From contig NZ_CP087164.1 in NCBI RefSeq assembly GCF_021172045.1, forward strand, positions 1,426,001 through 1,490,000: DNA of 64,000 nucleotides. Reading direction: 5' to 3'. Under the pieces are notes generated by a model, which had not been told where the DNA came from, ran no database searches, and was given only the letters and a program-made list of their open reading frames with translations. This DNA is from Capillimicrobium parvum (GTDB taxonomy: Bacteria; Actinomycetota; Thermoleophilia; Solirubrobacterales; Solirubrobacteraceae). Both the position numbers and the translations under genes were made by a program. This document shows, one piece after another, positions 1 to 64,000 of the stretch; the stretch's first letter is position 1, and each line of letters opens with the position of its first letter.

Positions 1-202
1 GTTCCACGCGGGCAAGCTCCGCCTGCACCAGCTCGCGATCGAGCACGCGGGCTGGGACGCCGTGCACGCGCGGCTGCGGATCACGAAGCCGTTCTACGAC
101 CGCTTCACGCCGGCGATCTCGGCGCGCGACTTCGCGCTGCGCGAGGAGGGCGAGCGCGACCTGGCGGGCGCGCTCGACTTCCTGGCCGTCCTGCGGCCGT
201 GA
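1..202 (+). CDS. C-terminal fragment of an unidentified protein
   Basis: This is the tail of a gene that begins before the window. The open frame (codons from base 2) gives about 66 residues, starting FHAGKLRLHQ and ending DFLAVLRP, then stops at TGA 200-202. It is rich in Arg, Ala and Leu with no transmembrane stretch or recognisable motif. The stop overlaps the GTG start of the following GH57 gene by 4 bp, so the two are probably translationally coupled and share an operon. The family cannot be assigned from this piece. Confidence 0.7.
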   Translation, partial: FHAGKLRLHQLAIEHAGWDAVHARLRITKPFYDRFTPAISARDFALREEGERDLAGALDFLAVLRP

Positions 203-1605
203 GCGCGCCCGGCGCAGCCGGTCCCGGCGAGCTGGCGATCGTGCTCCACACGCACATGCCGTACGTCGAGGGCTTCGGCCTGTGGCCGTTCGGCGAGGAG
301 TGGCTCTGGGAGGCGCTGGCGACGTCGTACCTGCCGCTGCTCGACGTGCTCGACGCGGCGCCCGGCGGACGGTCGCCGGTGACGCTCTCGATCACGCCGG
401 TCCTGGCCGACCAGCTCGAGGCGCCGGGCATCGCCGAGCGGTTCGACGCGTTCGCGCGGGACCTGCGGCGCCGGTCGCACGAGCTCGACGCCGCGACCGC
501 GGAGGCGGCGGGCGACGCGGTGGCCGCGAACGAGCTGCGGCGGGCGCTCGGCGCGTACGAGCGGGCTGCGGACAGGTTCGCCGCGCGGGGCGGCGACCTG
601 GTGTCCGCGTTCGCCCCGCACGTGTCGTGGACGTCGGCGGCGACCCACCCCGTGCTGCCCCTCCTCGCCACCGATGCCGGCGTCCGGCTGCAGCTCGAGA
701 CGGGCATCGCCGCCCACCGCGCGCGCTTCGGCGGCTGGGGCGGCGGGCTGTGGCTGCCGGAGTGCGCACACGCGCCGTGGCTGGACCCGCTGCTCGAGCA
801 GGCCGGGGTGCATGCCGTCTGCGTCGAGCTCACCGACGTGCTGGGGGCGGACGAGCAGCTGCGGCCGCTGCGCACCGCCGCCGGCCCGCGGCTCGTCCCG
901 ATCGACCGGGCGGTCATCGACCTCGTATGGGGTGCGGACGGGTATCCGGCCGCACCCGCCTACCGCGACAGCCACCGCCTGACCGGGTGCCACCACAAGC
1001 CGTGGTCCAACGATGGGGCCGTCTACGACCCCGGCCGCGCGGCCGAGCAGGTGCGCGCGGACGCGGTGGACTTCGTCGGGCGGGTCCGCGAGCGCCTGGC
1101 CGGCGGCGGGCTGTCCGTGTGCGCGCTGGACACCGAGCTGCTCGGCCACTGGTGGCACGAGGGCGTCGACTGGCTGGCGGCGGTGCTCGAGGAGGCACTG
1201 CGCGCGGGCCTGCCGATCGCGCGCCTGGACGAGGCGCTGACCCGCCACGAGCCCGTCGCCGCCTCCGCCGATCTGCCCGTGACGACGTGGGGGACGCCGC
1301 GGACCCTGTGGACCTGGGACGGGCCGCGGGTGGCCGGCATCGCCTGGGCGCAGCGCCGGGCCGAGCTGGAGGTCGTGGCCGCCGGTGCGGCGGCCGGCGA
1401 CCGGGCGCTGCGCGAGCTGCTCGCGATGCAGTCCAGCGACTGGGCGTTCATGGTCTCGCGCGAGCTGGCCGAACCGTACGCGCGCGAGCGCGTCGAAGGC
1501 CATGCGGCCGGGCTGCGCGCGGCGCTGGACGCCGGCGGGGTGGGCGAGGCGGGCGTGCGCTCGTTGGCGCCGCATCTCGCCCGGACGGCGCTGCTCGAGC
1601 CCTGA
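199..1605 (+). CDS. GH57-family 1,4-alpha-glucan branching enzyme
   Basis: A 468-residue glycoside hydrolase family 57 protein that probably makes alpha-1,6 branches in glycogen or related polymethylated glucans. Family landmarks are visible: HTHMPYVEG near residue 17, the nucleophile motif WLPEC at 185-189 (catalytic Glu188) and the second catalytic motif LDTELLGHWW with Asp311. Length is slightly shorter than typical actinobacterial branching enzymes of about 520 residues. GTG 199 is chosen because it overlaps the upstream stop (GTGA). The branching activity rather than amylase activity is inferred from resemblance to the actinobacterial Rv3031 type. Confidence 0.85.
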   Translation: MSAPGAAGPGELAIVLHTHMPYVEGFGLWPFGEEWLWEALATSYLPLLDVLDAAPGGRSPVTLSITPVLADQLEAPGIAERFDAFARDLRRRSHELDAATAEAAGDAVAANELRRALGAYERAADRFAARGGDLVSAFAPHVSWTSAATHPVLPLLATDAGVRLQLETGIAAHRARFGGWGGGLWLPECAHAPWLDPLLEQAGVHAVCVELTDVLGADEQLRPLRTAAGPRLVPIDRAVIDLVWGADGYPAAPAYRDSHRLTGCHHKPWSNDGAVYDPGRAAEQVRADAVDFVGRVRERLAGGGLSVCALDTELLGHWWHEGVDWLAAVLEEALRAGLPIARLDEALTRHEPVAASADLPVTTWGTPRTLWTWDGPRVAGIAWAQRRAELEVVAAGAAAGDRALRELLAMQSSDWAFMVSRELAEPYARERVEGHAAGLRAALDAGGVGEAGVRSLAPHLARTALLEP

Positions 1606-1669
1606 GGCCGGCGGTCAGCGCGTCGCCGGCCGGGCTCCTTCCGTCCGAGGGACCGCTAAGGTTGCCCGC

Positions 1670-1832
1670 TTCGTCGTATCCATACGAGCCGAGTTCCGTC
1701 CGCACCAGCGGCCGGGAACGGGGGAACCACTGGGGCCGTCCACGGCCCCCGGGGCGAATCGCCGCCAGGTGCGCGGCGTAGTGCAGGTCCAGCACGAGCC
1801 CGACAGCTAACCCCGTAGGCGTCGAGACCCAA
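1670..1832 (+). promoter_or_regulatory. ydaO-type c-di-AMP riboswitch
   Basis: The leader of the Rpf-like gene carries the conserved blocks of the ydaO/yuaA (c-di-AMP) riboswitch in the right order: ACGGGGGAACCA at 1719-1730, GGGGCGAATC at 1751-1760, and CCCGACAGCTAACCCCGTAG at 1799-1818 running on into GGCGTC. The family is known as a c-di-AMP-responsive off switch often placed before Rpf and cell-wall hydrolase genes in actinobacteria. Outer boundaries are approximate. The ribosome binding site AAGGAG follows at 1831-1836. Confidence 0.92.
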
Positions 1833-1844
1833 GGAGCTCCCGAC

Positions 1845-2513
1845 GTGTCCATGCATCGCGAAGCAGGCCCCGCGCCCACGGCGCGCGACCCCTGGCGCGA
1901 GTCCCTGCGCTGTTCCCACGAGCGCCGCGCCTCCGCGTTTCGCCGTCGCCGGCGGCGGCTGCGCGGCCGTACCGCGGTGGCCGTGACCCTGTTCAGCCTG
2001 ACCGGCCTGGCGGGCGGAGCGCTCGCCGCGCCCATCGCGACGACGAGCACCGTGCTGAGCGCCGGCACCACCGGCGGAGGCGTGGTCGCGCTGCAGCAGG
2101 CGCTCGGCATTCCCGCGGACGGCGTCTACGGCCCGCAGACGCGCGCCGCCGTGCGGCGCTTCCAGCGCGGCCACGGGCTCAGCGCCGACGGCGTCGCCGG
2201 ACCCGCGACCCTGCGTGCGCTCGGCCTGTCCGCGCGGGCCGCGTCGACCCGCTCGTCGGGCTCGACCACCTCGGTGCCGCCGGCAAGCAGCCTGCTCGAG
2301 CGCATCGCCCGCTGCGAGTCGGGCGGCGACCCGACCGTCGTCTCCAGCGACGGGCAGTACCGCGGCAAGTACCAGTTCAGCCGCGAGACCTGGCGCGGCG
2401 TCGGCGGCAGCGGCGACCCGGCCGCCGCCAGCGAGGCGGAGCAGGACCGCCGCGCGGCGATCCTGCTGGAGGTGCAGGGCCGGTCGGCCTGGCCGAGTTG
2501 CGGCGCCGGGTAG
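1845..2513 (+). CDS. Rpf-like secreted muralytic protein with peptidoglycan-binding domain
   Basis: A 222-residue cell-wall protein. An Arg-rich N-terminus is followed by one hydrophobic export segment (about residues 44-64), a PG_binding_1 repeat (about 75-125, with GVYGPQTRAAVRRFQ), a Ser/Thr linker and a C-terminal transglycosylase-like Rpf domain (about 150-222, LLERIARCESGGDP with likely catalytic Glu158 and GKYQFS). Such proteins cleave peptidoglycan and promote resuscitation. GTG 1845 has AAGGAG 8 nt upstream; an ATG at 1851 is an alternative. Expression is very likely set by the preceding c-di-AMP riboswitch, linking wall hydrolysis to c-di-AMP level. Confidence 0.88.
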   Translation: MSMHREAGPAPTARDPWRESLRCSHERRASAFRRRRRRLRGRTAVAVTLFSLTGLAGGALAAPIATTSTVLSAGTTGGGVVALQQALGIPADGVYGPQTRAAVRRFQRGHGLSADGVAGPATLRALGLSARAASTRSSGSTTSVPPASSLLERIARCESGGDPTVVSSDGQYRGKYQFSRETWRGVGGSGDPAAASEAEQDRRAAILLEVQGRSAWPSCGAG

Positions 2514-2521
2514 CCGGCGCC
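2502..2521 (+). terminator. Hairpin at the end of the Rpf-like gene
   Basis: GGCGCCGG, a 4-nt loop and CCGGCGCC form a perfect 8-bp stem that spans the stop codon. There is no T run; the -10 hexamer of the next gene (TAGGCT 2525-2530) follows at once. Probable terminator or insulator. Confidence 0.45.
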
Positions 2522-2537
2522 GGTTAGGCTCGCGGCC

Positions 2538-3341
2538 GTGTCCGATCGCGCCGCCGTCCGAGCAGAGTGGTCCGACGGCGACTACCCGTCGGTCGGCGAG
2601 CGTCTGCTCCCGGCCGCCGAGGCGCTGCTCGAGCGGCTGGGTCCGCTCGACGGCGCCGACCTGCTCGACGTCGCCACGGGCACCGGCAACGTCGCGCTGG
2701 CCGCGGCGCGGGCCGGGGCGCGGGTGGTCGGCGTCGACCTGACGACCGAGCTGCTCGAGGTGGCGCGGCAGCGGGCGCGCAGTGAGGGCCTCGCCGTCGA
2801 CTTCCTCGAGGGCGACGCGGAGGCGCTCGAGTTCGAGGAGGACCGCTTCGACGTCGTCGTCTCCACGTTCGGGGCGATCTTCGCGCCGCGCCCGGCCGTC
2901 GCCGCCGGCGAGCTCGCCCGCGTCCTGACGCCCGGCGGCCGGCTGGGGCTCACCACCTGGCCGAGCGACGGCCTGGTCGCCGCGATGGGCGCCGCCATCG
3001 CCCGCCACGTGCCGGACGCCGGCGAGCCCCGGGCGACGCCTCCGCCGTGGTCCTCGGAGGCCGGGCTGCGCGAGCTGTTCGAGCCGCGCGGCGTCGCGCT
3101 CGAGGTCGAGCGGCGCACCGACCTCGTATGGCGGTTCGCCGACGCCGCGCAGGCGCTGGTCTTCGTCGAGGAGAAGCTGGCGGGCTTCCGGTCCGCCCGC
3201 GCCGCGATCGACGCCGCCGGACGCATGCCCGCTCTGCGGGAGGACCTGCGCGCGCAGTTCTCCGAGTGGGATGCGGGCGGCGGCGACGGTCTCCTGCTGC
3301 CCTACGACTACCTGCTCGTGACGGGCACGAAGACCGGCTGA
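2538..3341 (+). CDS. Class I SAM-dependent methyltransferase
   Basis: A 267-residue methyltransferase of the UbiE/Methyltransf_11 type. Motif I is LLDVATGTGNVAL (about residues 39-51), the acidic end of strand 2 is VVGVDLT, and the post-motif region FDVVVSTFGAIFAPRP resembles menaquinone/ubiquinone-type enzymes, but the substrate cannot be read from sequence. The GTG start lies exactly 7 nt after a TAGGCT -10 hexamer (2525-2530), so a leaderless transcript is likely. It converges on the acyltransferase gene. Confidence 0.75.
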   Translation: MSDRAAVRAEWSDGDYPSVGERLLPAAEALLERLGPLDGADLLDVATGTGNVALAAARAGARVVGVDLTTELLEVARQRARSEGLAVDFLEGDAEALEFEEDRFDVVVSTFGAIFAPRPAVAAGELARVLTPGGRLGLTTWPSDGLVAAMGAAIARHVPDAGEPRATPPPWSSEAGLRELFEPRGVALEVERRTDLVWRFADAAQALVFVEEKLAGFRSARAAIDAAGRMPALREDLRAQFSEWDAGGGDGLLLPYDYLLVTGTKTG

Positions 3342-3354
3342 GCGCCGGCGCTCA
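3339..3354. terminator. Palindrome formed by two convergent stop codons
   Basis: TGAGCGCCGGCGCTCA is a perfect 16-bp palindrome. Its first three bases are the stop of the plus-strand methyltransferase and its last three are the stop of the minus-strand acyltransferase. It may serve as a compact bidirectional terminator, though no T run is present. Confidence 0.5.
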
Positions 3355-4032
3355 CTCCCAGCGCATCGTTCGCGGCGCGGGCCGCGTGCGCAGCACCTGC
3401 GCCGGGACGCCGCCGACCACCGCGTTGGCCGGAACGTCCTTCGTCACGACGGTCGACGTGCCGATGATCGCGTTGTCGCCCACCGTCGTGCCGCGCAGGA
3501 TGCAGGCGCCGTAGCCGATCCACACGTTGTGGCCGACGTTGACGTCGCGCTTGTAGATGCCCTGGCCGCGGACCGGGCGCTCGACCTCGACGACGCCGTG
3601 GTCGAAGTCGATGAGCATGACGCGGTCGGCGACGATGCACTCGCGCCCGATCGACACATGCTGGAACGAGGAGATCGTGCATTCCTGGCCGAGCACGGTC
3701 TTCGCGCCGATGCGCACCTCGCCCTCGTGGGCGCGGACCTTGCTGCCGTGGCCGATCCACGACCAGCGGCCGAGATGGACCACCGCGCCGCGGCCGATCT
3801 CGAAGGTGACGCCCGGACAGACGAAGGCGATGCCGTCGGTGCGCAGGCGGCCGCGGAACCGCAGCTTCAACCAGGCCAGGCGCGCCAGCAGTCGCGCGTA
3901 GCCGACGGTGAACATGCCGTGGCGGCGCATGAACCGCAGGAGCGTGAGCGGGCCGCCGTGGAGGGGCGGCGGTTCGCCGCGGAGGATCGGCTCGACGGTC
4001 GGCGGATCGACCGGGGACAACACGGGCTTCAT
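3352..4032 (-). CDS. Hexapeptide-repeat (LbH) O-acyltransferase
   Basis: A 226-residue left-handed beta-helix acyltransferase related to WbbJ, colanic-acid and maltose acetyltransferases. Hexapeptide repeats fill the region from about residue 75 onward, ending in the family block IIGTSTVVTKDVPANAVVGG. An alpha-helical N-terminal part precedes the helix. Such proteins acetylate sugars of surface polysaccharides using acyl-CoA. ATG at 4032 was chosen; a GTG at 4062 would add ten residues and cannot be excluded. It is a single gene convergent with the methyltransferase and divergent from meaB. Confidence 0.78.
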   Translation of the reverse strand: MKPVLSPVDPPTVEPILRGEPPPLHGGPLTLLRFMRRHGMFTVGYARLLARLAWLKLRFRGRLRTDGIAFVCPGVTFEIGRGAVVHLGRWSWIGHGSKVRAHEGEVRIGAKTVLGQECTISSFQHVSIGRECIVADRVMLIDFDHGVVEVERPVRGQGIYKRDVNVGHNVWIGYGACILRGTTVGDNAIIGTSTVVTKDVPANAVVGGVPAQVLRTRPAPRTMRWE

Positions 4033-4103
4033 GGGACCCCGGGCATCGTAGTCCCCGGACACCCCTCTCGCCCGCCGCCGGCCGTGCCATCATGCGGCCC
4101 CCC

Positions 4104-5057
4104 ATGGCTGCCGACCCCACCCTCGCCCAGCGCCTGCTCGACGGCGACCGCCGCGCCCTCGCGCGGGCGATCACGCTCGTCGAGAACGAGGATCCGGCCG
4201 GCTACGAGGTGGTTCGCGAGGTCTATCCGAAGACCGGCCGGGCGGCGGTGTTCGGCTTCACCGGCCCGCCCGGCGTCGGCAAGTCGACGCTGATCGGCGC
4301 GCTGACGAAGGCGCGCCGCGCGGCCGACCGCCAGATCGGCGTGCTGTCGATCGACCCGTCGTCGCCCTTCACGCACGGTGCGGTCCTCGGCGACCGCATC
4401 CGGCTCACCGAGCACTTCCTGGACCCGGGCGTCTTCATCCGCTCGATGGCGAACCGCGGCGCGCTGGGCGGGCTGTCGGAGGCCGCGCTGCAGGCCGCGC
4501 TGCTCATGGACGCCTCGGGCAAGCAGGACGTGTTCCTCGAGACGGTCGGCGTCGGCCAGGCCGAGGTCGACATCATCGACCACGCCGACACCGTGGTGCT
4601 CGTGCTCATGCCCGGCTCGGGCGACTCGATCCAGGCGCTGAAGGCGGGCGTCATGGAGATCCCGGACGTCATCGTCGTCAACAAGCGCGACCATCCGCTC
4701 ACGGACACGATGGTGCGCGAGATTCGTGGCGTGCTGTCGCTCGCGCCGCAGCGCGGGTGGCGCGTGCCGATCGTCAAGACCGAGGCCTCCCGCGGCGAGG
4801 GCGTCGACGAGCTCGTCGAGCAGATCGACGCCCACCGCGCGCACATCGAGTCCGAGGGCACGCTGAGCGAGCGCCGGCGGCGCAACCTGCACAACGAGGT
4901 CGTCGCGCTCGCGGCGGGGCGGATGCGGCGGCGCCTCGAGGAGAGCCTGGTCGAGGACGCCGGCTTCGCGCAGCTGCTCGACGAGGTCGTCGCGCGCCGG
5001 CTGGACCCGGCCAGCGCCGCGCGGACGCTGCTGGAGAAGACCGGCGCCGAGGTCTGA
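4104..5057 (+). CDS. meaB: Methylmalonyl-CoA mutase-associated GTPase MeaB
   Basis: A 317-residue G3E-type GTPase (ArgK/MeaB) that protects and reloads adenosylcobalamin in methylmalonyl-CoA mutase. Visible motifs are the P-loop FTGPPGVGKSTLI, switch residues SIDPSSPFT, the base motif ETVGVGQAEVD and NKRD for guanine recognition. The C-terminal helical dimerisation arm is intact. ATG 4104 is preferred over ATG 4092 because the shorter form begins at the usual family N-terminus (ADPTLAQRLLDGD). A B12-binding mutase subunit is encoded about 10 kb away (14781-15191); the large mutase subunit is not in the window. Confidence 0.88.
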   Translation: MAADPTLAQRLLDGDRRALARAITLVENEDPAGYEVVREVYPKTGRAAVFGFTGPPGVGKSTLIGALTKARRAADRQIGVLSIDPSSPFTHGAVLGDRIRLTEHFLDPGVFIRSMANRGALGGLSEAALQAALLMDASGKQDVFLETVGVGQAEVDIIDHADTVVLVLMPGSGDSIQALKAGVMEIPDVIVVNKRDHPLTDTMVREIRGVLSLAPQRGWRVPIVKTEASRGEGVDELVEQIDAHRAHIESEGTLSERRRRNLHNEVVALAAGRMRRRLEESLVEDAGFAQLLDEVVARRLDPASAARTLLEKTGAEV

Positions 5058-5164
5058 GCTCGCGCCGGCGCGCCGGGCGCGCCGCACCGCCCGCGGGCCT
5101 GCGGTGCCGCGCGACCGGTTCGGCGAGCGGCGTCACGCTGACGGCGACGCTGTCCGGTGTCAGC

Positions 5165-6565
5165 TCATGGCCGGCGCGGCAGCCCGTCCGCCACCCGGCC
5201 GCGGGCCTCCTGCCACGCCCGCCGCTCGCGCAGGACCAGCGCGGCGAGGGCGACCGCCACGATCGCGAGCACGATCGCCTCGCCCGTGCCGATCGTGCCG
5301 CCGAATCGGGGCAGGACGTCCTGCACGCCGCCCCAGGGCACCGCACCGCGCGGCGGCTGCAGCGTCCCGTCGCCGAACCGCGCGCCGAGGATCAGCCACG
5401 CGCTTCCGGCGAGGGTCACCGCGGCCAGCGCCGCGCCCGCGCGCGGAGCGTGGCGCAGCCCCCAGGCGGCGAGCGCCGCGCCGACCGGCACGATGGGCAC
5501 GAGCAGCCTGGACGGCGCCCAGGCCCCGTGCAGGTCGGGCGCCAGGAACGTCGCGACGGCGAGCTGCACCGCGCACAGCGTCGCGAGGAAGCCGGCCGCC
5601 ACCTCGACGTCCACCTGGTCGCCCACGATCACGGCGAGCCGGTCGCGCCGCGAGCGCCACAGCAGCCACAGCGCCAGGAACCCGAGCGCGGCGAACGGCG
5701 CCCAGCGCAGCATCCCGTCGTCGCGGTCCAACCACCACCCGACGACCCGCGGCCAGCGCTCGAGCGCGTCGCCGACGGAGCCCGTGCCCAGCGCGCCGTT
5801 CGCCGCCAGCGACGGCGCGTACGGCGTCAGCCCGCCGAACAGCCGATCGGTCAGCGTGATGAACAGGATGCCGGAGAACAGCATCACCTCCACGGCGAGG
5901 AACGCCGCGAAGCGCTGCCGCCGGCGGCTCAGCCAGCGGGCCAGCGCCAGGGCGCACGTCGCGGCCGCCGGCACGAGCGACGTGGCCAGCCACGGGAGCA
6001 TCGCGATCGGCCCCGCCGCCCCGACCGCCTGCAGCCGCTGCGGTCGCTCCCGCACGCGCAGAGCGCCGAGCGCGGCGGCGGCCAGCACCGCTCCGCCGAC
6101 CGCCTCGGGCGAGACCCGCGTCGCGGCGGCCACCATCGGCGGCGAGAGCCCGGCGACCAGCGCGGCGGTCGTCGCCCACGGGTCGGGCACGAGCCGCCGC
6201 CCGAGCGCCGCCGCGCACACGAAGCCCAGCGCCGTCAGCGCCGCCAGCCAGAGCTGCACGAGCGTCGTGCCGCCGAGCGCGTACGCGGGGGCGATCAGCA
6301 GGGGAAAGCCGATGCCCTGAGGCTCGAGCAGCCGCCCCTCGACGGTCCCCGCCGTCGGTCGCAGCGGCGGGCCGCCGTACGCGGTCCACGCACCCTCGCG
6401 GTACTGGTCGCGCAGGTCGAGGTCGCCGTCGGAGACGATCGACTCCGCGGTGAGCAGCACGTGGCCTTCGCGGGCCGACCAGCGCTCGCCGGGCGAGGCG
6501 TCGAGCCCGACGGTGGCGGAGTAGACGGCGAAGAGCAGCAGCCAGAGCAGCAGGGCGCGGCGCAC
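5165..6565 (-). CDS. Polytopic membrane protein, possibly GT-C-like
   Basis: A 466-residue protein with roughly 10-12 hydrophobic segments. A first membrane span (residues 5-22) is followed by an extracytoplasmic-looking loop with DASPGERWSAREGHVLLT and SDGDLDLRDQY, which resembles the acidic first loop of GT-C or PMT-type mannosyl/arabinosyl transferases. No definite catalytic signature can be named, so the glycosyltransferase idea is only an inference. It stands alone, convergent with meaB, with a GC-rich 107-bp spacer between. Confidence 0.65.
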   Translation of the reverse strand: MRRALLLWLLLFAVYSATVGLDASPGERWSAREGHVLLTAESIVSDGDLDLRDQYREGAWTAYGGPPLRPTAGTVEGRLLEPQGIGFPLLIAPAYALGGTTLVQLWLAALTALGFVCAAALGRRLVPDPWATTAALVAGLSPPMVAAATRVSPEAVGGAVLAAAALGALRVRERPQRLQAVGAAGPIAMLPWLATSLVPAAATCALALARWLSRRRQRFAAFLAVEVMLFSGILFITLTDRLFGGLTPYAPSLAANGALGTGSVGDALERWPRVVGWWLDRDDGMLRWAPFAALGFLALWLLWRSRRDRLAVIVGDQVDVEVAAGFLATLCAVQLAVATFLAPDLHGAWAPSRLLVPIVPVGAALAAWGLRHAPRAGAALAAVTLAGSAWLILGARFGDGTLQPPRGAVPWGGVQDVLPRFGGTIGTGEAIVLAIVAVALAALVLRERRAWQEARGRVADGLPRRP

Positions 6566-6600
6566 CCGGGAAGCCTATGGGCCGTGCCGACGGGCGCCGG

Positions 6601-6858
6601 TCAGGCGAGGACCAGCGCGAAGACCACGAACGAGAGCAGGAACGCCAGGACGTACGCGCCGAGCGTCCGGTCGCCGTCCTCCACGAGCAGCATCGCGCCC
6701 GTCACGACGACCCCGCCGAGCAGCAGCGCACTGCGCGTCCCCGGGTTGTGCAGGTTCGTGCTCATGACCACCAGCGACGTCGCCGCGGCGAGCGCCACGA
6801 TGAGCAGGCCGCCCAGCGCGTGAATGCGCGTGTGGGGTGACAGCTTGAGCGGAGACAT
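6601..6858 (-). CDS. Small three-span membrane protein
   Basis: An 85-residue protein made of three hydrophobic segments (about residues 15-32, 42-57 and 66-84) separated by short charged turns (LVEDGDRTLG). I do not recognise the family. ATG 6858 is chosen because longer frames run into Arg-rich out-of-frame sequence. A CATACT -10-like hexamer lies 15 nt upstream on the same strand. Confidence 0.6.
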   Translation of the reverse strand: MSPLKLSPHTRIHALGGLLIVALAAATSLVVMSTNLHNPGTRSALLLGGVVVTGAMLLVEDGDRTLGAYVLAFLLSFVVFALVLA

Positions 6859-6959
6859 CGCGAGGTCCGGGGAAGTATGACGCCTTCGTCTCGTAGATGA
6901 CAGAGCGACAGTAGCGGCCCCCGGGCGGCCTGTGCGGCGGCTCGGCCGGCCGGCGCGGG

Positions 6960-7514
6960 TCAGGCCCCGGCGGGCGGCGACGCCGGGGGCGGCGAGCCCG
7001 CGGACGGGTCCGGCATGCTCGGCGGCGCCGTCGCGCCCGTGGCCGGGGCCGAGGACGCCCCGCCGTCGAGGATGCGAATCGCCTCGGCGGCGACGTCGTC
7101 GTCGACCATCACGTCGTAGTGGTCGGCGGTCATCCGGCTCGCGGAGCGGAAGTCGCGCTGGCCGCCGGACGCGGCCTGGTAGATCGCGCCGAGGATGGCG
7201 CCGAGCACCGCGCCCCAGATGAGGCCGTAGAGGATGAGCCAGCCGGCCGCGACGTCGTTGGCCGAGATCGCCCACAGGAACAGCCCGAACAGGACGCCCA
7301 CGACGGCGCCCTGGCCCGCGCCGCGCAGGGCGGCGGAGCCGACGGTCTCCCGGCCCAGCACCTGCTCCTCGAAGCGCAGGCCCCGGCCGACGATCGCGAC
7401 CCGTGACACCGGGAAGCCCGCGTCGGACAGCCGGTCGACGGCGCGCTGTGCGTCCGGGTAGGAGTCGTACGTGCCCACGGAACGGCGGGCGCTGGCGGTG
7501 GTCTGATCGGCCAT
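6960..7514 (-). CDS. General-stress 17M-like glycine-zipper membrane protein
   Basis: A 184-residue protein. The N-terminal part (about 12-50: VGTYDSYPDAQRAVDRL followed by VSRVAIVG) matches the domain of general stress protein 17M/YflT. Then come a Gly/Ala-rich membrane hairpin (about 65-115, VVGVLFGLFLWAI and GLIWGAVLGAILGA), a short DHYDVMVDDDVA segment and a Pro/Ala/Ser-rich tail. The role is unknown; homologous modules are stress-induced. ATG 7514 sits exactly 7 nt after TAGTTT, consistent with its own leaderless promoter inside the end of pepA. Confidence 0.72.
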   Translation of the reverse strand: MADQTTASARRSVGTYDSYPDAQRAVDRLSDAGFPVSRVAIVGRGLRFEEQVLGRETVGSAALRGAGQGAVVGVLFGLFLWAISANDVAAGWLILYGLIWGAVLGAILGAIYQAASGGQRDFRSASRMTADHYDVMVDDDVAAEAIRILDGGASSAPATGATAPPSMPDPSAGSPPPASPPAGA

Positions 7515-7524
7515 GGCGAGCAAA

Positions 7525-8964
7525 CTACGCGAGCGCGCGGGCCAATTCCACAAGGATACGGACGCCCCACCCGCTGGCGCCCTTGGGCGCGTAGGCCTTG
7601 CCGGAGTCCCAGCCCACGCCGACGATGTCGAGGTGCGCCCACGGCACATCGCCGGTGAAGCGCTGCAGCAGCTCGGCCGCCGTGATCGAGCCCGCCACGC
7701 GGCTCTCGACGGCGTTGACGAGGTCGCCGACCGTGCCCTTGACGAGCTCGGCGGTCTCGGCGTGCAGCGGCAGCCGCCAGACGATCTCGCCGCTGCGCCG
7801 GCCGGCCTCGGCGACCGCCTCGCACCACGCGTCGTCGTCGCCCAGCAGGCCGGCGTGCGTGCGCCCGAGGGCGCTGAGGATCGCGCCGGTGAGCGTCGCC
7901 ACGTCGACGAGCCGCTCCGCGCCCTCCTCGACCGCGTGCGTCAGGCAGTCGGCGAGCACGAGCCGGCCCTCGGCATCGGTGTTGTTGACCTCGATGGTGA
8001 GGCCGGCCTTCGTGTGCAGGATGTCGCCGGGGCGCATCGCCGATCCGTTGATGAGGTTCTCCGTCGCGCCCACGACGGCGAGCACGCGCACGGGCAGGCG
8101 CAGGCGCGCGATCGCGCCGACCGCCTCCAGCACCGCGGCGCCGCCCGCCATGTCGAACTTCATCGCGACCATGCTCGCCGCGGGCTTGATCGAGAGGCCG
8201 CCGCTGTCGAACGTCACCGCCTTGCCGACCAGCCCGAGCAGCGGGCCGCTCGCGCCTTCCGGCTCGTAGCGCAGCGTGATGAGGGCCGGCTCGGCCTCCG
8301 AGCCGCGCGCCACGGCGGCGAACGCGCCCATCCCGCGGCCCTCGATCGCGGCGCGGCCCTCGACGGTGGCGGTGATGGCGTCGTGCTCGGCGGCGAGCTC
8401 CCGGGCCCGCTCGCCGAGCGCGGTCGGCGTCATGACGTTGGCGGGCGCGTTCGCGAGGTCGCGGGCGGCGTTCTGCGCCTCGCCGATGACCCGGCCCGCC
8501 GCCACGGCCTCGCCCACGTCGTGGTGGTCGGAGAGCACGAGCCGCTCCAGGCGCGCCGGGGCATCCTCGGGCGGGCGGCGGAACCGGTCGAACCGGTAGG
8601 CGGCGAGCAGCGTCCCCTCGACGAGCGCCTCGACGACGTCGGCGCCCACGTGGTGGGGCACCTCCCAGCACAGCGACCGCGTGCCGAGGGCGTCCAGGTG
8701 GCCCGCCGCGACCGCGGCCAGCACCCGCGCGCGCTCGGCGTCGAACGCGTCGCGCTCGCCGAGGCCGATCAGCAGCCAGCGCTTGCCCTCGGCGTGCGTG
8801 AGCGCGACGTGCTCGAACGACCGCCGCGCCTCGCCGGTCTCCAGGAGGCCCTGCAGCGGCGCGCCCTCGAGATCGTGGGCGACGTCCTTGCCCTCGAATA
8901 CGCCGACCACCACGGTGTCGGCGTCGGTGTCCCGGGGTGGGGCGGTGGTGGCGATCACGTCCAT
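7525..8964 (-). CDS. pepA: Leucyl aminopeptidase (M17)
   Basis: A 479-residue cytosolic metallo-aminopeptidase. The catalytic C-terminal half shows the family signatures GKAVTFDSGGLSIKP (metal/catalytic Lys and Asp) and NNTDAEGRLVLAD (the NTDAEGRL hallmark). The N-terminal macro-like domain (about 1-170) is present. It releases N-terminal residues from peptides using two divalent metal ions. Its -10 hexamer TAGACT (complement of 8974-8979) overlaps that of the divergent thiolase gene and lies 9 nt from the ATG. Confidence 0.92.
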   Translation of the reverse strand: MDVIATTAPPRDTDADTVVVGVFEGKDVAHDLEGAPLQGLLETGEARRSFEHVALTHAEGKRWLLIGLGERDAFDAERARVLAAVAAGHLDALGTRSLCWEVPHHVGADVVEALVEGTLLAAYRFDRFRRPPEDAPARLERLVLSDHHDVGEAVAAGRVIGEAQNAARDLANAPANVMTPTALGERARELAAEHDAITATVEGRAAIEGRGMGAFAAVARGSEAEPALITLRYEPEGASGPLLGLVGKAVTFDSGGLSIKPAASMVAMKFDMAGGAAVLEAVGAIARLRLPVRVLAVVGATENLINGSAMRPGDILHTKAGLTIEVNNTDAEGRLVLADCLTHAVEEGAERLVDVATLTGAILSALGRTHAGLLGDDDAWCEAVAEAGRRSGEIVWRLPLHAETAELVKGTVGDLVNAVESRVAGSITAAELLQRFTGDVPWAHLDIVGVGWDSGKAYAPKGASGWGVRILVELARALA

Positions 8965-8973
8965 GGACCCGCG

Positions 8974-8983
8974 AGTCTAGGAT
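8974..8983. promoter_or_regulatory. Overlapping divergent -10 elements (pepA / thiolase)
   Basis: The ten bases AGTCTAGGAT read TAGGAT on the plus strand (8978-8983, toward the thiolase) and TAGACT on the minus strand (8979-8974, toward pepA). The two -10 hexamers share two bases, so polymerase binding to one should exclude the other. Confidence 0.55.
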
Positions 8984-9021
8984 CCGGGCACGCATTCGCT
9001 CGCAACGAGAGGCCGTTCCCG

Positions 9022-10197
9022 ATGCCCAAGACCGTCGTCCTCAGCGCCGCCCGGACCCCCATCGGCAAGATGGGCGGGGCGCTCGCCACGCTCGATGCCA
9101 CCGAGCTCGGCGCCCGCGCGATCTCCGCCGCGCTCGAGCGCGCGAGCGTCGAGCCCGAGCAGGTCGAACACGTGATCATGGGCCAGGTGCTGCAGGCCGG
9201 CCAGGGGCAGATCCCGTCGCGCCAGGCGCAGATCAAGGCGGGCATCCCGAAGGAGGTCTCCTCGGAGACCATCAACAAGGTCTGCGCGTCCGGCGTGCGC
9301 GCCACGGTGCTGCTCGACCAGGCGATCCGCGCGGGCGACGTCGAGGTCGGCGTCGGCGGCGGCATGGAGTCGATGTCGAACGCGCCGTACCTGCTGCCCG
9401 GCGCCCGCTTCGGCTTCCGCATGGGCGACGTCAAGGCGCTCGACGCGATGGTCCACGACGGCCTGACGAACCCGTTCACCGGCAAGCAGATGTTCGTCGA
9501 GGCCACGGAGGTCGGCGACGAGCTCGAGATGACCCGCGCGGACCTCGACAAGTGGGCGCTGCGCTCCCACGAGCGCGCGATCGCAGCCACCGACGAGGGC
9601 CGCCTGCCCGAGGAGATCGTCCCGGTCACCGTGAAGTCGCGCAAGAGCGAGACGGTCGTCGAGGTCGACGAGGCGCCGCGGCGCGACAGCTCGCTGGAGA
9701 CCCTGGCCAAGCTGCCGGGGCTCGCGTCGAAGGAGGGCACGCACACGGCCGGCAACTCGCCCGGCGTCAACGACGGCGGCGGCGCGCTGGTGCTCGCCTC
9801 CGACGAGTGGGCGAGGGCGAACGGCAAGGAGGTCCTCGCCGAGATCGTCACCCACGCCCAGACCGCCGACGAGTACGCCTACCTCGCCCGCACCCCCGCG
9901 AGCGCGGCGAAGAAGGCGCTCGAGCGCGCCGGCCTGACCGCCGGCGAGATCGACCTCTGGGAGATCAACGAGGCGTTCGCCTCCGTCGCCCTGAACTCCG
10001 TCCGCGTGCTCGGCATCGACGAGGACAAGGTCAACGTCAACGGCGGCGCGGTCGCCCTCGGCCACCCGATCGGCGCGTCGGGCGCCCGGATCATCGGCTC
10101 CCTCATCCTCGAGCTCCGTCGCCGCGGCGGCGGGCTCGGCTGCGCGGCGATCTGCTCGGGCGGTGGCCAGGGGGATGCCATCATCGTCCGGGTCTGA
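9022..10197 (+). CDS. Acetyl-CoA C-acetyltransferase (thiolase)
   Basis: A 391-residue thiolase that condenses two acetyl-CoA or cleaves 3-ketoacyl-CoA. The acylated Cys is in INKVCASGVRA (about residue 89), the His-containing block is ALGHPIGASGAR, and the second catalytic Cys lies in AAICSGGGQGDA near the C-terminus. Length matches biosynthetic and degradative type II thiolases. ATG 9022 follows a short leader beginning after TAGGAT 8978-8983. Neighbouring acyl-CoA dehydrogenase and ETF genes fit a role in beta-oxidation or acyl-CoA metabolism. Confidence 0.92.
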   Translation: MPKTVVLSAARTPIGKMGGALATLDATELGARAISAALERASVEPEQVEHVIMGQVLQAGQGQIPSRQAQIKAGIPKEVSSETINKVCASGVRATVLLDQAIRAGDVEVGVGGGMESMSNAPYLLPGARFGFRMGDVKALDAMVHDGLTNPFTGKQMFVEATEVGDELEMTRADLDKWALRSHERAIAATDEGRLPEEIVPVTVKSRKSETVVEVDEAPRRDSSLETLAKLPGLASKEGTHTAGNSPGVNDGGGALVLASDEWARANGKEVLAEIVTHAQTADEYAYLARTPASAAKKALERAGLTAGEIDLWEINEAFASVALNSVRVLGIDEDKVNVNGGAVALGHPIGASGARIIGSLILELRRRGGGLGCAAICSGGGQGDAIIVRV

Positions 10198-10215
10198 GGC
10201 CCCCACGGGATCTGT

Positions 10216-10465
10216 ACCGTGACCGACCACCGGAGCGGTCACCTCCGCTATCTCAGAGCGAAGGTGGGAGGTCGAGAGCGAAGCGGTCACACCCGGCCCA
10301 CGGGTCAGGCCCGAGAGCGAAGCGGTCACACCCGGCCCACGGGTCAGCCCCGAGAGCGAAGCGGTCTCACCCGGCCCACGGGTCGTGTGACGTGACCGAC
10401 CAGCGCAGCGGTCACCGTCGCACTCCTGAAGCGGAGCTGGGAGGTCTGGAGCGGAGCGGTCACAT
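10216..10465 (+). repeat. Diverged pair of about 76-bp direct repeats with internal hairpins
   Basis: Related segments at about 10216-10291 and 10389-10465 each open with GTGACCG and CGGTCAC arms around a 10-nt centre and end in AGCGAAGCGGTCACA or GAGCGGAGCGGTCACA. They flank a 39-bp tandem array. The nonamer AGCGGTCAC occurs five times across the interval plus once with one mismatch. It lies between the thiolase and the HAD gene. Confidence 0.7.
10273..10384 (+). repeat. 39-bp tandem repeat, nearly three copies
   Basis: Copies start at 10273, 10312 and 10351 with period 39; each begins CGAGAGCGAAGCGGTC and contains CCCGGCCCACGGGTC. The third copy has one substitution in the GGTCACAC part and ends early. 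The period is a multiple of three, so the region stays open in the frame of the next gene, but the translation (RAKRSHPAHGS units) does not look like a HAD N-terminus. It is treated as noncoding. Confidence 0.85.
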
Positions 10466-10469
10466 CGGA

Positions 10470-11216
10470 GTGTCGCCCGCCGCCGCCTTCTTCGACCTCG
10501 ACCGCACCCTGATCGCCGGCTCGTCCGGCTTCCACTGGGCGCGGGCCGGCGCGCGGGCGGGGATCATCCCGCGCCGCCGGCTCTACGCCGACGCCTGGGC
10601 GAACCTGCAGTTCCGCCTGCAGGGCTCCACCGACGAGGCGACCGCGAAGGTCCAGGAGCGGGTCAGCGCGATCATCGCGGGCCGCCGCGCGGTGGAGTTC
10701 GCGCGGCTCGCCCCGATGGTCCTCGCCGGCGTGCTGCCGCGCGTGTACCCGCGCATGCTCCAGGTCGCCTACGACCACCAGGACGCCGGCCGCCCCGTGT
10801 ACATCTGCACCGCCGCGACGCAGGGGACGGCGGACATGCTCGCCACGGTCCTCGGCTTCGACGGCGGGCTGGGCACCCAGCTCGAGGAGGAGGACGGCGT
10901 GCTGACCGGACGCATCCAGGGCCCCTTCAACTACGGCGAGGGCAAGCCGGTCCGCATGCGCGAGCTCGCGGGCGAGGAGCGCATCGACCTCGCCGCGTCG
11001 TGGGCCTACAGCGACTCGGCCTCCGACCTCCCGATGCTGCGCGCCGTCGGCCATCCGGTTGCGGTGAACCCGGACGCCGAGCTGGCCCGCGTCGCGCGCG
11101 AGGAAGGCTGGGAGGTCATGCGCTTCGAGACGCTGGGCCGCCGGCTGAAGATCGGCGCGGCGGCGGTCGCGGTGGCGGCGGCGGGAACCGTGGCGCGCAA
11201 GGTGGTGCGGCGGTGA
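10470..11216 (+). CDS. HAD-IB family phosphatase (SerB-like)
   Basis: A 248-residue haloacid dehalogenase superfamily hydrolase of the IB subfamily. Motif I is FFDLDRTLI (about residues 7-15), motif II lies in YICTAATQG, motif III Lys in GEGKPVRM and motif IV in YSDSASDLPML. Related actinobacterial proteins dephosphorylate small phosphomonoesters or sit beside acyltransferases; the substrate is unknown. A C-terminal hydrophobic stretch (AAAVAVAAAGTVA) may touch the membrane. The GTG at 10470 is the first start after the repeats and gives the usual N-terminus. It overlaps the next gene by 4 bp. Confidence 0.8.
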   Translation: MSPAAAFFDLDRTLIAGSSGFHWARAGARAGIIPRRRLYADAWANLQFRLQGSTDEATAKVQERVSAIIAGRRAVEFARLAPMVLAGVLPRVYPRMLQVAYDHQDAGRPVYICTAATQGTADMLATVLGFDGGLGTQLEEEDGVLTGRIQGPFNYGEGKPVRMRELAGEERIDLAASWAYSDSASDLPMLRAVGHPVAVNPDAELARVAREEGWEVMRFETLGRRLKIGAAAVAVAAAGTVARKVVRR

Positions 11217-12325
11217 CCCTCGCCGAGCTCACCGACGAGCAGCGTGCGATCCGCGACCTGGCGCGCCGCTTCGCCGACGAGGTCGTCGCGCCCGGAGCGG
11301 CGGAGTGGGACCGCGAGCACCGCTTCCCGCTTGAGGTCTTCCGCCAGCTCGGCGAGCTCGGCCTGATGGGCGTCTGCGTCCCGGTCGAGCACGGCGGCGC
11401 GGGCGCGGACTTCCTCTCCTACATCCTCGTCCTCGAGGAGCTCTCCCGCGCGGACGCCGGCGTCGGCGTGACCGTCGCCGTCCACACGAGCGCGGGGACG
11501 CTGCCCGTCCTCGCCCACGGCGACGACGGCCAGATCGCCCGGATCGTGCCGCCGCTCGCCCAGGGGCACGAGCTCGCCGCCTTCGCGCTCACCGAGTCCG
11601 GCTCCGGCAGCGACGCGGGCGCCCTGCGGTCCCGCTACGACGCGGACACCGGCACGGTGACCGGGACGAAGCAGTGGATCACCAACGGCTCCTACGCGCG
11701 CCACGTCAACGTCTTCGCGCGCGAAGGCGAGCGCGTCAGCGCGTTCGCCGTGCGCGACTTCCAGGCCGTGCGCGAGGAGGACAAGCTCGGCCTGCACTCC
11801 TCGTCGACCGCGGACCTCGTCTTCGAGAGCAGCCCGGCCGAGCGGCTGGGCGCCGCCGGCGCGGGCATGCGCATCGCCCTGCAGACGCTCGACGGCGGGC
11901 GGATCGGGATCGCCGCGCAGGCGGTCGGCATCGCGCAGGCGGCGCTCGACCTGGCGGCCGGGTACGCGAAGGAGCGCCACGCGTTCGGCCGGCCGATCGG
12001 CGGCTTCCAGGCGATCGGCCACAAGCTCGCCGAGATGCAGACCGAGATCGAGGCCGCCCGGGCGCTCGTCTGGCGCGCCGCGCGCGCAAAGGACGCCGGG
12101 CGCCCGCACACCGTCGAGGGGGCGCAGGCGAAGCTGTTCGCCTCGCGCGTCGCGCGCCACTGGACGGGCGAGGCGATCCAGGTGCTCGGCGGCTACGGCT
12201 ACACCCGCGAGTTCCCGGCCGAGCGCTACTACCGCGACGCGAAGGTCACCGAGATCTACGAGGGCACCTCCGAGATCCAGCGCCTCGTGATCGCCCGCGG
12301 GCTGCTGGGCGACATCGCGCGGTGA
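11213..12325 (+). CDS. Acyl-CoA dehydrogenase
   Basis: A 370-residue FAD enzyme that introduces the alpha,beta double bond into acyl-CoA and passes electrons to ETF. It has the family signatures AFALTESGSGSDAG (FAD/substrate site) and QVLGGYGYTREFPAERYYRDAKVTEIYEGT-type C-terminus, seen here as QVLGGYGYTREF and YEGTSEIQ, with the catalytic Glu expected in IYEGT. GTG 11213 overlaps the HAD stop (GTGA). The etfB-etfA-etfQO cluster about 3 kb downstream supplies the electron acceptors. Chain-length specificity cannot be judged. Confidence 0.9.
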   Translation: MTLAELTDEQRAIRDLARRFADEVVAPGAAEWDREHRFPLEVFRQLGELGLMGVCVPVEHGGAGADFLSYILVLEELSRADAGVGVTVAVHTSAGTLPVLAHGDDGQIARIVPPLAQGHELAAFALTESGSGSDAGALRSRYDADTGTVTGTKQWITNGSYARHVNVFAREGERVSAFAVRDFQAVREEDKLGLHSSSTADLVFESSPAERLGAAGAGMRIALQTLDGGRIGIAAQAVGIAQAALDLAAGYAKERHAFGRPIGGFQAIGHKLAEMQTEIEAARALVWRAARAKDAGRPHTVEGAQAKLFASRVARHWTGEAIQVLGGYGYTREFPAERYYRDAKVTEIYEGTSEIQRLVIARGLLGDIAR

Positions 12326-13083
12326 GCCGCCGGCGGCGCGCCGCCGCGCAGCCGGCGCCGCCGGGGCGCGCGCGGGTGCTCGCCGACGGCACGCGCCGGA
12401 CGCTGCTCGTCGACGGTCTCGAGGCCTCGGTGGTCGACCTCGCCGATCCGCGGCACCTCGAGATCCCGTACACGCGCTGGATCGCCGGCGTGCTCGAGGC
12501 GACCGCGCCCGGCGACGTCCTGCACCTCGGCGGCGGCGCGTGCACGCTCGCGCGGTGGCTTGCCGCCGTGCGCCCCGCCTCGCGGTCGCGGGTCCTCGAG
12601 GTCGATGCCGACGTGGTCCGGGTCGCCCGCGAGCAACTGGGGCTCGACGACGTGCCCGGCCTGCGGGTGAGCACCGCCGACGCCCGCGCCGGGGTGTCCT
12701 CGCTGCGGCCGCGCTCGTTCGACGCCGTGGTCGCGGACGTCTTCGTCGGCCCCCGCGTGCCCGACCACCTGTGCACGGTGGAGGCCCTCGCGGACGTGCG
12801 GCGCGTCCTGAGGCCGGGCGGGGTCTACGTCGCGAACCTCATCGACGAGGCGCCGCTGCGGCGCGCCCGCCGCCAGGTCGCCACCGTCGCCGAAGTCTTC
12901 GGGCCGGTCACGCTCATCGCCGAGCGGGCGGTGCTCGGCGGGCGCCGCGCCGGGAACCTCGTGGCCGCCGCAGGGCGCACATTTGCCCGAGGTCCGATTG
13001 GCCGGGCGGCCAAAGGGGCAGACGTGTTGGAGGGCGAGTCAGCCGCGCTCTGGTGCGGCGGCGCCCGCCCTCTGCGCGACTAG
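12322..13083 (+). CDS. Spermidine-synthase-like methyltransferase-fold protein
   Basis: A 253-residue protein with a Rossmann fold of the spermine/spermidine synthase superfamily: DVLHLGGGACTLARWL (SAM or dcSAM loop, about residues 67-82), RVLEVDADVVRVAREQLG and a later FDAVVADVFVGPRVPDHL block. The last part replaces the usual aminopropyltransferase D-Y acidic motif, so it belongs with the fused-MFS/SpeE-like group of uncertain function rather than proven polyamine synthases. GTG 12322 overlaps the acyl-CoA dehydrogenase stop by 4 bp. It is the last gene of that operon. Confidence 0.65.
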   Translation: MSRRRRAAAQPAPPGRARVLADGTRRTLLVDGLEASVVDLADPRHLEIPYTRWIAGVLEATAPGDVLHLGGGACTLARWLAAVRPASRSRVLEVDADVVRVAREQLGLDDVPGLRVSTADARAGVSSLRPRSFDAVVADVFVGPRVPDHLCTVEALADVRRVLRPGGVYVANLIDEAPLRRARRQVATVAEVFGPVTLIAERAVLGGRRAGNLVAAAGRTFARGPIGRAAKGADVLEGESAALWCGGARPLRD

Positions 13084-13216
13084 AGCAGCACGATCACTCG
13101 GGCACGACTAGGCGAACACGCTGAGACCTGGTACCATTTTGAGGCACTCGGAGCGCGCTCGTCGTGCTGCGCGCACTTCCGGTCTACGCGGACCGTCCGC
13201 TCCGATGCCGCGATTC

Positions 13217-13234
13217 TTGCGCCCAAGGGCGCAA
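13217..13234. promoter_or_regulatory. Inverted repeat upstream of the sigma factor gene
   Basis: TTGCGCCC, a 2-nt AA centre and GGGCGCAA form 8-bp perfect arms, about 30 bp before the -35 element of the sigma gene. It is a candidate operator. Confidence 0.45.
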
Positions 13235-13250
13235 CATCACGCCCAGCCAC

Positions 13251-13290
13251 CCGTTGCATTGTTGCGAAGGCAACGGAATTGGCGTAGAAT
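13251..13290 (+). promoter_or_regulatory. Promoter of the sigma factor gene with overlapping dyad
   Basis: TTGCGA (13262-13267), a 17-bp spacer and TAGAAT (13285-13290) form a good housekeeping-type promoter. The arms CCGTTGC (13251-13257) and GCAACGG (13270-13276), plus nested GTTGC/GCAAC arms (13261-13265, 13270-13274), straddle the -35, so a repressor could bind here. The stretch is unusually AT-rich for this genome. A Shine-Dalgarno-like GAAGGAAG precedes the GTG start. Confidence 0.65.
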
Positions 13291-13340
13291 ACATACCTTT
13301 GAACTCGGATATTTGACCTTGATGAAGGAAGTGATGAAGC

Positions 13341-14198
13341 GTGGCGGTTGATCGCCTCCATGAGCGGCCGCTCGACGAACTCGAGCCGACGGACCTGCTT
13401 CTCGAGCAGGCGTCCGTCTACCCGCTCCTGACAAAAGAAGAGGAGGTCGTGCTCGCGAAGCGCGTCGAGCAGGGCGACCTCCATGCGAAGGGCCGGATGA
13501 TCAACTCGAACATCCGTCTGGTGGTGTCGATCGCCCGACGGTACCAGGGCCAGGGGATGCCGTTCGCGGACATCGTCCAGGAGGGCATGTTCGGGCTGAT
13601 CCGCGCGGTCGAGAAGTTCGACTACCGCAAGGGCTACAAGTTCTCGACGTACGCGACCTGGTGGATCCGCCAGGCGATCCAGCGCGGCCTGGACAACCGG
13701 GCGCGCACGATCCGCCTGCCCGCGCACATCGCGCAGCGGGCCCGCAAGGTCGGCCGCGTCGAGCGTGAGCTGACGGTCCGTCTCGAGCATGACCCGACCG
13801 ACGCCGAGATCGCCAAGGAGGCGGGCCTCGAGGTCGACGAGGTCACGCGCATCCGCGCGCTCGACTACGAGCCGCCGAGCCTCGACCGCCGCGTCGGCGA
13901 CGACTCGGACTCGGCGACGCTGGGCGAGCTGCGGCCGTCGGACGGACCGGCGCCGGACGAGGCGGTGCAGGAGCTCGACATCCGCGCCCGCCTGGAGCGC
14001 GCCGTCAAGCTGCTGCCCGAGGCCGAGCAGAAGGTCATCGCCGCGCGCTTCGGCGCCGGCGGCGAGCTGCTGGCGCCCGGCGAGCGCATCGAGCGCAAGC
14101 TCGGCGTGACCGCCAAGGAGGCCCGCGAGCTCGAGGCCCGCGCGCTGCAGCGCCTGGCCGAGATGGGCGACCTGCAGGACCTGCGCGAGGCCGCGTAG
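13341..14198 (+). CDS. Sigma-70 family RNA polymerase sigma factor, divergent region 4
   Basis: A 285-residue group 2-like sigma factor without a long N-terminal region 1. Regions 2.1-2.4 are intact ([53 protein letters not shown]) and region 3 is present. Region 4.2 is unusual: the recognition helix normally reads TRERVRQIE but here is TAKEARELE (residues 257-265), replacing residues that in E. coli sigma-70 (Arg584, Glu585) contact the -35 element. GTG 13341 has GAAGGAAG about 9 nt upstream. It is a single gene with its own promoter and terminator. Confidence 0.87.
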
Positions 14199-14227
14199 GA
14201 CCGCTCGACCGGAACCTGACTGATTGC

Positions 14228-14252
14228 GAAGGGCGCCCTGGCGGCGCCTTTC
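14228..14252 (+). terminator. Terminator after the sigma factor gene
   Basis: GAAGGGCGCC and GGCGCCTTTC pair as a 10-bp stem (one G-T wobble) around CTGGC, ending in a short T-rich tract (TTTCGTCATT). Confidence 0.7.
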
Positions 14253-14356
14253 GTCATTGTGGGACACTCGCTCCGGCGGCGGGGAAGGAACGGTGCCGGC
14301 CGGGCGTCAGTCACCTCGTCGGCCGATCTGCCCTCTCGAGCTCCGAGGTGCTCTGC

Positions 14357-14680
14357 ATGAAGCGATTCATCGCCCCCGTCCTTGCCGTCGCCGCCGCCGC
14401 CGCGCTGGTCGCCGTCCCGGCCTTCGCCGCTACGAAGACCGCCGGTCTGAAGGACAACTCCTTCGTCCCGAAGACCATGACCGTCAAGAAGAACACGACG
14501 GTCAAGTGGGTCTGGAAGGGCAAGGCCCCGCACAACGTCACGGTCCAGAGCGGCCCGATGAAGTTCCGCTCGAACACCCAGACGAGCGGCTCGTTCTCCA
14601 AGAAGCTCACGAAGAAGGGCACCTACAAGCTCCACTGCACGATCCATCCGGGGATGGATCAGACGATCAAGGTCCGGTAG
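14357..14680 (+). CDS. Secreted cupredoxin (plastocyanin/azurin-like)
   Basis: A 107-residue protein with a Sec signal (about residues 1-24, ending PAFA-A) and one small type 1 copper domain. Copper ligands can be placed: His in KAPHNVTV, then Cys, His and Met in HCTIHPGM, the classic cupredoxin C-terminal loop. It likely carries electrons or binds copper outside the membrane. ATG 14357 is used; GTG 14348 upstream is less likely. It is a monocistronic gene bounded by two hairpin terminators. Confidence 0.85.
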
Positions 14681-14693
14681 GCCGCCGCGCTCG

Positions 14694-14724
14694 GCGAGTT
14701 GGGCCCTGGGAGGGCCCAATTCGC
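14694..14724 (+). terminator. Strong hairpin terminator after the cupredoxin gene
   Basis: A 13-bp stem, GCGAGTTGGGCCC with GGGCCCAATTCGC (one G-T wobble), closes on the 5-nt loop TGGGA. There is no T run, as is common in actinobacteria. Confidence 0.7.
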
Positions 14725-14780
14725 CAACGGCTCGCAGCGCACCGCGTCCGGGACGGCGCAGGTCGTATTGTTCCGCCCCG

Positions 14781-15191
14781 ATGAGCGCCGCCGCCACCCA
14801 GCACAAGATCCGCGTGGTCGTCGCCAAGCCCGGTCTGGACGGTCACGACCGCGGGGCGAAGATCATCGCCCGCGCGCTGCGCGACGCGGGGATGGAGGTC
14901 ATCTACACGGGTCTGCACCAGACGCCGGAGCAGATCGTGGAGACGGTGATCCAGGAGGATGCCGACGCGGTGGGGCTGTCGATCCTCTCGGGCGCGCACA
15001 TGACGCTCGTGCCGAGGATCGTCGAGCTGCTCTCCGGGCAGGGCATCGACGACGTCATCGTCACGGTCGGCGGGACCATCCCGGCCGACGACATCCCCGA
15101 GCTCAAGTCGCTGGGGGTCGCCGAGGTGTTCACCCCGGGCGCCTCGACGCAGGACATCATCGACTTCATCCAGGGCGCCGTCACCCGCTGA
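14781..15191 (+). CDS. B12-binding small subunit of methylmalonyl-CoA mutase type
   Basis: A 136-residue free-standing cobalamin-binding domain. The DxHxxG B12 signature is [10 protein letters not shown] (His ligand to cobalt), followed by [20 protein letters not shown], the SILSGAH block and the GG motif VGGTIPADD. It is equivalent to the C-terminal domain of MutB and is found as a separate subunit in archaeal and some bacterial mutases that carry succinyl/methylmalonyl or other acyl-CoA isomerisations. A -10-like TATTGT lies 9 nt before the ATG. MeaB is encoded at 4104. Confidence 0.88.
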
Positions 15192-15232
15192 GCCCCGCCC
15201 GGCACCGCCGTTCGGGGGGTGCCCGAGGCCTT

Positions 15233-15265
15233 CGTTGACTTGCGAGTCAACGAACGGGGTAGCAT
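15233..15265 (+). promoter_or_regulatory. Operator-like inverted repeat and promoter before etfB
   Basis: CGTTGACT, TGCG and AGTCAACG (15233-15252) form a 20-bp inverted repeat with perfect 8-bp arms. It contains the -35-like TTGACT (15235-15240); a -10-like TAGCAT follows at 15260-15265 after a 19-bp spacer and is flanked by GGGG and CCCC. The layout suits binding by a dimeric (for example TetR-type) repressor; the regulator is not identified. Confidence 0.6.
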
Positions 15266-15302
15266 CCCCGGCGTCCGATTTGCCCCAGAGGAGGACTCGA
15301 AA

Positions 15303-16094
15303 GTGAAGATCTGCGTGCTGGTGAAGGAGGTGCCCGACGCGGCGGTGACCAAGCGCATCGACCCGTCCACGGGCCGCCTTGACCGCGGCGGCGAGAAGAA
15401 CCTCAACCCGTATGACACGCACGCCATCGAGGCGGCGATGCAGCTCAAGGAGGGCGGTGAGGTCCAAGTCGACGAGATCATCGCCGTGACGATGGGCCCC
15501 GGCTCGGCCGTGCGTGCGCTGCACAAGGCCGTGTCGCTGGGTGCCGACCGCTCCGTCCATCTCTCCGACGATGCGCTGGCCGGCTCCGACGTCGCCGCGA
15601 CGGGGTACGCCCTGGCCCAGACGCTCAAGCGCGAGAGCCCGGACCTCGTCCTGCTCGGCCAGCAGAGCGACGACGGCGAGTGCTACACGATCGGCGCCGT
15701 CGTGGCCGACCACCTGCAGATGCCGTCGCTGACCCAGGTCATCAAGATGGACGTCTCGGACGGCGGCCTGCGCTGCGAGCGCCAGGCCGAGTACGGCTAC
15801 GACACCGTCCAGGTCGAGCTGCCCGCCGTCATCTCGGTGGGCGACGCCATCAACGAGCCCCGGTACCCGTCGCTGAAGGCGATCATGGGCGCCAAGAAGA
15901 AGCCCCTCGACGCGCTCGGCACCGGCGACGTGGAGATCGACGCGTCACGCGTCGGCACCGACGGCTCGCAGGTCGAGTGCGGCAACTTCAAGGCCCCGCC
16001 GGCCAAGTCCGCCGGCCTCATCATCGAGGACGAGGACACGAACGAGACGGTCGAGAAGATCGTCGCCTGGCTCGACGAGAGGAAGCTGATCTGA
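15303..16094 (+). CDS. etfB: Electron transfer flavoprotein beta subunit
   Basis: A 263-residue EtfB/FixA protein that, with EtfA, accepts electrons from acyl-CoA dehydrogenases. The start MKICVLVKEVPD, the AMP-binding GQQSDDGECY region and the late recognition segment INEPRYPSLKAIMGAKKKP (partner-docking loop) are typical. GTG 15303 has GAGGAGG about 7 nt upstream. It is the first gene of the etfB-etfA-etfQO operon, driven by the promoter with the inverted repeat at 15233-15265. Confidence 0.93.
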   Translation: MKICVLVKEVPDAAVTKRIDPSTGRLDRGGEKNLNPYDTHAIEAAMQLKEGGEVQVDEIIAVTMGPGSAVRALHKAVSLGADRSVHLSDDALAGSDVAATGYALAQTLKRESPDLVLLGQQSDDGECYTIGAVVADHLQMPSLTQVIKMDVSDGGLRCERQAEYGYDTVQVELPAVISVGDAINEPRYPSLKAIMGAKKKPLDALGTGDVEIDASRVGTDGSQVECGNFKAPPAKSAGLIIEDEDTNETVEKIVAWLDERKLI

Positions 16095-16095
16095 C

Positions 16096-17073
16096 ATGGC
16101 GGGAATTCTCGTCTACGCCCTCCACTACGAGGGCGCGTTCAACAAGAACTCGCTCGGCGCGGTCGCGGAGGCGGCGCGCCTGGCGTCCGAGCTGGGCACC
16201 GAGGCCCACGCGATCGTCGTGGGCGAGGGCGTCTCCGACGACCTCGCCGGCCAGCTCGGCGGCTACGGCGCCGCGAAGGTCTTCAAGGTCGAGGGGCCCG
16301 AGGGCCTGTCGCAGCCGGTCGTCGATGCGATGGCCAAGGTCATGACCGACAACGGCCACGACTACGCGCTGTTCGGCGGCGGCCTGCTCGGCTTCGAGAT
16401 CGGCGCCGGCCTGGCCGCGCGCATCGGCGCGGGCGTGACGATGGAGGTCACGAGCGTCAGCGTGGACGGCGGCAAGCTCGTCGCCGAGCGCCCGATCCTC
16501 GGCGACTCGTCGATCTCCGAGTCCCGCTACAAGGGCAAGGGCATCATCATCGGGCGCCTGAACGCGTTCGAGGTCCCGGCCTCCAACGGCGGCACGGCCG
16601 CGGTGGAGACCGTCGACGTGGAGTTCTCGCCCTGGTCGACGAAGGCCAAGATGGTCCAGCGCGGCGAGCAGCGCGGTGCCGACGTCGACATCGAGGGCGC
16701 CGACGTCCTGATCGCCGGCGGCCGCGGGCTCGGCAAGCCCGAGGGCTTCGACCAGCTCCAGGACCTGGCGGGCGCCTTCGGCGGTAACTCCGCCGTCGCC
16801 GCCACCCGCGCGGTCGTCGACGCCGGTTGGTACCCGTACGCGGCGCAGATCGGCCAGACGGGCAAGACCGTCGCGCCGAAGCTGTACCTCGCGGCGGGCA
16901 TCTCGGGTGCCATCCAGCACAAGGTCGGCATGCAGTCCTCGGAGAACATCGTGGCGATCAACAAGGACTCGAACGCCCCGATCTTCGAGTTCTCCGATCT
17001 CGGCATCGTCGGCGACCTGAACAAGATCGTGCCGAAGCTGATCGAGGCCGTGAAGGCCAAGAAGGGGAGCTGA
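16096..17073 (+). CDS. etfA: Electron transfer flavoprotein alpha subunit
   Basis: A 325-residue EtfA/FixB. The N-terminal domain pairs with EtfB; the C-terminal FAD domain carries GGRGLGKPEGF, the VAATRAVVDAGW segment, QIGQTGKTV and LYLAAGISGAIQH, the usual FAD-binding track. It begins 1 bp after the etfB stop, so the subunits are translated together. It shuttles electrons to the ETF-quinone oxidoreductase encoded next. Confidence 0.94.
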   Translation: MAGILVYALHYEGAFNKNSLGAVAEAARLASELGTEAHAIVVGEGVSDDLAGQLGGYGAAKVFKVEGPEGLSQPVVDAMAKVMTDNGHDYALFGGGLLGFEIGAGLAARIGAGVTMEVTSVSVDGGKLVAERPILGDSSISESRYKGKGIIIGRLNAFEVPASNGGTAAVETVDVEFSPWSTKAKMVQRGEQRGADVDIEGADVLIAGGRGLGKPEGFDQLQDLAGAFGGNSAVAATRAVVDAGWYPYAAQIGQTGKTVAPKLYLAAGISGAIQHKVGMQSSENIVAINKDSNAPIFEFSDLGIVGDLNKIVPKLIEAVKAKKGS

Positions 17074-17078
17074 TCGCC

Positions 17079-18815
17079 GTGGCCGGCCACAACGGTGTCG
17101 CCGTCCCGGCGGCCTATCCGCCTCCCGTCGATTCGCCGAACGAGTTCATCAAGCGCGAGCTCGATGCCGAGGACGAGCGGATCGAGGTCGGCGTCGCCAT
17201 CATCGGCGGCGGCACCGCGGGCCTGGCCACCGCCAACCGCCTGCTGCAGCTGCTCGCCGACGACGAGGAGACGCTCGAGCGCCTCGGCGAGGTGCCCGTC
17301 GCGGTCATCGAGAAGGCCAAGACGTGCGGCGGGCACAACCTGTCCGGGGCGGTCGTCCGCCCCGGGCCGCTGCAGGAGCTCTACCCCGAGTACTCGCGCC
17401 AGCAGTGGCGCGAGGAGGGGTGGGCCTTCGGCGAGGTGACCAAGGAGGCGGTCTACATGACGCCGACCTCCAAGCACGCGATCCGGATCCCGCCCCCGCC
17501 GCCGTTCAAGAACCACGGCAACGAGGTCGTCTCGGTGTCGGCCCTGGCGCGCTTCCAGCAGCGCCTGGCCGAGGAGGGCGGCGCGTACGTGCTGACGGAG
17601 ACCGCCGCCACGCAGCTGCTCGTCACCGACGGCGCCGTGCGCGGCGTGCGCACCGGCGACAAGGGCCGCGGCAAGGACGGCCAGCCGCTGGGCAACTTCG
17701 AGCCGGGCACGGACGTCACGGCTCAGCACACCGTGCTGGCCGAGGGCTGCTGGGGCTCGCTCACCGGCGCCGCGATCCGCGAGTTCGGGCTGTCGGAGGG
17801 CCGCGAGCCGGCCGTCTGGGAGCTCGGCGTCAAGGAGGTCTGGAAGGTCCCCAAGCCGCTGGATCGCCTCATTCACACGATCGGGCCGTGGCCCGTGAAG
17901 ATCCGCTCGAAGTACGGGCAGATCGGCGGCACCTGGATCTACCCGATGAAGGACGCCAGGACGGGCGACGACCTCGTCTCGATCGGGTTCGTCATCGACC
18001 TCGAGTACGCCGACGCGACCACGTCGGCCCATGACCTGCTGCAGCAGTTCAAGCTGCACCCCCTCGTGCGCAAGATCCTCGAGGGCGGCGAGCGCATCGC
18101 CTGGGGCGCGAAGGCGCTGCCGGGCGGCGGCTACTGGTCGATGCCCAAGCTCACCATGCCGGGCGCGCTGCTCGTCGGCGACTCGGGCGGGATGGTCGAC
18201 ACGGTGGCGCTCAAGGGCGTCCACCACTGCATCAAGTCGGGCATGCTCGCGGGCGAGGCGATCTACGCCGCGCTCAAGCGGGGCTCGACCGACCTGTCGT
18301 CCTACGAGGAAGCGGTCGAGGAGTCCTCGATCGGCACCGAGCTCTACCAGGTGCGCAACACGCGCCAGCCGTTCCAGAAGGGGTTCCTGCGCGGTGGGCC
18401 GATCGTCAACCTGGCGATCGCGACGAAGGGCAAGCTGCCCGGCGGGCGCCTGGACTGGCATCGCAACGACGCGAAGCCGATGTTCATCGGCGACACGGCG
18501 AAGGGCTATCCGAAGCCGGACGGCAAGTACACGTTCGACAAGCTCTCCAGCGTGTTCATCACGGGCAACGCGACCCGCGACGATGCGCCGAACCACATCC
18601 GCGTGCAGAAGAACGTCCCCCGCGTGATCGCGGAGACGTGGAAGTGGATGTGCCCGGCGGGGGTCTACGAGATCCCCGATGACGCACCGGAGGACGGCAA
18701 CGTCGACGTGGTCGTCAACTACACGAACTGCGTGCAGTGCGGGGCGATCACCGCCAAGGGCGGCCGCCTGACCCCGCCCGAGGGCGGCGACGGGCCGCTC
18801 TACCAGGTGACCTGA
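17079..18815 (+). CDS. ETF-quinone oxidoreductase (FixC/ETF-QO family), unusual cluster motif
   Basis: A 578-residue flavoprotein that should pass electrons from EtfAB to the membrane quinone pool. It has a dinucleotide fold [17 protein letters not shown] (about residues 37-53), the [13 protein letters not shown] block and [11 protein letters not shown] region typical of ETF-QO. The C-terminal 4Fe-4S domain keeps CPAGVYE (Cys525) and TNCVQC (Cys551, Cys554) but the fourth ligand of the normal CxxCxxC pattern is Ile557, with no other Cys nearby. GTG 17079 has GGGGAG upstream. It closes the etf operon before a strong terminator. Confidence 0.9.
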
Positions 18816-18843
18816 GCGTTCGGCGGCGAACAAGTCGCCGCGG

Positions 18844-18873
18844 GGGCCGGAAAGGACGCAACCTTTCCGGCCC
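18844..18873 (+). terminator. Rho-independent terminator of the etf operon
   Basis: A perfect 12-bp stem, GGGCCGGAAAGG with CCTTTCCGGCCC around a 6-nt loop, is followed by the T-rich TCGCTTGTTCT. Confidence 0.85.
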
Positions 18874-18893
18874 TCGCTTGTTCTGTGGGGAGC

Positions 18894-19643
18894 ATGCGCC
18901 GCCTGGCCCTCATCCCGCTCCTCCTGGCTCTCGCCGCGCCGGCCGCGGCCTCGGCGGCGCCCGCGTCGGCGGTCTCGACCGGCATCGACCAGTGCGTCGT
19001 CGCCGGGTCGGGCACCGCCGGGTCGGTGCAGTTCCGCAGCCGGATGACCGCCGTGCCCCGCAGCCAGCAGATGTGGGTGCGCTTCGACCTGCAGGCGCGG
19101 CTTTCGGGCGACAGCGGCTACCAGAACGTGAGCACGCGCGACAACGGGTGGATCAAGTCCAACGCCGGCGTCGACGAGTTCATCTGGCACAAGCTCTTCC
19201 AGGGGCTCAGCGCGCCCGGCGACTACCGCGCGCGCGTCCGCTTCCGCTGGCTCGACGCCGACGGCAAGGTCGTCGACTCGGCCTCGCGGCGCACCGCGGT
19301 GTGCAGCCAGCCGGACATGCGGCCCAACCTCGAGCTGACCTCGCTCACCGCGGAGAGCACGGGGGACGCCGGCCAGTTGCGCTATGTCCTCGGGCTGCGC
19401 AACACGGGCAAGGGCGACTCCGCCGCGTTCGACATCTCCTTCAGCGTCGGCGGCGCGCCGCGCCCGCTCGTCAGCGTCAGCGGCCTACCCGCCGGGCGCA
19501 GCCAGACGGTTGCCTTCGTCGGCGACCGCTGCCGGCCCGGCGAGCCGGTGCGACTGGAGGCCGACCCATCCGACCGGATCGCCGAGGTCGACGAGGCCGA
19601 CAACGTGCTCTCGACCACGTGTCCCGCGCCGGTTCGGCGCTGA
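18894..19643 (+). CDS. Secreted CARDB-like protein
   Basis: A 249-residue exported protein: signal peptide (residues 1-21, [21 protein letters not shown]), a first domain with paired Cys (QCVVAG and VCSQPD) and [10 protein letters not shown], and a C-terminal CARDB/Ig-like domain beginning [17 protein letters not shown] and ending [16 protein letters not shown], the characteristic adhesion-domain sequence. Function is not known; a cell-surface role is inferred. ATG 18894 is chosen for the signal peptide; GTG 18885 is possible. It follows the etf terminator. Confidence 0.7.
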
Positions 19644-19669
19644 TCGGCGTCGCTAGACTGGTGTGGACC

Positions 19670-19888
19670 ATGAAGACCGGAATCCACCCGGAGTACGTCG
19701 AAGCGCACGTCCGCTGCACCTGCGGAAACGAGTTCACGACGCGCTCGACCCAGAACGAGATCCACGTCGAGATCTGCTCCAACTGCCACCCGTTCTACAC
19801 GGGCCGGCAGAAGCTGGTCGACACCGGCGGCCGCGTCGAGCGCTTCAAGCGCCGTCAGGCTCGCGGCCGCGCTGCCGGCGCCTCCTGA
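19670..19888 (+). CDS. rpmE: 50S ribosomal protein L31 (zinc-binding form)
   Basis: A 72-residue L31 of the C+ type: the zinc ribbon is formed by RCTCG and [11 protein letters not shown]. The sequence [10 protein letters not shown] and [20 protein letters not shown] is diagnostic. A TAGACT -10 hexamer (19654-19659) lies 10 nt before the ATG, so the mRNA has almost no leader. It begins the conserved translation-related gene block. Confidence 0.96.
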
Positions 19889-19902
19889 AGCACCCCTCTG
19901 AC

Positions 19903-20907
19903 GTGACCGACACCGCTCGGCCGGCCGACGGCCAACTGGTCGCTTCCCGCGACCTGCCCGTCGGCGGCCAGGCGGTGCTCGAGGGCGTGATGATGCGCGG
20001 CGTCTCGACCTGGGCCGTCGCCGTCCGCAAGCCGCTGCCCGACGAGGTCGGCGAGGATGGCGTCGATCCGGAGACGGGCGCCCACGGCGAGATCGAGGTG
20101 CAGTCCTTTCCGCTGACGTCGATCCTCAAGCGCCACCGGCTGCTGCGGCTGCCGATCGTGCGGGGGGTCGTCGCGCTCGGCGAATCGCTCGGCATCGGCT
20201 TCCGGGCGCTCAACATCTCCGCCAACGCCCAGATCCCGGAGGGCGAGCGGGAGATCAGCGGCGGCGTGTGGGCCGGCACGATCGTCGTCGCGCTCGTGTT
20301 CGCGGTGGGCCTCTTCTTCGTCGTGCCGGTCGGCCTGACCAGCCTGCTCAAGGACGTCCTCGACTCGTCGTTTCTGTTCTGGCTCGTCGAGGGCCTCGTC
20401 CGCACCGCGATCTTCCTCGGCTACCTCGCCCTGCTCGCGCGGATGCGCGACCTGCGGCGCGTGTTCGAATATCACGGCGCCGAGCACAAGACGATCTCCT
20501 GCTACGAGGCGGGGCTGCCGCTCACGCCGGAGAGCGCGCAGCGCTTCTCGCGCCTGCACCCGCGCTGCGGCACGAGCTTCCTGCTGATCGTGATGATCGT
20601 CGCGATCTTCATCTTCGCGCCGATCGGCCTGCCGGCCTGGTACTGGCTCGTGCTGACGCGCATCGTCGGCGTACCGCTCATCGCCGGCATCTCGTTCGAG
20701 ATCATCAAGTTCGCCGGGCGCAACCGGCGGCGCGGGTGGGTGCGCGCGCTCATGTGGCCCGGCATGAAGCTCCAGCTGCTGACGACGCGCGAACCGGACG
20801 CGCAGCAGCTCGGGGTCGCGATCGCCGCGCTCGAGGCGGTCCTGGCCGTCGAGACCCCGGGCGAGCACTCCGCCGAGGACCTCGTCGGCGTCGAAGTCGT
20901 CGCCTGA
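19903..20907 (+). CDS. DUF1385 (YqhQ-type) membrane protein
   Basis: A 334-residue protein of the DUF1385 family. The N-terminal hallmark is GGQAVLEGVMMRG; the conserved central block is EYHGAEHKTISCYE followed by HPRCGTSFLL, and there are about four membrane spans (around 120-145, 155-180, 225-250, 255-275). The biochemical role is not established, though conserved His, Glu and Cys suggest a metal site. GTG 19903 lies 14 nt after rpmE. The rpmE-DUF1385-prfA order is conserved in many Gram-positive bacteria. Confidence 0.87.
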   Translation: MTDTARPADGQLVASRDLPVGGQAVLEGVMMRGVSTWAVAVRKPLPDEVGEDGVDPETGAHGEIEVQSFPLTSILKRHRLLRLPIVRGVVALGESLGIGFRALNISANAQIPEGEREISGGVWAGTIVVALVFAVGLFFVVPVGLTSLLKDVLDSSFLFWLVEGLVRTAIFLGYLALLARMRDLRRVFEYHGAEHKTISCYEAGLPLTPESAQRFSRLHPRCGTSFLLIVMIVAIFIFAPIGLPAWYWLVLTRIVGVPLIAGISFEIIKFAGRNRRRGWVRALMWPGMKLQLLTTREPDAQQLGVAIAALEAVLAVETPGEHSAEDLVGVEVVA

Positions 20908-20958
20908 GCGGCGAGCGGCTGGGCGCCAACTCGGTTTGGGACGTGCACGTATCAGTCG

Positions 20959-22278
20959 ATGACCTATCGCATGCGCCGCCCCACCGTCTGGCTCTCCGTG
21001 CTGATCGCCGCCGCCGCGGTCGCCGCCCCGGCTGCCTCCGCCGCCGGGAAGAAGCATGACCGGCGGGGCGGCAAGGTCACGCACGCCTGGCCGCACCGCA
21101 AGGGCGCCAAGCCGCCCGCCAACCCGCTGGCGAAGTGGCTGGCGAGCCAGGTCGGCCCGGTGAGGACCCGGCGGGCCGGCAAGCGCCACCGCCTCGTCGC
21201 GACGGCCGCCCAGAGCGGCACGACGGGCACGACGAGCGTGACGTTCGGCTCGTCCTTCGGCTCCTCCCTGCTGCTCGTGCGCTCGTTCGACATCCCGAAG
21301 TCCGACAGCGACTACGACCGTCTCGCGAACCTGTCGTGGACGTACGACAACGCTCTCGCCGCGCTCGGGTTCATGGAGTACGGCCAGCGCACGCAGGCCG
21401 AGCAGCTGCTCGACCAGCTCCAGGCGCTGCAGATCGCCGACACCGGCGCGCTCGGCTTCGCCTACGACGTCGCCACCGGCGCCACGGCGAGCCAGCCGCG
21501 GGCGAACGCGATGGCGTGGGTCGGCATCGCCGCCGTGGCCTATCGCTCGAAGTACGGCAACTCGCGCTACGACAAGCTCATCAGCGGCGTCGCGAAGTAC
21601 CTGCTCGCTCTGCGCCGCTCCGACGGGCTGCTGCTCGGTGGACCGGACGTCCAGTGGGTCTCCACGCAGCACAACATCCTCGCCGCCGAGTTCTTCCGCG
21701 CCGCCGGCATCGAGTTCGGGACGAAGAAGATCAACAACGGCGAGATCACCGGCACGACCCTGACGAACCAGTACGACGTGACCGCGAACGCGATCGTCGG
21801 CAAGCTCCTCGTCCAGGCCGGATCGCAGGCGTACTTCGTCCAGGGTCTCAACGACGCACGGATCCCGCTCGACGTCCAGTCGCTCGGCTCGGTCTTCCTG
21901 TCCAACCGCCGCGATGCCCGCGCGACGCAGGTCCTGTCGTGGCTGCAGAGCAACCTCTACATGCCTCCCCGCGTCGTGGGCGGGGTCACCTGGAGCGGCT
22001 ACAAGCCGTTCGCCGGCTCGACCTCGCCGAGCCTCGTCTGGAGCGAGGGCACGGTGCAGGCCGACTGGGCGTTTCACCGGCTGAACGTCTCCAACCCGGC
22101 GGCCGACGCGGCGGTGCTCGGCATCCTCGGCACGACGAACGGCGGCGCGACCGGCCCGGCCGGCGCGGACCGCGCCGTGAGCGATCGGCTGTGGGGCGAG
22201 TTCCCGAGCTGGCCGACGTCGGCGGCGGGCAGCTGGATGCTGATCCTCGGCGGCGGCGGGGACATCCTCTTCGCTTGA
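20959..22278 (+). CDS. Secreted alpha/alpha-toroid (six-hairpin glycosidase-like) protein
   Basis: A 439-residue exported protein with a signal peptide (about residues 5-28) and a Lys/Arg-rich linker. The body (about 100-435) consists of repeated helical units such as LANLSWTYDNALAALGFMEY and GFAYDVATGATASQPRANAM, with WTYDNA and W/E residues reminiscent of six-hairpin glycosidases or polysaccharide-lyase folds. No specific family can be named. It interrupts the usual DUF1385-prfA order, so it may be a lineage-specific insertion. ATG 20959 or 20971 could be the start. Confidence 0.62.
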   Translation: MTYRMRRPTVWLSVLIAAAAVAAPAASAAGKKHDRRGGKVTHAWPHRKGAKPPANPLAKWLASQVGPVRTRRAGKRHRLVATAAQSGTTGTTSVTFGSSFGSSLLLVRSFDIPKSDSDYDRLANLSWTYDNALAALGFMEYGQRTQAEQLLDQLQALQIADTGALGFAYDVATGATASQPRANAMAWVGIAAVAYRSKYGNSRYDKLISGVAKYLLALRRSDGLLLGGPDVQWVSTQHNILAAEFFRAAGIEFGTKKINNGEITGTTLTNQYDVTANAIVGKLLVQAGSQAYFVQGLNDARIPLDVQSLGSVFLSNRRDARATQVLSWLQSNLYMPPRVVGGVTWSGYKPFAGSTSPSLVWSEGTVQADWAFHRLNVSNPAADAAVLGILGTTNGGATGPAGADRAVSDRLWGEFPSWPTSAAGSWMLILGGGGDILFA

Positions 22279-22381
22279 CCGCATGCCGCTGCTCGAGCAG
22301 GGGCTGAACCGCACGCCGCGCCGGTCGCCCGGGGCGGCTGCGACCGCTACCAGGTGGGGCGGTCCGGCTAGCCTCGACCGG

Positions 22382-23443
22382 GTGATCGAGTCGCTCGTCG
22401 AACAGATCGAGGCGCGCTTCGCGGAGCTCGAGCGCCAGGTCGTCGATCCCGCGGTGATCGGCGACCGCCAGCGCTACGCGGGCGTCGGGCGCGAGTACCG
22501 GCGCCTGCAGCCGGCGGCGGAGCTCGCCGCCGAGTGGCGGCGCGCCGTCGACGACGCCGCGGGCGCCCGCGAGCTGCTCGACGAGGGCGACGATCCGGAG
22601 GTCCGTGAGATGCTCGCGACCGCCGAGGCGCGCATCGAGGAGCTCGAGGAGGCGATCCGCCTCGCGATGGTCGAGCGCGATCCGAACGACGACAAGAACG
22701 TCATCGTCGAGATCCGCGGCGGCGCCGGCGGCGACGAGGCCGGCATCTGGGCGGGCGACGTGTACCGGATGCTCACGAAGTACGCCGAGCGCCTCGGCTT
22801 CCAGACCGAGCCGCTCGACGTGCGCGACGGCGAGTACACGTTCGCGGTCAAGGGCGACGGCGCGTACTCCGTGTTCAAGTTCGAGGGCGGCACGCATCGC
22901 GTGCAGCGCGTGCCGGTCACCGAGTCCCAGGGCCGCATCCACACGTCGACGGCCACCGTCGCGGTGCTGCCCGAGGCCGAGGACGTCGACGTGCAGATCG
23001 AGCCCAACGACCTGCAGATCGACGTCTACCGCTCCAGCGGACCCGGCGGCCAGTCGGTCAACACGACCGACTCCGCCGTACGCATCACCCACAGGCCGAG
23101 CGGGATCGTCGTGTCGATGCAGGACGAGAAGAGCCAGCTGCAGAACCGCGACAAGGCGATGCGCGTGCTGCGCGCGCGCCTCTACGAGCAGGCGCTGGCC
23201 GAGCAGCAGGCCGAGCTGTCGGCCGACCGCCGCTCGCAGGTCGGCACGGGCGAGCGCGCCGAGAAGATCCGCACCTACAACTACGGCGAGCGGCGCGTGA
23301 CCGACCACCGCATCAAGCTCACACAGCACAACCTCGAGGACGTCCTCGAGGGCGAGCTCGACGGCTTCACCGCCGCCCTGCAGTCCGACGAGAAGCGCCG
23401 CGCTCTCGAGGCGGCCCATCACCCGACCCTCGACTCGAGATGA
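22382..23443 (+). CDS. prfA: Peptide chain release factor 1
   Basis: A 353-residue RF1 that reads UAA/UAG and triggers peptide release. The catalytic GGQ is in SSGPGGQSVNTTDSAVR; the TxAVLPE block and the C-terminal TYNYGERRVTDHR are typical. GTG 22382 gives the normal family length and sits exactly 7 nt after TAGCCT (22369-22374), indicating a leaderless transcript; a longer frame from 22283 has no homologous N-terminus. It is followed about 150 bp on by prmC, the methyltransferase that modifies its GGQ. Confidence 0.94.
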   Translation: MIESLVEQIEARFAELERQVVDPAVIGDRQRYAGVGREYRRLQPAAELAAEWRRAVDDAAGARELLDEGDDPEVREMLATAEARIEELEEAIRLAMVERDPNDDKNVIVEIRGGAGGDEAGIWAGDVYRMLTKYAERLGFQTEPLDVRDGEYTFAVKGDGAYSVFKFEGGTHRVQRVPVTESQGRIHTSTATVAVLPEAEDVDVQIEPNDLQIDVYRSSGPGGQSVNTTDSAVRITHRPSGIVVSMQDEKSQLQNRDKAMRVLRARLYEQALAEQQAELSADRRSQVGTGERAEKIRTYNYGERRVTDHRIKLTQHNLEDVLEGELDGFTAALQSDEKRRALEAAHHPTLDSR

Positions 23444-23591
23444 CGTCCGTCGATCATCGCCACGCGGCGTCCTCGACCACTCGAGATCCCAGGGGGATTC
23501 CTCCGGGTCTGCGTCCTTGCCCGGCGGCGCCGACGGACGCCCCTTCCAGCCGACGGTCGGGCGATGAACCGCCGGCGCAGGCGAGCGGGGC

Positions 23592-24401
23592 TTGACCGCG
23601 GTCGCCGAGGCGCTGGACTCGGCGCTCGTCGCGCTCACGGCCGCCGGCGTGGACTCACCGCGCCTTGACGCCGAGCTGCTGCTCGCCGACGCGCTCGGCG
23701 TGGACCGCACGCGGCTGTACGTCGATCGCGACCTGCGCGTCGAGGGTGCGGCGGTGCGGCGCTTCCAGGACCTCGTGCGCCGGCGTGCGGTCGGCCGCGA
23801 GCCGGTCGCGTACCTGCTCGGACGCAAGGGCTTTCGCCGGCTGGAGCTCGAGGTCGACGCGCGGGTGCTCGTGCCGCGGCCCGAGACCGAGCTGCTCGTG
23901 GAGGTCGGCGTCGCGGAGCTGGCGGCGGGCGCGCGCGTCATCGACGTCGGTACCGGCTCCGGCGCGGTCGCCCTGGCGCTCGCCGACGAGCGGCGCGACC
24001 TGCGGGTGACGGGCTCCGACGTGTCCGCGGCCGCGCTCGACGTCGCCCGCGCGAACGGGGCACGGCTGGGCCTCACGGTCGACTGGATCCTCGGCGACGG
24101 GCTCCCGGCGGGCGACTGGGACGCCGTCGTCGCCAACCTCCCGTACGTCGAGTCCGGCGAGCGCCTGGCGCCGGAGATCGCGCACCACGAGCCGGCCCTT
24201 GCGCTCTTCGCCGGACCTGACGGGCTCGACGCGATCCGCGCGCTGGTCGCGCGCGCCGCGCACCGGATCGGCTGGGTCGCGCTCGAGCACGGCGCGACGC
24301 AGGGTCCCGCGGTGCGCGCGCTGCTCGGCGGCGCCGGCTACGCGCAGGTGCGCACCGAGCCCGACCTCGCCGGCCACGAGCGGGTGACCGTCGGATGCTG
24401 A
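23592..24401 (+). CDS. prmC: Release factor glutamine methyltransferase
   Basis: A 269-residue methyltransferase that N5-methylates the Gln of the release factor GGQ motif. It has the N-terminal helical domain (about 1-75), VLVPRPETELLVE, the SAM loop VIDVGTGSGAVALALA and the substrate motif NLPYVES, where the more common form is NPPY. A TTG start is used, as no ATG or GTG fits the family N-terminus. It overlaps tsaC by 7 bp, so coupling is likely. Confidence 0.9.
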   Translation: MTAVAEALDSALVALTAAGVDSPRLDAELLLADALGVDRTRLYVDRDLRVEGAAVRRFQDLVRRRAVGREPVAYLLGRKGFRRLELEVDARVLVPRPETELLVEVGVAELAAGARVIDVGTGSGAVALALADERRDLRVTGSDVSAAALDVARANGARLGLTVDWILGDGLPAGDWDAVVANLPYVESGERLAPEIAHHEPALALFAGPDGLDAIRALVARAAHRIGWVALEHGATQGPAVRALLGGAGYAQVRTEPDLAGHERVTVGC

Positions 24402-25015
24402 CCGCCTCCGACGCTGCCACGTTCGAGCGCTGCATGGCGGTGGGCGGCATCGCCCTGTTTCCCGCCGACACCGTCTACGGCTTCGCGTGTGATGCGCGCA
24501 CGCGCGAGTCGGTCGAACGGCTCTACCTGCTCAAGCGGCGTCCGCTGTCCAAGCCGTCGGCGGTCATGCTGTTCTCGCTGGAGCTCGCCCTCGCCGCCGT
24601 TCCCGAGCTCGGCCCGCGGACCCGCTCGGCGCTCGAGGCGCTCCTGCCCGGCGGGGTGACGCTGCTCCTGGCCAACCCCGCGCACCGCTTCCCCCTCGCG
24701 TGCGGGGACGACCCGGAGACGCTCGGCCTGCGCGTCCCCGCCCTGCCGCCCGCCGCGGATGCGCTCGGCGCGGTGAACTGGCCGATCCTGCAGTCCAGCG
24801 CCAACCGCGCCGGCGAGCCCGAGGCACGGACCGTCGGCGAGGTCCCCGCCGGCCTGCGCGAGGCGGCCGACCTGGTCCTCGACGCCGGGCCGTTGCCGGG
24901 CACGCCCTCGACGGTGGTCGACCTCCGCCGCTTCGAGGCGCGCCGCCAGTGGTCGATCGCGCGCGCCGGTGCCGTCGGCGAGGACGTCGTCGACGCCGCG
25001 CTGGCCGCGCTATGA
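24395..25015 (+). CDS. tsaC: Threonylcarbamoyl-AMP synthase (YrdC/Sua5 domain)
   Basis: A 206-residue YrdC-type enzyme making threonylcarbamoyl-AMP from Thr, bicarbonate and ATP for t6A modification of ANN-decoding tRNAs. Key segments are GGIALFPADTVYGFACDA, LLKRRPLSKPSAVML (Lys/Arg-rich catalytic track), LGLRVPALPP and SSANRAGEPEA. It lacks the C-terminal Sua5 domain. It overlaps prmC by 7 bp (ATGCTGA) and precedes glyA. Confidence 0.9.
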   Translation: MLTASDAATFERCMAVGGIALFPADTVYGFACDARTRESVERLYLLKRRPLSKPSAVMLFSLELALAAVPELGPRTRSALEALLPGGVTLLLANPAHRFPLACGDDPETLGLRVPALPPAADALGAVNWPILQSSANRAGEPEARTVGEVPAGLREAADLVLDAGPLPGTPSTVVDLRRFEARRQWSIARAGAVGEDVVDAALAAL

Positions 25016-25043
25016 CGGCGCCGGGCGCTGATACGGTGGCGGC

Positions 25044-26339
25044 GTGAGCCCGCCCGATCTGCCCTCTGACTTCTTCTCCCGGCCGCTGGCCGAGGTCGAC
25101 CCCGAGATCGCCGACGTCCTGGCGCGCGAGCTGGACCGCCAGCAGCGCACGCTCGAGATGATCGCGTCGGAGAACTTCGTCCCGCAGGCGGTCCTCGAGT
25201 GCCAGGGCAGCGTCCTGACGAACAAGTACGCCGAGGGTTATCCCGGCAAGCGCTACTACGGCGGCTGCGAGTTCGTCGACATCGCCGAGCAGCTCGCGAT
25301 CGACCGCGCCAAGGAGCTCTTCGGCGCCGAGCACGCCAACGTCCAGCCGCACGCCGGCGCGCCCGCGAACACGTCGGTGTACTTCGCGCTGCTCCAGCCC
25401 GGCGACACGATCATGGGCCTCTCGCTCGCGCACGGCGGGCACCTCACGCACGGCATGAAGATCAACGTGTCGGGCAAGCTCTACGACATCGCGCCCTACG
25501 AGGTCGACCGCGAGACGAGCCGGATCGACATGGACGAGGTCGCGCGGATCGCCAAGGAGCGCCGGCCGAAGATGATCCTCGCGGGCTGGTCGGCCTACCC
25601 GCGCGTGCTCGACTTCCCGCGCTTCCGCGAGATCGCCGACGAGGTCGGGGCGCTGCTCGTGGTCGACATGGCGCATTTCGCCGGCCTCGTCGCCGCGGGG
25701 GAGCATCCGAGCCCGGTGCCGTACGCCGACGTCGTGACGACGACGATCCACAAGACGCTCGGCGGCCCGCGCAGCGGCATGATCCTCTGCCGCGAGGAGT
25801 ACGCGAAGAAGATCGACTCCGCCGTCTTCCCCGGCCAGCAGGGCGGCCCGCTCGAGCACGTCATCGCCGCGAAGGCCGTCGCGCTGCGGATCGCGGCATC
25901 GGAGGCGTTCCGCGAGCGCCAGCGCCGCACCGTCGAGGGCGCGAAGGTGCTCGCCGATCAGCTCATGGCCGCCGGCCACGGCGTCAACGTCCTCACGGGC
26001 GGGACCGACGTGCACCTGGCGCTCGTCGACCTGCGCGAGTCCGAGCTCGACGGCCAGCAGGCCGAGGACCGGCTGCACTCGATCGGGATCACGGTCAACC
26101 GCAACGCGGTGCCGTTCGACCCGCGGCCGCCGATGGTCACGAGCGGCCTGCGCGTCGGCACGCCGGCGCTGGCGACCCGCGGCCTCGGCGCGGACGACTT
26201 CGCCGAGATCGGCCGGATCATGGCCGCGGCGCTGACGCCCGGCTTCGAGGATCGCCGGGCCGAGCTGACCGAGCGCGTTTCCGCGATCGCCGACCGCCAC
26301 CCGCTCTACGAGCACCTGGGAGCCTCCGCCGCGGTGTAG
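25044..26339 (+). CDS. glyA: Serine hydroxymethyltransferase
   Basis: A 431-residue PLP enzyme interconverting serine and glycine with tetrahydrofolate. The PLP lysine is in [43 protein letters not shown] and [12 protein letters not shown] are family blocks. A conserved loop reads QPHAGAPAN rather than the common QPHSGAQAN. GTG 25044 lies 6 nt after TACGGT (25032-25037), another leaderless-type start. It converges on a membrane-protein pair. Confidence 0.95.
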
Positions 26340-26348
26340 CCGCTCGGG

Positions 26349-26744
26349 TCAGTCGCCCGCCGGCTGGTAGCGGGCGACCCCGAACGCGAGGATCAGCGGC
26401 ACGTTGACCGCGTAGACCACGAGCGACAGCAGCGTGACGACGAGCGCGTCGCCGCGGACGTGGTTGAGGATGAACACGTAGGCCAGCAGGGCGGCGGTCG
26501 TCATGTAGGCGAGCGACGCCCAGCGTGCGACGGTGAAGAACGTGCGCCAGGCGAAGTCGTGGACGCGGCTGAGCGCGACGAGGTTGGCGACGACGATGGC
26601 GGCGGACACGGCGAGCAGCACGATCGGCAGCGTGAGCGAAACGGGCTGCGGGATGTGCGCGGCGAGGTAGATGCCGCCCGCGACGATGAGCGCCAGCGAG
26701 ACGATCGCGAGCTCGCCGACGGGCGGCAGCCGGCGCTCGGTCAT
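26349..26744 (-). CDS. Four-span membrane protein, family unknown
   Basis: A 131-residue hydrophobic protein with four likely membrane helices (about residues 10-28, 36-55, 72-90, 100-122). No catalytic motif is visible. Its ATG overlaps the stop of the upstream membrane gene by 4 bp, so the two are probably a functional pair. Confidence 0.65.
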   Translation of the reverse strand: MTERRLPPVGELAIVSLALIVAGGIYLAAHIPQPVSLTLPIVLLAVSAAIVVANLVALSRVHDFAWRTFFTVARWASLAYMTTAALLAYVFILNHVRGDALVVTLLSLVVYAVNVPLILAFGVARYQPAGD

Positions 26745-27355
26745 GCCCCCGACGCGATCTTCGTCATGATCACCAGCGTCGCGACCTGCATCGCCCCGGT
26801 GATGCCGGCGGTGACGACGAAGCGCCGCATCAGCCGGGCGATCAGCTCCCCGTCGGGCGCCGGCTTGCGCAGCTCGTACAAGACCGCGATGTTCGCCGGC
26901 TCGAGCACGCCAAGGGCGACGATCGCCATCACGCCGACGACGACGTACGACGCGACCAGCCAGTCGTGGTTGAAGTACTCGGTGCTCGTGTAGCCGAGGT
27001 GGCTGGCGAGCTGCCAGCCGGCGGTCAGCGTGACGGTCACGAGCACCGGCATCAGCAGGACCATCTTCGGCATGAGCCGGGTGGAGAACTCGACCCGGGC
27101 GCCGATCGACATGCGGGCGATGATCGGCCCGACGATGAAGCCGAGGAACAGGTCGACGCCGGTCCACAGGCCCCCGAACGCGACGTGGAAGAACTCGAGG
27201 GCCCAGAGCCGGTCGGTCGCGATCGCCACGACGAGGGCCACGAGGATGACGGCGGCGATCGGCAGTCCGGCGACGGGCACGATGCGCAGCTCGCGACGCG
27301 GCGGGGCCGCGAGATCGCGGGGACCGAGCGGTGCGTCTTGCACGACGTCAGCCAC
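26741..27355 (-). CDS. Membrane protein, DUF2269/CopD-like
   Basis: A 204-residue protein with about five membrane spans. It includes FFHVAFGGLWTGVDLFLG, resembling the first helices of CopD or DUF2269-type proteins with a histidine that might bind heme or metal, and HDWLVASYVVVGVMAIVALG. The assignment is tentative. GTG 27355 is supported by TACGCT lying exactly 7 nt upstream on this strand; GTG 27391 would extend it. It is coupled to the following small membrane protein. Confidence 0.6.
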   Translation of the reverse strand: MADVVQDAPLGPRDLAAPPRRELRIVPVAGLPIAAVILVALVVAIATDRLWALEFFHVAFGGLWTGVDLFLGFIVGPIIARMSIGARVEFSTRLMPKMVLLMPVLVTVTLTAGWQLASHLGYTSTEYFNHDWLVASYVVVGVMAIVALGVLEPANIAVLYELRKPAPDGELIARLMRRFVVTAGITGAMQVATLVIMTKIASGA

Positions 27356-27477
27356 GGACGCCAGCGTACCCGCGGGCGCGCCGCGCGCCAAGAGCCGAGC
27401 CTCGGGACCCGTCGCGGCGTCCGCACGACGCGCTCGCGCGCGGGGCGGTCGGGCGCTCCTGCGATGCTCCGCTGCCC

Positions 27478-28620
27478 ATGGACGTGCTCGACGCGGTGCT
27501 CGGCTTCATCGTGGCCGCGGCGGTCGCCGCCGGGCTGACGCCGCTCACGGCGCGGTTCGCCCGTGCCGTCGGGGCCGTCGACCAGCCCCGCGAGCGCGGC
27601 CTGTCCGTGCGCGCGACGCCGCTGCTCGGCGGGCTCGCCATCCTGGCGGGGGTCCTCGTCGGCGCGCTGCTGTTCCTGGCGCTCGACACCCAGCTGCGGG
27701 CGATCCTCGCCGGCGGCATCCTCATCACGGCGATCGGCGCCGTCGACGACCGCTTCGACCTGCCGGCGTGGCTGAAGCTCATCGGGCAGGTCGCTGCGGC
27801 GACGATCCCGGTCGCGTACGGCGTGGAGGTCGACCACGCCACGATCCCGTTCGTCGGCGCGGTGGACTTCGGCAACCTCGGCGGGCCGCTGACGGTGCTC
27901 GGGATCGTCGCGGTGATGAACGTCGTGAACTTCTCCGACGGCATCGACGGCCTGGCCGCCGGCGTCTGCGCCATCGCGGGCGCGACGTTCGCGATCATCG
28001 CGTTCGACCTGGGTCGCGACAGCGCGGGCGTGCTGGCGGCGATCGTGTCGGGCGCCGCGATCGGCTTCCTGTTCTGGAACTTCTATCCGGCGTCGGTCTT
28101 CATGGGCGACGCGGGAGCGCTGCTGCTCGGCCTGCTGCTCGCCTGCGTTGCCGTGCAGGGCTCGCTGAAGACGAACGCGATCCTCGCGCTGATCTTCCCG
28201 CTGCTGGTCCTGGCGGTCCCGTTCCTCGACACGACGTTCGTCGTCCTCAAGCGGATCAAGTACCGAAGGCCGGTGTACTCCGCCGACCGCTGGCACCTGC
28301 ACCACCGCCTCAGCAACATCGGCTTCAGCCAGCGCCGGACGGTGCTCTACCTCTACACCTGGACGCTCATCCAGGCGGGCCTCGCGCTCGCCCTGCGGTT
28401 CGTGCCGTACTCCGACAACGGCGGGCAGTTCAACCTCGGGTGGTCGCTCGTGATGATCGCCCTCGGGCTGCTGGCGCTCGCCGCCTCGGCCTACCTCGTC
28501 TACGTCCTCGAGATCCTGAAGTTCAAGCGCCGGTTCGCCCGGCGCCGGCCGGAGGCGACGGACGAGGACGTCCGGCGCCAGCTCGAGACGGGCGAGTTCG
28601 AGGCCGTCGAACCCGACTGA
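27478..28620 (+). CDS. Undecaprenyl-phosphate sugar-1-phosphate transferase (WecA/TagO family)
   Basis: A 380-residue polytopic enzyme of the MraY/WecA/TagO superfamily that attaches a GlcNAc- or HexNAc-1-phosphate to undecaprenyl phosphate at the start of wall-polymer synthesis. Diagnostic motifs are GAVDDRFDLP (metal-binding Asp pair), NVVNFSDGIDGLAAG, FMGDAGALLLG and the histidine motif DRWHLHHRL. About ten to eleven membrane spans are present with a short charged cytosolic tail (ATDEDVRRQLETGEFE). It stands alone. Confidence 0.88.
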   Translation: MDVLDAVLGFIVAAAVAAGLTPLTARFARAVGAVDQPRERGLSVRATPLLGGLAILAGVLVGALLFLALDTQLRAILAGGILITAIGAVDDRFDLPAWLKLIGQVAAATIPVAYGVEVDHATIPFVGAVDFGNLGGPLTVLGIVAVMNVVNFSDGIDGLAAGVCAIAGATFAIIAFDLGRDSAGVLAAIVSGAAIGFLFWNFYPASVFMGDAGALLLGLLLACVAVQGSLKTNAILALIFPLLVLAVPFLDTTFVVLKRIKYRRPVYSADRWHLHHRLSNIGFSQRRTVLYLYTWTLIQAGLALALRFVPYSDNGGQFNLGWSLVMIALGLLALAASAYLVYVLEILKFKRRFARRRPEATDEDVRRQLETGEFEAVEPD

Positions 28621-28683
28621 GGCGATGGTGTGGCTAGCCGTACTGGCGCGCCGCCGGCCGGGTTGGTACGGTCGTCGGCGACC

Positions 28684-28700
28684 CCTCCGAACGACGGAGG
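28684..28700 (+). promoter_or_regulatory. Hairpin covering the ribosome binding site of a small ORF
   Basis: CCTCCG and CGGAGG form a 6-bp stem around AACGA; the right arm is part of the strong Shine-Dalgarno CGGAGGAG for the ATG at 28711. A -10-like TACGGT lies at 28667-28672. Translation could be gated by this fold (inference). Confidence 0.4.
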
Positions 28701-28710
28701 AGACGACGTT

Positions 28711-28806
28711 ATGCGCAGCGATCTCACGCACATCAGCACGAAGCGATCCGCCGCCCCGCAGGCCGGCGGCGCGGTTCGTGCCGCCGCAACGCCGCTCGCG
28801 TCCTAG
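28711..28806 (+). CDS. Small ORF, 31 residues
   Basis: A short frame starting MRSDLTHISTKRSAAPQ and ending ATPLAS. It is supported mainly by a very strong Shine-Dalgarno (CGGAGGAG, about 9 nt before ATG), which is rare among neighbouring genes. The product is basic, Ala-rich and has no membrane span. It could be a leader peptide for the next small ORF or an independent microprotein. Coding status is unproven. Confidence 0.4.
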   Translation: MRSDLTHISTKRSAAPQAGGAVRAAATPLAS

Positions 28807-28939
28807 ACCTCGTCTCTCGGACCGCGGGCGCGCCGCCCGCGAGATCCGGCCCCGACGTCACATCGCTGACGTCCCGTTCGTCTCCCGGGCGGTGGCAGGC
28901 GTCATGCCTACCACCAACCACCCAACGGAGGGATGCGCA

Positions 28940-29146
28940 GTGTTCACCACGCAGTTCAACCACGAAACGCTCCGCCACCGCAGCGCCGCAGCGCCCCCGC
29001 GTGGCATCGAGCATCTCATCGAGTACCGCACGATGCACCCGCCGTCGCCGAGGCGCCGGCTGGACGTGCGCCGGCTGATGGCCGGCGGGCTCGCGCGCAC
29101 CGCGCGCCGGCTCGACGGCGAAGCGGCCCGGCGCGCCATCGCATAG
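28940..29146 (+). CDS. Small basic protein, 68 residues
   Basis: A 68-residue frame beginning with a GTG codon and continuing FTTQFNHETLRHRSAAAPP, with Arg-rich RRRLDVRRLMAGGLARTARRLDG toward the C-terminus. GGAGGG lies about 7 nt before GTG 28940; an in-frame ATG at 28904 is an alternative. The family is not recognised. The helical, strongly basic C-terminal half might bind nucleic acid or membrane (inference). Confidence 0.5.
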   Translation: MFTTQFNHETLRHRSAAAPPRGIEHLIEYRTMHPPSPRRRLDVRRLMAGGLARTARRLDGEAARRAIA

Positions 29147-29301
29147 GGCCCACGGGGCCCGGCCTCCGGACGCTCGGGCCGGTACGAAACCTTGATCGGC
29201 TCGGGCGTCCGTCGGCACCGCGGACGCGTTCTCTCGCGCGGCGGGGGAAGCTCAACAGGCTCCTGGCGGGCATGCGGGCGGCCGCGCATATGCTCGCCCC
29301 C

Positions 29302-29664
29302 ATGCACGTCGCCAACATCGAGGACGCGGAGTCCTTCATCACCAAGGACGGGTCGGCGATCCGGGAGGTCGCGGGGCCGGTCTCGCTGCCCGCGGTCAAC
29401 CAGTCGCTCGCGGAGGCCACGGTGCCGGTCGGCGGCGCCACCGACGAGCACTACCACCGCCTCACCGAGGAACTCTACTACTTCATCGCGGGCCGCGGGC
29501 GCATGCGCGTCGACGGCGAGGACCGCGACGTGAAGGTCGGCGACTGCGTCGTCATCCCGCCGGGCGCGCGCCACAAGCTGTTCAACGAGGGCGACGAGCC
29601 GCTCGTCCTGTTGTGCTGCTGCGCCCCGATGTACTCGCACGACGACACGATCATCACCGAGTGA
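29302..29664 (+). CDS. Cupin-domain protein
   Basis: A 120-residue single-domain cupin. Cupin motif 1 is DEHYHRLTEELYYFIAGRG (His, His, Glu metal ligands) and motif 2 is GDCVVIPPGARHKLFN with the last His. A run of three Cys (LLCCCAP) near the C-terminus is unusual. It probably binds a divalent metal; the substrate is unknown. ATG 29302 is exactly 7 nt after TATGCT (29289-29294). Its 3-prime end overlaps that of the convergent P450 gene by 11 bp. Confidence 0.8.
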   Translation: MHVANIEDAESFITKDGSAIREVAGPVSLPAVNQSLAEATVPVGGATDEHYHRLTEELYYFIAGRGRMRVDGEDRDVKVGDCVVIPPGARHKLFNEGDEPLVLLCCCAPMYSHDDTIITE

Positions 29665-30934
29665 GGATCGCCCGCGTCCCGCGCGGCGGGCCGAGCACGA
29701 TCGCCCGGCGCGTGCTGCGCCTCGGGGGCGGGTCGGCCGCCCGCAGGTCCGCGCGCGCGAGCACCTCGCCGAGCACGACGCGCATCTCGGTCGTCGCGAA
29801 GGACGCGCCGACGCAGCGCCGGATGCCGCCGCCGAACGGCAGCCACGTGTAGGTCTGCGGCGCGTTCTCCAGGAAGCGCTCGGGCCGGAAGGCGTGCGGC
29901 TGCGGGTAGAGGTCCTCGCGCCGGTTGACGAGCCAGATCGCCGGCGAGACCTTCGTGCCGGCGGGCAGGTCGTAGCCCGCGACGGTGGCGGGGGCGGTGA
30001 GCCGGCGCACGACCGCGGGGATCGGTGGGCGCAGGCGCAGCGCCTCGGCGACGACGGCGTCGAGGAACGCGGTCTCGCCCGCGCGCGCTCCCGCGATCGC
30101 GCGCGCGTGCGCGTCCGGGTGGGCGAAGAGCAGGGCGAACGTCCAGGCGAGCGACACCGCCGTCGTCTCGTGGCCGGCGAGCAGGAGCGTCATGAGCTCG
30201 TCGCGCATCTCGGCGTCGGTCATGTCGGTGGCGGCGAGCATCGACAGGACGTCCTCACGGCCGGCGAGGCCGGGGTCGGCGCGGCGGCGGGCGATCTCGT
30301 CGAAGAGGATCGCGTCGATCCGCGCGCGGGTGGCGAGGAAGGTCCGCCACGGGCTGCCTGGGCCGAGATCGCGGCGGAACGCGGGGAGCATGGCGACGAC
30401 CTGCGCGCCGCCGCGCGGCATGAGGCGGCGCAGGAGCGCGCGCAGCTCGGCCAGCCGCGCGTCCTGCTCGATGCCGAAGACGACCCTCAAAATCACCTCG
30501 AGGGTGATCGCGCGCATCCGGGCCTCGAGCGCGAACGGCTCGCCCGCGGGCCACCGGTCGACGTCCGCGCGGGCGATCTCGGCCATCGTCGCGGTCCAGC
30601 GCCCGAGGCGCGAGCCGCGGAACGGGGGCAGCAGCAGACGCCGCTGGCGCACGTGCGGCTCGTCGTCGAGCAGCAGGATCGAGTGCGCCCCGACCGCGGG
30701 CTCGAGCGGCGCGTTGCCCTCGCCGGCGTGGAACACCGCTGGGTCGCCGGTGAAGACGTCCTTGATCGCCTCGGGGTCGGCGAGGAAGACCTGCGGCCCG
30801 AACGGGAGATGCAGGACGAAGACGTCGCCGAAGCGCTCGCGGCTGGCGAGCATCCACGCCTCGGGGCGCAGGATCCAGCGCAGCGCCTGCCACGCGCGGG
30901 GCTGCGGCCACTCAGGCGGACGACGCGGTGTCAT
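29654..30934 (-). CDS. Cytochrome P450
   Basis: A 426-residue soluble P450. The heme-thiolate motif is FGGGIRRCVGASFA (Cys374), the I-helix oxygen-activation motif is LLLAGHETTAV, and the K-helix ExxR is EALRLRP. The N-terminus (PPEWPQPRAWQALRWILRPEAWMLASRERFGDVF region) resembles CYP110/135-like or CYP102-distant bacterial forms, so a lipid or terpenoid substrate is possible but not shown. ATG 30934 lies 6 nt from a TACCCT -10 hexamer. No ferredoxin partner is adjacent. Confidence 0.9.
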   Translation of the reverse strand: MTPRRPPEWPQPRAWQALRWILRPEAWMLASRERFGDVFVLHLPFGPQVFLADPEAIKDVFTGDPAVFHAGEGNAPLEPAVGAHSILLLDDEPHVRQRRLLLPPFRGSRLGRWTATMAEIARADVDRWPAGEPFALEARMRAITLEVILRVVFGIEQDARLAELRALLRRLMPRGGAQVVAMLPAFRRDLGPGSPWRTFLATRARIDAILFDEIARRRADPGLAGREDVLSMLAATDMTDAEMRDELMTLLLAGHETTAVSLAWTFALLFAHPDAHARAIAGARAGETAFLDAVVAEALRLRPPIPAVVRRLTAPATVAGYDLPAGTKVSPAIWLVNRREDLYPQPHAFRPERFLENAPQTYTWLPFGGGIRRCVGASFATTEMRVVLGEVLARADLRAADPPPRRSTRRAIVLGPPRGTRAILTR

Positions 30935-30996
30935 CAGTCCAGGGTACGTGCTCCACACACGCCGCGCCGGGCGGTTGGCGAGTTACGTCGCCCCAC

Positions 30997-31070
30997 GCGA
31001 CGCTAATCGCCACGCGGACCCCTGCGACGCTGTGCGACGCCAATCGCCACGCGCGCCCCTGCGACGCTGT
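30997..31070 (+). repeat. 37-bp tandem duplication upstream of the phosphodiesterase gene
   Basis: Two copies at 30997-31033 and 31034-31070 begin GCGACGC and end CCCCTGCGACGCTGT, with only a few differences. The second copy ends 6 nt before the ATG at 31077, so the duplication lies in the promoter/leader region. Confidence 0.8.
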
Positions 31071-31076
31071 GCGGCG

Positions 31077-31580
31077 ATGGTGCGCATCGCGATCGTCTCC
31101 GACACCCACCTGCCGCGCGGCCGGCGCCGCATCCCGGCGGCGGCCCTCGCCCGGATGCGCGCAGCCGACCTGATCCTGCACGCCGGCGACCTCAGCGCCG
31201 CCACGGTCCTCGACGAGCTCGAGGCGCTCGGGCCGCCCGTGTTCGCGGTGGCCGGCAACGTCGAGGAGCCGCAGGTCCGGATGCGCCTGCCCGCGCGCCG
31301 CGTCGTGGAGGCCGGCGGGGCGCGCATCGGCCTGGTCCATGACGCGGGAGCGGCGCGCGGACGCCTCGCGCGCATGCGCGCCGCGTTCCCAGACTGCGAC
31401 GCCGTGGTGTTCGGCCACTCCCACATCCCGCTGCTCGAGCGCGACGAGGCGGGTTTCACCATCTTCAATCCGGGTAGCGCCACTGAGCGGCGCCGACAGC
31501 CGCACCACACGATGGGGGAGGCGACGGTCGATGACGGGCGTCTCACCTTCGAGATCGTCCCGCTGGACGATGACGGCTAG
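31077..31580 (+). CDS. YfcE-type metallophosphoesterase
   Basis: A 167-residue calcineurin-like phosphodiesterase of the YfcE/MJ0936 group. Metal motifs are IVSDTH (residues 6-11), HAGDLS, GNVEEP (in place of the usual GNCD), GHSHIP and FNPGSAT. Such enzymes cleave phosphodiesters of unknown physiological identity. The ATG follows a 37-bp tandem duplication. It precedes the ATP synthase operon but is separated from it by a likely promoter region. Confidence 0.85.
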   Translation: MVRIAIVSDTHLPRGRRRIPAAALARMRAADLILHAGDLSAATVLDELEALGPPVFAVAGNVEEPQVRMRLPARRVVEAGGARIGLVHDAGAARGRLARMRAAFPDCDAVVFGHSHIPLLERDEAGFTIFNPGSATERRRQPHHTMGEATVDDGRLTFEIVPLDDDG

Positions 31581-31590
31581 CACCACGCCC

Positions 31591-31655
31591 GGACTTTGTG
31601 CGGATCAGGGCAACCTGTCACAAACCTGTTACAAAGTCCGCCGACGCGCTATGCT
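31591..31655 (+). promoter_or_regulatory. Promoter/operator region of the ATP synthase operon
   Basis: GGACTTTGT (31591-31599) and ACAAAGTCC (31631-31639) are perfect 9-bp inverted arms. Between them the 11-mer CCTGTYACAAA occurs twice in tandem (31614-31624 and 31625-31635). A -10-like TATGCT follows at 31650-31655. The cluster of repeats suggests a binding site for a regulator controlling the atp operon (inference). Confidence 0.5.
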
Positions 31656-31775
31656 CCGTCCCAGCCGCCGCCTCACCGCAGCGCACGCCGGGTCTCACAT
31701 CCCTATGGTCCCCCGCCTCCGGCGCCCAGCGCGCCGTCCCCATGCCCGACTTCGATCCCACCGCGCCCCACGACG

Positions 31776-31979
31776 ATGACCCGCTCCAGCCGCCCGCGGC
31801 GGCGGCCGAACCCTGTCGTCGCCGGAAGCCAGCTCGTCGCCACGCTGCTCCTGTGCACCGCGGTCTTCGCCGGCATCGGGTTGCTGGTCGGCGCGCTTGT
31901 CCCCTTGGTGATCGCCGGCGTCTTCGTCGGCTTCGGCGCCGGGCTCGCGGTGGTCATTAAGCGCTTCTCCGATGTCTGA
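31776..31979 (+). CDS. AtpZ/AtpI-like ATP synthase accessory membrane protein
   Basis: A 67-residue protein with a basic N-terminus (MTRSSRPRRRPNPVVAG) and two membrane helices (about 22-40 and 44-62). Its place directly before atpI-like and atpB genes and its two-helix form match AtpZ/AtpI-type assembly factors. The ATG lacks a clear Shine-Dalgarno, so the exact start is uncertain. It overlaps the following gene by 8 bp. Confidence 0.6.
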   Translation: MTRSSRPRRRPNPVVAGSQLVATLLLCTAVFAGIGLLVGALVPLVIAGVFVGFGAGLAVVIKRFSDV

Positions 31980-32352
31980 TCCGCTCATCATCCTGCGCAA
32001 CCTCGACCTCGTCCTCGTCGTGGTCGCCCTGCCCGTCTTCCTCATCGCGGGCTGGCCGATGGCCGGCTACGCCGCCGGCGCGGGCGCCTGGATCGCCCAG
32101 CGCCTGATCTCGCAGTACGCGACGCGCAAGGCCAAGGAGACCGACGACCTGAAGAAGATGGCCGGGATCATGACCGGCTCCATGATCGGGCGCGGCTGGC
32201 TGGTCGCCCTGACGATCCTCATCGTCGGCCTGGCGGTCAGCGACGAGGCGGGTCTCGCCGCCGCCGTGCTGTTCGTCGTCATCTTCACCGCCTCGTTTAC
32301 GGCGGGCATCATCATCCGTCCCTTCGACACCCCCCACCAACCGACCACGTGA
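31972..32352 (+). CDS. AtpI-like membrane protein
   Basis: A 126-residue protein with about four membrane spans (around 10-27, 28-45, 70-88, 92-112) in the position of AtpI, which helps c-ring assembly and Mg uptake in other bacteria. A charged loop ATRKAKETDDLKKM separates the second and third spans. Sequence similarity to AtpI proper is weak, so the name rests on location. It overlaps atpB by 4 bp. Confidence 0.6.
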   Translation: MSDPLIILRNLDLVLVVVALPVFLIAGWPMAGYAAGAGAWIAQRLISQYATRKAKETDDLKKMAGIMTGSMIGRGWLVALTILIVGLAVSDEAGLAAAVLFVVIFTASFTAGIIIRPFDTPHQPTT

Positions 32353-33248
32353 ACAAGCGCGCTGTTCTGATCATCGGGCTGCTGATCCCCCTCGTCCTCC
32401 TGGTCGTGCTGGGCGTCGCCTTCCCCTCGGAGGGCCAGAACACGGCCTACAAGCCGCAGGACGAGTTCAGGCTCGACGACTGGATCCCGATCCACCTCGG
32501 ATCGCTGAACCTGTCGATCAACAAGGCCGTCCTCTACCTGGCGCTCGCCGCCATCGCCACGACCTGGTCGATGCTGTACATCGCCCGGCGCATGCAGGCG
32601 CGGCCGAACCGCGTGCAGACCGCCGTCGAGGCCGCCTACCAGCTGATGCGCAACAACATCACCGGCGGCAACATGGACCACGGGATGGCCAAGAAGTGGT
32701 TCCCCTTCGTCGGCGCGCTGTTCCTGTTCATCTGGTGGTCGAACATGATCGGCTACATCCCGTTGCCGACGAACACGCACGCGAAGTTCGACCTCTTCGG
32801 CGCCCAGATCCCGTCGTTCGCGCTCTACGCGGCGACCGCCAACATCTCGGTGCCGCTCGTGCTGACCCTGGTGGTCTGGGTCGCCTACCACGTCGAGGGC
32901 GTCCGCGCCAAGGGCGTCATCGGCTACCTCAAGAGCTGGGTCCCCGCCGGCGTCGAAGGGCCCGCCGCGATCCCGATCTTCTTCATCGAGGTCATCTCGC
33001 ACTTCGTCCGGATCATCTCGCTGAGCGTCCGACTCTTCGCGAACATCCTCGCCGGGCACCTGCTGATCCTCTTCATGGCGGGTGGCCTGGTCACCCTCCT
33101 GGGGATCGCGGCGCTCGGGGTCGTCACCATCCCGATGGCCGTCGCCTTCTTCATCTTCGAAGTGGGCCTGGTCGCCACGCTTCAGGCCTTCATCTTCGCC
33201 ACCCTCACCGCGATCTATCTCGGCGGCGCCGTCGCCGACGAGCACTAA
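32349..33248 (+). CDS. atpB: ATP synthase Fo subunit a
   Basis: A 299-residue integral subunit forming the proton half-channels. The essential arginine is in LSVRLFANILAGH, and the C-terminal helix has VGLVATLQAFIFATLTAIYL with the conserved Gln. About five to six membrane spans are present, plus a longer N-terminal periplasmic stretch. GTG 32349 overlaps the previous stop by 4 bp. Confidence 0.95.
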   Translation: MNKRAVLIIGLLIPLVLLVVLGVAFPSEGQNTAYKPQDEFRLDDWIPIHLGSLNLSINKAVLYLALAAIATTWSMLYIARRMQARPNRVQTAVEAAYQLMRNNITGGNMDHGMAKKWFPFVGALFLFIWWSNMIGYIPLPTNTHAKFDLFGAQIPSFALYAATANISVPLVLTLVVWVAYHVEGVRAKGVIGYLKSWVPAGVEGPAAIPIFFIEVISHFVRIISLSVRLFANILAGHLLILFMAGGLVTLLGIAALGVVTIPMAVAFFIFEVGLVATLQAFIFATLTAIYLGGAVADEH

Positions 33249-33264
33249 AAGGAGCAAGACAACC

Positions 33265-33543
33265 GTGGACCTCGACAGCATCGGCATCCTCGCTCAGGCG
33301 AGCAGCGACGCGACCGCGAAGGGCCTTCGTGCCATCGCGCTCGGCGTGGGCGCCGGTCTCGGCACCATCGGCCCGGGCGTCGGCGTCGGCTACATCTTCG
33401 GCAAGGTCATCGAGTCGGTGACCCGCCAGCCCGAGATGCGCGACGAGATCACCTCGATCCAGTGGCTGGGCTTCGCACTGACCGAGGCGATCGTGTTCTA
33501 CGCGTTCATCTTCGGCCTCATCGCCTTCTTCCTCTCGGCGTAG
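33265..33543 (+). CDS. atpE: ATP synthase Fo subunit c
   Basis: A 92-residue two-helix hairpin with the RQP loop (VTRQPEMRD). The ion-binding Glu is in FALTEAIVFYAFIF. The residues after Glu are Ala-Ile rather than the Ser/Thr seen in sodium-type rings, so a proton-driven ring is expected. GTG 33265 has AAAAGGAG at 33257-33254-type spacing (about 9 nt) upstream. The N-terminal extension SIGILAQASSDATAKG is longer than in many species. Confidence 0.94.
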   Translation: MDLDSIGILAQASSDATAKGLRAIALGVGAGLGTIGPGVGVGYIFGKVIESVTRQPEMRDEITSIQWLGFALTEAIVFYAFIFGLIAFFLSA

Positions 33544-33547
33544 GCGC

Positions 33548-34096
33548 ATGCCGATCTTCGCTGCAGAATCGGCGGGCGGGGGCAACTTCCTCGTCTCTCC
33601 GAACGTGGGGATCATGCTGTGGACGCTCCTCGCGTTCGGCCTCACGCTGTTCATCCTCTGGAAGCTCGCCTTCCCGCGGATCGGCGAGGCGCTCGACAAG
33701 CGCCAGAAGGCCATCGAGGAGGCCATCGACGCGTCCGAGCGCACGAAGGCCGAGGCCGACGAGCTGCTCGCCGAGTACCGCGAGCGCCTCAAGGAGGCCC
33801 GTGTGCAGGCCGAGGAGATCGTCGCCCGCGCCCGCAAGGCGGCGGAGGTGCACGAGCGCGAGTCGCTCGACGCCGCCCGCGGCCAGCGCGAGGAGCTCAT
33901 GGAGCAGACGCGGCGCGACATCGAGGCCGAGACGCGGCGCGCGATCCAGGAGATCCGCAACGAGGTCGCCGACCTGACGGTGCTCGCCACCGAGAAGGTC
34001 ACGCGCAAGACGCTCAACGAGGCCGATCAGCGCCGGCTCGTCGACGAGGCGCTCGCCGAGCTCGACTTCACCGCCCTGACCCGCGAGGGCTCGTAA
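33548..34096 (+). CDS. atpF: ATP synthase Fo subunit b
   Basis: A 182-residue peripheral-stalk subunit: one membrane helix (about residues 20-38, VGIMLWTLLAFGLTLFILW) followed by a long charged coiled coil (about 45-165). It links subunit a to delta/alpha. It starts 4 bp after atpE and stops directly before atpH. A short Gly-rich segment (AESAGGGNFLV) precedes the helix. Confidence 0.92.
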   Translation: MPIFAAESAGGGNFLVSPNVGIMLWTLLAFGLTLFILWKLAFPRIGEALDKRQKAIEEAIDASERTKAEADELLAEYRERLKEARVQAEEIVARARKAAEVHERESLDAARGQREELMEQTRRDIEAETRRAIQEIRNEVADLTVLATEKVTRKTLNEADQRRLVDEALAELDFTALTREGS

Positions 34097-34627
34097 GTGG
34101 AGGAGATCGCCCAGGTCTACGCGCGTGCGCTGTTCGAGGTCGGCAAGGAGCGCGACGACCTCGACGGGGTGCGCGAGCAGATCGCGCAGTTCGCCGACGT
34201 GCTCGACGCCGAGCGTGGACTGCAGACGTTCTTCTTCTCGCCCTACTTCTCGACGGACGAGAAGAAGGACGGCCTCCACAAGGCGGTCGACGGCGCCGAC
34301 GACGCCGTCATGAACTTCCTCGAGCTGCTGATCGAGAAGCACCGGATGCCGGCGATCTTCCGCATCCGGCGCGAGCTCGACCGGCTGTGGCGCGAGGAGA
34401 ACAAGATGCTGCCGGTGCAGCTGACCAGCGCCATCGAGCTCGACGCCGAGACCGTGGCGGACCTCGGCCGTACCATCGGTGAGCGGACCGGCCGCAAGGT
34501 CGACGTCACCGCCACCGTCAATCCGGACATCCTCGGCGGCATCGTCCTGCGGGTGGGCAACTCGATCCTCGACGCCTCCATCCGCAACCGCCTCGAGTCA
34601 TTGAGAAAGCAAGTCGCCAGGAGCTGA
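34097..34627 (+). CDS. atpH: ATP synthase F1 subunit delta
   Basis: A 176-residue delta/OSCP subunit. The N-terminal helical domain starts [17 protein letters not shown] and the C-terminal part shows the family pattern [29 protein letters not shown] 34097 is immediately adjacent to the atpF stop, so translation is coupled. It is a normal-length stand-alone delta, not the b-delta fusion found in mycobacteria. Confidence 0.93.
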
Positions 34628-34634
34628 CACCCCA

Positions 34635-38669
<4,035 letters not shown>

Positions 38670-38670
<1 letters not shown>

Positions 38671-39092
38671 TGGCCAAGACCCCGTTCCAGGTCGAGGTCC
38701 TCACCCCGGAGGGCGAGGTCTTCAACGAGGAGGTCGAGATGCTGTCGACCCGCACCACGGTCGGGTCGATCGGCATCCTCGCCAATCACACGCCGCTGCT
38801 GGCGATGCTGGACCCGACCGAGCTGCGCCTGTACCGCTCGGAGTCCGACATCGTGCGCTTCGCGCAGGGCGAGGGCTACCTGCAGGTCGCCGACAACCAC
38901 GCCCTGGTGCTGGTCGAGGAGGCGCACGAGCCAGGCGACCTGGACGTCGCCGACCTCCAGGACCGCCTCTCCCGCGCGGAGGAGGCGCTGCGCGAGTGCG
39001 AGTCCGGCTCGGAGGCCGAGCGGGCCGCCACGCGCGACAAGCGCCGCTGGGAGGCGTTCCTGCGGATCGCCGGGGGCGGCACGAGCGCCTGA
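38670..39092 (+). CDS. atpC: ATP synthase F1 subunit epsilon
   Basis: A 140-residue subunit with the N-terminal beta-sandwich (FQVEVLTPEGEVFNEEVEML, GILANHTPLLAML) and the C-terminal helical hairpin (LQDRLSRAEEALREC and RRWEAFLRIA). It overlaps the atpD stop by 1 bp and ends the operon. A CCGCCGCGGCGG palindrome at 39106-39117 lies between it and the convergent transporter gene. Confidence 0.93.
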
Positions 39093-39128
39093 TCGGTCCT
39101 CGTTACCGCCGCGGCGGATCGCCGATCG

Positions 39129-39974
39129 TCATGTCGCCCCCGCGCTGAGCAGGGCCACGCCCAGAAGCGCGGTCGCGACACCTGCTCCCTGCACCCGCGC
39201 GAGGCGCTCGCCGAGTACCGCGCGGGCCATCAGCACGGTGCCGACGGGATAGAGCGATCCGACGACGGCGACGACGCCGAGCTCGCCGTGGGTCAGTGCG
39301 GCGCCGTACAGCGCGACGGCCACGCAATCGAGCTGGCCCAACATCATGGTCGCCGTGAACTCCCGCCGGGTCGGCAAGCGCGTGGTGCGCACGAGGAGGA
39401 CGGCGCCCATCAGCGGGATGGCCGGCAGCCGTGCGAGCAGGATCGGCCATGCGATCCCCTCCGCGGCGTTGGCGCGCTCGAAGAGTGCGAGGAACGACCC
39501 GAAGGCGACCGCCGCGGCGAGCGCCAGCACGATCGCCGCGCGCGCTCGTGCCGGCCGGCGCGCGCCACGCTGCCCGCGCGACGCCATCATCACGCCCACC
39601 AGCGCGAGGCCGATCCCGGCGGCGGTGGCCGGCCCGAGCGAGTCTCCGCGCCAGATGCCGACCACCACCGGCACGATCGCGCCGGTCGACACCAGCGGCG
39701 CGACGATCGACATGGTGCCCACCGCCAGCGCCCGGTAGAACAGCGTGAGCGCGACGACGCTGGCCGTGCCCGCCGCCAGCGACATCGCGACGACGTGCGC
39801 GGAAGGCAGCGCGTCGCTGTCGACGGCGACGATGGCGCCGGCGGCGAGCAGTCCGCCGGCCTGCAGTACGAGAAGCACGACGGGCACGGCCAGACGCCGG
39901 CTGGCCAGACCTGCCCCGAAATCGGCGATCCCCCAGCATCCGGACGCGCCCAGCGCGAGCAGGATCGCGAGCAC
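39129..39974 (-). CDS. DMT-superfamily (EamA) transporter
   Basis: A 281-residue carrier with ten predicted membrane helices arranged as two EamA repeats (about 1-135 and 145-281). Typical segments are ASGCWGIADFGAGLASR and LVSTGAIVPVVVGIWRGDSL, mirrored later by VVGSLYPVGTVLMARAVLGERL. The substrate is unknown; such proteins export metabolites. GTG 39974 starts it, divergent from the LuxR-type regulator, so it might share its control region. Confidence 0.82.
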   Translation of the reverse strand: MLAILLALGASGCWGIADFGAGLASRRLAVPVVLLVLQAGGLLAAGAIVAVDSDALPSAHVVAMSLAAGTASVVALTLFYRALAVGTMSIVAPLVSTGAIVPVVVGIWRGDSLGPATAAGIGLALVGVMMASRGQRGARRPARARAAIVLALAAAVAFGSFLALFERANAAEGIAWPILLARLPAIPLMGAVLLVRTTRLPTRREFTATMMLGQLDCVAVALYGAALTHGELGVVAVVGSLYPVGTVLMARAVLGERLARVQGAGVATALLGVALLSAGAT

Positions 39975-39982
39975 GGCCGATC

Positions 39983-40020
39983 AGGCCCGCGAGGCGGATC
40001 CGGTCTGAGGCCCGCGAGGC
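39983..40020 (+). repeat. Short direct repeat in the DMT/LuxR divergent spacer
   Basis: AGGCCCGCGAGGC occurs at 39983-39995 and 40008-40020, 25 bp apart, just upstream of the transporter start. It could be a pair of protein-binding sites. Confidence 0.4.
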
Positions 40021-40076
40021 ATCACGGCAGCAGGGCGACTCACGCGCGCAGTGTCCTCGGCGTGCTCGCATCGCGC

Positions 40077-40096
40077 AATTGGCCGATCGGACGATC
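40077..40096. promoter_or_regulatory. Operator-like site upstream of the LuxR-type regulator
   Basis: AATTGGCCGATCGGACGATC matches 17 of 20 positions of the perfect palindrome at 41293-41312 in front of the Rieske oxygenase gene. It lies about 24 bp upstream of the regulator -35, a position suited to activation or autoregulation. Confidence 0.6.
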
Positions 40097-40119
40097 TCGC
40101 GCGCGGGCCCGCCGGGCGA

Positions 40120-40149
40120 TTGACAGCGCTGCGAGGGCTCTCCTAGGCT
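40120..40149 (+). promoter_or_regulatory. Promoter of the LuxR-type regulator gene
   Basis: TTGACA (40120-40125), an 18-bp spacer and TAGGCT (40144-40149). This is a near-consensus promoter. It leaves a leader of about 110 nt before the ATG at 40270. Confidence 0.6.
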
Positions 40150-40269
40150 TCGTCGCAATCCGGTTGGTTCGAGATCCGATCCGGTAGGGGAGAGGTCGAG
40201 ATCGTCGACACACGCATAGCGGGATCGTTCGAGGGCGTTCGCCGGGACGGGGATGCGGATGCAATCGTC

Positions 40270-41268
40270 ATGCTGTCCCGCGTCGCCGCCGTGCTCTCCT
40301 CGGGCGCTTCGACGCGTGAGCGGGTGCTCGACCTGTTCAGCGAGCTGCGTCATGTGCTGCCGTTCGAGGCCGCGATGCTCGCCTACGTGCATCCTCTGAC
40401 CGGACAGCAGCAGGCACTGTTGAGCCTCGGCTACAGCGAACGTGTCGCCAGCCGGCTCGTGAGCGCCGAGTTCCGCAGCGATTTCATCGATCGCTTCGAC
40501 ATGATGTCCACCCGTTGGCCGCTGCGTGAGCGCGACCTGCCCGTCGATCCGCTCACGGTGCCCAGCATCGCCGAATACCTCACCCCCTCCGGGCTCGTGG
40601 AGGGCATCGTCGCGCCGCTGGTGGACGGGAGCGGCCGCTATCAGGGCTGCTTGTTCTGCTCCACCTCCGACAAGCGGCATCCGAGCGACGACGCACGGAC
40701 CATCATCGGGCATCTGGCGCCCGCGCTGGTCAAGCTCGTCGATCCGAGCGAGACGCTGCGCCGTCTGGCCAGCACGCTCGACGAGAGCTGGTCGGCGGTC
40801 GGCATCAGCGCCGACGGGGCCTGTGTCCCGGTCGGGCTCGGGACCGGCACGCCGTCGCTCGATCCCGATGGGCCGCTCATGCGCGCGGTCGCCGCGAGGA
40901 TCGCCGAGGGCGACGTCGCCGGCCATCGCTTCCTGTGGCCGTCCGACGATGCCCGCCGTTGGCGGCAGGTCGTCGTGTTGCCGTGCTGTCTGGACGCGGC
41001 GGGACATGGTTCCTGCTACGGCACCGTGCTCGCGCTGCGCGAGATCCAGCCGCCTCGTGACCTGACGAGGCGCGAGATCGAGGTGCTGAGCGCGCTCGTG
41101 GAGGGCGAGTCGAACGCAGTGATCGCGGCGAAGCTTCACGTCGCGCCGCGGACGGTCAAGGCCCACGTCGAGCACATCCTCGAGAAGCTCGAGGTGCCGA
41201 CGCGGGCCGCGGCCGCCGTCTACGCCGTCGAGGAGGGCCTGGTGCTGCTCCCCGCGGTGGACGGGTAG
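40270..41268 (+). CDS. LuxR-family transcriptional regulator with GAF-like sensor region
   Basis: A 332-residue regulator. Residues about 1-250 look like two GAF-like sensing segments (VLPFEAAMLAYVHPLTG and GLVEGIVAPLVDGSGRYQGCLF), and residues about 265-330 are a LuxR/NarL HTH (LTRREIEVLSALVEGESNAV followed by APRTVKAHVEHILEKL). ATG 40270 is the first standard start. An open frame continues upstream toward GGAGAGG at 40190-40196, so a longer product from a rare start is possible. It probably controls the adjacent oxygenase cluster through the shared palindrome. Confidence 0.85.
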   Translation: MLSRVAAVLSSGASTRERVLDLFSELRHVLPFEAAMLAYVHPLTGQQQALLSLGYSERVASRLVSAEFRSDFIDRFDMMSTRWPLRERDLPVDPLTVPSIAEYLTPSGLVEGIVAPLVDGSGRYQGCLFCSTSDKRHPSDDARTIIGHLAPALVKLVDPSETLRRLASTLDESWSAVGISADGACVPVGLGTGTPSLDPDGPLMRAVAARIAEGDVAGHRFLWPSDDARRWRQVVVLPCCLDAAGHGSCYGTVLALREIQPPRDLTRREIEVLSALVEGESNAVIAAKLHVAPRTVKAHVEHILEKLEVPTRAAAAVYAVEEGLVLLPAVDG

Positions 41269-41292
41269 CGACGATCGCTCCTGGCCCGCGAA

Positions 41293-41312
41293 AATCGGCC
41301 GATCGGCCGATT
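41293..41312. promoter_or_regulatory. Perfect 20-bp palindrome upstream of the Rieske operon
   Basis: AATCGGCCGATCGGCCGATT is identical to its reverse complement. It is about 18 bp upstream of a -35-like CTGACA (41330-41335) with no good -10, as expected for an activator-dependent promoter. A 17/20 copy lies before the regulator gene (40077-40096). Confidence 0.65.
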
Positions 41313-41407
41313 GGCGGCGCTCCCGGCCGCTGACACACTGGCGGCATGGCGCCGCCGAGGCGCCCCGGTCTCGACACAGCCTTCACGGGTAGGAGGGGAG
41401 AGCCTGC

Positions 41408-42658
41408 ATGGATCGTCACGTGGACGGGCCGATGCCCGTCGCCAGCGACCTGCACACAAATGGTCATGGGCCCGCGAGCGCGCTTCTGAGCCGGCTCGTC
41501 GAGCTCGCGTCACGGCCCTTGGACGAGGCGGAAGCGCTGCCGGGTGCGATGTTCTACGACCCCGACCTCTACGAGCTGGAGGTCGAGCGCATTTTCCGTA
41601 AGGAATGGCTGTACGTCGCTCGCGTCGAGGAGCTGCCGAAGGCCGGCGACTACGTGTGCGTGGAGGTCGCCGGTGAGCCCATCATGGTCGTCCGCGGCGC
41701 GGATGGTCAGATTCGGGCGCTCTCACGGGTGTGCCTCCACAAGTACGCGGACGTCCTCGGCGACGAGGCGATGCCGTGCGGCAACGTGGAGCGCTTCCTC
41801 TGCCCGTACCACTCATGGTCCTACGGGCTGGACGGCAATCTGACCGGCGCTCCCTTCATGCGCGACAGCAAGCTGTTCCAGCGCGAGAATGACACCTATC
41901 GCCTGCCCGAGTACCGCGTCGCCATCTGGCAGGGGTTCGTGTTCGTGAACTTCGACCCCGATGCGACCGAACTCGCTCCGCGCCTGACCGAGGTCGAGGA
42001 GGTCCTCGGCGGCTACAACCTCGCCGACTGGCGGATCGTCGACCGGATCGACTGGGGTGAGACGCCGGTCAACTGGAAGCTCGTGATGGACAACGGGCGC
42101 GAGTGCTACCACCACCAGGGCACGCACAAGCACTCGCTGGAGTTCACCTGGCCGACGCGGCTGGTGGAGACCGAGACCACCGATTCACGTGAGTGGTATT
42201 ACCAGCGCATCATGGCGTCCCCGGAGGGGGCGGGCGGGCACGAGGAGGAGTTCGATCTCACGCCGCTCGCCACCAGCAGACCGGCACCCGGGCTGTCGGC
42301 CTACCAGCGCTCCCACCTGCTGCTGATCGGGATCTACCCCACGTTCTTCATGGTGCCGGGTCCCGACCTGACGGTGGTGTTCCGCTATTTCCCGACCGGG
42401 CCCGAGTCGCACCGGATGGACATCGGGCTGCTCGCCCATGAGTCGCACCTCGACGACCCCGACTTCCCGGCCGCGAAGGACGCCGTGCGGGAGCTGTTCC
42501 GCCAGGTCCAGGAGGAGGACTCGCGGCAGATCCTCGCCATCCAGGGCACGGTGCGCTCGGAGGTGGCCCGGCGCGGGCGGGCCCTGTCCACGCTGGAGCG
42601 CCCCTCGTGGCAGTTCCAGCGGTATTTGGCGCACCGGCTGACAGGCGCCGACGTATGA
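41408..42658 (+). CDS. Rieske non-heme iron oxygenase, alpha subunit
   Basis: A 416-residue ring-hydroxylating-type oxygenase. The Rieske [2Fe-2S] ligands are Cys109-x-His111 and Cys132-x2-His135 (VCLHKY, LCPYHSW). The mononuclear iron motif is NGRECYHHQGTH with His235 and His240. Glu232 occupies the bridging position that is Asp in naphthalene dioxygenase, a trait shared with carnitine, glycine betaine and choline monooxygenases, so an N-methylated or quaternary amine substrate is plausible (inference). GGAGGGGAG lies 7 nt before ATG 41408. It overlaps its reductase gene by 4 bp. Confidence 0.9.
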   Translation: MDRHVDGPMPVASDLHTNGHGPASALLSRLVELASRPLDEAEALPGAMFYDPDLYELEVERIFRKEWLYVARVEELPKAGDYVCVEVAGEPIMVVRGADGQIRALSRVCLHKYADVLGDEAMPCGNVERFLCPYHSWSYGLDGNLTGAPFMRDSKLFQRENDTYRLPEYRVAIWQGFVFVNFDPDATELAPRLTEVEEVLGGYNLADWRIVDRIDWGETPVNWKLVMDNGRECYHHQGTHKHSLEFTWPTRLVETETTDSREWYYQRIMASPEGAGGHEEEFDLTPLATSRPAPGLSAYQRSHLLLIGIYPTFFMVPGPDLTVVFRYFPTGPESHRMDIGLLAHESHLDDPDFPAAKDAVRELFRQVQEEDSRQILAIQGTVRSEVARRGRALSTLERPSWQFQRYLAHRLTGADV

Positions 42659-43770
42659 CCCTGGCGGTCGAGATGATGCCGAGGCCGGCGTCGCCGCCGC
42701 GTCCCACGATCCACGGGCTTCGGGTCGTGGAGATCGAGCAGCTGACCGACGACTCCGTGGCCATCGGCTTCGAGGTGCCACCCGACCTGCGGGACGTTTA
42801 TGCCTTCCATCCCGGCCAACACGTGACCGTGGAACGCCGGTCGGGCGGCGCCACGGAGCGCCGGTCCTATTCCATCTGCACCGTCCCGGGCTCGCGCCAC
42901 CTGCGCATCGGCGTCCGGCGGGTGCCCGGCGGTGCGATGTCGACCTACCTGACGTCGGACGTGCGCATCGGCGACGAGTTGCGTGTGCTGACCCCCACCG
43001 GCCATTTCGGTCCGGATATCGATCCTGTCAACGAACGTCACTACGCGGCGATCGCGGCGGGCAGCGGCATCACGCCGATTCTCTCCATCGTGGCGACAGT
43101 CCTCGAGCAGGAGCCGGCGAGCGCCGTCACCTTGATCTACGGCAACCGGACGCGCGCGTCGACCATGTTCCTCGACGAGCTCGAGGATCTGTCCGAGCGG
43201 CACCGTGGCCGGCTTCGCATCCATCACCTGCGCTCACGCGAGCCGATCGCCGATCCGGTCTGCCGTGGCCGCATCGACGCCCGCCGGCTGGACGCGCTGC
43301 TGCGCCGTTCCATCGACGCCAGGTCCGTCGACGACTGGTTCGTGTGCGGGCCCGAGGGGATGATCCGAGACGCCGACGCCGTTCTCGCCGGCCACGACGT
43401 CGGCGCCGAACGGGTCCACGTCGAACGCTTCCGGGCGGGCGATCTCGATCCGCAGATGCCCGCACGGACGGTGCCGGAGCGGCCGCGGGTCCTCAGCACG
43501 GTGACGGTCGTCCTCGACGACGCGACGGCGACGTTCGAGCTTGCCTCCGACGGGGAGCCGATCCTGCAGGCCGCGCTCGCGCACCTGCCCGAAGCGCCAT
43601 ACGGATGCCGCGATGGCGTCTGTGCGACGTGCCGCGTGAAGGTCCTCGACGGGGAGATCGCGATGGATCGCTGCTCAGCGCTCACGCCCCAGGAGGTCCG
43701 CGACGGCTACGCGCTCGCCTGCCAGGCACATCCGTGCAGCGAGCGGCTGGAGCTGATGTTCGATGCGTGA
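42655..43770 (+). CDS. PaaE/GbcB-like oxygenase reductase (FAD, NAD, [2Fe-2S])
   Basis: A 371-residue electron-supply protein for the adjacent oxygenase. Order of domains: FAD-binding barrel (about 20-125, with ERRSYSIC), NAD(P) domain (about 125-260, AAGSGITPILSI and FVCGPEGMI) and C-terminal plant-type ferredoxin (about 285-371) with Cys318-x4-Cys323-x2-Cys326 (GCRDGVCATC) and a distal Cys in ALACQAHP. This layout is that of PaaE, CntB and GbcB. ATG 42655 overlaps the oxygenase stop (ATGA). Confidence 0.9.
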   Translation: MTLAVEMMPRPASPPRPTIHGLRVVEIEQLTDDSVAIGFEVPPDLRDVYAFHPGQHVTVERRSGGATERRSYSICTVPGSRHLRIGVRRVPGGAMSTYLTSDVRIGDELRVLTPTGHFGPDIDPVNERHYAAIAAGSGITPILSIVATVLEQEPASAVTLIYGNRTRASTMFLDELEDLSERHRGRLRIHHLRSREPIADPVCRGRIDARRLDALLRRSIDARSVDDWFVCGPEGMIRDADAVLAGHDVGAERVHVERFRAGDLDPQMPARTVPERPRVLSTVTVVLDDATATFELASDGEPILQAALAHLPEAPYGCRDGVCATCRVKVLDGEIAMDRCSALTPQEVRDGYALACQAHPCSERLELMFDA

Positions 43771-43818
43771 TGGGAGAGCACGCATCGGCCGGGTCAACCG
43801 AACTGTGAGGTGTCACTC

Positions 43819-45348
43819 ATGAGCACCCAGAATGGGCCTGTCACACCGGTGGCACCGGCGGCCGGCACGGAGACGGTGAAGCTGAAGCGGGAGTTCGGCA
43901 TCCGCTCGGCGTTCGGCATCGCCTTCGCCTTCATCTCGCCGATCGTCGCGCTGTACGGGATCTTTGCGCTCGCCTTCTCCGCGATGGGTCCAGCAGTCCT
44001 GTGGGCGTTCGGCGCCGTGATCCTGGGACAGCTGCTCGTGGCGTTGGTGTTCGCCCAGCACGTCTCACGGTGGCCCTACGAAGGCAGCATCTACCAGTGG
44101 TCGCGCCGTCTGTGCGGCGAGACCTACGGCTGGTTCTGTGGCTGGGCGTACATCTGGACGCTGATCATCACCATCGCGGCGGCGTCCTACATCGCCGCGA
44201 GCTTCATCCCGGTCGTCCTCGGGATCGATCCCTTCTCGACCCTCGAGCAGCTGCTCGTGTCGTTCGCGATCGTCATCGTGGCGACATCGATCAACGCCCT
44301 CGGGCGGCGGGCGATCGCCGTTGTCGCCGCGGTCAGTATCGCGGCGGAGGTGGTCGGCAGCATCGGCGTCGGCGGGACGCTGCTGATCTTCCACCGTGAG
44401 CACTCCTTCGGTGAGCTGTTCCACACCGCGGGCGCCGCCTATGGGCCCGGACCGTTCATGTGGGCCACCGTTCTGGCTGCGGTCGCGTTCATCGGATGGT
44501 CCTTCGTGGGCTTCGAGAGCGCGGGCACCATCGCCGAGGAGGTCAAGAACCCGAGCCGCGACATCCCCAAGGCGATGATCCTCTCGCTGCTGGGCGTGGG
44601 CTCGGTCGTGATGTTCTCGGCCCTCGGGCTGATCCTGGCCATCCCGGACTACCAGGCGGTGCTGTCGGGCAACGTCGCCGACCCGGTCGCGGACACGATC
44701 ACCACCCACCTGGGAACGGGTGTGACGCAGCCGCTGTTCGCCATCTTCACCCTGGGTTTCATCGCCGCGATCGTGGTGGTGCAGACCTCGGCGTCGCGGA
44801 TGATCTGGTCGTTCGCGCGCGACGACGTCCTGCCGGGCGCCCGCTACCTCAAGCGCGTGACGGCGAGGAAGCGCCTGCCGATGGTGGCGATCGTGACGAC
44901 CGCCGTGCTCGGGATGGTGCTGCTGCTGAGCACGCTGCATGGTCCGCTCTACAACACGCTGGTGAACCTGACCGCCGGCGGCTTCTTCACCGCGTTCGCG
45001 TTCCCAGTGATTGGCGTCCTCATCGTGCGGATCCGGCGCCGCCCGCTCCCCGTGGGTCCGTTCAACCTCGGTCGCTGGAGTGAACTGGTGTACTGGGCCG
45101 CAGGCGCCTGGATGGTGTTCGAGCTCGTGAACATCTTCTGGCCGCGGGCGACGGATCAGCCGTGGTACCTGCAGTACGGGATCATGCTGACCGTCGGCGC
45201 CGTCGGGCTGCTCGGCGTGCTCGCGTGGCTCGCCGGTCGCGACAAGATCGCCGCGGCGGACCTGGCGCTGCACAGCTTCGACGAGGTGGAGGACGCCGCA
45301 CCCGAGGCAGGCGTGGAATCGGTGACAGGCAAGGCGTCGACGTGGTGA
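43819..45348 (+). CDS. APC-family amino acid/amine permease
   Basis: A 509-residue permease with about twelve membrane helices. The N-terminal helix 1 motif GIRSAFGIAFAFISPIVALYG and the later FVGFESAGTIAEEVKNPSRD (helix 6/loop signature) place it in the amino acid-polyamine-organocation superfamily. By position it likely imports the substrate of the Rieske oxygenase or a related amine. ATG 43819 is preferred (GAGGTG about 6 nt upstream) over GTG 43810. Confidence 0.85.
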   Translation: MSTQNGPVTPVAPAAGTETVKLKREFGIRSAFGIAFAFISPIVALYGIFALAFSAMGPAVLWAFGAVILGQLLVALVFAQHVSRWPYEGSIYQWSRRLCGETYGWFCGWAYIWTLIITIAAASYIAASFIPVVLGIDPFSTLEQLLVSFAIVIVATSINALGRRAIAVVAAVSIAAEVVGSIGVGGTLLIFHREHSFGELFHTAGAAYGPGPFMWATVLAAVAFIGWSFVGFESAGTIAEEVKNPSRDIPKAMILSLLGVGSVVMFSALGLILAIPDYQAVLSGNVADPVADTITTHLGTGVTQPLFAIFTLGFIAAIVVVQTSASRMIWSFARDDVLPGARYLKRVTARKRLPMVAIVTTAVLGMVLLLSTLHGPLYNTLVNLTAGGFFTAFAFPVIGVLIVRIRRRPLPVGPFNLGRWSELVYWAAGAWMVFELVNIFWPRATDQPWYLQYGIMLTVGAVGLLGVLAWLAGRDKIAAADLALHSFDEVEDAAPEAGVESVTGKASTW

Positions 45349-45379
45349 CGCGGTGAGTAACCAGAGGAGGAGGCCGGCA

Positions 45380-46387
45380 ATGCGATGCACGCCCGAGGAG
45401 GCGCTGTGGATGTACGAGACGATGCTCGTCATCCGTAAGTACGAAGAGACGATGGTCAAGGTCTACATGGAGGGCAAGCTCCCGCCCCACATCCAGAAGG
45501 GGCTGGCGTTCGACATCGGCTCGGGTCCGGTGCCCGGTGAGATGCATCTCGCGGCGGGGCAGGAGCCGGTCGCGGTGGGTGTGTGCGTTCACCTGCGCGA
45601 CGACGACACGGTGGTGGGTACGCATCGCCCGCACCACTTCGCGATTGCCAAGAAGGTGCCCCTTCAGGCCATGACCGCCGAGATCTTCGGCAAGGCGACG
45701 GGCCTGAGCCGGGGCAAGGGTGGGCACATGCACCTGTTCGATCCCGCGCACAAGTTCAGCTGCAGCGGGATCGAGGGTGCGAGCATGCCGCCGGCATGCG
45801 GCGCCGCGCTGGCCGGCAAGAAGCTCGGCCGCGACAGCGTGGCGGTGGCGGTCCTCGGCGAGGGCGCGGCCAACCAGGGCACGTTCCACGAGTCGCTGAA
45901 CCTGGCCGGCGTCTGGCAGCTGCCTGTCGTGTTCGTCGTCGAGGACAACGGCTGGGCGATCTCGGTCAAGAAGGAGACCGCGACGGCGGTGACCTCGAAT
46001 GCGGCGCGCGGCGCCGCCTACGGGATCCCCGGCGTCGACGTCGCCGAGAACGACCCGCTGGCCGTCTACGAGGCGGCGGGCGAGGCGATCGAGCGGGCAC
46101 GCACGGGCGGCGGCCCGACGATCATCGAGGTCAAGACCCACCGGCTGCTCGGGCACTTCCAGGGCGACGGTGAGGTGTACCGGCCCAAGGAGGAGGTCTC
46201 GGGGCTCCGGGAGCTGGATGCGATCCCGGCGATGGCCGCGCGGCTGCGCGGCGAGAGCATCGCGGACGACGACCTCCTGTCGGAGATCGACGAGCGGGCC
46301 GAGCGGACGGTCGCTGCGGCGTACGAGTTCGCCCGCACCAGCCCGCTGCCGGAGCCGGCCGAGGCACTCGAGCACGTGTTCGTCTGA
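45380..46387 (+). CDS. 2-oxoacid dehydrogenase E1 component alpha subunit
   Basis: A 335-residue TPP-dependent E1 alpha similar to AcoA/PdhA. The TPP/Mg motif reads GEGAANQG then VVEDNGWAIS, where the first Asp of the usual GDG is Glu. SRGKGGHMHLFD and GIEGASMPPACGAALA are typical. The enzyme decarboxylates a 2-oxo acid or acetoin-like compound. ATG 45380 is chosen because GAGGAGGAGG lies about 8 nt upstream, rather than GTG 45353. Confidence 0.88.
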   Translation: MRCTPEEALWMYETMLVIRKYEETMVKVYMEGKLPPHIQKGLAFDIGSGPVPGEMHLAAGQEPVAVGVCVHLRDDDTVVGTHRPHHFAIAKKVPLQAMTAEIFGKATGLSRGKGGHMHLFDPAHKFSCSGIEGASMPPACGAALAGKKLGRDSVAVAVLGEGAANQGTFHESLNLAGVWQLPVVFVVEDNGWAISVKKETATAVTSNAARGAAYGIPGVDVAENDPLAVYEAAGEAIERARTGGGPTIIEVKTHRLLGHFQGDGEVYRPKEEVSGLRELDAIPAMAARLRGESIADDDLLSEIDERAERTVAAAYEFARTSPLPEPAEALEHVFV

Positions 46388-46416
46388 GCGGACAGCGCAA
46401 CGGAAAGGAAAGCGAC

Positions 46417-47454
46417 ATGGCGGCCAGCAACGGACAACGGACCCTCACGATGGCGCAGGCGATCTCCGAGGCGATGGCATCGGAGATGGAGCGCGACGAG
46501 TCCGTCTTCGTGATGGGCGAGGACATCGGGAGCTACGGCGGAATCTTCGGTGCGACGGCGGGGTTACTCGACCGCTTCGGGCCGGAGCGAGTCATCGACA
46601 CGCCGATCTCCGAAGCGGGGTTCATCGGCACGGCGCTCGGCGCTGCGGCCGAGGGCATGCGCCCGATCGCCGAGCTCATGTTCGTCGACTTCTTCGGCGT
46701 GGCGATGGACCAGATCTACAACCACCTCGCCAAGAACACCTACATGTCGAACGGGAACGTGCGGCTGCCGGTCGTCATCCCGACCGCGATCGGCGGCGGC
46801 TACAGCGACGGTGCACAGCACTCCCAGTGCCTGTACGCCACGTTCGCCCACGTGCCGGGGCTGAAGGTGGTCGTGCCGTCGAACGCATATGACGCCAAGG
46901 GCTTGATGATCGAGGCGATCCGGGATGACAACCCGGTGCTCTACCTGTTCCACAAGGGCATCATGGGCCTGGCGTGGATGTCGTACTTCGAGGGCGCGAC
47001 CACGCAGGTGCCGGAGGAGAGCTACACGGTGCCGTTCGGTCAGGCGCGCGTCGTGCGGCCCGGGAGTGACGTCACCATCGTCACCCTGAGCCAGATGGTG
47101 CACAAGGCGCAGTTGGCCGCCGAGGATCTGGCCGGCCGGGGCGTGAGCGCGGAGATCCTGGATCTGCGGACGCTCGTTCCGCTCGACCGCGACGCCGTGC
47201 TGACGTCGGTCGCCAAGACGCGGCGGCTGCTCATCGCCGACGAGGACTACCTGAGCTTCGGCCTCAGCGGAGAGATCGCCGCGATCGTGGCCGAGCACCT
47301 CGACACCCTCCATATGGAGGCGCCGGTGCGGCGGCTCGCGGTGCCCGACGTCCCCATCCCCTACAGCCGGCCGCTCGAGCAGGCGGTCATCCCGCAGGTC
47401 ACCGACATCGTCGCGGCGGTCGAGGAGCTGGTGGGCTCCCGGGTGACGGCGTGA
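46417..47454 (+). CDS. 2-oxoacid dehydrogenase E1 component beta subunit
   Basis: A 345-residue E1 beta of the PdhB/AcoB type. TMAQAISEAMASEMERD, the catalytic-site GEDIGSYGGIFGAT, DTPISEAGFIGTALGAA and the YSDGAQHSQ region with conserved His are present. It forms the heterotetramer with the upstream alpha subunit. GGAAAGGAAA precedes the ATG. Its last codons overlap the lipoyl-protein gene by 4 bp. Confidence 0.92.
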   Translation: MAASNGQRTLTMAQAISEAMASEMERDESVFVMGEDIGSYGGIFGATAGLLDRFGPERVIDTPISEAGFIGTALGAAAEGMRPIAELMFVDFFGVAMDQIYNHLAKNTYMSNGNVRLPVVIPTAIGGGYSDGAQHSQCLYATFAHVPGLKVVVPSNAYDAKGLMIEAIRDDNPVLYLFHKGIMGLAWMSYFEGATTQVPEESYTVPFGQARVVRPGSDVTIVTLSQMVHKAQLAAEDLAGRGVSAEILDLRTLVPLDRDAVLTSVAKTRRLLIADEDYLSFGLSGEIAAIVAEHLDTLHMEAPVRRLAVPDVPIPYSRPLEQAVIPQVTDIVAAVEELVGSRVTA

Positions 47455-47714
47455 GCGCCGCCACCATCTCCGTCCGGGCCCCGGACGGCGCGTTCGACGA
47501 CACCGACGAGGGCACGGAGGGGCTTGTGGACGAGTGGCTCGTCGGCGAGGGCGACGAGGTCGCCGCCGACCAGGAGATCGCGTCGGTCATGGTGGTCAAG
47601 ACGAGCTTCGAGATCGTTGCTCCCGTCGCGGGGACGGTCGATCGGATCCTCGTCGCCAAGGGCGCGACGTTCGGGCCCGAGGACGATCTCGTGCACATCG
47701 CGCCGGCCGCATGA
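47451..47714 (+). CDS. Free-standing lipoyl-domain protein (split E2)
   Basis: An 87-residue single biotinyl/lipoyl domain: WLVGEGDEVAADQEIASV, then MVVKTSFEIVAPVAGTV with the probable lipoyl-lysine Lys50, and a closing DDLVHIAP. Normally this domain is fused to the E2 acyltransferase; here it is a separate gene overlapping E1 beta upstream and the E2 core downstream by 4 bp each. It would shuttle the acyl intermediate between E1 and E2. Confidence 0.85.
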   Translation: MSAATISVRAPDGAFDDTDEGTEGLVDEWLVGEGDEVAADQEIASVMVVKTSFEIVAPVAGTVDRILVAKGATFGPEDDLVHIAPAA

Positions 47715-48421
47715 CCGTCCAGCAGCCTCCGGGCCGAACGCCGGCGGGCGGCACGACCGTGCCGTTCGTCGGTCTGCGGGGCGCCATCGCGCGGGCGATG
47801 ACCGGCGCGTGGGAGGCGCCGCGAGTCGCCGTGGCCATCGACGTCCGGCTCGACGCCTGCGAAGCCGCCCGCCGCCGGCGCCAGGACGAGCTGGGGGAGA
47901 GCCCGCGCCTGTCGCCAACGCACTACATTCTGCGCGCTGTCGCCCTGGCGCTGCGCGACCATCCGCGACTCAACGGCGTGGTGGCCGAGAGCAGCGTCCG
48001 GCTGGCCGAGTCCATCGACATCGGTCTCGCCGTCAGCCTCGACGAGGGTTTGCTGGTCCCGGTGGTCCGCGAGGTCGATGCCAAGCCCGTCGAGACCATC
48101 GCGCGCGAGACCGCCGATCTCGCCGCCCGAGCTCGCGCCGGGCGGCTCGAGCCGTCGGCCCAGCGGGGCGCGACCTTCACGATCTCGACGCTGGGTGCGA
48201 CGGGCTCGGCGTGGTTCACGCCGATCCTCAACGCGCCGCAGGTCGCGATCCTCGGCGTCGGCGCGATCGAGCGCCGCCCGATCGTCGTCGAGGAGGGCAT
48301 CGTCGCCGCGACGATGACGACGCTGACGCTGGTGTTCGACCATCGCGCAACGGACGGCCACCCGGCGGCGACGTTCCTGGCGGCTGTCCGCGATCAGCTC
48401 GAGGATCCGCAGCGGCTCTGA
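47711..48421 (+). CDS. 2-oxoacid dehydrogenase acyltransferase catalytic core (split E2)
   Basis: A 236-residue E2 inner-core domain. The active-site motif is DHRATDGH with His211 and Asp215, and the trimer-core block FTISTLGATGSAWFTPILN is typical. There is no lipoyl domain and no recognisable peripheral-subunit-binding domain; only about 25 residues precede the core. It transfers an acyl group from the lipoyl protein to CoA. No E3 (lipoamide dehydrogenase) is in the window. Confidence 0.87.
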   Translation: MTVQQPPGRTPAGGTTVPFVGLRGAIARAMTGAWEAPRVAVAIDVRLDACEAARRRRQDELGESPRLSPTHYILRAVALALRDHPRLNGVVAESSVRLAESIDIGLAVSLDEGLLVPVVREVDAKPVETIARETADLAARARAGRLEPSAQRGATFTISTLGATGSAWFTPILNAPQVAILGVGAIERRPIVVEEGIVAATMTTLTLVFDHRATDGHPAATFLAAVRDQLEDPQRL

Positions 48422-48689
48422 TCGACGGCGTGCATCATCGCCACGCGGGTTCCACAATGGTCTGCCGTCGTACCCGCGACTGCCCGCCGCGCCCGCAATC
48501 ACGCCCCGGCGGACTTCTTGCTGCGTGATCGACCGGGTTCGCCCCCGCCGATCGTCGTCTACAAAGCCCACCCAAACGGCACGCGCCGCCGCCTTCCTGG
48601 CTGCCGAGACGGGTGGCCGCGGCCGCCGGTGCGTGACGAGCCGTGAAAGCTGGTAGACCCTCTCAGGCCCTGGACTCGAGGAGAGCGTG

Positions 48690-50243
48690 ATGCCCACGTA
48701 CGAAGAGGTCGTCGCCGCCCATCGGTGGGACGTGCCGGACCGCTACAACATCGCCGCCGACGTCTGCGACCGCCACCCGCGCGACAAGCTCGCGATGATC
48801 CACGAGGACGCGCGTGGCACCGTCACGGAGGTCAGTTGGGGCGAGTTGCAGGACCGCTCGATGCAGATCGCCAACCGGCTCGCCGCCAACGGTGTGCAGC
48901 GAGGAGACCGGGTCGCGGTCGTGCTGCCGGCCACGCCCGATGCCGCGGCAACGTTCCTGGCGGTCTACCGCAGCGGGGCGATCCTCTTGTCGATGTCGGT
49001 GCTCTACGGCGACGAGGGCATCCGGCACCGTCTGGAGGACTCCACGGCGAAGGTCCTGGTCACCGACGCGGCGAACCGCGAGCGCTTCGAGGCGCTCGGC
49101 GCGAACGTCGTCACGCTCGAGGGCGTCGAGGACGAGCCCACGGCGTTCGAGAGCGTGGACACGAGCGCTGACGATCCGGCGCAGCTCTACTACACGTCGG
49201 GCACGACCGGGCTGGCCAAGGGGATCCTGCACGCGCACCGTTATCTGCTCGCGCACGAGGAGTTCACATACTGCCACGAGGTGCGGGACGGCGTGCGCTT
49301 CCACGGCATGGGGGAGTGGGCGTGGGCGGCCGGGATCTCGCCGCTGCTCGGCCCGTGGCGGCTCGGCGCGGTCCAGTGCGTACTCCAGCGCGAGGGCGGC
49401 TTCGATCCCGCGCGCCAGCTCGACTTCCTCAGCCGCCACGAGGTCACGCACGTCTTCGCGACCCCCACCGCGATCCGCTCGATGATGTCCATCACGGACG
49501 CGCGCACGCGCTTCCCGCAGCGCTTCCACAACGTGTGCAGCGCCGGCGAGCCCCTCAACCCCGAGGCGATCCGGTGGTTCCGCGACCAGTACGACGTGAC
49601 GGTGCTCGACTACTACGGCCTGAGCGAGTCCTATCCGCTCGTGGCCAACTTCCCGTGGATGGAGGTCCGGGAAGGCTCGATGGGCCGGCCGATGCCCGGC
49701 TGGGACGTCGCGATCCTCGACGAGGACGAGAAGCCCGTGCCGCAGGGCAAGCGCGGTGAGATCTGCCTGCGCGCGCGCTCCAACCCGCATTGGCCGCTGG
49801 GCTACTGGAACAAGCCCGAGGCCACGGAGGAGACCTTCGGCGGCGAGTGGTTCCACACGAAGGACGCCGCGATGGCCGACGCGGACGGCTACGTCTGGTA
49901 CGCCGGGCGGGCGGACGACGTGATCATCTCGGCCGGGTACCGGATCGGCCCGTTCGAGGTCGAGTCGGCGTGCCTCGAGCATCCCGCGGTGGCCGAGGCG
50001 GCGGCGGTCGCGGCGCCCGACGAGCGGCGGGGGACCGTCGTCAAGGCGTTCATCATCCTGGCGTCCGGCTACGAGCCGTCCGACGAGCTCGGGCGCGAGA
50101 TCGGCACGTTCGTGCGCGACCGCCACTCCGCCTACGCCTACCCGCGCCAGGTCGAGTTCGTCGATGACCTCCCGAAGACCCTCACCGGCAAGATCCGCCG
50201 CATCGAGCTGCGCGAGCGCGAGCAGGCGCGAACGGCGGGCTGA
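48690..50243 (+). CDS. AMP-forming acyl-CoA synthetase
   Basis: A 517-residue ANL-superfamily ligase activating a carboxylic acid through an acyl-AMP. The ATP motif is YYTSGTTGLAKG, the aromatic/ATP segment is YYGLSESYPL, the hinge is YAGRADDVIISAGYRIGP, and the catalytic Lys is in LTGKIRRIEL. It most resembles medium-chain or benzoate-type (MACS) synthetases. ATG 48690 has GAGGAGAG 4-5 nt upstream. It follows the split E2 after a 268-bp gap that holds no gene I can see, so it may be transcribed separately. Confidence 0.88.
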   Translation: MPTYEEVVAAHRWDVPDRYNIAADVCDRHPRDKLAMIHEDARGTVTEVSWGELQDRSMQIANRLAANGVQRGDRVAVVLPATPDAAATFLAVYRSGAILLSMSVLYGDEGIRHRLEDSTAKVLVTDAANRERFEALGANVVTLEGVEDEPTAFESVDTSADDPAQLYYTSGTTGLAKGILHAHRYLLAHEEFTYCHEVRDGVRFHGMGEWAWAAGISPLLGPWRLGAVQCVLQREGGFDPARQLDFLSRHEVTHVFATPTAIRSMMSITDARTRFPQRFHNVCSAGEPLNPEAIRWFRDQYDVTVLDYYGLSESYPLVANFPWMEVREGSMGRPMPGWDVAILDEDEKPVPQGKRGEICLRARSNPHWPLGYWNKPEATEETFGGEWFHTKDAAMADADGYVWYAGRADDVIISAGYRIGPFEVESACLEHPAVAEAAAVAAPDERRGTVVKAFIILASGYEPSDELGREIGTFVRDRHSAYAYPRQVEFVDDLPKTLTGKIRRIELREREQARTAG

Positions 50244-50289
50244 CCCACCGCGGAGGGGCGCCGCGCCCCCACCGTACGCTGTGCCGGCG

Positions 50290-52959
50290 ATGCCCCTCGT
50301 CCGCGACGTCATCCTGCGCGACGGCAGCGTCCTGCGGCTCCGAGAGCCCACGCCGGACGACGAGGCGGCGATCAAGGACTTCTTCGACCGGCTCGATCCC
50401 GAGAGCCGGTATCTGCGCTTCCACGGCCACATCCGCTCGGACCGCGTCGCCGCCCACTACGCGGCCGCCGACGGCGAGAACCGCGTCGCGCTCCTCGCCC
50501 ACCGCGAGGGCGAGATCGTCGCGGTCGCCGGCTACGAGCGCCTGCGCGAGCTGGGCGCGGCGGAGGTCGCGTTCGCGGTGCTCGCCTCCGAGCAGGGCCG
50601 CGGCCTCGGCACGCGGATGCTCGAGCAGCTCGCGGCGGTCGCCTCCGAGCACGGCATCGACCGCTTCGACGCGTCCGTGATGATCGAGAACCGGCGGATG
50701 CTGGGGGTGTTCTCGAGCGCCGGCTTCGCGGTCAAGCGCGAGTCCAGCCACGGTGTCGTGGAGCTGGCGCTGGACATCCGCCCGAGCGAGACGCTCGCCG
50801 AGCGCATCGCCGAGCGCGACCACCAGGCGACCGTCGCGTCGCTGCGCCCGCTGCTCGCGCCGTCCTCGCTGGCGGTCGTCGGCGCATCCAACCAGCCCGG
50901 CAGCGTCGGCGCCCGGCTGTTCGCCAACGTCCTCGCCGCGCGGTTCAGCGGCATCGCGACGCCGGTCAACCGGGCGGCGCCCGTGGTCCAGTCCGTGCGC
51001 GCCCACGCGCGCGTGTCCGAACTGCCCGAGCCGCCCGAGCTGGCGATCCTCGCCGTCCCCGCGTCCGAGGTCCTCGACGTCGCCCGCGACGCCACGGGCG
51101 CCGGGGTCCGGGCGCTGATCGTCGTCTCGGCTGGCTTCGCCGAACGCGACGACGAGGGCCGCCGGCGTCAGGAGGAGCTCGTCGACCTCTGCCGCGACCA
51201 CGGTGTCCGGCTCATCGGCCCCAACAGCCTCGGCCTCATCAACACGGACCCCGCCGTCACGCTCAACGCGGCGATGAGCCAGGTGGAGCCGCCGGCCGGG
51301 CGGCTGGCGATCTCGTCGCAGTCCGGGGCCCTTGGCATCGGGCTGCTCGGACAGGCCGTGGGTCGCGGGCTCGGCGTGGCCAGCTTCGTCACGCTCGGCA
51401 ACCGCGCCGACGTCTCCACGAACGACCTGCTCGAGTGGTGGGAGGACGACGAGCGCGTGGCCGTGATCGCGCTCTACATGGAGAGCTTCGGCAACCCGCG
51501 GCGCTTCTCGGTGCTCGCCCGCCGGGTGTCGCGGCGCAAGCCGATCGTCGCGGTCAAGGGCCACCGCGACGTCGCGATCGGCGACGGCGAGGGGTCCCAG
51601 ACCGGCCGCGCGCTGCGCGGCGAGGCGGTCTTCGACGCGCTGTTCCGCCAGGCCGGGGTGCTGCGGGTGGAGGGCGCCCAGGCGCTGTTCGACACCGCCG
51701 CGCTGCTCGAGCGCCAGCCGCTGCCCGGCGGGCGCAGCGTCGCGGTCGTGACGAACTCCGGCGGTCTCGGCACGCTGGCCGCGGACGCGTGCCTGTCGCG
51801 GGGCCTGAGCATCGCGCGGTTGTCGTCGGTGACCCAGGAGGCGCTCGCCGTCGCGGTCCCGGACGCCGACCGTACGACGAACCCCGTCGATCTCGGCATC
51901 TCCGCCACGCCCGAGCACCTGCGCGTCGCGGTCGACACCGTGCTCGGCGACGAAGGCGTCGACGCGGCGATCGTGCTGACCGTCGACCTCGCCGGCGTCG
52001 CGCCGGACGCCATGCTCGCCGCGCTCGAGCCCGCCGGCGACGCGCCGCGCGCCAAGCCGGTCGCCGCCTCGTGCGTGCGCGCCGACGGCCGCATGGCGCC
52101 GGCCCCGGGCAGCGTCCCGAACTTCCGCTTCCCCGAGGCATGCGCGGCGGTGCTCGCGCTCGCCGCCGAGCGCCGGGAGTGGCTCTCGCGCCCCCTGGGC
52201 CAGGGCCCCGCGTTCGACGACGCCGACGGCGAGGCGGCGCGCGCGCAGGTCGTCGCGGCGCTCGGCGACGGCGACGAGACCCGCTGGCTCGACGATGCCG
52301 ACGTCGCCGCCCTGCTCGAGCGCCACGGCATCCCGCTGCTGCACGGCACGCGTTGCGCGACGCCCGGCGAAGCGGTCCGCGCCGCGCAGGCGATCGGCGG
52401 CCCCGTCGCGCTGAAGGCGGCGTTCTCGAAGCCCGTGGACGCCACCGAGATCGACGCCGTCCTGCTCGGCCTGGAGGGGGAGACCGCGCTGCGGGCGGGC
52501 TGGGACGCGTTGGTCGAGCGCGTCGGGCGCGCCGGCCGCGACTGGCACGGCGCGATCGTCCAGCCCCTGGCCGAGGGCGGCGTCGACGTGCTCGTCGGGG
52601 CGCTGAACCACGAGGCGCTCGGCGTCGTGGCCGGCGTCGGCGCGGGCGGCCGGCAGGCCGGCCTGTACGGCGACGTCGCGTTTCGCCTGGCCCCGGCGAC
52701 CGACGTCGACGCGGTCGAGCTGCTCGCCGCCGCGCCGGTCGTCGATCGCTGGCTGCAGGGCGGCGCCGCCGGGCCCGAGCCCGACCGCGACGCGCTCGCC
52801 GACTGCGTCCTGCGCCTCGCCCGGCTCTTCGAGGACGTCCCCGAGCTCGTGGAGGGCGACCTCAACCCGGTACGGCTGCACCCTGGCGGCCTGACCGTGC
52901 TCGACGCCCGCCTGCGAGCCGGCCGGCGCAGCGCGCCCGAGCGCATCCGCACCTGGTGA
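50290..52959 (+). CDS. GNAT acetyltransferase / acyl-CoA ligase fusion (Pat-like)
   Basis: An 889-residue fusion. Residues about 1-165 are a GNAT domain (FAVLASEQGRGLGTRML, acetyl-CoA loop). Then come a CoA-binding domain (about 190-315, VVGASNQPGSVG), a succinyl-CoA-synthetase-like flavodoxin domain (about 320-620) and a C-terminal ATP-grasp part (about 650-889). In active ADP-forming ligases a phosphorylated His sits in a SHTG motif; here it is GSQTG (Gln437). That points to a regulatory protein-lysine acetyltransferase like Pat. A TACGCT -10 lies 9 nt before ATG 50290; it follows an acyl-CoA synthetase, a typical Pat target. Confidence 0.85.
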   Translation: MPLVRDVILRDGSVLRLREPTPDDEAAIKDFFDRLDPESRYLRFHGHIRSDRVAAHYAAADGENRVALLAHREGEIVAVAGYERLRELGAAEVAFAVLASEQGRGLGTRMLEQLAAVASEHGIDRFDASVMIENRRMLGVFSSAGFAVKRESSHGVVELALDIRPSETLAERIAERDHQATVASLRPLLAPSSLAVVGASNQPGSVGARLFANVLAARFSGIATPVNRAAPVVQSVRAHARVSELPEPPELAILAVPASEVLDVARDATGAGVRALIVVSAGFAERDDEGRRRQEELVDLCRDHGVRLIGPNSLGLINTDPAVTLNAAMSQVEPPAGRLAISSQSGALGIGLLGQAVGRGLGVASFVTLGNRADVSTNDLLEWWEDDERVAVIALYMESFGNPRRFSVLARRVSRRKPIVAVKGHRDVAIGDGEGSQTGRALRGEAVFDALFRQAGVLRVEGAQALFDTAALLERQPLPGGRSVAVVTNSGGLGTLAADACLSRGLSIARLSSVTQEALAVAVPDADRTTNPVDLGISATPEHLRVAVDTVLGDEGVDAAIVLTVDLAGVAPDAMLAALEPAGDAPRAKPVAASCVRADGRMAPAPGSVPNFRFPEACAAVLALAAERREWLSRPLGQGPAFDDADGEAARAQVVAALGDGDETRWLDDADVAALLERHGIPLLHGTRCATPGEAVRAAQAIGGPVALKAAFSKPVDATEIDAVLLGLEGETALRAGWDALVERVGRAGRDWHGAIVQPLAEGGVDVLVGALNHEALGVVAGVGAGGRQAGLYGDVAFRLAPATDVDAVELLAAAPVVDRWLQGGAAGPEPDRDALADCVLRLARLFEDVPELVEGDLNPVRLHPGGLTVLDARLRAGRRSAPERIRTW

Positions 52960-53008
52960 CCGTCCGCACCGCCTCCGGCGCGCCGCCCGGCTCACTACGA
53001 TGAGCCGG

Positions 53009-54157
53009 ATGGACGAGCGCCTCCTGGCCGAGCGCCTCATCACGTACGACACCGCGTCCAAGGATGGGCTCCGCGCCGCCGCCGGGTTCGTCAAGGGCTG
53101 GCTCGAGGCGCGCGACATCCGCGTCGTCGACGGCGTGCATCAGGGCCTGCCGGTCATCATGGCCGAGGTCGGGCCGACGGGCCCCGGCGTCCCGCGCGTG
53201 ATCTTCCACGGCCACGTCGACGTCGTCCCCGCCCACCCCGGCCAGTTCGAGCCGCGCGTCGAGGGCGACCGCCTGTACGGCCGCGGCGCCTACGACATGA
53301 AGGGCGCGCTCGCCACGATGATGCTCGCGTTGCGCGACGTCGGCGGCCAGGGTGCGGTCAACGTGCGCTTCGTCTGCGTCCCCGACGAGGAGTCCGACGA
53401 CGTCGACTCGCGCTCGATCGACGCGCTCGTCGCCGGGCCGCTCGGCGACGCCGACTTCGCGGTGACCGGCGAGCCCACGGATCTGCACATCGGCGTGCAG
53501 GCGAAGGGGGTCCTGGCCGTCCGCGTCGAAGTCCACGGCAGAGCGGCGCACGGATCGACGCCCTGGCTCGGCGACAACGCGATCCTCAAGGCGCACGACG
53601 TGTTCCGCCGCATCGAGACGCTGCCCTTCAGCCGGATGAGCTCCGACCTCTTCGACCGCCCCTCCATCAACCTCTCCCGGATCGCCGGCGGCGACGCCTT
53701 CAACAAGGTCCCGGACAGCTGCTGGGTCGACGTGGACATCCGGTACCTGCCCAACCAGGATCCGGGCGAGATCCTGGCCCAGATCCGCTCGATCGCCGAC
53801 CTCGAGATCGTGCGCTGCTTCAACCGGGTGCCGGCGATCGTCTCCCGCAGCAACCCGTACGTGCTGGCGTTGCGCGCCGCCGTCGGGCGGGCGGTCGAGG
53901 GCGACGCGCTGTCCGTCGGCCGCGACGGCGCGTCGGACGCGGTGAGCTTCCTCGAGCACGGGATCCCCGCAGTCGAGTTCGGCCCGGTCGGCGGCGGCCA
54001 CCACGGGCCGGAGGAGTGGGTGTCGCTGTCGTCGCTGCAGCGCTACCGCGCAGCGCTCGGCACGCTCGTCGACGAGCTGCCGGCGGCGCTGCGCGAGGCC
54101 GCGCAGCCGCAGCCGCTGCGGGTCGTCTCCTACGACGGCGGCCGGGTGGCCCGGTGA
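53009..54157 (+). CDS. M20-family zinc hydrolase (ArgE/DapE/carboxypeptidase group)
   Basis: A 382-residue metallohydrolase. Metal and catalytic motifs are FHGHVDVVP, GRGAYDMKG, VPDEESDD and a final HGIPAVEFGPVGGGHHGPEE. The lid domain (about 170-290) is present. It probably removes an acyl or peptide group from an amino-acid-like substrate; the exact one is unknown. ATG 53009 is exactly 7 nt after TACGAT (52996-53001), favouring it over ATG 53000. It overlaps the LCP gene by 4 bp. Confidence 0.85.
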   Translation: MDERLLAERLITYDTASKDGLRAAAGFVKGWLEARDIRVVDGVHQGLPVIMAEVGPTGPGVPRVIFHGHVDVVPAHPGQFEPRVEGDRLYGRGAYDMKGALATMMLALRDVGGQGAVNVRFVCVPDEESDDVDSRSIDALVAGPLGDADFAVTGEPTDLHIGVQAKGVLAVRVEVHGRAAHGSTPWLGDNAILKAHDVFRRIETLPFSRMSSDLFDRPSINLSRIAGGDAFNKVPDSCWVDVDIRYLPNQDPGEILAQIRSIADLEIVRCFNRVPAIVSRSNPYVLALRAAVGRAVEGDALSVGRDGASDAVSFLEHGIPAVEFGPVGGGHHGPEEWVSLSSLQRYRAALGTLVDELPAALREAAQPQPLRVVSYDGGRVAR

Positions 54158-55692
54158 GCACGTGGGAGGACTCGGAGCGCCCGCCGCGCCCCGGGCGCCG
54201 GCTGGTCCTGCGCATCCTGCTCGCGGGCGTCGTGATCGTCCTCGCGGCGGCCGGCGCCACCGCGACCGCCGCGCTCCTGCAGGTCAAGGACATCGCCGAC
54301 ACGTTCCAGAACTTCAGCGCGCCGCTGCCCAAGGGCACGACCGACGTGCTCGCCGACGTGGACGCCGGCAAGCCGCAGACCATCCTCGTGCTCGGCTCCG
54401 ACCGCCGCTACATCGACATCAAGCAGAAGAACCCGGCGCGGTCGGACACGATCATCCTGCTGCGCCTCGACCCCGGCCGCGGCGCCACCGCGGTCATGTC
54501 GATCCCCCGTGACCTGAAGGTCGACATCGACACCAAGCGCGGGATCGTCACCGACAAGATCAACGCGGCGTACGCGCTCGGCGGACCGGGCCTGACCGTC
54601 AAGACGGTCAGCAAGCTGCTCGACATCCCGATCAACCACGTCGTGAACATCAACTTCGGCGGGTTCCGCGACGCGGTCAACCGCCTCGGCTGCGTCTACG
54701 TCGACGCCGACCGGCGCTACTACAACGACAACAACCCGCCGAACGGCAGCCCGTACGACTACGCGACGATCAACGTCAAGCCGGGCTACCAGAAGATGTG
54801 CGGCCAGCGCGCGCTCGACTACGTCCGCTACCGCCACTTCGACACGGACCTCGTACGCGCAGCGCGCCAGCAGGACTTCCTGCGCCAGGCCAAGGAGCAG
54901 GTCGGCGTCTCCAAGCTGTTCAACGACCGCAAGGAGCTCCTGAAGATCTTCGCGAAGAACACGCAGACGGACATCCGCGGGACGGAGTCGATCCTGCAGC
55001 TGCTCAAGCTCAGCGTCGAGTCGGCGAAGAACCCGGTCCAGGAGGTGCACTTCCGCTCCGAGATCGGCGAGGAGTACGTGACCGCGACGCCCGAGGACAT
55101 CCAGGAGACCGTCCACGAGTTCATGGTCGCCAAGGCGTCCAAGGGGGCGCGCGGGACGCCGAAGCCGCGCCGCGGCGACAGCCAGCGCCGGCGCAGCACG
55201 AGCAAGCGCTCGAGCGCGACGTATCCCGGCACCTTCGAGAACCCGACGCCGGCCGAGGACCAGGGCATCCAGGTTGCCGTCGCGCTCAGCAAGCGCCCGC
55301 GAGGCGGCGCGCTGCCGGTCTACTACCCGAAGCTCGCGGCGGTCGGCTCGACCTACACGAGCGACCAGTCCAGCCCGCGCGCCTACGTCATCCGCGACCG
55401 CAACGACCACAAGTACAAGGCGTATCGCCTCGTCGTGCGGGCCCCCGGCCTCGGCCAGTACTACGGCATCCAGGGCACGACCTGGAAGGCCGCGCCGATC
55501 CTCGACAACCCGAGCGAGCAGCAGCGGATCCATGGCCGGACCTACGAGCTCTTCTACGACGGCGACCGGCTGCGCCTGGTGGCGTGGCGGACGCGCGGCG
55601 CGGTGTACTGGGTGTCGAACACGCTGCTGCAGACGCTGACGAACAAGCAGATGATCGGCATCGCCCAGTCGCTGCGGCGCGTGGGCACCTGA
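54154..55692 (+). CDS. LytR-CpsA-Psr family wall-polymer ligase
   Basis: A 512-residue membrane-anchored LCP protein that likely transfers polymers from lipid carriers to peptidoglycan. One membrane helix (about residues 16-38) is followed by the LCP domain (about 75-270) with ARSDTIILLRLDP, SIPRDLKVDI, the KINAAYALGG helix and YVRYRHFDTD. A basic linker (PKPRRGDSQRRRSTSKRS) leads to a C-terminal domain (about 350-505) of unknown function. It fits with the wall-sugar genes that follow. Confidence 0.88.
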   Translation: MSTWEDSERPPRPGRRLVLRILLAGVVIVLAAAGATATAALLQVKDIADTFQNFSAPLPKGTTDVLADVDAGKPQTILVLGSDRRYIDIKQKNPARSDTIILLRLDPGRGATAVMSIPRDLKVDIDTKRGIVTDKINAAYALGGPGLTVKTVSKLLDIPINHVVNINFGGFRDAVNRLGCVYVDADRRYYNDNNPPNGSPYDYATINVKPGYQKMCGQRALDYVRYRHFDTDLVRAARQQDFLRQAKEQVGVSKLFNDRKELLKIFAKNTQTDIRGTESILQLLKLSVESAKNPVQEVHFRSEIGEEYVTATPEDIQETVHEFMVAKASKGARGTPKPRRGDSQRRRSTSKRSSATYPGTFENPTPAEDQGIQVAVALSKRPRGGALPVYYPKLAAVGSTYTSDQSSPRAYVIRDRNDHKYKAYRLVVRAPGLGQYYGIQGTTWKAAPILDNPSEQQRIHGRTYELFYDGDRLRLVAWRTRGAVYWVSNTLLQTLTNKQMIGIAQSLRRVGT

Positions 55693-55746
55693 CTCTGGGC
55701 GCGGGCACGCGAAGTGGCCGTCCCAGCCGGTAGCCTCCCGCGCCGC

Positions 55747-57033
55747 ATGGCTTCTCGCGAACCGATCGGTGTCATCGGCACCGGATATGTGGGTCTGGTC
55801 TCGGCGGCGGGGTTTGCCGAGTTGGGCCATGAGGTGTGGTGCATCGATGTCGATGCGGAGAAGGTGGCGCGGCTGCGGGCGGGGGAGGTGCCGATCTGGG
55901 AGCCGGGGTTGGGGGAGTTGGTCGAGCGGCATCGTGGGCGGTTGCATTTCTCGACGGATATCGCGGATGCGTTGGGGCATGCGCGGTTGTTGTTCGTGGC
56001 GGTGGGGACGCCGCCGACGTATTCGGGGGATGCGGATCTGAGCGCGGTGCATGCGGTGGTGGGGGCGATGCCGCCGTCGGATCGGCATGCGTTGGTGATG
56101 AAGTCGACGGTGCCGGTGGGGACGGGGGCGTCGATCAAGCGCGAGTTCGCGCGTCAGGGCAAGCGGTTTCGCTATGTGTCGTGTCCGGAGTTTTTGAAGG
56201 AGGGGTCGGCGGTCGCGGATTTCCTGGGGCCGGATCGGGTTGTGGTGGGCGATGACGGCGATTGGGCGGGTGATGCGGTCGTCGGGCTGTATGCGCCGTT
56301 GGGGGCGCCGTTGGTGCGGACGGATATTGCGTCGGCGGAGATGGTGAAGTTGGCGGCGAATGCGTTTTTGGCGACGAAGATCAGCTTCATCAACGAGATC
56401 GCCAATGTGTGTGAGGAGACGGGCGCGGATGTGTTGGAGGTCGCGCGGGGGATGGGGCTTGATGAGCGGATCGGGCCGAAGTTCTTGCGGGCGGGGATCG
56501 GGTTCGGGGGGAGTTGTTTTCCCAAGGACGTCAGCGCGTTGAAGCAGTTGGCGGGCAATTCGGGCTATCACTTTCAGTTGCTGAACTCGGTGATCGAGGT
56601 CAATGAGCTGCAGAAGCGGCGGGTGATCGGCAAGTTGCAGAAGCATCTGGGTGGGTTGGTGGGCAAGCGGATCGCGCTGTTCGGGTTGGCGTTCAAGCCG
56701 AATACGGACGACATGCGGGAGGCGTCGTCGCTGGTGCTCTCGGCGCGGTTGCAGGCCGATGGGGCGAGCGTGGTGGCGTTTGATCCGGTGGCCGAGGACG
56801 AGGCGCGGCGTTTGCTTCCGAATGTCGACTTCGCCGACACGGAGCTCGGGGCGGTGGACGGCGCCGATGCGGTGGTGCTGGTCACGGAGTGGCCGCAGTT
56901 TCGCGAGCTCGATTGGGTCGAGGTCGCGGCGCGCATGGCCGGCACGACGGTGATCGACGGGCGCAACGCCCTCGATCCCGAGGCGGTCCGCGCCGCCGGC
57001 CTCGCCTACGAGGGAATCGGAAGAGGCTCCTGA
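55747..57033 (+). CDS. UDP-glucose 6-dehydrogenase
   Basis: A 428-residue UDP-sugar dehydrogenase that oxidises UDP-glucose to UDP-glucuronate with NAD. The NAD loop is GVIGTGYVGLVSA, the catalytic Cys is in GFGGSCFPKD, and GLAFKPNTDDMREASSL is typical. Codon use is striking: roughly from 55860 to 56820 the gene prefers GAT, TTG, AAT, CAT and G-ending codons, whereas both ends and all neighbours use C-ending codons. A TAGCCT -10 lies 10 nt before the ATG. Its stop overlaps the next start. Confidence 0.92.
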   Translation: MASREPIGVIGTGYVGLVSAAGFAELGHEVWCIDVDAEKVARLRAGEVPIWEPGLGELVERHRGRLHFSTDIADALGHARLLFVAVGTPPTYSGDADLSAVHAVVGAMPPSDRHALVMKSTVPVGTGASIKREFARQGKRFRYVSCPEFLKEGSAVADFLGPDRVVVGDDGDWAGDAVVGLYAPLGAPLVRTDIASAEMVKLAANAFLATKISFINEIANVCEETGADVLEVARGMGLDERIGPKFLRAGIGFGGSCFPKDVSALKQLAGNSGYHFQLLNSVIEVNELQKRRVIGKLQKHLGGLVGKRIALFGLAFKPNTDDMREASSLVLSARLQADGASVVAFDPVAEDEARRLLPNVDFADTELGAVDGADAVVLVTEWPQFRELDWVEVAARMAGTTVIDGRNALDPEAVRAAGLAYEGIGRGS

Positions 57034-58133
57034 TGCAGGCCGTGATCCTCGTCGGCGGTGAAGGCACGCGGCTGCGGCCGCTGACCTCCACCGTGCCCAA
57101 GCCGGTCGTCCCGCTCGTCGACCGCCCGTTCATCGCCTACATGCTCGAATGGCTGTCGCGCCACGGCGTCGACGACGTGATCATGTCGTGCGGGTTCCTC
57201 GCCACCGCCGTGCGCAACGTGCTCGGCGACGGATCGAGCTACGGCATCCGGCTGCGCTTCGTCGAGGAGCCCGACCCGCGCGGCACCGCTGGTGCGCTGA
57301 AGTACGCGGAGGAGCTGCTCGACGAGCGGTTCCTCATGCTCAACGGCGACGTGCTCACCGACATCGACCTCAGCGGCCAGATCGCCCAGCACGAACGCAC
57401 GGGCGCCGTGGGCACGCTCGCCCTCGTCCCGGTCGACGACCCGTCCGCCTACGGCCTGGTGCGCCTGGAGGAGGACCGCTCGGTGCGCGAGTTCGTCGAG
57501 AAGCCCGCCGCCGACCAGATCGACACGAACCTCATCTCCGCCGGCGCCTACGTCCTCGAGCGCTCGATCCTCGACCTCATCCCGCCCGGCGAGAACGTCT
57601 CGATCGAGCGCCAGATCTGGCCGCGGCTCATCGGCCACGGGCTCTACGCGTTCCCCGACGACGCCTACTGGCTCGATATCGGCACGCCCCAGCGCTACCT
57701 GCAGGGGACCTTCGACATCATCGAGGGCAAGGTCGACACCGCCGTGCGCGAGCGGCTGGGCGCCGGCTATCTCTCCGTCGATCCCGGCGCGGACATGGGT
57801 GGCCGCGTCGTGCCGCCGGCCGTCGTCGAGAGCCGCGTCACCGTCGCCGCGGGCGCCCAGGTCGGCCCCCTGGTCGTGCTGGGCACCGGCGTGCGCGTCG
57901 GCGAGGGCTCGACCGTCGAACGCTCGGTCGTGCTGCAGGGGGCCGAGATCGGCTCCCGGTGCGTGCTGCGCGACTGCATCGTCGCCGCCGGCGCCCGGAT
58001 CGGCGACGGCACCCACGTCACCGGCGGCGCGGTGCTGGGGGAGGGTGCGACGATCGGTGCCGACAACGTCGTGACGCGGGGCGCCCGGATCTCCCCGGGC
58101 GTCGAGATCCCGGACGGGGGGCTGAGGTTCTGA
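57033..58133 (+). CDS. Sugar nucleotidyltransferase with C-terminal beta-helix (ManC/GlmU-like)
   Basis: A 366-residue NDP-sugar pyrophosphorylase. The N-terminal catalytic domain (about 1-235) shows VILVGGEGTRLRPLTSTVPK, LNGDVLTD and FVEKP; the C-terminal part (about 255-366) is a left-handed beta-helix with hexapeptide repeats. It most resembles mannose-1-phosphate guanylyltransferases, but glucose-1-phosphate forms are similar. It overlaps both the UDP-glucose dehydrogenase upstream and the isomerase downstream by 1 bp, so the three are one operon. Confidence 0.88.
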   Translation: MQAVILVGGEGTRLRPLTSTVPKPVVPLVDRPFIAYMLEWLSRHGVDDVIMSCGFLATAVRNVLGDGSSYGIRLRFVEEPDPRGTAGALKYAEELLDERFLMLNGDVLTDIDLSGQIAQHERTGAVGTLALVPVDDPSAYGLVRLEEDRSVREFVEKPAADQIDTNLISAGAYVLERSILDLIPPGENVSIERQIWPRLIGHGLYAFPDDAYWLDIGTPQRYLQGTFDIIEGKVDTAVRERLGAGYLSVDPGADMGGRVVPPAVVESRVTVAAGAQVGPLVVLGTGVRVGEGSTVERSVVLQGAEIGSRCVLRDCIVAAGARIGDGTHVTGGAVLGEGATIGADNVVTRGARISPGVEIPDGGLRF

Positions 58134-59200
58134 TGGGCGGCTCAGTGGACATCGACACCCTCAGCAGCGAGGCGGTCGATCAGGTCGACGCGGCGGGCGA
58201 GCTGCACGACATCCTCGATCTTCCCGAGCACTTGCGCGATGCCCTGTGGCGGGTCGAATCAGCCAACCTGGAGTCGTGGGACTCGCCCGGCGGCCTCGTC
58301 GTGGCGGGCATGGGCGGCTCGGCGATCGGCGGCTCGCTGGCTCGCGCGTGCCTCGGCGACCAGGCCTCCCGGCCGATCCTCGGCACCCGCGGCTACGGCC
58401 TGCCGCCCTGGACGACGCCGGAGACGACGGTGCTGTGCGCGTCGTACTCGGGCCAGACCGAGGAGACGCTCGCCTGCTACGAGGCGGCCGGGTTCCTCGG
58501 TGCCAAGCGGGTCGTCGTCACCACCGGCGGCACGCTCGCGGAGGAGGCGCGCCGCGACGGCGTGCCGGTCATCCCGGTCCCCGGCGGCTTCCAGCCCCGC
58601 GCCGCCGTCGGATACATGACCGTCGCCGCGCTCGAGGTCGCCGCCGCGTGCGGCGCCGGGCCGCGGATGGCCAGCCAGATCGACGTCGCCGCCGCGCACC
58701 TCGACGAGCTCTGCGCGCTCTGGGGCCCGGACGCGCCGGCCGGCAACCAGGCCAAGACGCTCGCCCACGCGCTGCACGGCAGTATCCCCGTCGTCGCCGG
58801 GTCGGGTCTGACGACGCCGGTCGCCTACCGCTGGAAGACCCAGTTCAACGAGAACGCGAAGATCCCGGCGTTCTTCCACGAGCTGCCCGAGCTCGACCAC
58901 AACGAGCTCGTCGGCTGGCAGGGCGCGGCCGCGCTCGGGCGCTTCTCGGCCGTGTTCCTCGACGACTGCGACAACCACCCGCGCATCGGAGCGCGCATCG
59001 AGCTGACGACGGAGCTCATCGGGACGCAGGCGCACACGATCCAGCGCGTGCCGACCCTGGGGCAGGGAACCGTCGAGCGCGTCATGTCGCTCGTGCTCCT
59101 CGGCGACCTCGTGTCGCTCTACGCGGCGGTGCTGCAGGGCATCGACCCGACGCCGGTCGAGGTGCTCGAGACGCTCAAGGCTCGCCTCGCCGCGCGGTAG
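58133..59200 (+). CDS. Bifunctional phosphoglucose/phosphomannose isomerase
   Basis: A 355-residue SIS-domain isomerase of the PGI/PMI type interconverting glucose-6-, fructose-6- and mannose-6-phosphate. The first SIS domain has GMGGSAIGGSLA and SYSGQTEETLACYEA; the catalytic segment is NENAKIPAFFHELPELDHNE, where the Glu and His act as base and ring opener. It supplies mannose-6-phosphate for the nucleotidyltransferase encoded just upstream. Confidence 0.9.
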   Translation: MGGSVDIDTLSSEAVDQVDAAGELHDILDLPEHLRDALWRVESANLESWDSPGGLVVAGMGGSAIGGSLARACLGDQASRPILGTRGYGLPPWTTPETTVLCASYSGQTEETLACYEAAGFLGAKRVVVTTGGTLAEEARRDGVPVIPVPGGFQPRAAVGYMTVAALEVAAACGAGPRMASQIDVAAAHLDELCALWGPDAPAGNQAKTLAHALHGSIPVVAGSGLTTPVAYRWKTQFNENAKIPAFFHELPELDHNELVGWQGAAALGRFSAVFLDDCDNHPRIGARIELTTELIGTQAHTIQRVPTLGQGTVERVMSLVLLGDLVSLYAAVLQGIDPTPVEVLETLKARLAAR

Positions 59201-59236
59201 GTTGCGGCGGGGCCGACCGGGGAAGGACACCGATCC

Positions 59237-59776
59237 ATGGAACCGAACGACCTCGAACGCACGATCGGCACGGGCCTCCGCCTGACCCGCGCCGTGATCG
59301 GCCTGGGCGTGAGCCTGGCGATGGTGCCGGTGCGGCTCGTCCTGCGGGCGGTCAGCCCTCCCCCGGAGGAGCAGCGCTGGGAGCCGATCTCCGAGCCGCC
59401 GCCCGCGCCCGTCCCGGCGGCCGATGCCGGCACCTCGCCGGCCGAGGCGGCCGCGCCGCCGCCCGAGCCGCCGGCACCCATGCCGGTGCCGCCCGAGCCG
59501 CCGGCACCCATGCCGGTGCCGCCCGAGACGGTTGACCTCACGTCCGCCGACGCCGCCCGGATCCGCGAGGCCGAGCGTGAGGCGCAGACGACGCCCGACT
59601 CCCCCGGGCCCGAGATCCACGTCGAGGAGCCATGGGAGGGCTACGACCAGATGACGGTCACCGAGGTCCGCCGACGTCTGCGCGGCGTGAACCCCACGGT
59701 CACCGCGATGGTGCGCCTGTACGAGGAGACCCACAGGAACCGCAAGGGCGTCATCGACGCGACATCCCCCTCATAG
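59237..59776 (+). CDS. Pro-rich protein of unknown function
   Basis: A 179-residue protein. An N-terminal amphipathic/hydrophobic segment (about 18-38, AVIGLGVSLAMVPVRLVLRA) may bind the membrane; a Pro/Ala linker (about 48-97) follows with an exact decapeptide duplication; the C-terminal part (about 130-179) includes YDQMTVTEVRRRLRGVNPT, resembling a short helical docking domain. The family is not recognised. GGGGAAGGAC precedes the ATG. Confidence 0.65.
   Translation: MEPNDLERTIGTGLRLTRAVIGLGVSLAMVPVRLVLRAVSPPPEEQRWEPISEPPPAPVPAADAGTSPAEAAAPPPEPPAPMPVPPEPPAPMPVPPETVDLTSADAARIREAEREAQTTPDSPGPEIHVEEPWEGYDQMTVTEVRRRLRGVNPTVTAMVRLYEETHRNRKGVIDATSPS
59461..59520 (+). repeat. Perfect 30-bp tandem duplication
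   Basis: 59461-59490 and 59491-59520 are identical. In the host protein the duplication encodes the Pro-rich unit PEPPAPMPVP twice, a length-variable linker. Confidence 0.95.
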
Positions 59777-59786
59777 GGGGTAGTTT
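59766..59786 (+). terminator. Short hairpin terminator
   Basis: CCCCC, the loop TCATA and GGGGG, followed by TAGTTT, overlap the stop codon of the Pro-rich protein gene. Confidence 0.5.
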
Positions 59787-59816
59787 CGACTGGCCCCGAG
59801 GCCAGGGACCGCCCAA

Positions 59817-59842
59817 AACCTTGACACGATCTCGGTAAGGTT
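59817..59842 (+). promoter_or_regulatory. Inverted repeat and -10 of the merR gene
   Basis: AACCTT (59817-59822) and AAGGTT (59837-59842) are perfect arms separated by 14 bp. The right arm overlaps the -10 TAAGGT (59836-59841), which lies exactly 7 nt before the GTG start. It is a candidate autoregulatory site for the MerR-family product. Confidence 0.5.
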
Positions 59843-59848
59843 GGGGTC

Positions 59849-60205
59849 GTGGACGCGCTCACCATCAACGAGGCTGCCGAGACGACGGGCTGGTCGCCGC
59901 GCATGCTGCGGTACATCGAGAGCATCGGGCTCCTCGAGTCCCGGCGCTCTCCGGCCGGCTACCGGCTCTACGGGCCGGAGGAGCTGCAGCGGCTGCGCAC
60001 CCTGCGCGAGCTGCTCGCCGAGTTCGACGTCGGTCTTGCCGAGATGGGCTTCGCGCTCCGCCAGCGCCGCGAGGAGGATCTCTCCTCCGCGGTCCAGGCG
60101 TGGTTCGAGGCCGAGCCGCAGCGTCCCGACGACGTTGACGCCGCCAACTGGCTGCGCTTCGAGCAGGAGAAGCACCAGCGCCTGCTCGCCGCCGCCCTGT
60201 CTTGA
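59849..60205 (+). CDS. MerR-family transcriptional regulator
   Basis: A 118-residue regulator with an N-terminal winged HTH of the MerR type ([20 protein letters not shown] then [19 protein letters not shown]) and a short C-terminal coiled region ([19 protein letters not shown], then [14 protein letters not shown]). No Cys metal ligand is seen, so it is not a metal sensor of the MerR/CueR kind. It is 26 bp upstream of ahcY and likely regulates itself and possibly the methionine-cycle genes. Confidence 0.85.
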
Positions 60206-60231
60206 CCCGAGCATCCTTTGGGAGGAGCCAC

Positions 60232-61689
<1,458 letters not shown>

Positions 61690-61700
61690 GAGTCCGGACG

Positions 61701-62960
61701 ATTCCCCTCAGCCCGGATATCGCCGATCCGCGCCTCTCCGACGATGGGGAGGCGCGGATCGACTGGGCCGAGGGGTTCATGCCGGTGCTGCGCTCGATCC
61801 GCGAGCGGTTCGCGGTCGAGCGCCCGCTGGATGGGGTGCGGGTCGCCGCGTGCCTCCACGTCACCGGCGAGACCGCGAACCTCGTCCGCACGCTGATCGC
61901 GGGCGGGGCCGAGACGGCGCTGTGCGCCGCCAACCCGCTGTCGACACGCGACGACGTCGCGGCGGCGCTCGTCGAGCGCCACGGGGCCGTCGTCCAGGCG
62001 CGCCGCGGTGAGGGCCCGGACGCCTACGCCGACCACATCGGCGCGCTCGTCAAGAGCCGTCCGCAGATCACGCTCGACGACGGCGCCGACCTCATCTCGA
62101 CGCTGCACGCGGTGGGGGCGGACGCGGGGATGCTCGGCTCGATGGAGGAGACCACGACCGGACTGGTGCGGCTGCGCTCGCTCGACGGCCTGGCCTGCCC
62201 CGTCCTCGCCGTCAACGACGCGCGCACCGAGCGCACGATCAACGATCGCTTCGGCACCGGCCAGTCGGCGTTCGACGGCATCCTGCGGGCGACGAACCTG
62301 CTGCTGTCCGGGCGGACCGTCGTGGTCCTCGGCTACGGCTGGACCGGCAAGGGCATCGCGCTGCGCGCCCGCGGCGCGGGGGCCGAGGTCATCGTCTGCG
62401 AGGTCGACCCGCTGCGCGCGCTGGAGGCGCGGATGGAGGGCTTCGGCGTCATGCCCGCGCTGATCGCCGCCGAGCGCGGGGACGTGTTCATCACCGTGAC
62501 GGGCGGGCGCGACGTGCTGCGCGCCGAGCACTTCGAGCGCATGAAGGACGGCGCGGTGCTCGCCAACGCCGGCCACTTCGACGTCGAGATCGACCTCGCG
62601 GGGCTGCGGGCGCTCGCCGTGGAGGTGCGCGACGTGCTGCCGCTCGTGGAGCAGTACGACCTCGGCGGCGATCGGCGGCTGAACCTGCTGGCGCGGGGCC
62701 GCGTCGTGAACCTGGCGGCGGCGGAGGGCCATCCCGCGGAGGTGATGGACGTGAGCTTCGCGCTGCAGGCGCTGTGCGTCGAGTACCTGGCGCGATCGGA
62801 AGGCAAGCTGCCGCCGGGGGTGCAGCCGGTGCCCGACGCCATCGACGACGAGGTCGCCCGGCTCAAGCTCGCCTCGCTCGGCGTGCACATCGACGTGCTG
62901 AGCGACGAGCAGCGGGCATACCTGGGCATCTGGGCGCCGGACGCGCCCGTCGAAGGTTGA
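61701..62960 (+). CDS. Archaeal-type AhcY paralogue, catalytic residues altered, ATT start likely
   Basis: A 419-residue paralogue of the preceding enzyme, lacking the long insert and the C-terminal KPDHYRY, as in archaeal and Thermotoga-type proteins. NAD loop GYGWTGKGIALR, His in CLHVTGETAN, LDDGADL and EETTTG remain, but the Lys and Asp of [11 protein letters not shown] are replaced (VNDARTERTIND: Glu177 and Asn181). No ATG/GTG/TTG fits upstream of Met27 at 61779, which would delete conserved ADPRLSDDGEARIDWA; ATT 61701 has AGGAG 8 nt upstream. It probably binds NAD and a nucleoside ligand, with changed activity. Confidence 0.85.
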   Translation: MPLSPDIADPRLSDDGEARIDWAEGFMPVLRSIRERFAVERPLDGVRVAACLHVTGETANLVRTLIAGGAETALCAANPLSTRDDVAAALVERHGAVVQARRGEGPDAYADHIGALVKSRPQITLDDGADLISTLHAVGADAGMLGSMEETTTGLVRLRSLDGLACPVLAVNDARTERTINDRFGTGQSAFDGILRATNLLLSGRTVVVLGYGWTGKGIALRARGAGAEVIVCEVDPLRALEARMEGFGVMPALIAAERGDVFITVTGGRDVLRAEHFERMKDGAVLANAGHFDVEIDLAGLRALAVEVRDVLPLVEQYDLGGDRRLNLLARGRVVNLAAAEGHPAEVMDVSFALQALCVEYLARSEGKLPPGVQPVPDAIDDEVARLKLASLGVHIDVLSDEQRAYLGIWAPDAPVEG

Positions 62961-63021
62961 GACTCGGCTGACACTGCGCGCGCGAGGGCGCGCGCGTAGC
63001 GTCGGCGCTGCGATTCCTGGC

Positions 63022-63058
63022 GGGGCGGGACGGCGTCGCGGGAACCCGTCCCGTCCCC
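63022..63058 (+). terminator. GC-rich hairpin after the AhcY paralogue
   Basis: GGGGCGGGACGG pairs with CCGTCCCGTCCCC as a 12-bp stem with one bulged base. There is no T run. It separates the ahcY pair from the UDPGP gene. Confidence 0.5.
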
Positions 63059-63089
63059 GTCGGATCGCGTCTGGCTAGCATCGCGCGGC

Positions 63090-64000
63090 GTGACTGCTGA
63101 CGCCGCCGGACTGGACGAGAGCATCGAGAAGATGCGCGCCGAGGGGGTCGCCGACACGGCGATCGCCACGTTCGCCGACCTCTACGAGCGTCTGCGCTCG
63201 GGCGACTCGGGGCTGATCGCGGAGGCCGGCATCGAGCCGGTGACCGCGCTGCCCGACGCCGACGAGCTCGGTCCCGGCGGCGACGACGTGCTCGACCGCG
63301 CGGTGGTGCTCAAGCTCAACGGCGGGCTGGGGACGAGCATGGGGCTGGACGGCCCGAAGTCGCTGCTGGAGGTCAAGGATGGGCAGACGTTCCTCGACAT
63401 CACGGCGCGCCAGGTTCTGGCCCTGCGGCAGCGGACGGGCGCGCGGCTGCCGCTGGTGCTGATGAACAGCTTCTCGACGCGCGAGCCGTCGCTGGAGGTC
63501 CTCGCGCGCCATGCCGGGTTGGCCGCCGACGTGCCGCCCGACTTCGTCCAGAACAAGGAGCCGAAGCTCGAGGCGCAGTCGCTGCGGCCGGTCTCGTGGC
63601 CGGCCGACCCGGCGCTCGAGTGGGCGCCGCCGGGCCACGGCGACCTGTACCCGGCGCTGGTGAGCTCGGGCATGCTGGCTGCGCTGCTGGAGGCGGGCTA
63701 TCGGTACGCGTTCGTGGCGAACGTCGACAACCTCGGAGCGGTGCTCGATCCGCGGATCCTCGGCTGGTTCGCGGCGCAGGACATCCCGTTCCTCATGGAG
63801 GTCGCCGACCGGACGGAGGCGGACCGCAAGGGCGGGCATCTGGCGCGGCGGCGCGACGGAGGCGGGCTGGTGCTGCGCGAGATCGCGCAGACGCCGGACT
63901 CCGACGTCGACGCCTTCCAGGACGTCGAGCGCCATCGGTTCTTCAACACGAACAACCTGTGGCTCGACCTGCGCGCCCTGGACTCGGTGATGCGGGCGCG
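63090..64000 (+). CDS. UTP-glucose-1-phosphate uridylyltransferase, UDPGP family (partial)
   Basis: The first 303 residues of a UDPGP-type pyrophosphorylase (the eukaryotic/UGP2-like family, not GalU); the gene runs past the window end. The nucleotide-binding motif is LKLNGGLGTSMGLDGPKS; LVLMNSFSTREPS, PPGHGDLYPAL and FVANVDNLGAVLDP follow in the family order. It makes UDP-glucose, the substrate of the dehydrogenase at 55747. GTG 63090 lies 8 nt after TAGCAT (63076-63081). Confidence 0.9.
   Translation, partial: MTADAAGLDESIEKMRAEGVADTAIATFADLYERLRSGDSGLIAEAGIEPVTALPDADELGPGGDDVLDRAVVLKLNGGLGTSMGLDGPKSLLEVKDGQTFLDITARQVLALRQRTGARLPLVLMNSFSTREPSLEVLARHAGLAADVPPDFVQNKEPKLEAQSLRPVSWPADPALEWAPPGHGDLYPALVSSGMLAALLEAGYRYAFVANVDNLGAVLDPRILGWFAAQDIPFLMEVADRTEADRKGGHLARRRDGGGLVLREIAQTPDSDVDAFQDVERHRFFNTNNLWLDLRALDSVMRA

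What the first reader, a model, noticed from the sequence alone, without database searches (positions are those of the whole stretch)
18651..18752. ETF-quinone oxidoreductase lacks one Fe-S cluster cysteine
ETF-QO binds a 4Fe-4S cluster through a CPAG cysteine and a CxxCxxC motif. Here Cys525, Cys551 and Cys554 remain but the fourth position is Ile557, and no other Cys exists in the C-terminal 70 residues. The protein may hold a 3Fe-4S or differently ligated cluster, or pass electrons straight from FAD.
Basis: partly seen in the sequence, partly recalled or inferred. Interest (0 to 1): 0.6.

Follow-up and report, generated by a model that had tools for sequence, protein, structure and literature searches.

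The report
ETF-quinone oxidoreductase with three-cysteine iron-sulfur site
A textbook respiratory enzyme that feeds electrons from fat breakdown into the respiratory chain has, throughout one large group of soil bacteria (Thermoleophilia), permanently swapped one of the four cysteines that hold its iron-sulfur cluster for isoleucine and rebuilt the surrounding loop, so it most likely carries a different kind of cluster from the mitochondrial enzyme.

Summary
The gene at 17079-18815 (+), directly after etfB-etfA, encodes an ETF-quinone oxidoreductase whose cluster motif reads C525-P-A ... C551-V-Q-C554-G-A-I557 instead of CPA ... CxxCxxC. In 139 distinct Thermoleophilia orthologues (down to about 51% identity to the window protein) the isoleucine is invariant (139/139), C551 and C554 are 139/139, C525 is 138/139, and no other cysteine is conserved. 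The 13 canonical sequences compared and the pig enzyme keep Cys. The variant forms one clade with full support in a tree built without the cluster region. The loop is rebuilt as a whole: 8 of 23 clade-specific invariant substitutions fall in 12 residues (553-564). The Fe-S domain is more conserved inside the clade than the FAD domain, so this is not decay. Most likely the site holds a native [3Fe-4S] cluster, tuned for menaquinone (menD in this genome; MK-7(H4) reported for relatives). The main rival is a [4Fe-4S] cluster with a non-cysteine or solvent ligand. Direct FAD-only transfer is unlikely. Two EtfA-EtfD-type loci suggest parallel ETF-to-quinone routes. Cluster type needs EPR or Moessbauer.

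The parts
17079..18815 (+). ETF-QO-type gene (578 aa, GTG start), single chain with FAD/quinone part and C-terminal Fe-S domain
   Evidence: Pfam ETFQO_UQ-bd 75.2 bits (cut-off 27.7), Fer4_ETF_QO 51.4 bits (cut-off 24); pig ETF-QO 2gmh E 1.4e-83; model top hit 2gmh TM 0.78
18651..18653 (+). Cys525 of CPA(G): cluster ligand 1
   Evidence: conserved 138/139 in Thermoleophilia, 7/7 outgroup
18729..18731 (+). Cys551: cluster ligand 2
   Evidence: 139/139 and 7/7
18738..18740 (+). Cys554: cluster ligand 3
   Evidence: 139/139 and 7/7
18747..18749 (+). Ile557 (ATC) at the position of the fourth ligand, Cys in canonical ETF-QO
   Evidence: 139/139 Ile; Cys in all 13 canonical sequences and pig
18735..18770 (+). 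Rebuilt cluster loop, residues 553-564 ([12 protein letters not shown])
   Evidence: 8 clade-specific invariant residues here (Q553 G555 A556 I557 A559 G561 G562 L564); 4-residue gap against pig
18522..18812 (+). Fe-S domain Fer4_ETF_QO (residues about 482-578)
   Evidence: PF05187 match residues 482-576
16096..17073 (+). etfA, electron transfer flavoprotein alpha, immediately upstream
   Evidence: directly upstream of the orthologue in 60 of 60 testable loci
15303..16094 (+). etfB, electron transfer flavoprotein beta (start inferred; ORF opens at 15219)
   Evidence: ORF (VKICVLVKEVPD...); function named from sequence

Best explanation
It is a clade-specific, functional variant of ETF-quinone oxidoreductase in which the Fe-S site has three Cys ligands and, most likely, a native [3Fe-4S] cluster. 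EtfBA, encoded just upstream, passes electrons one at a time to this cluster; they go on to the FAD and then to menaquinone. Shown here: family and fold, three conserved Cys, the invariant non-coordinating Ile, the rebuilt loop, a single origin and the coupling to etfBA. Inferred: that a cluster is bound, that it is [3Fe-4S], that it is the entry point for electrons, and that the change tunes the potential to menaquinone.
For: Ile in 139/139 orthologues, with the other ligands at 138-139/139 and no other conserved Cys (C83 90, C224 71, C384 39 of 139). Fe-S domain more conserved in the clade (80%) than the FAD part (68%) while equally far from canonical enzymes (37-39%), and 8 of 23 clade-specific invariants in 12 residues: selection on a changed cluster site. 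Synonymous codon changes at Ile557. One origin, SH-aLRT 100. etfA upstream in 60/60 loci. Actinobacterial ferredoxins with a non-Cys residue at one cluster position: all those examined were isolated as [3Fe-4S] (PMC6237146). Native [3Fe-4S] next to a quinone site exists in complex II (PMC8097209). menD present; MK-7(H4) reported in the group (PMC3035278).
Against: No spectroscopy. In known [3Fe-4S] ferredoxins it is the second Cys of CxxCxxC that is lost, here the third. A conserved O/N ligand (T565 139/139, K/R560, T558 133/139, Q553) could complete a [4Fe-4S] site. The potential-tuning step is not tested.
Confidence: 0.55

Rival explanations
1. Site-differentiated [4Fe-4S]: three Cys plus a non-Cys ligand (side chain such as T565, T558, Q553 or K560, or water) on the fourth iron. 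It works as in canonical ETF-QO with a shifted potential and perhaps a labile iron.
For: T565 is invariant in the clade and Val/Leu/Thr in outgroups. Asp/Glu ligation in NfnSL (PMC9503767) and 3 Cys + water in RirA and aconitase (PMC11138216) are precedents.
Against: The residue at the ligand position itself is a non-coordinating aliphatic, not Asp/His/Ser; ferredoxins with replaced Cys in actinobacteria were isolated as [3Fe-4S] even with His or Asn.
Confidence: 0.32
2. The cluster is lost or only structural, and electrons pass from ETF straight to the FAD.
For: One ligand is missing; one metagenome-assembled sequence (L032) even lacks Cys525.
Against: Three Cys invariant in about 139 proteins and the Fe-S domain is the best conserved part. 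In the canonical enzyme the cluster is the acceptor from ETF (title of Swanson et al. 2008, cited in PMC10869518).
Confidence: 0.08
3. Three Cys bind another centre (e.g. [2Fe-2S], linear [3Fe-4S], or a cluster completed by a partner protein).
For: Actinobacterial EtfD, the unrelated enzyme with the same job, has a linear [3Fe-4S] cluster (PMC13083937).
Against: The linear cluster there has four Cys; nothing in this sequence points to one, and the site descends from a cubane site.
Confidence: 0.04
4. Sequencing or assembly error, or recent decay in this genome.
For: None found.
Against: Invariant Ile across the class with synonymous codon variation.
Confidence: 0.01

Closest known systems
Mitochondrial/proteobacterial ETF-QO (ETFDH; pig 2GMH)
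   Same: Single chain, FAD and quinone domains, CPAG-VY and CxxC, C-terminal PEGGxGPxY; same fold (TM 0.78); sequence E 1.4e-83
   Different: Fourth Cys is Ile; KTCDIKDP replaced by GAITAKGG; four residues missing; Thr before the fourth Cys is Ala; menaquinone rather than ubiquinone host
FixC/FixX (EtfCX, 7koe)
   Same: Homologous flavoprotein part
   Different: FixC and FixX are two proteins; here one chain; FixC NCBIfam model far below cut-off (51 against 610 bits)
EtfD (mycobacterial ETF:menaquinone oxidoreductase, 9ojn)
   Same: Same job, links ETF to menaquinone; has an unusual [3Fe-4S] cluster (PMC13083937)
   Different: Not homologous; membrane protein with CCG domains; two EtfD-like loci exist separately in this genome
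Actinobacterial [3Fe-4S] ferredoxins with variable cluster residue (PMC6237146)
   Same: Three Cys plus a non-Cys residue at the fourth ligand position
   Different: Small ferredoxins; the second, not the third, Cys of CxxCxxC is replaced; no Ile listed

Membership tests
ETF-QO (ETFDH) family | Quinone-binding and Fe-S domains of the family in one chain | tested here: met
   PF21162 75.2 bits and PF05187 51.4 bits, both over cut-off
ETF-QO (ETFDH) family | ETF-QO fold | tested here: met
   AlphaFold model pLDDT 78.9; best PDB match 2gmh, TM 0.78, E 8.6e-47
ETF-QO (ETFDH) family | Four Cys ligands for [4Fe-4S] | tested here: not met
   Three of four; Ile557 in place of the last. Therefore filed as a variant, not as a canonical member
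ETF-QO (ETFDH) family | Genetic link to ETF | tested here: met
   etfA immediately upstream in 60/60 testable loci
ETF-QO (ETFDH) family | ETF:quinone reductase activity, membrane association | not testable with these tools
   needs purified protein
[3Fe-4S] proteins | Three Cys ligands and a non-ligand at the fourth position | tested here: met
[3Fe-4S] proteins | EPR signal near g 2.01-2.03, 3 Fe per site | not testable with these tools
   spectroscopy needed
FixC/FixX | Separate FixC and FixX chains; FixC model over cut-off | tested here: not met
   one chain; 51.2 against 610 bits
EtfD | CCG domains and membrane helices | tested here: not met
   CCG domain absent from the four Pfam matches of the window protein

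The most novel reading that the evidence does not exclude
A whole bacterial class has converted the [4Fe-4S] entry cluster of ETF-QO into a native [3Fe-4S] cluster with a rebuilt loop as an adaptation to menaquinone, a redesign of a textbook respiratory enzyme not described in the literature searched.
Probability: 0.4. Interest if true: 0.65.

Novelty: new variant of a known kind. Interest (0 to 1): 0.5.

Why it matters
ETF-QO is described with a Cys4 [4Fe-4S] cluster. A natural, clade-wide Cys3 form gives a ready-made test of what the cluster's fourth ligand and potential do in ETF-to-quinone electron transfer, and of how such enzymes adapt from ubiquinone (high potential) to menaquinone (low potential). 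It also warns that Fe-S content should not be copied by annotation transfer.

Tried and rejected
Sequencing error: rejected. Alternative conserved Cys elsewhere: none. Degenerating domain: rejected. FixC/FixX or EtfD identity: rejected. Viral contigs: no relative of the protein; seven hits to the [11 protein letters not shown] pattern are chance. In 396 genomes of the phylum, PF05187 outside the class hit only weak, mostly FixX-like matches. Active-site geometry: no coordinates were given for the model. The pig structure paper and the two 2008 ETF-QO papers are not held.

Full report
WHAT IS THERE. The open frame 17079-18815 (+, GTG start, 578 aa) follows etfA (16096-17073) by 5 bases, and etfB precedes etfA. 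It scores over the cut-off for the ETF-QO quinone-binding (PF21162) and Fe-S (PF05187) families, matches pig ETF-QO 2gmh over residues 27-575 (E 1.4e-83), and its AlphaFold2 model (pLDDT 78.9) has 2gmh as best structural match (TM 0.78). It is the only PF05187 match in the 5.95-Mb single-contig genome.

IT IS A FIXED TRAIT OF A CLASS. Orthologues were taken from 299 genomes of the same class, a scan of GTDB contigs and 60 fetched stretches. In 139 distinct proteins, reaching down to about 51% identity to the window protein, Ile557 is 139/139, Cys551 and Cys554 139/139, Cys525 138/139 (the exception is one metagenome contig, L032). No other Cys is conserved: C83, C224 and C384 are Cys in 90, 71 and 39 of 139, and one column that is Thr51 in the window is Cys in 84. 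At DNA level 144 distinct copies encode Ile by ATC 131, ATT 11, ATA 2, so the residue and not the DNA is kept.

WHERE THE CHANGE HAPPENED. Canonical CxxCKTCD is present in pig, in six proteobacterial copies from plasmid records (L198-L203) and in seven genomes of one other family of the same class (f8: L109, L226-L231). In a tree built without the cluster region the 27 CxxCxxI rows form one group with SH-aLRT 100, separate from the f8 and proteobacterial canonical groups: one origin, no return to Cys seen. In 396 genomes of the phylum, PF05187 rang outside the class only weakly, mostly in short FixX-like frames. Other phyla could not be searched.

A REBUILT SITE, NOT A BROKEN ONE. Within the clade the Fe-S domain is the best kept part (80% mean identity to the window, against 68% for residues 30-480), while both parts are equally far from canonical enzymes (37% and 39%). 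Of 23 positions that are invariant in the clade and never that residue in 13 canonical sequences, eight (Q553, G555, A556, I557, A559, G561, G562, L564) lie within 12 residues, 553-564, around the lost ligand; a loop of four residues is also missing there. This is the signature of selection for a different site. The Thr before the fourth Cys in canonical enzymes is Ala here; from memory (not checked, paper not held) Thr-to-Ala at this place in the Rhodobacter enzyme lowers the cluster potential, which would fit a low-potential quinone.

HOW IT LIKELY WORKS. Complex II carries a native [3Fe-4S] cluster beside the quinone site (PMC8097209), and the actinobacterial ferredoxins examined in which one of the four Cys is replaced were all isolated as [3Fe-4S] (PMC6237146). 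With an aliphatic Ile at the ligand position, three invariant Cys and no spare Cys, a native [3Fe-4S] cluster is the most economical reading; a [4Fe-4S] cluster with a side chain or water on the fourth iron is the main rival (precedents in PMC9503767, and PMC11138216). The canonical cluster has a potential of +47 mV (PMC13296446) and accepts the electron from ETF (title of Swanson et al. 2008, cited in PMC10869518). This genome carries menD and its relatives Conexibacter woesei and Solirubrobacter pauli make MK-7(H4) (PMC3035278), so tuning towards menaquinone is plausible but unproven.

NOT THE ONLY ROUTE. Two other loci (G000:C1 about 591.5-595.5 kb and 2463-2468 kb) hold an EtfA-like gene (35-41% identical to the window's EtfA) next to an EtfD-like protein; the one scanned has Fer4 and CCG domains and matches 9ojn, an 'iron-sulfur-binding reductase' of 1042 residues, at E 6.8e-66, which I take to be the mycobacterial EtfD structure (same length as in PMC13083937). 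EtfD is unrelated to ETF-QO and has a linear [3Fe-4S] cluster (PMC13083937). The window's ETF-QO therefore probably serves its own EtfBA (60/60 loci) in parallel with EtfD.

VERDICT. Observation confirmed; interpretation partly supported. It is a new variant of a known enzyme, conserved across a class; the nature of its cluster is open and easy to test.

Noticed in passing
L224 (G000:C1:591500-595500) and L222 (G000:C1:2463000-2468000): Two further loci with an EtfA-like gene next to an EtfD-like membrane Fe-S protein, so the genome has two unrelated kinds of ETF-to-quinone enzyme.
   Followed up: partly
L032:2999-4720: In this groundwater metagenome orthologue (90% identical) Cys525 is Gly, leaving two cluster Cys; a single case, perhaps an assembly error.
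   Followed up: no
L109, L226-L231 (family f8 of the same class): One family of the class has the canonical four-Cys ETF-QO instead, about 36% identical (L109) to the window protein.
   Followed up: partly
L099:5001-7440: Orthologue in which the match spans 2440 bases and the frame stops early (CGAITAKVGA), suggesting an insertion or a frame error.
   Followed up: no
L058, L061, L064, L085, L106: Metagenome assemblies titled Bifidobacterium breve carry Solirubrobacterales-type ETF-QO (76-80% identical); the titles look wrong.
   Followed up: no
L204:1201-2655: Sinorhizobium medicae plasmid gene called a 4Fe-4S dicluster protein is a transposase-like start fused to the C-terminal two thirds of a canonical ETF-QO.
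   Followed up: no
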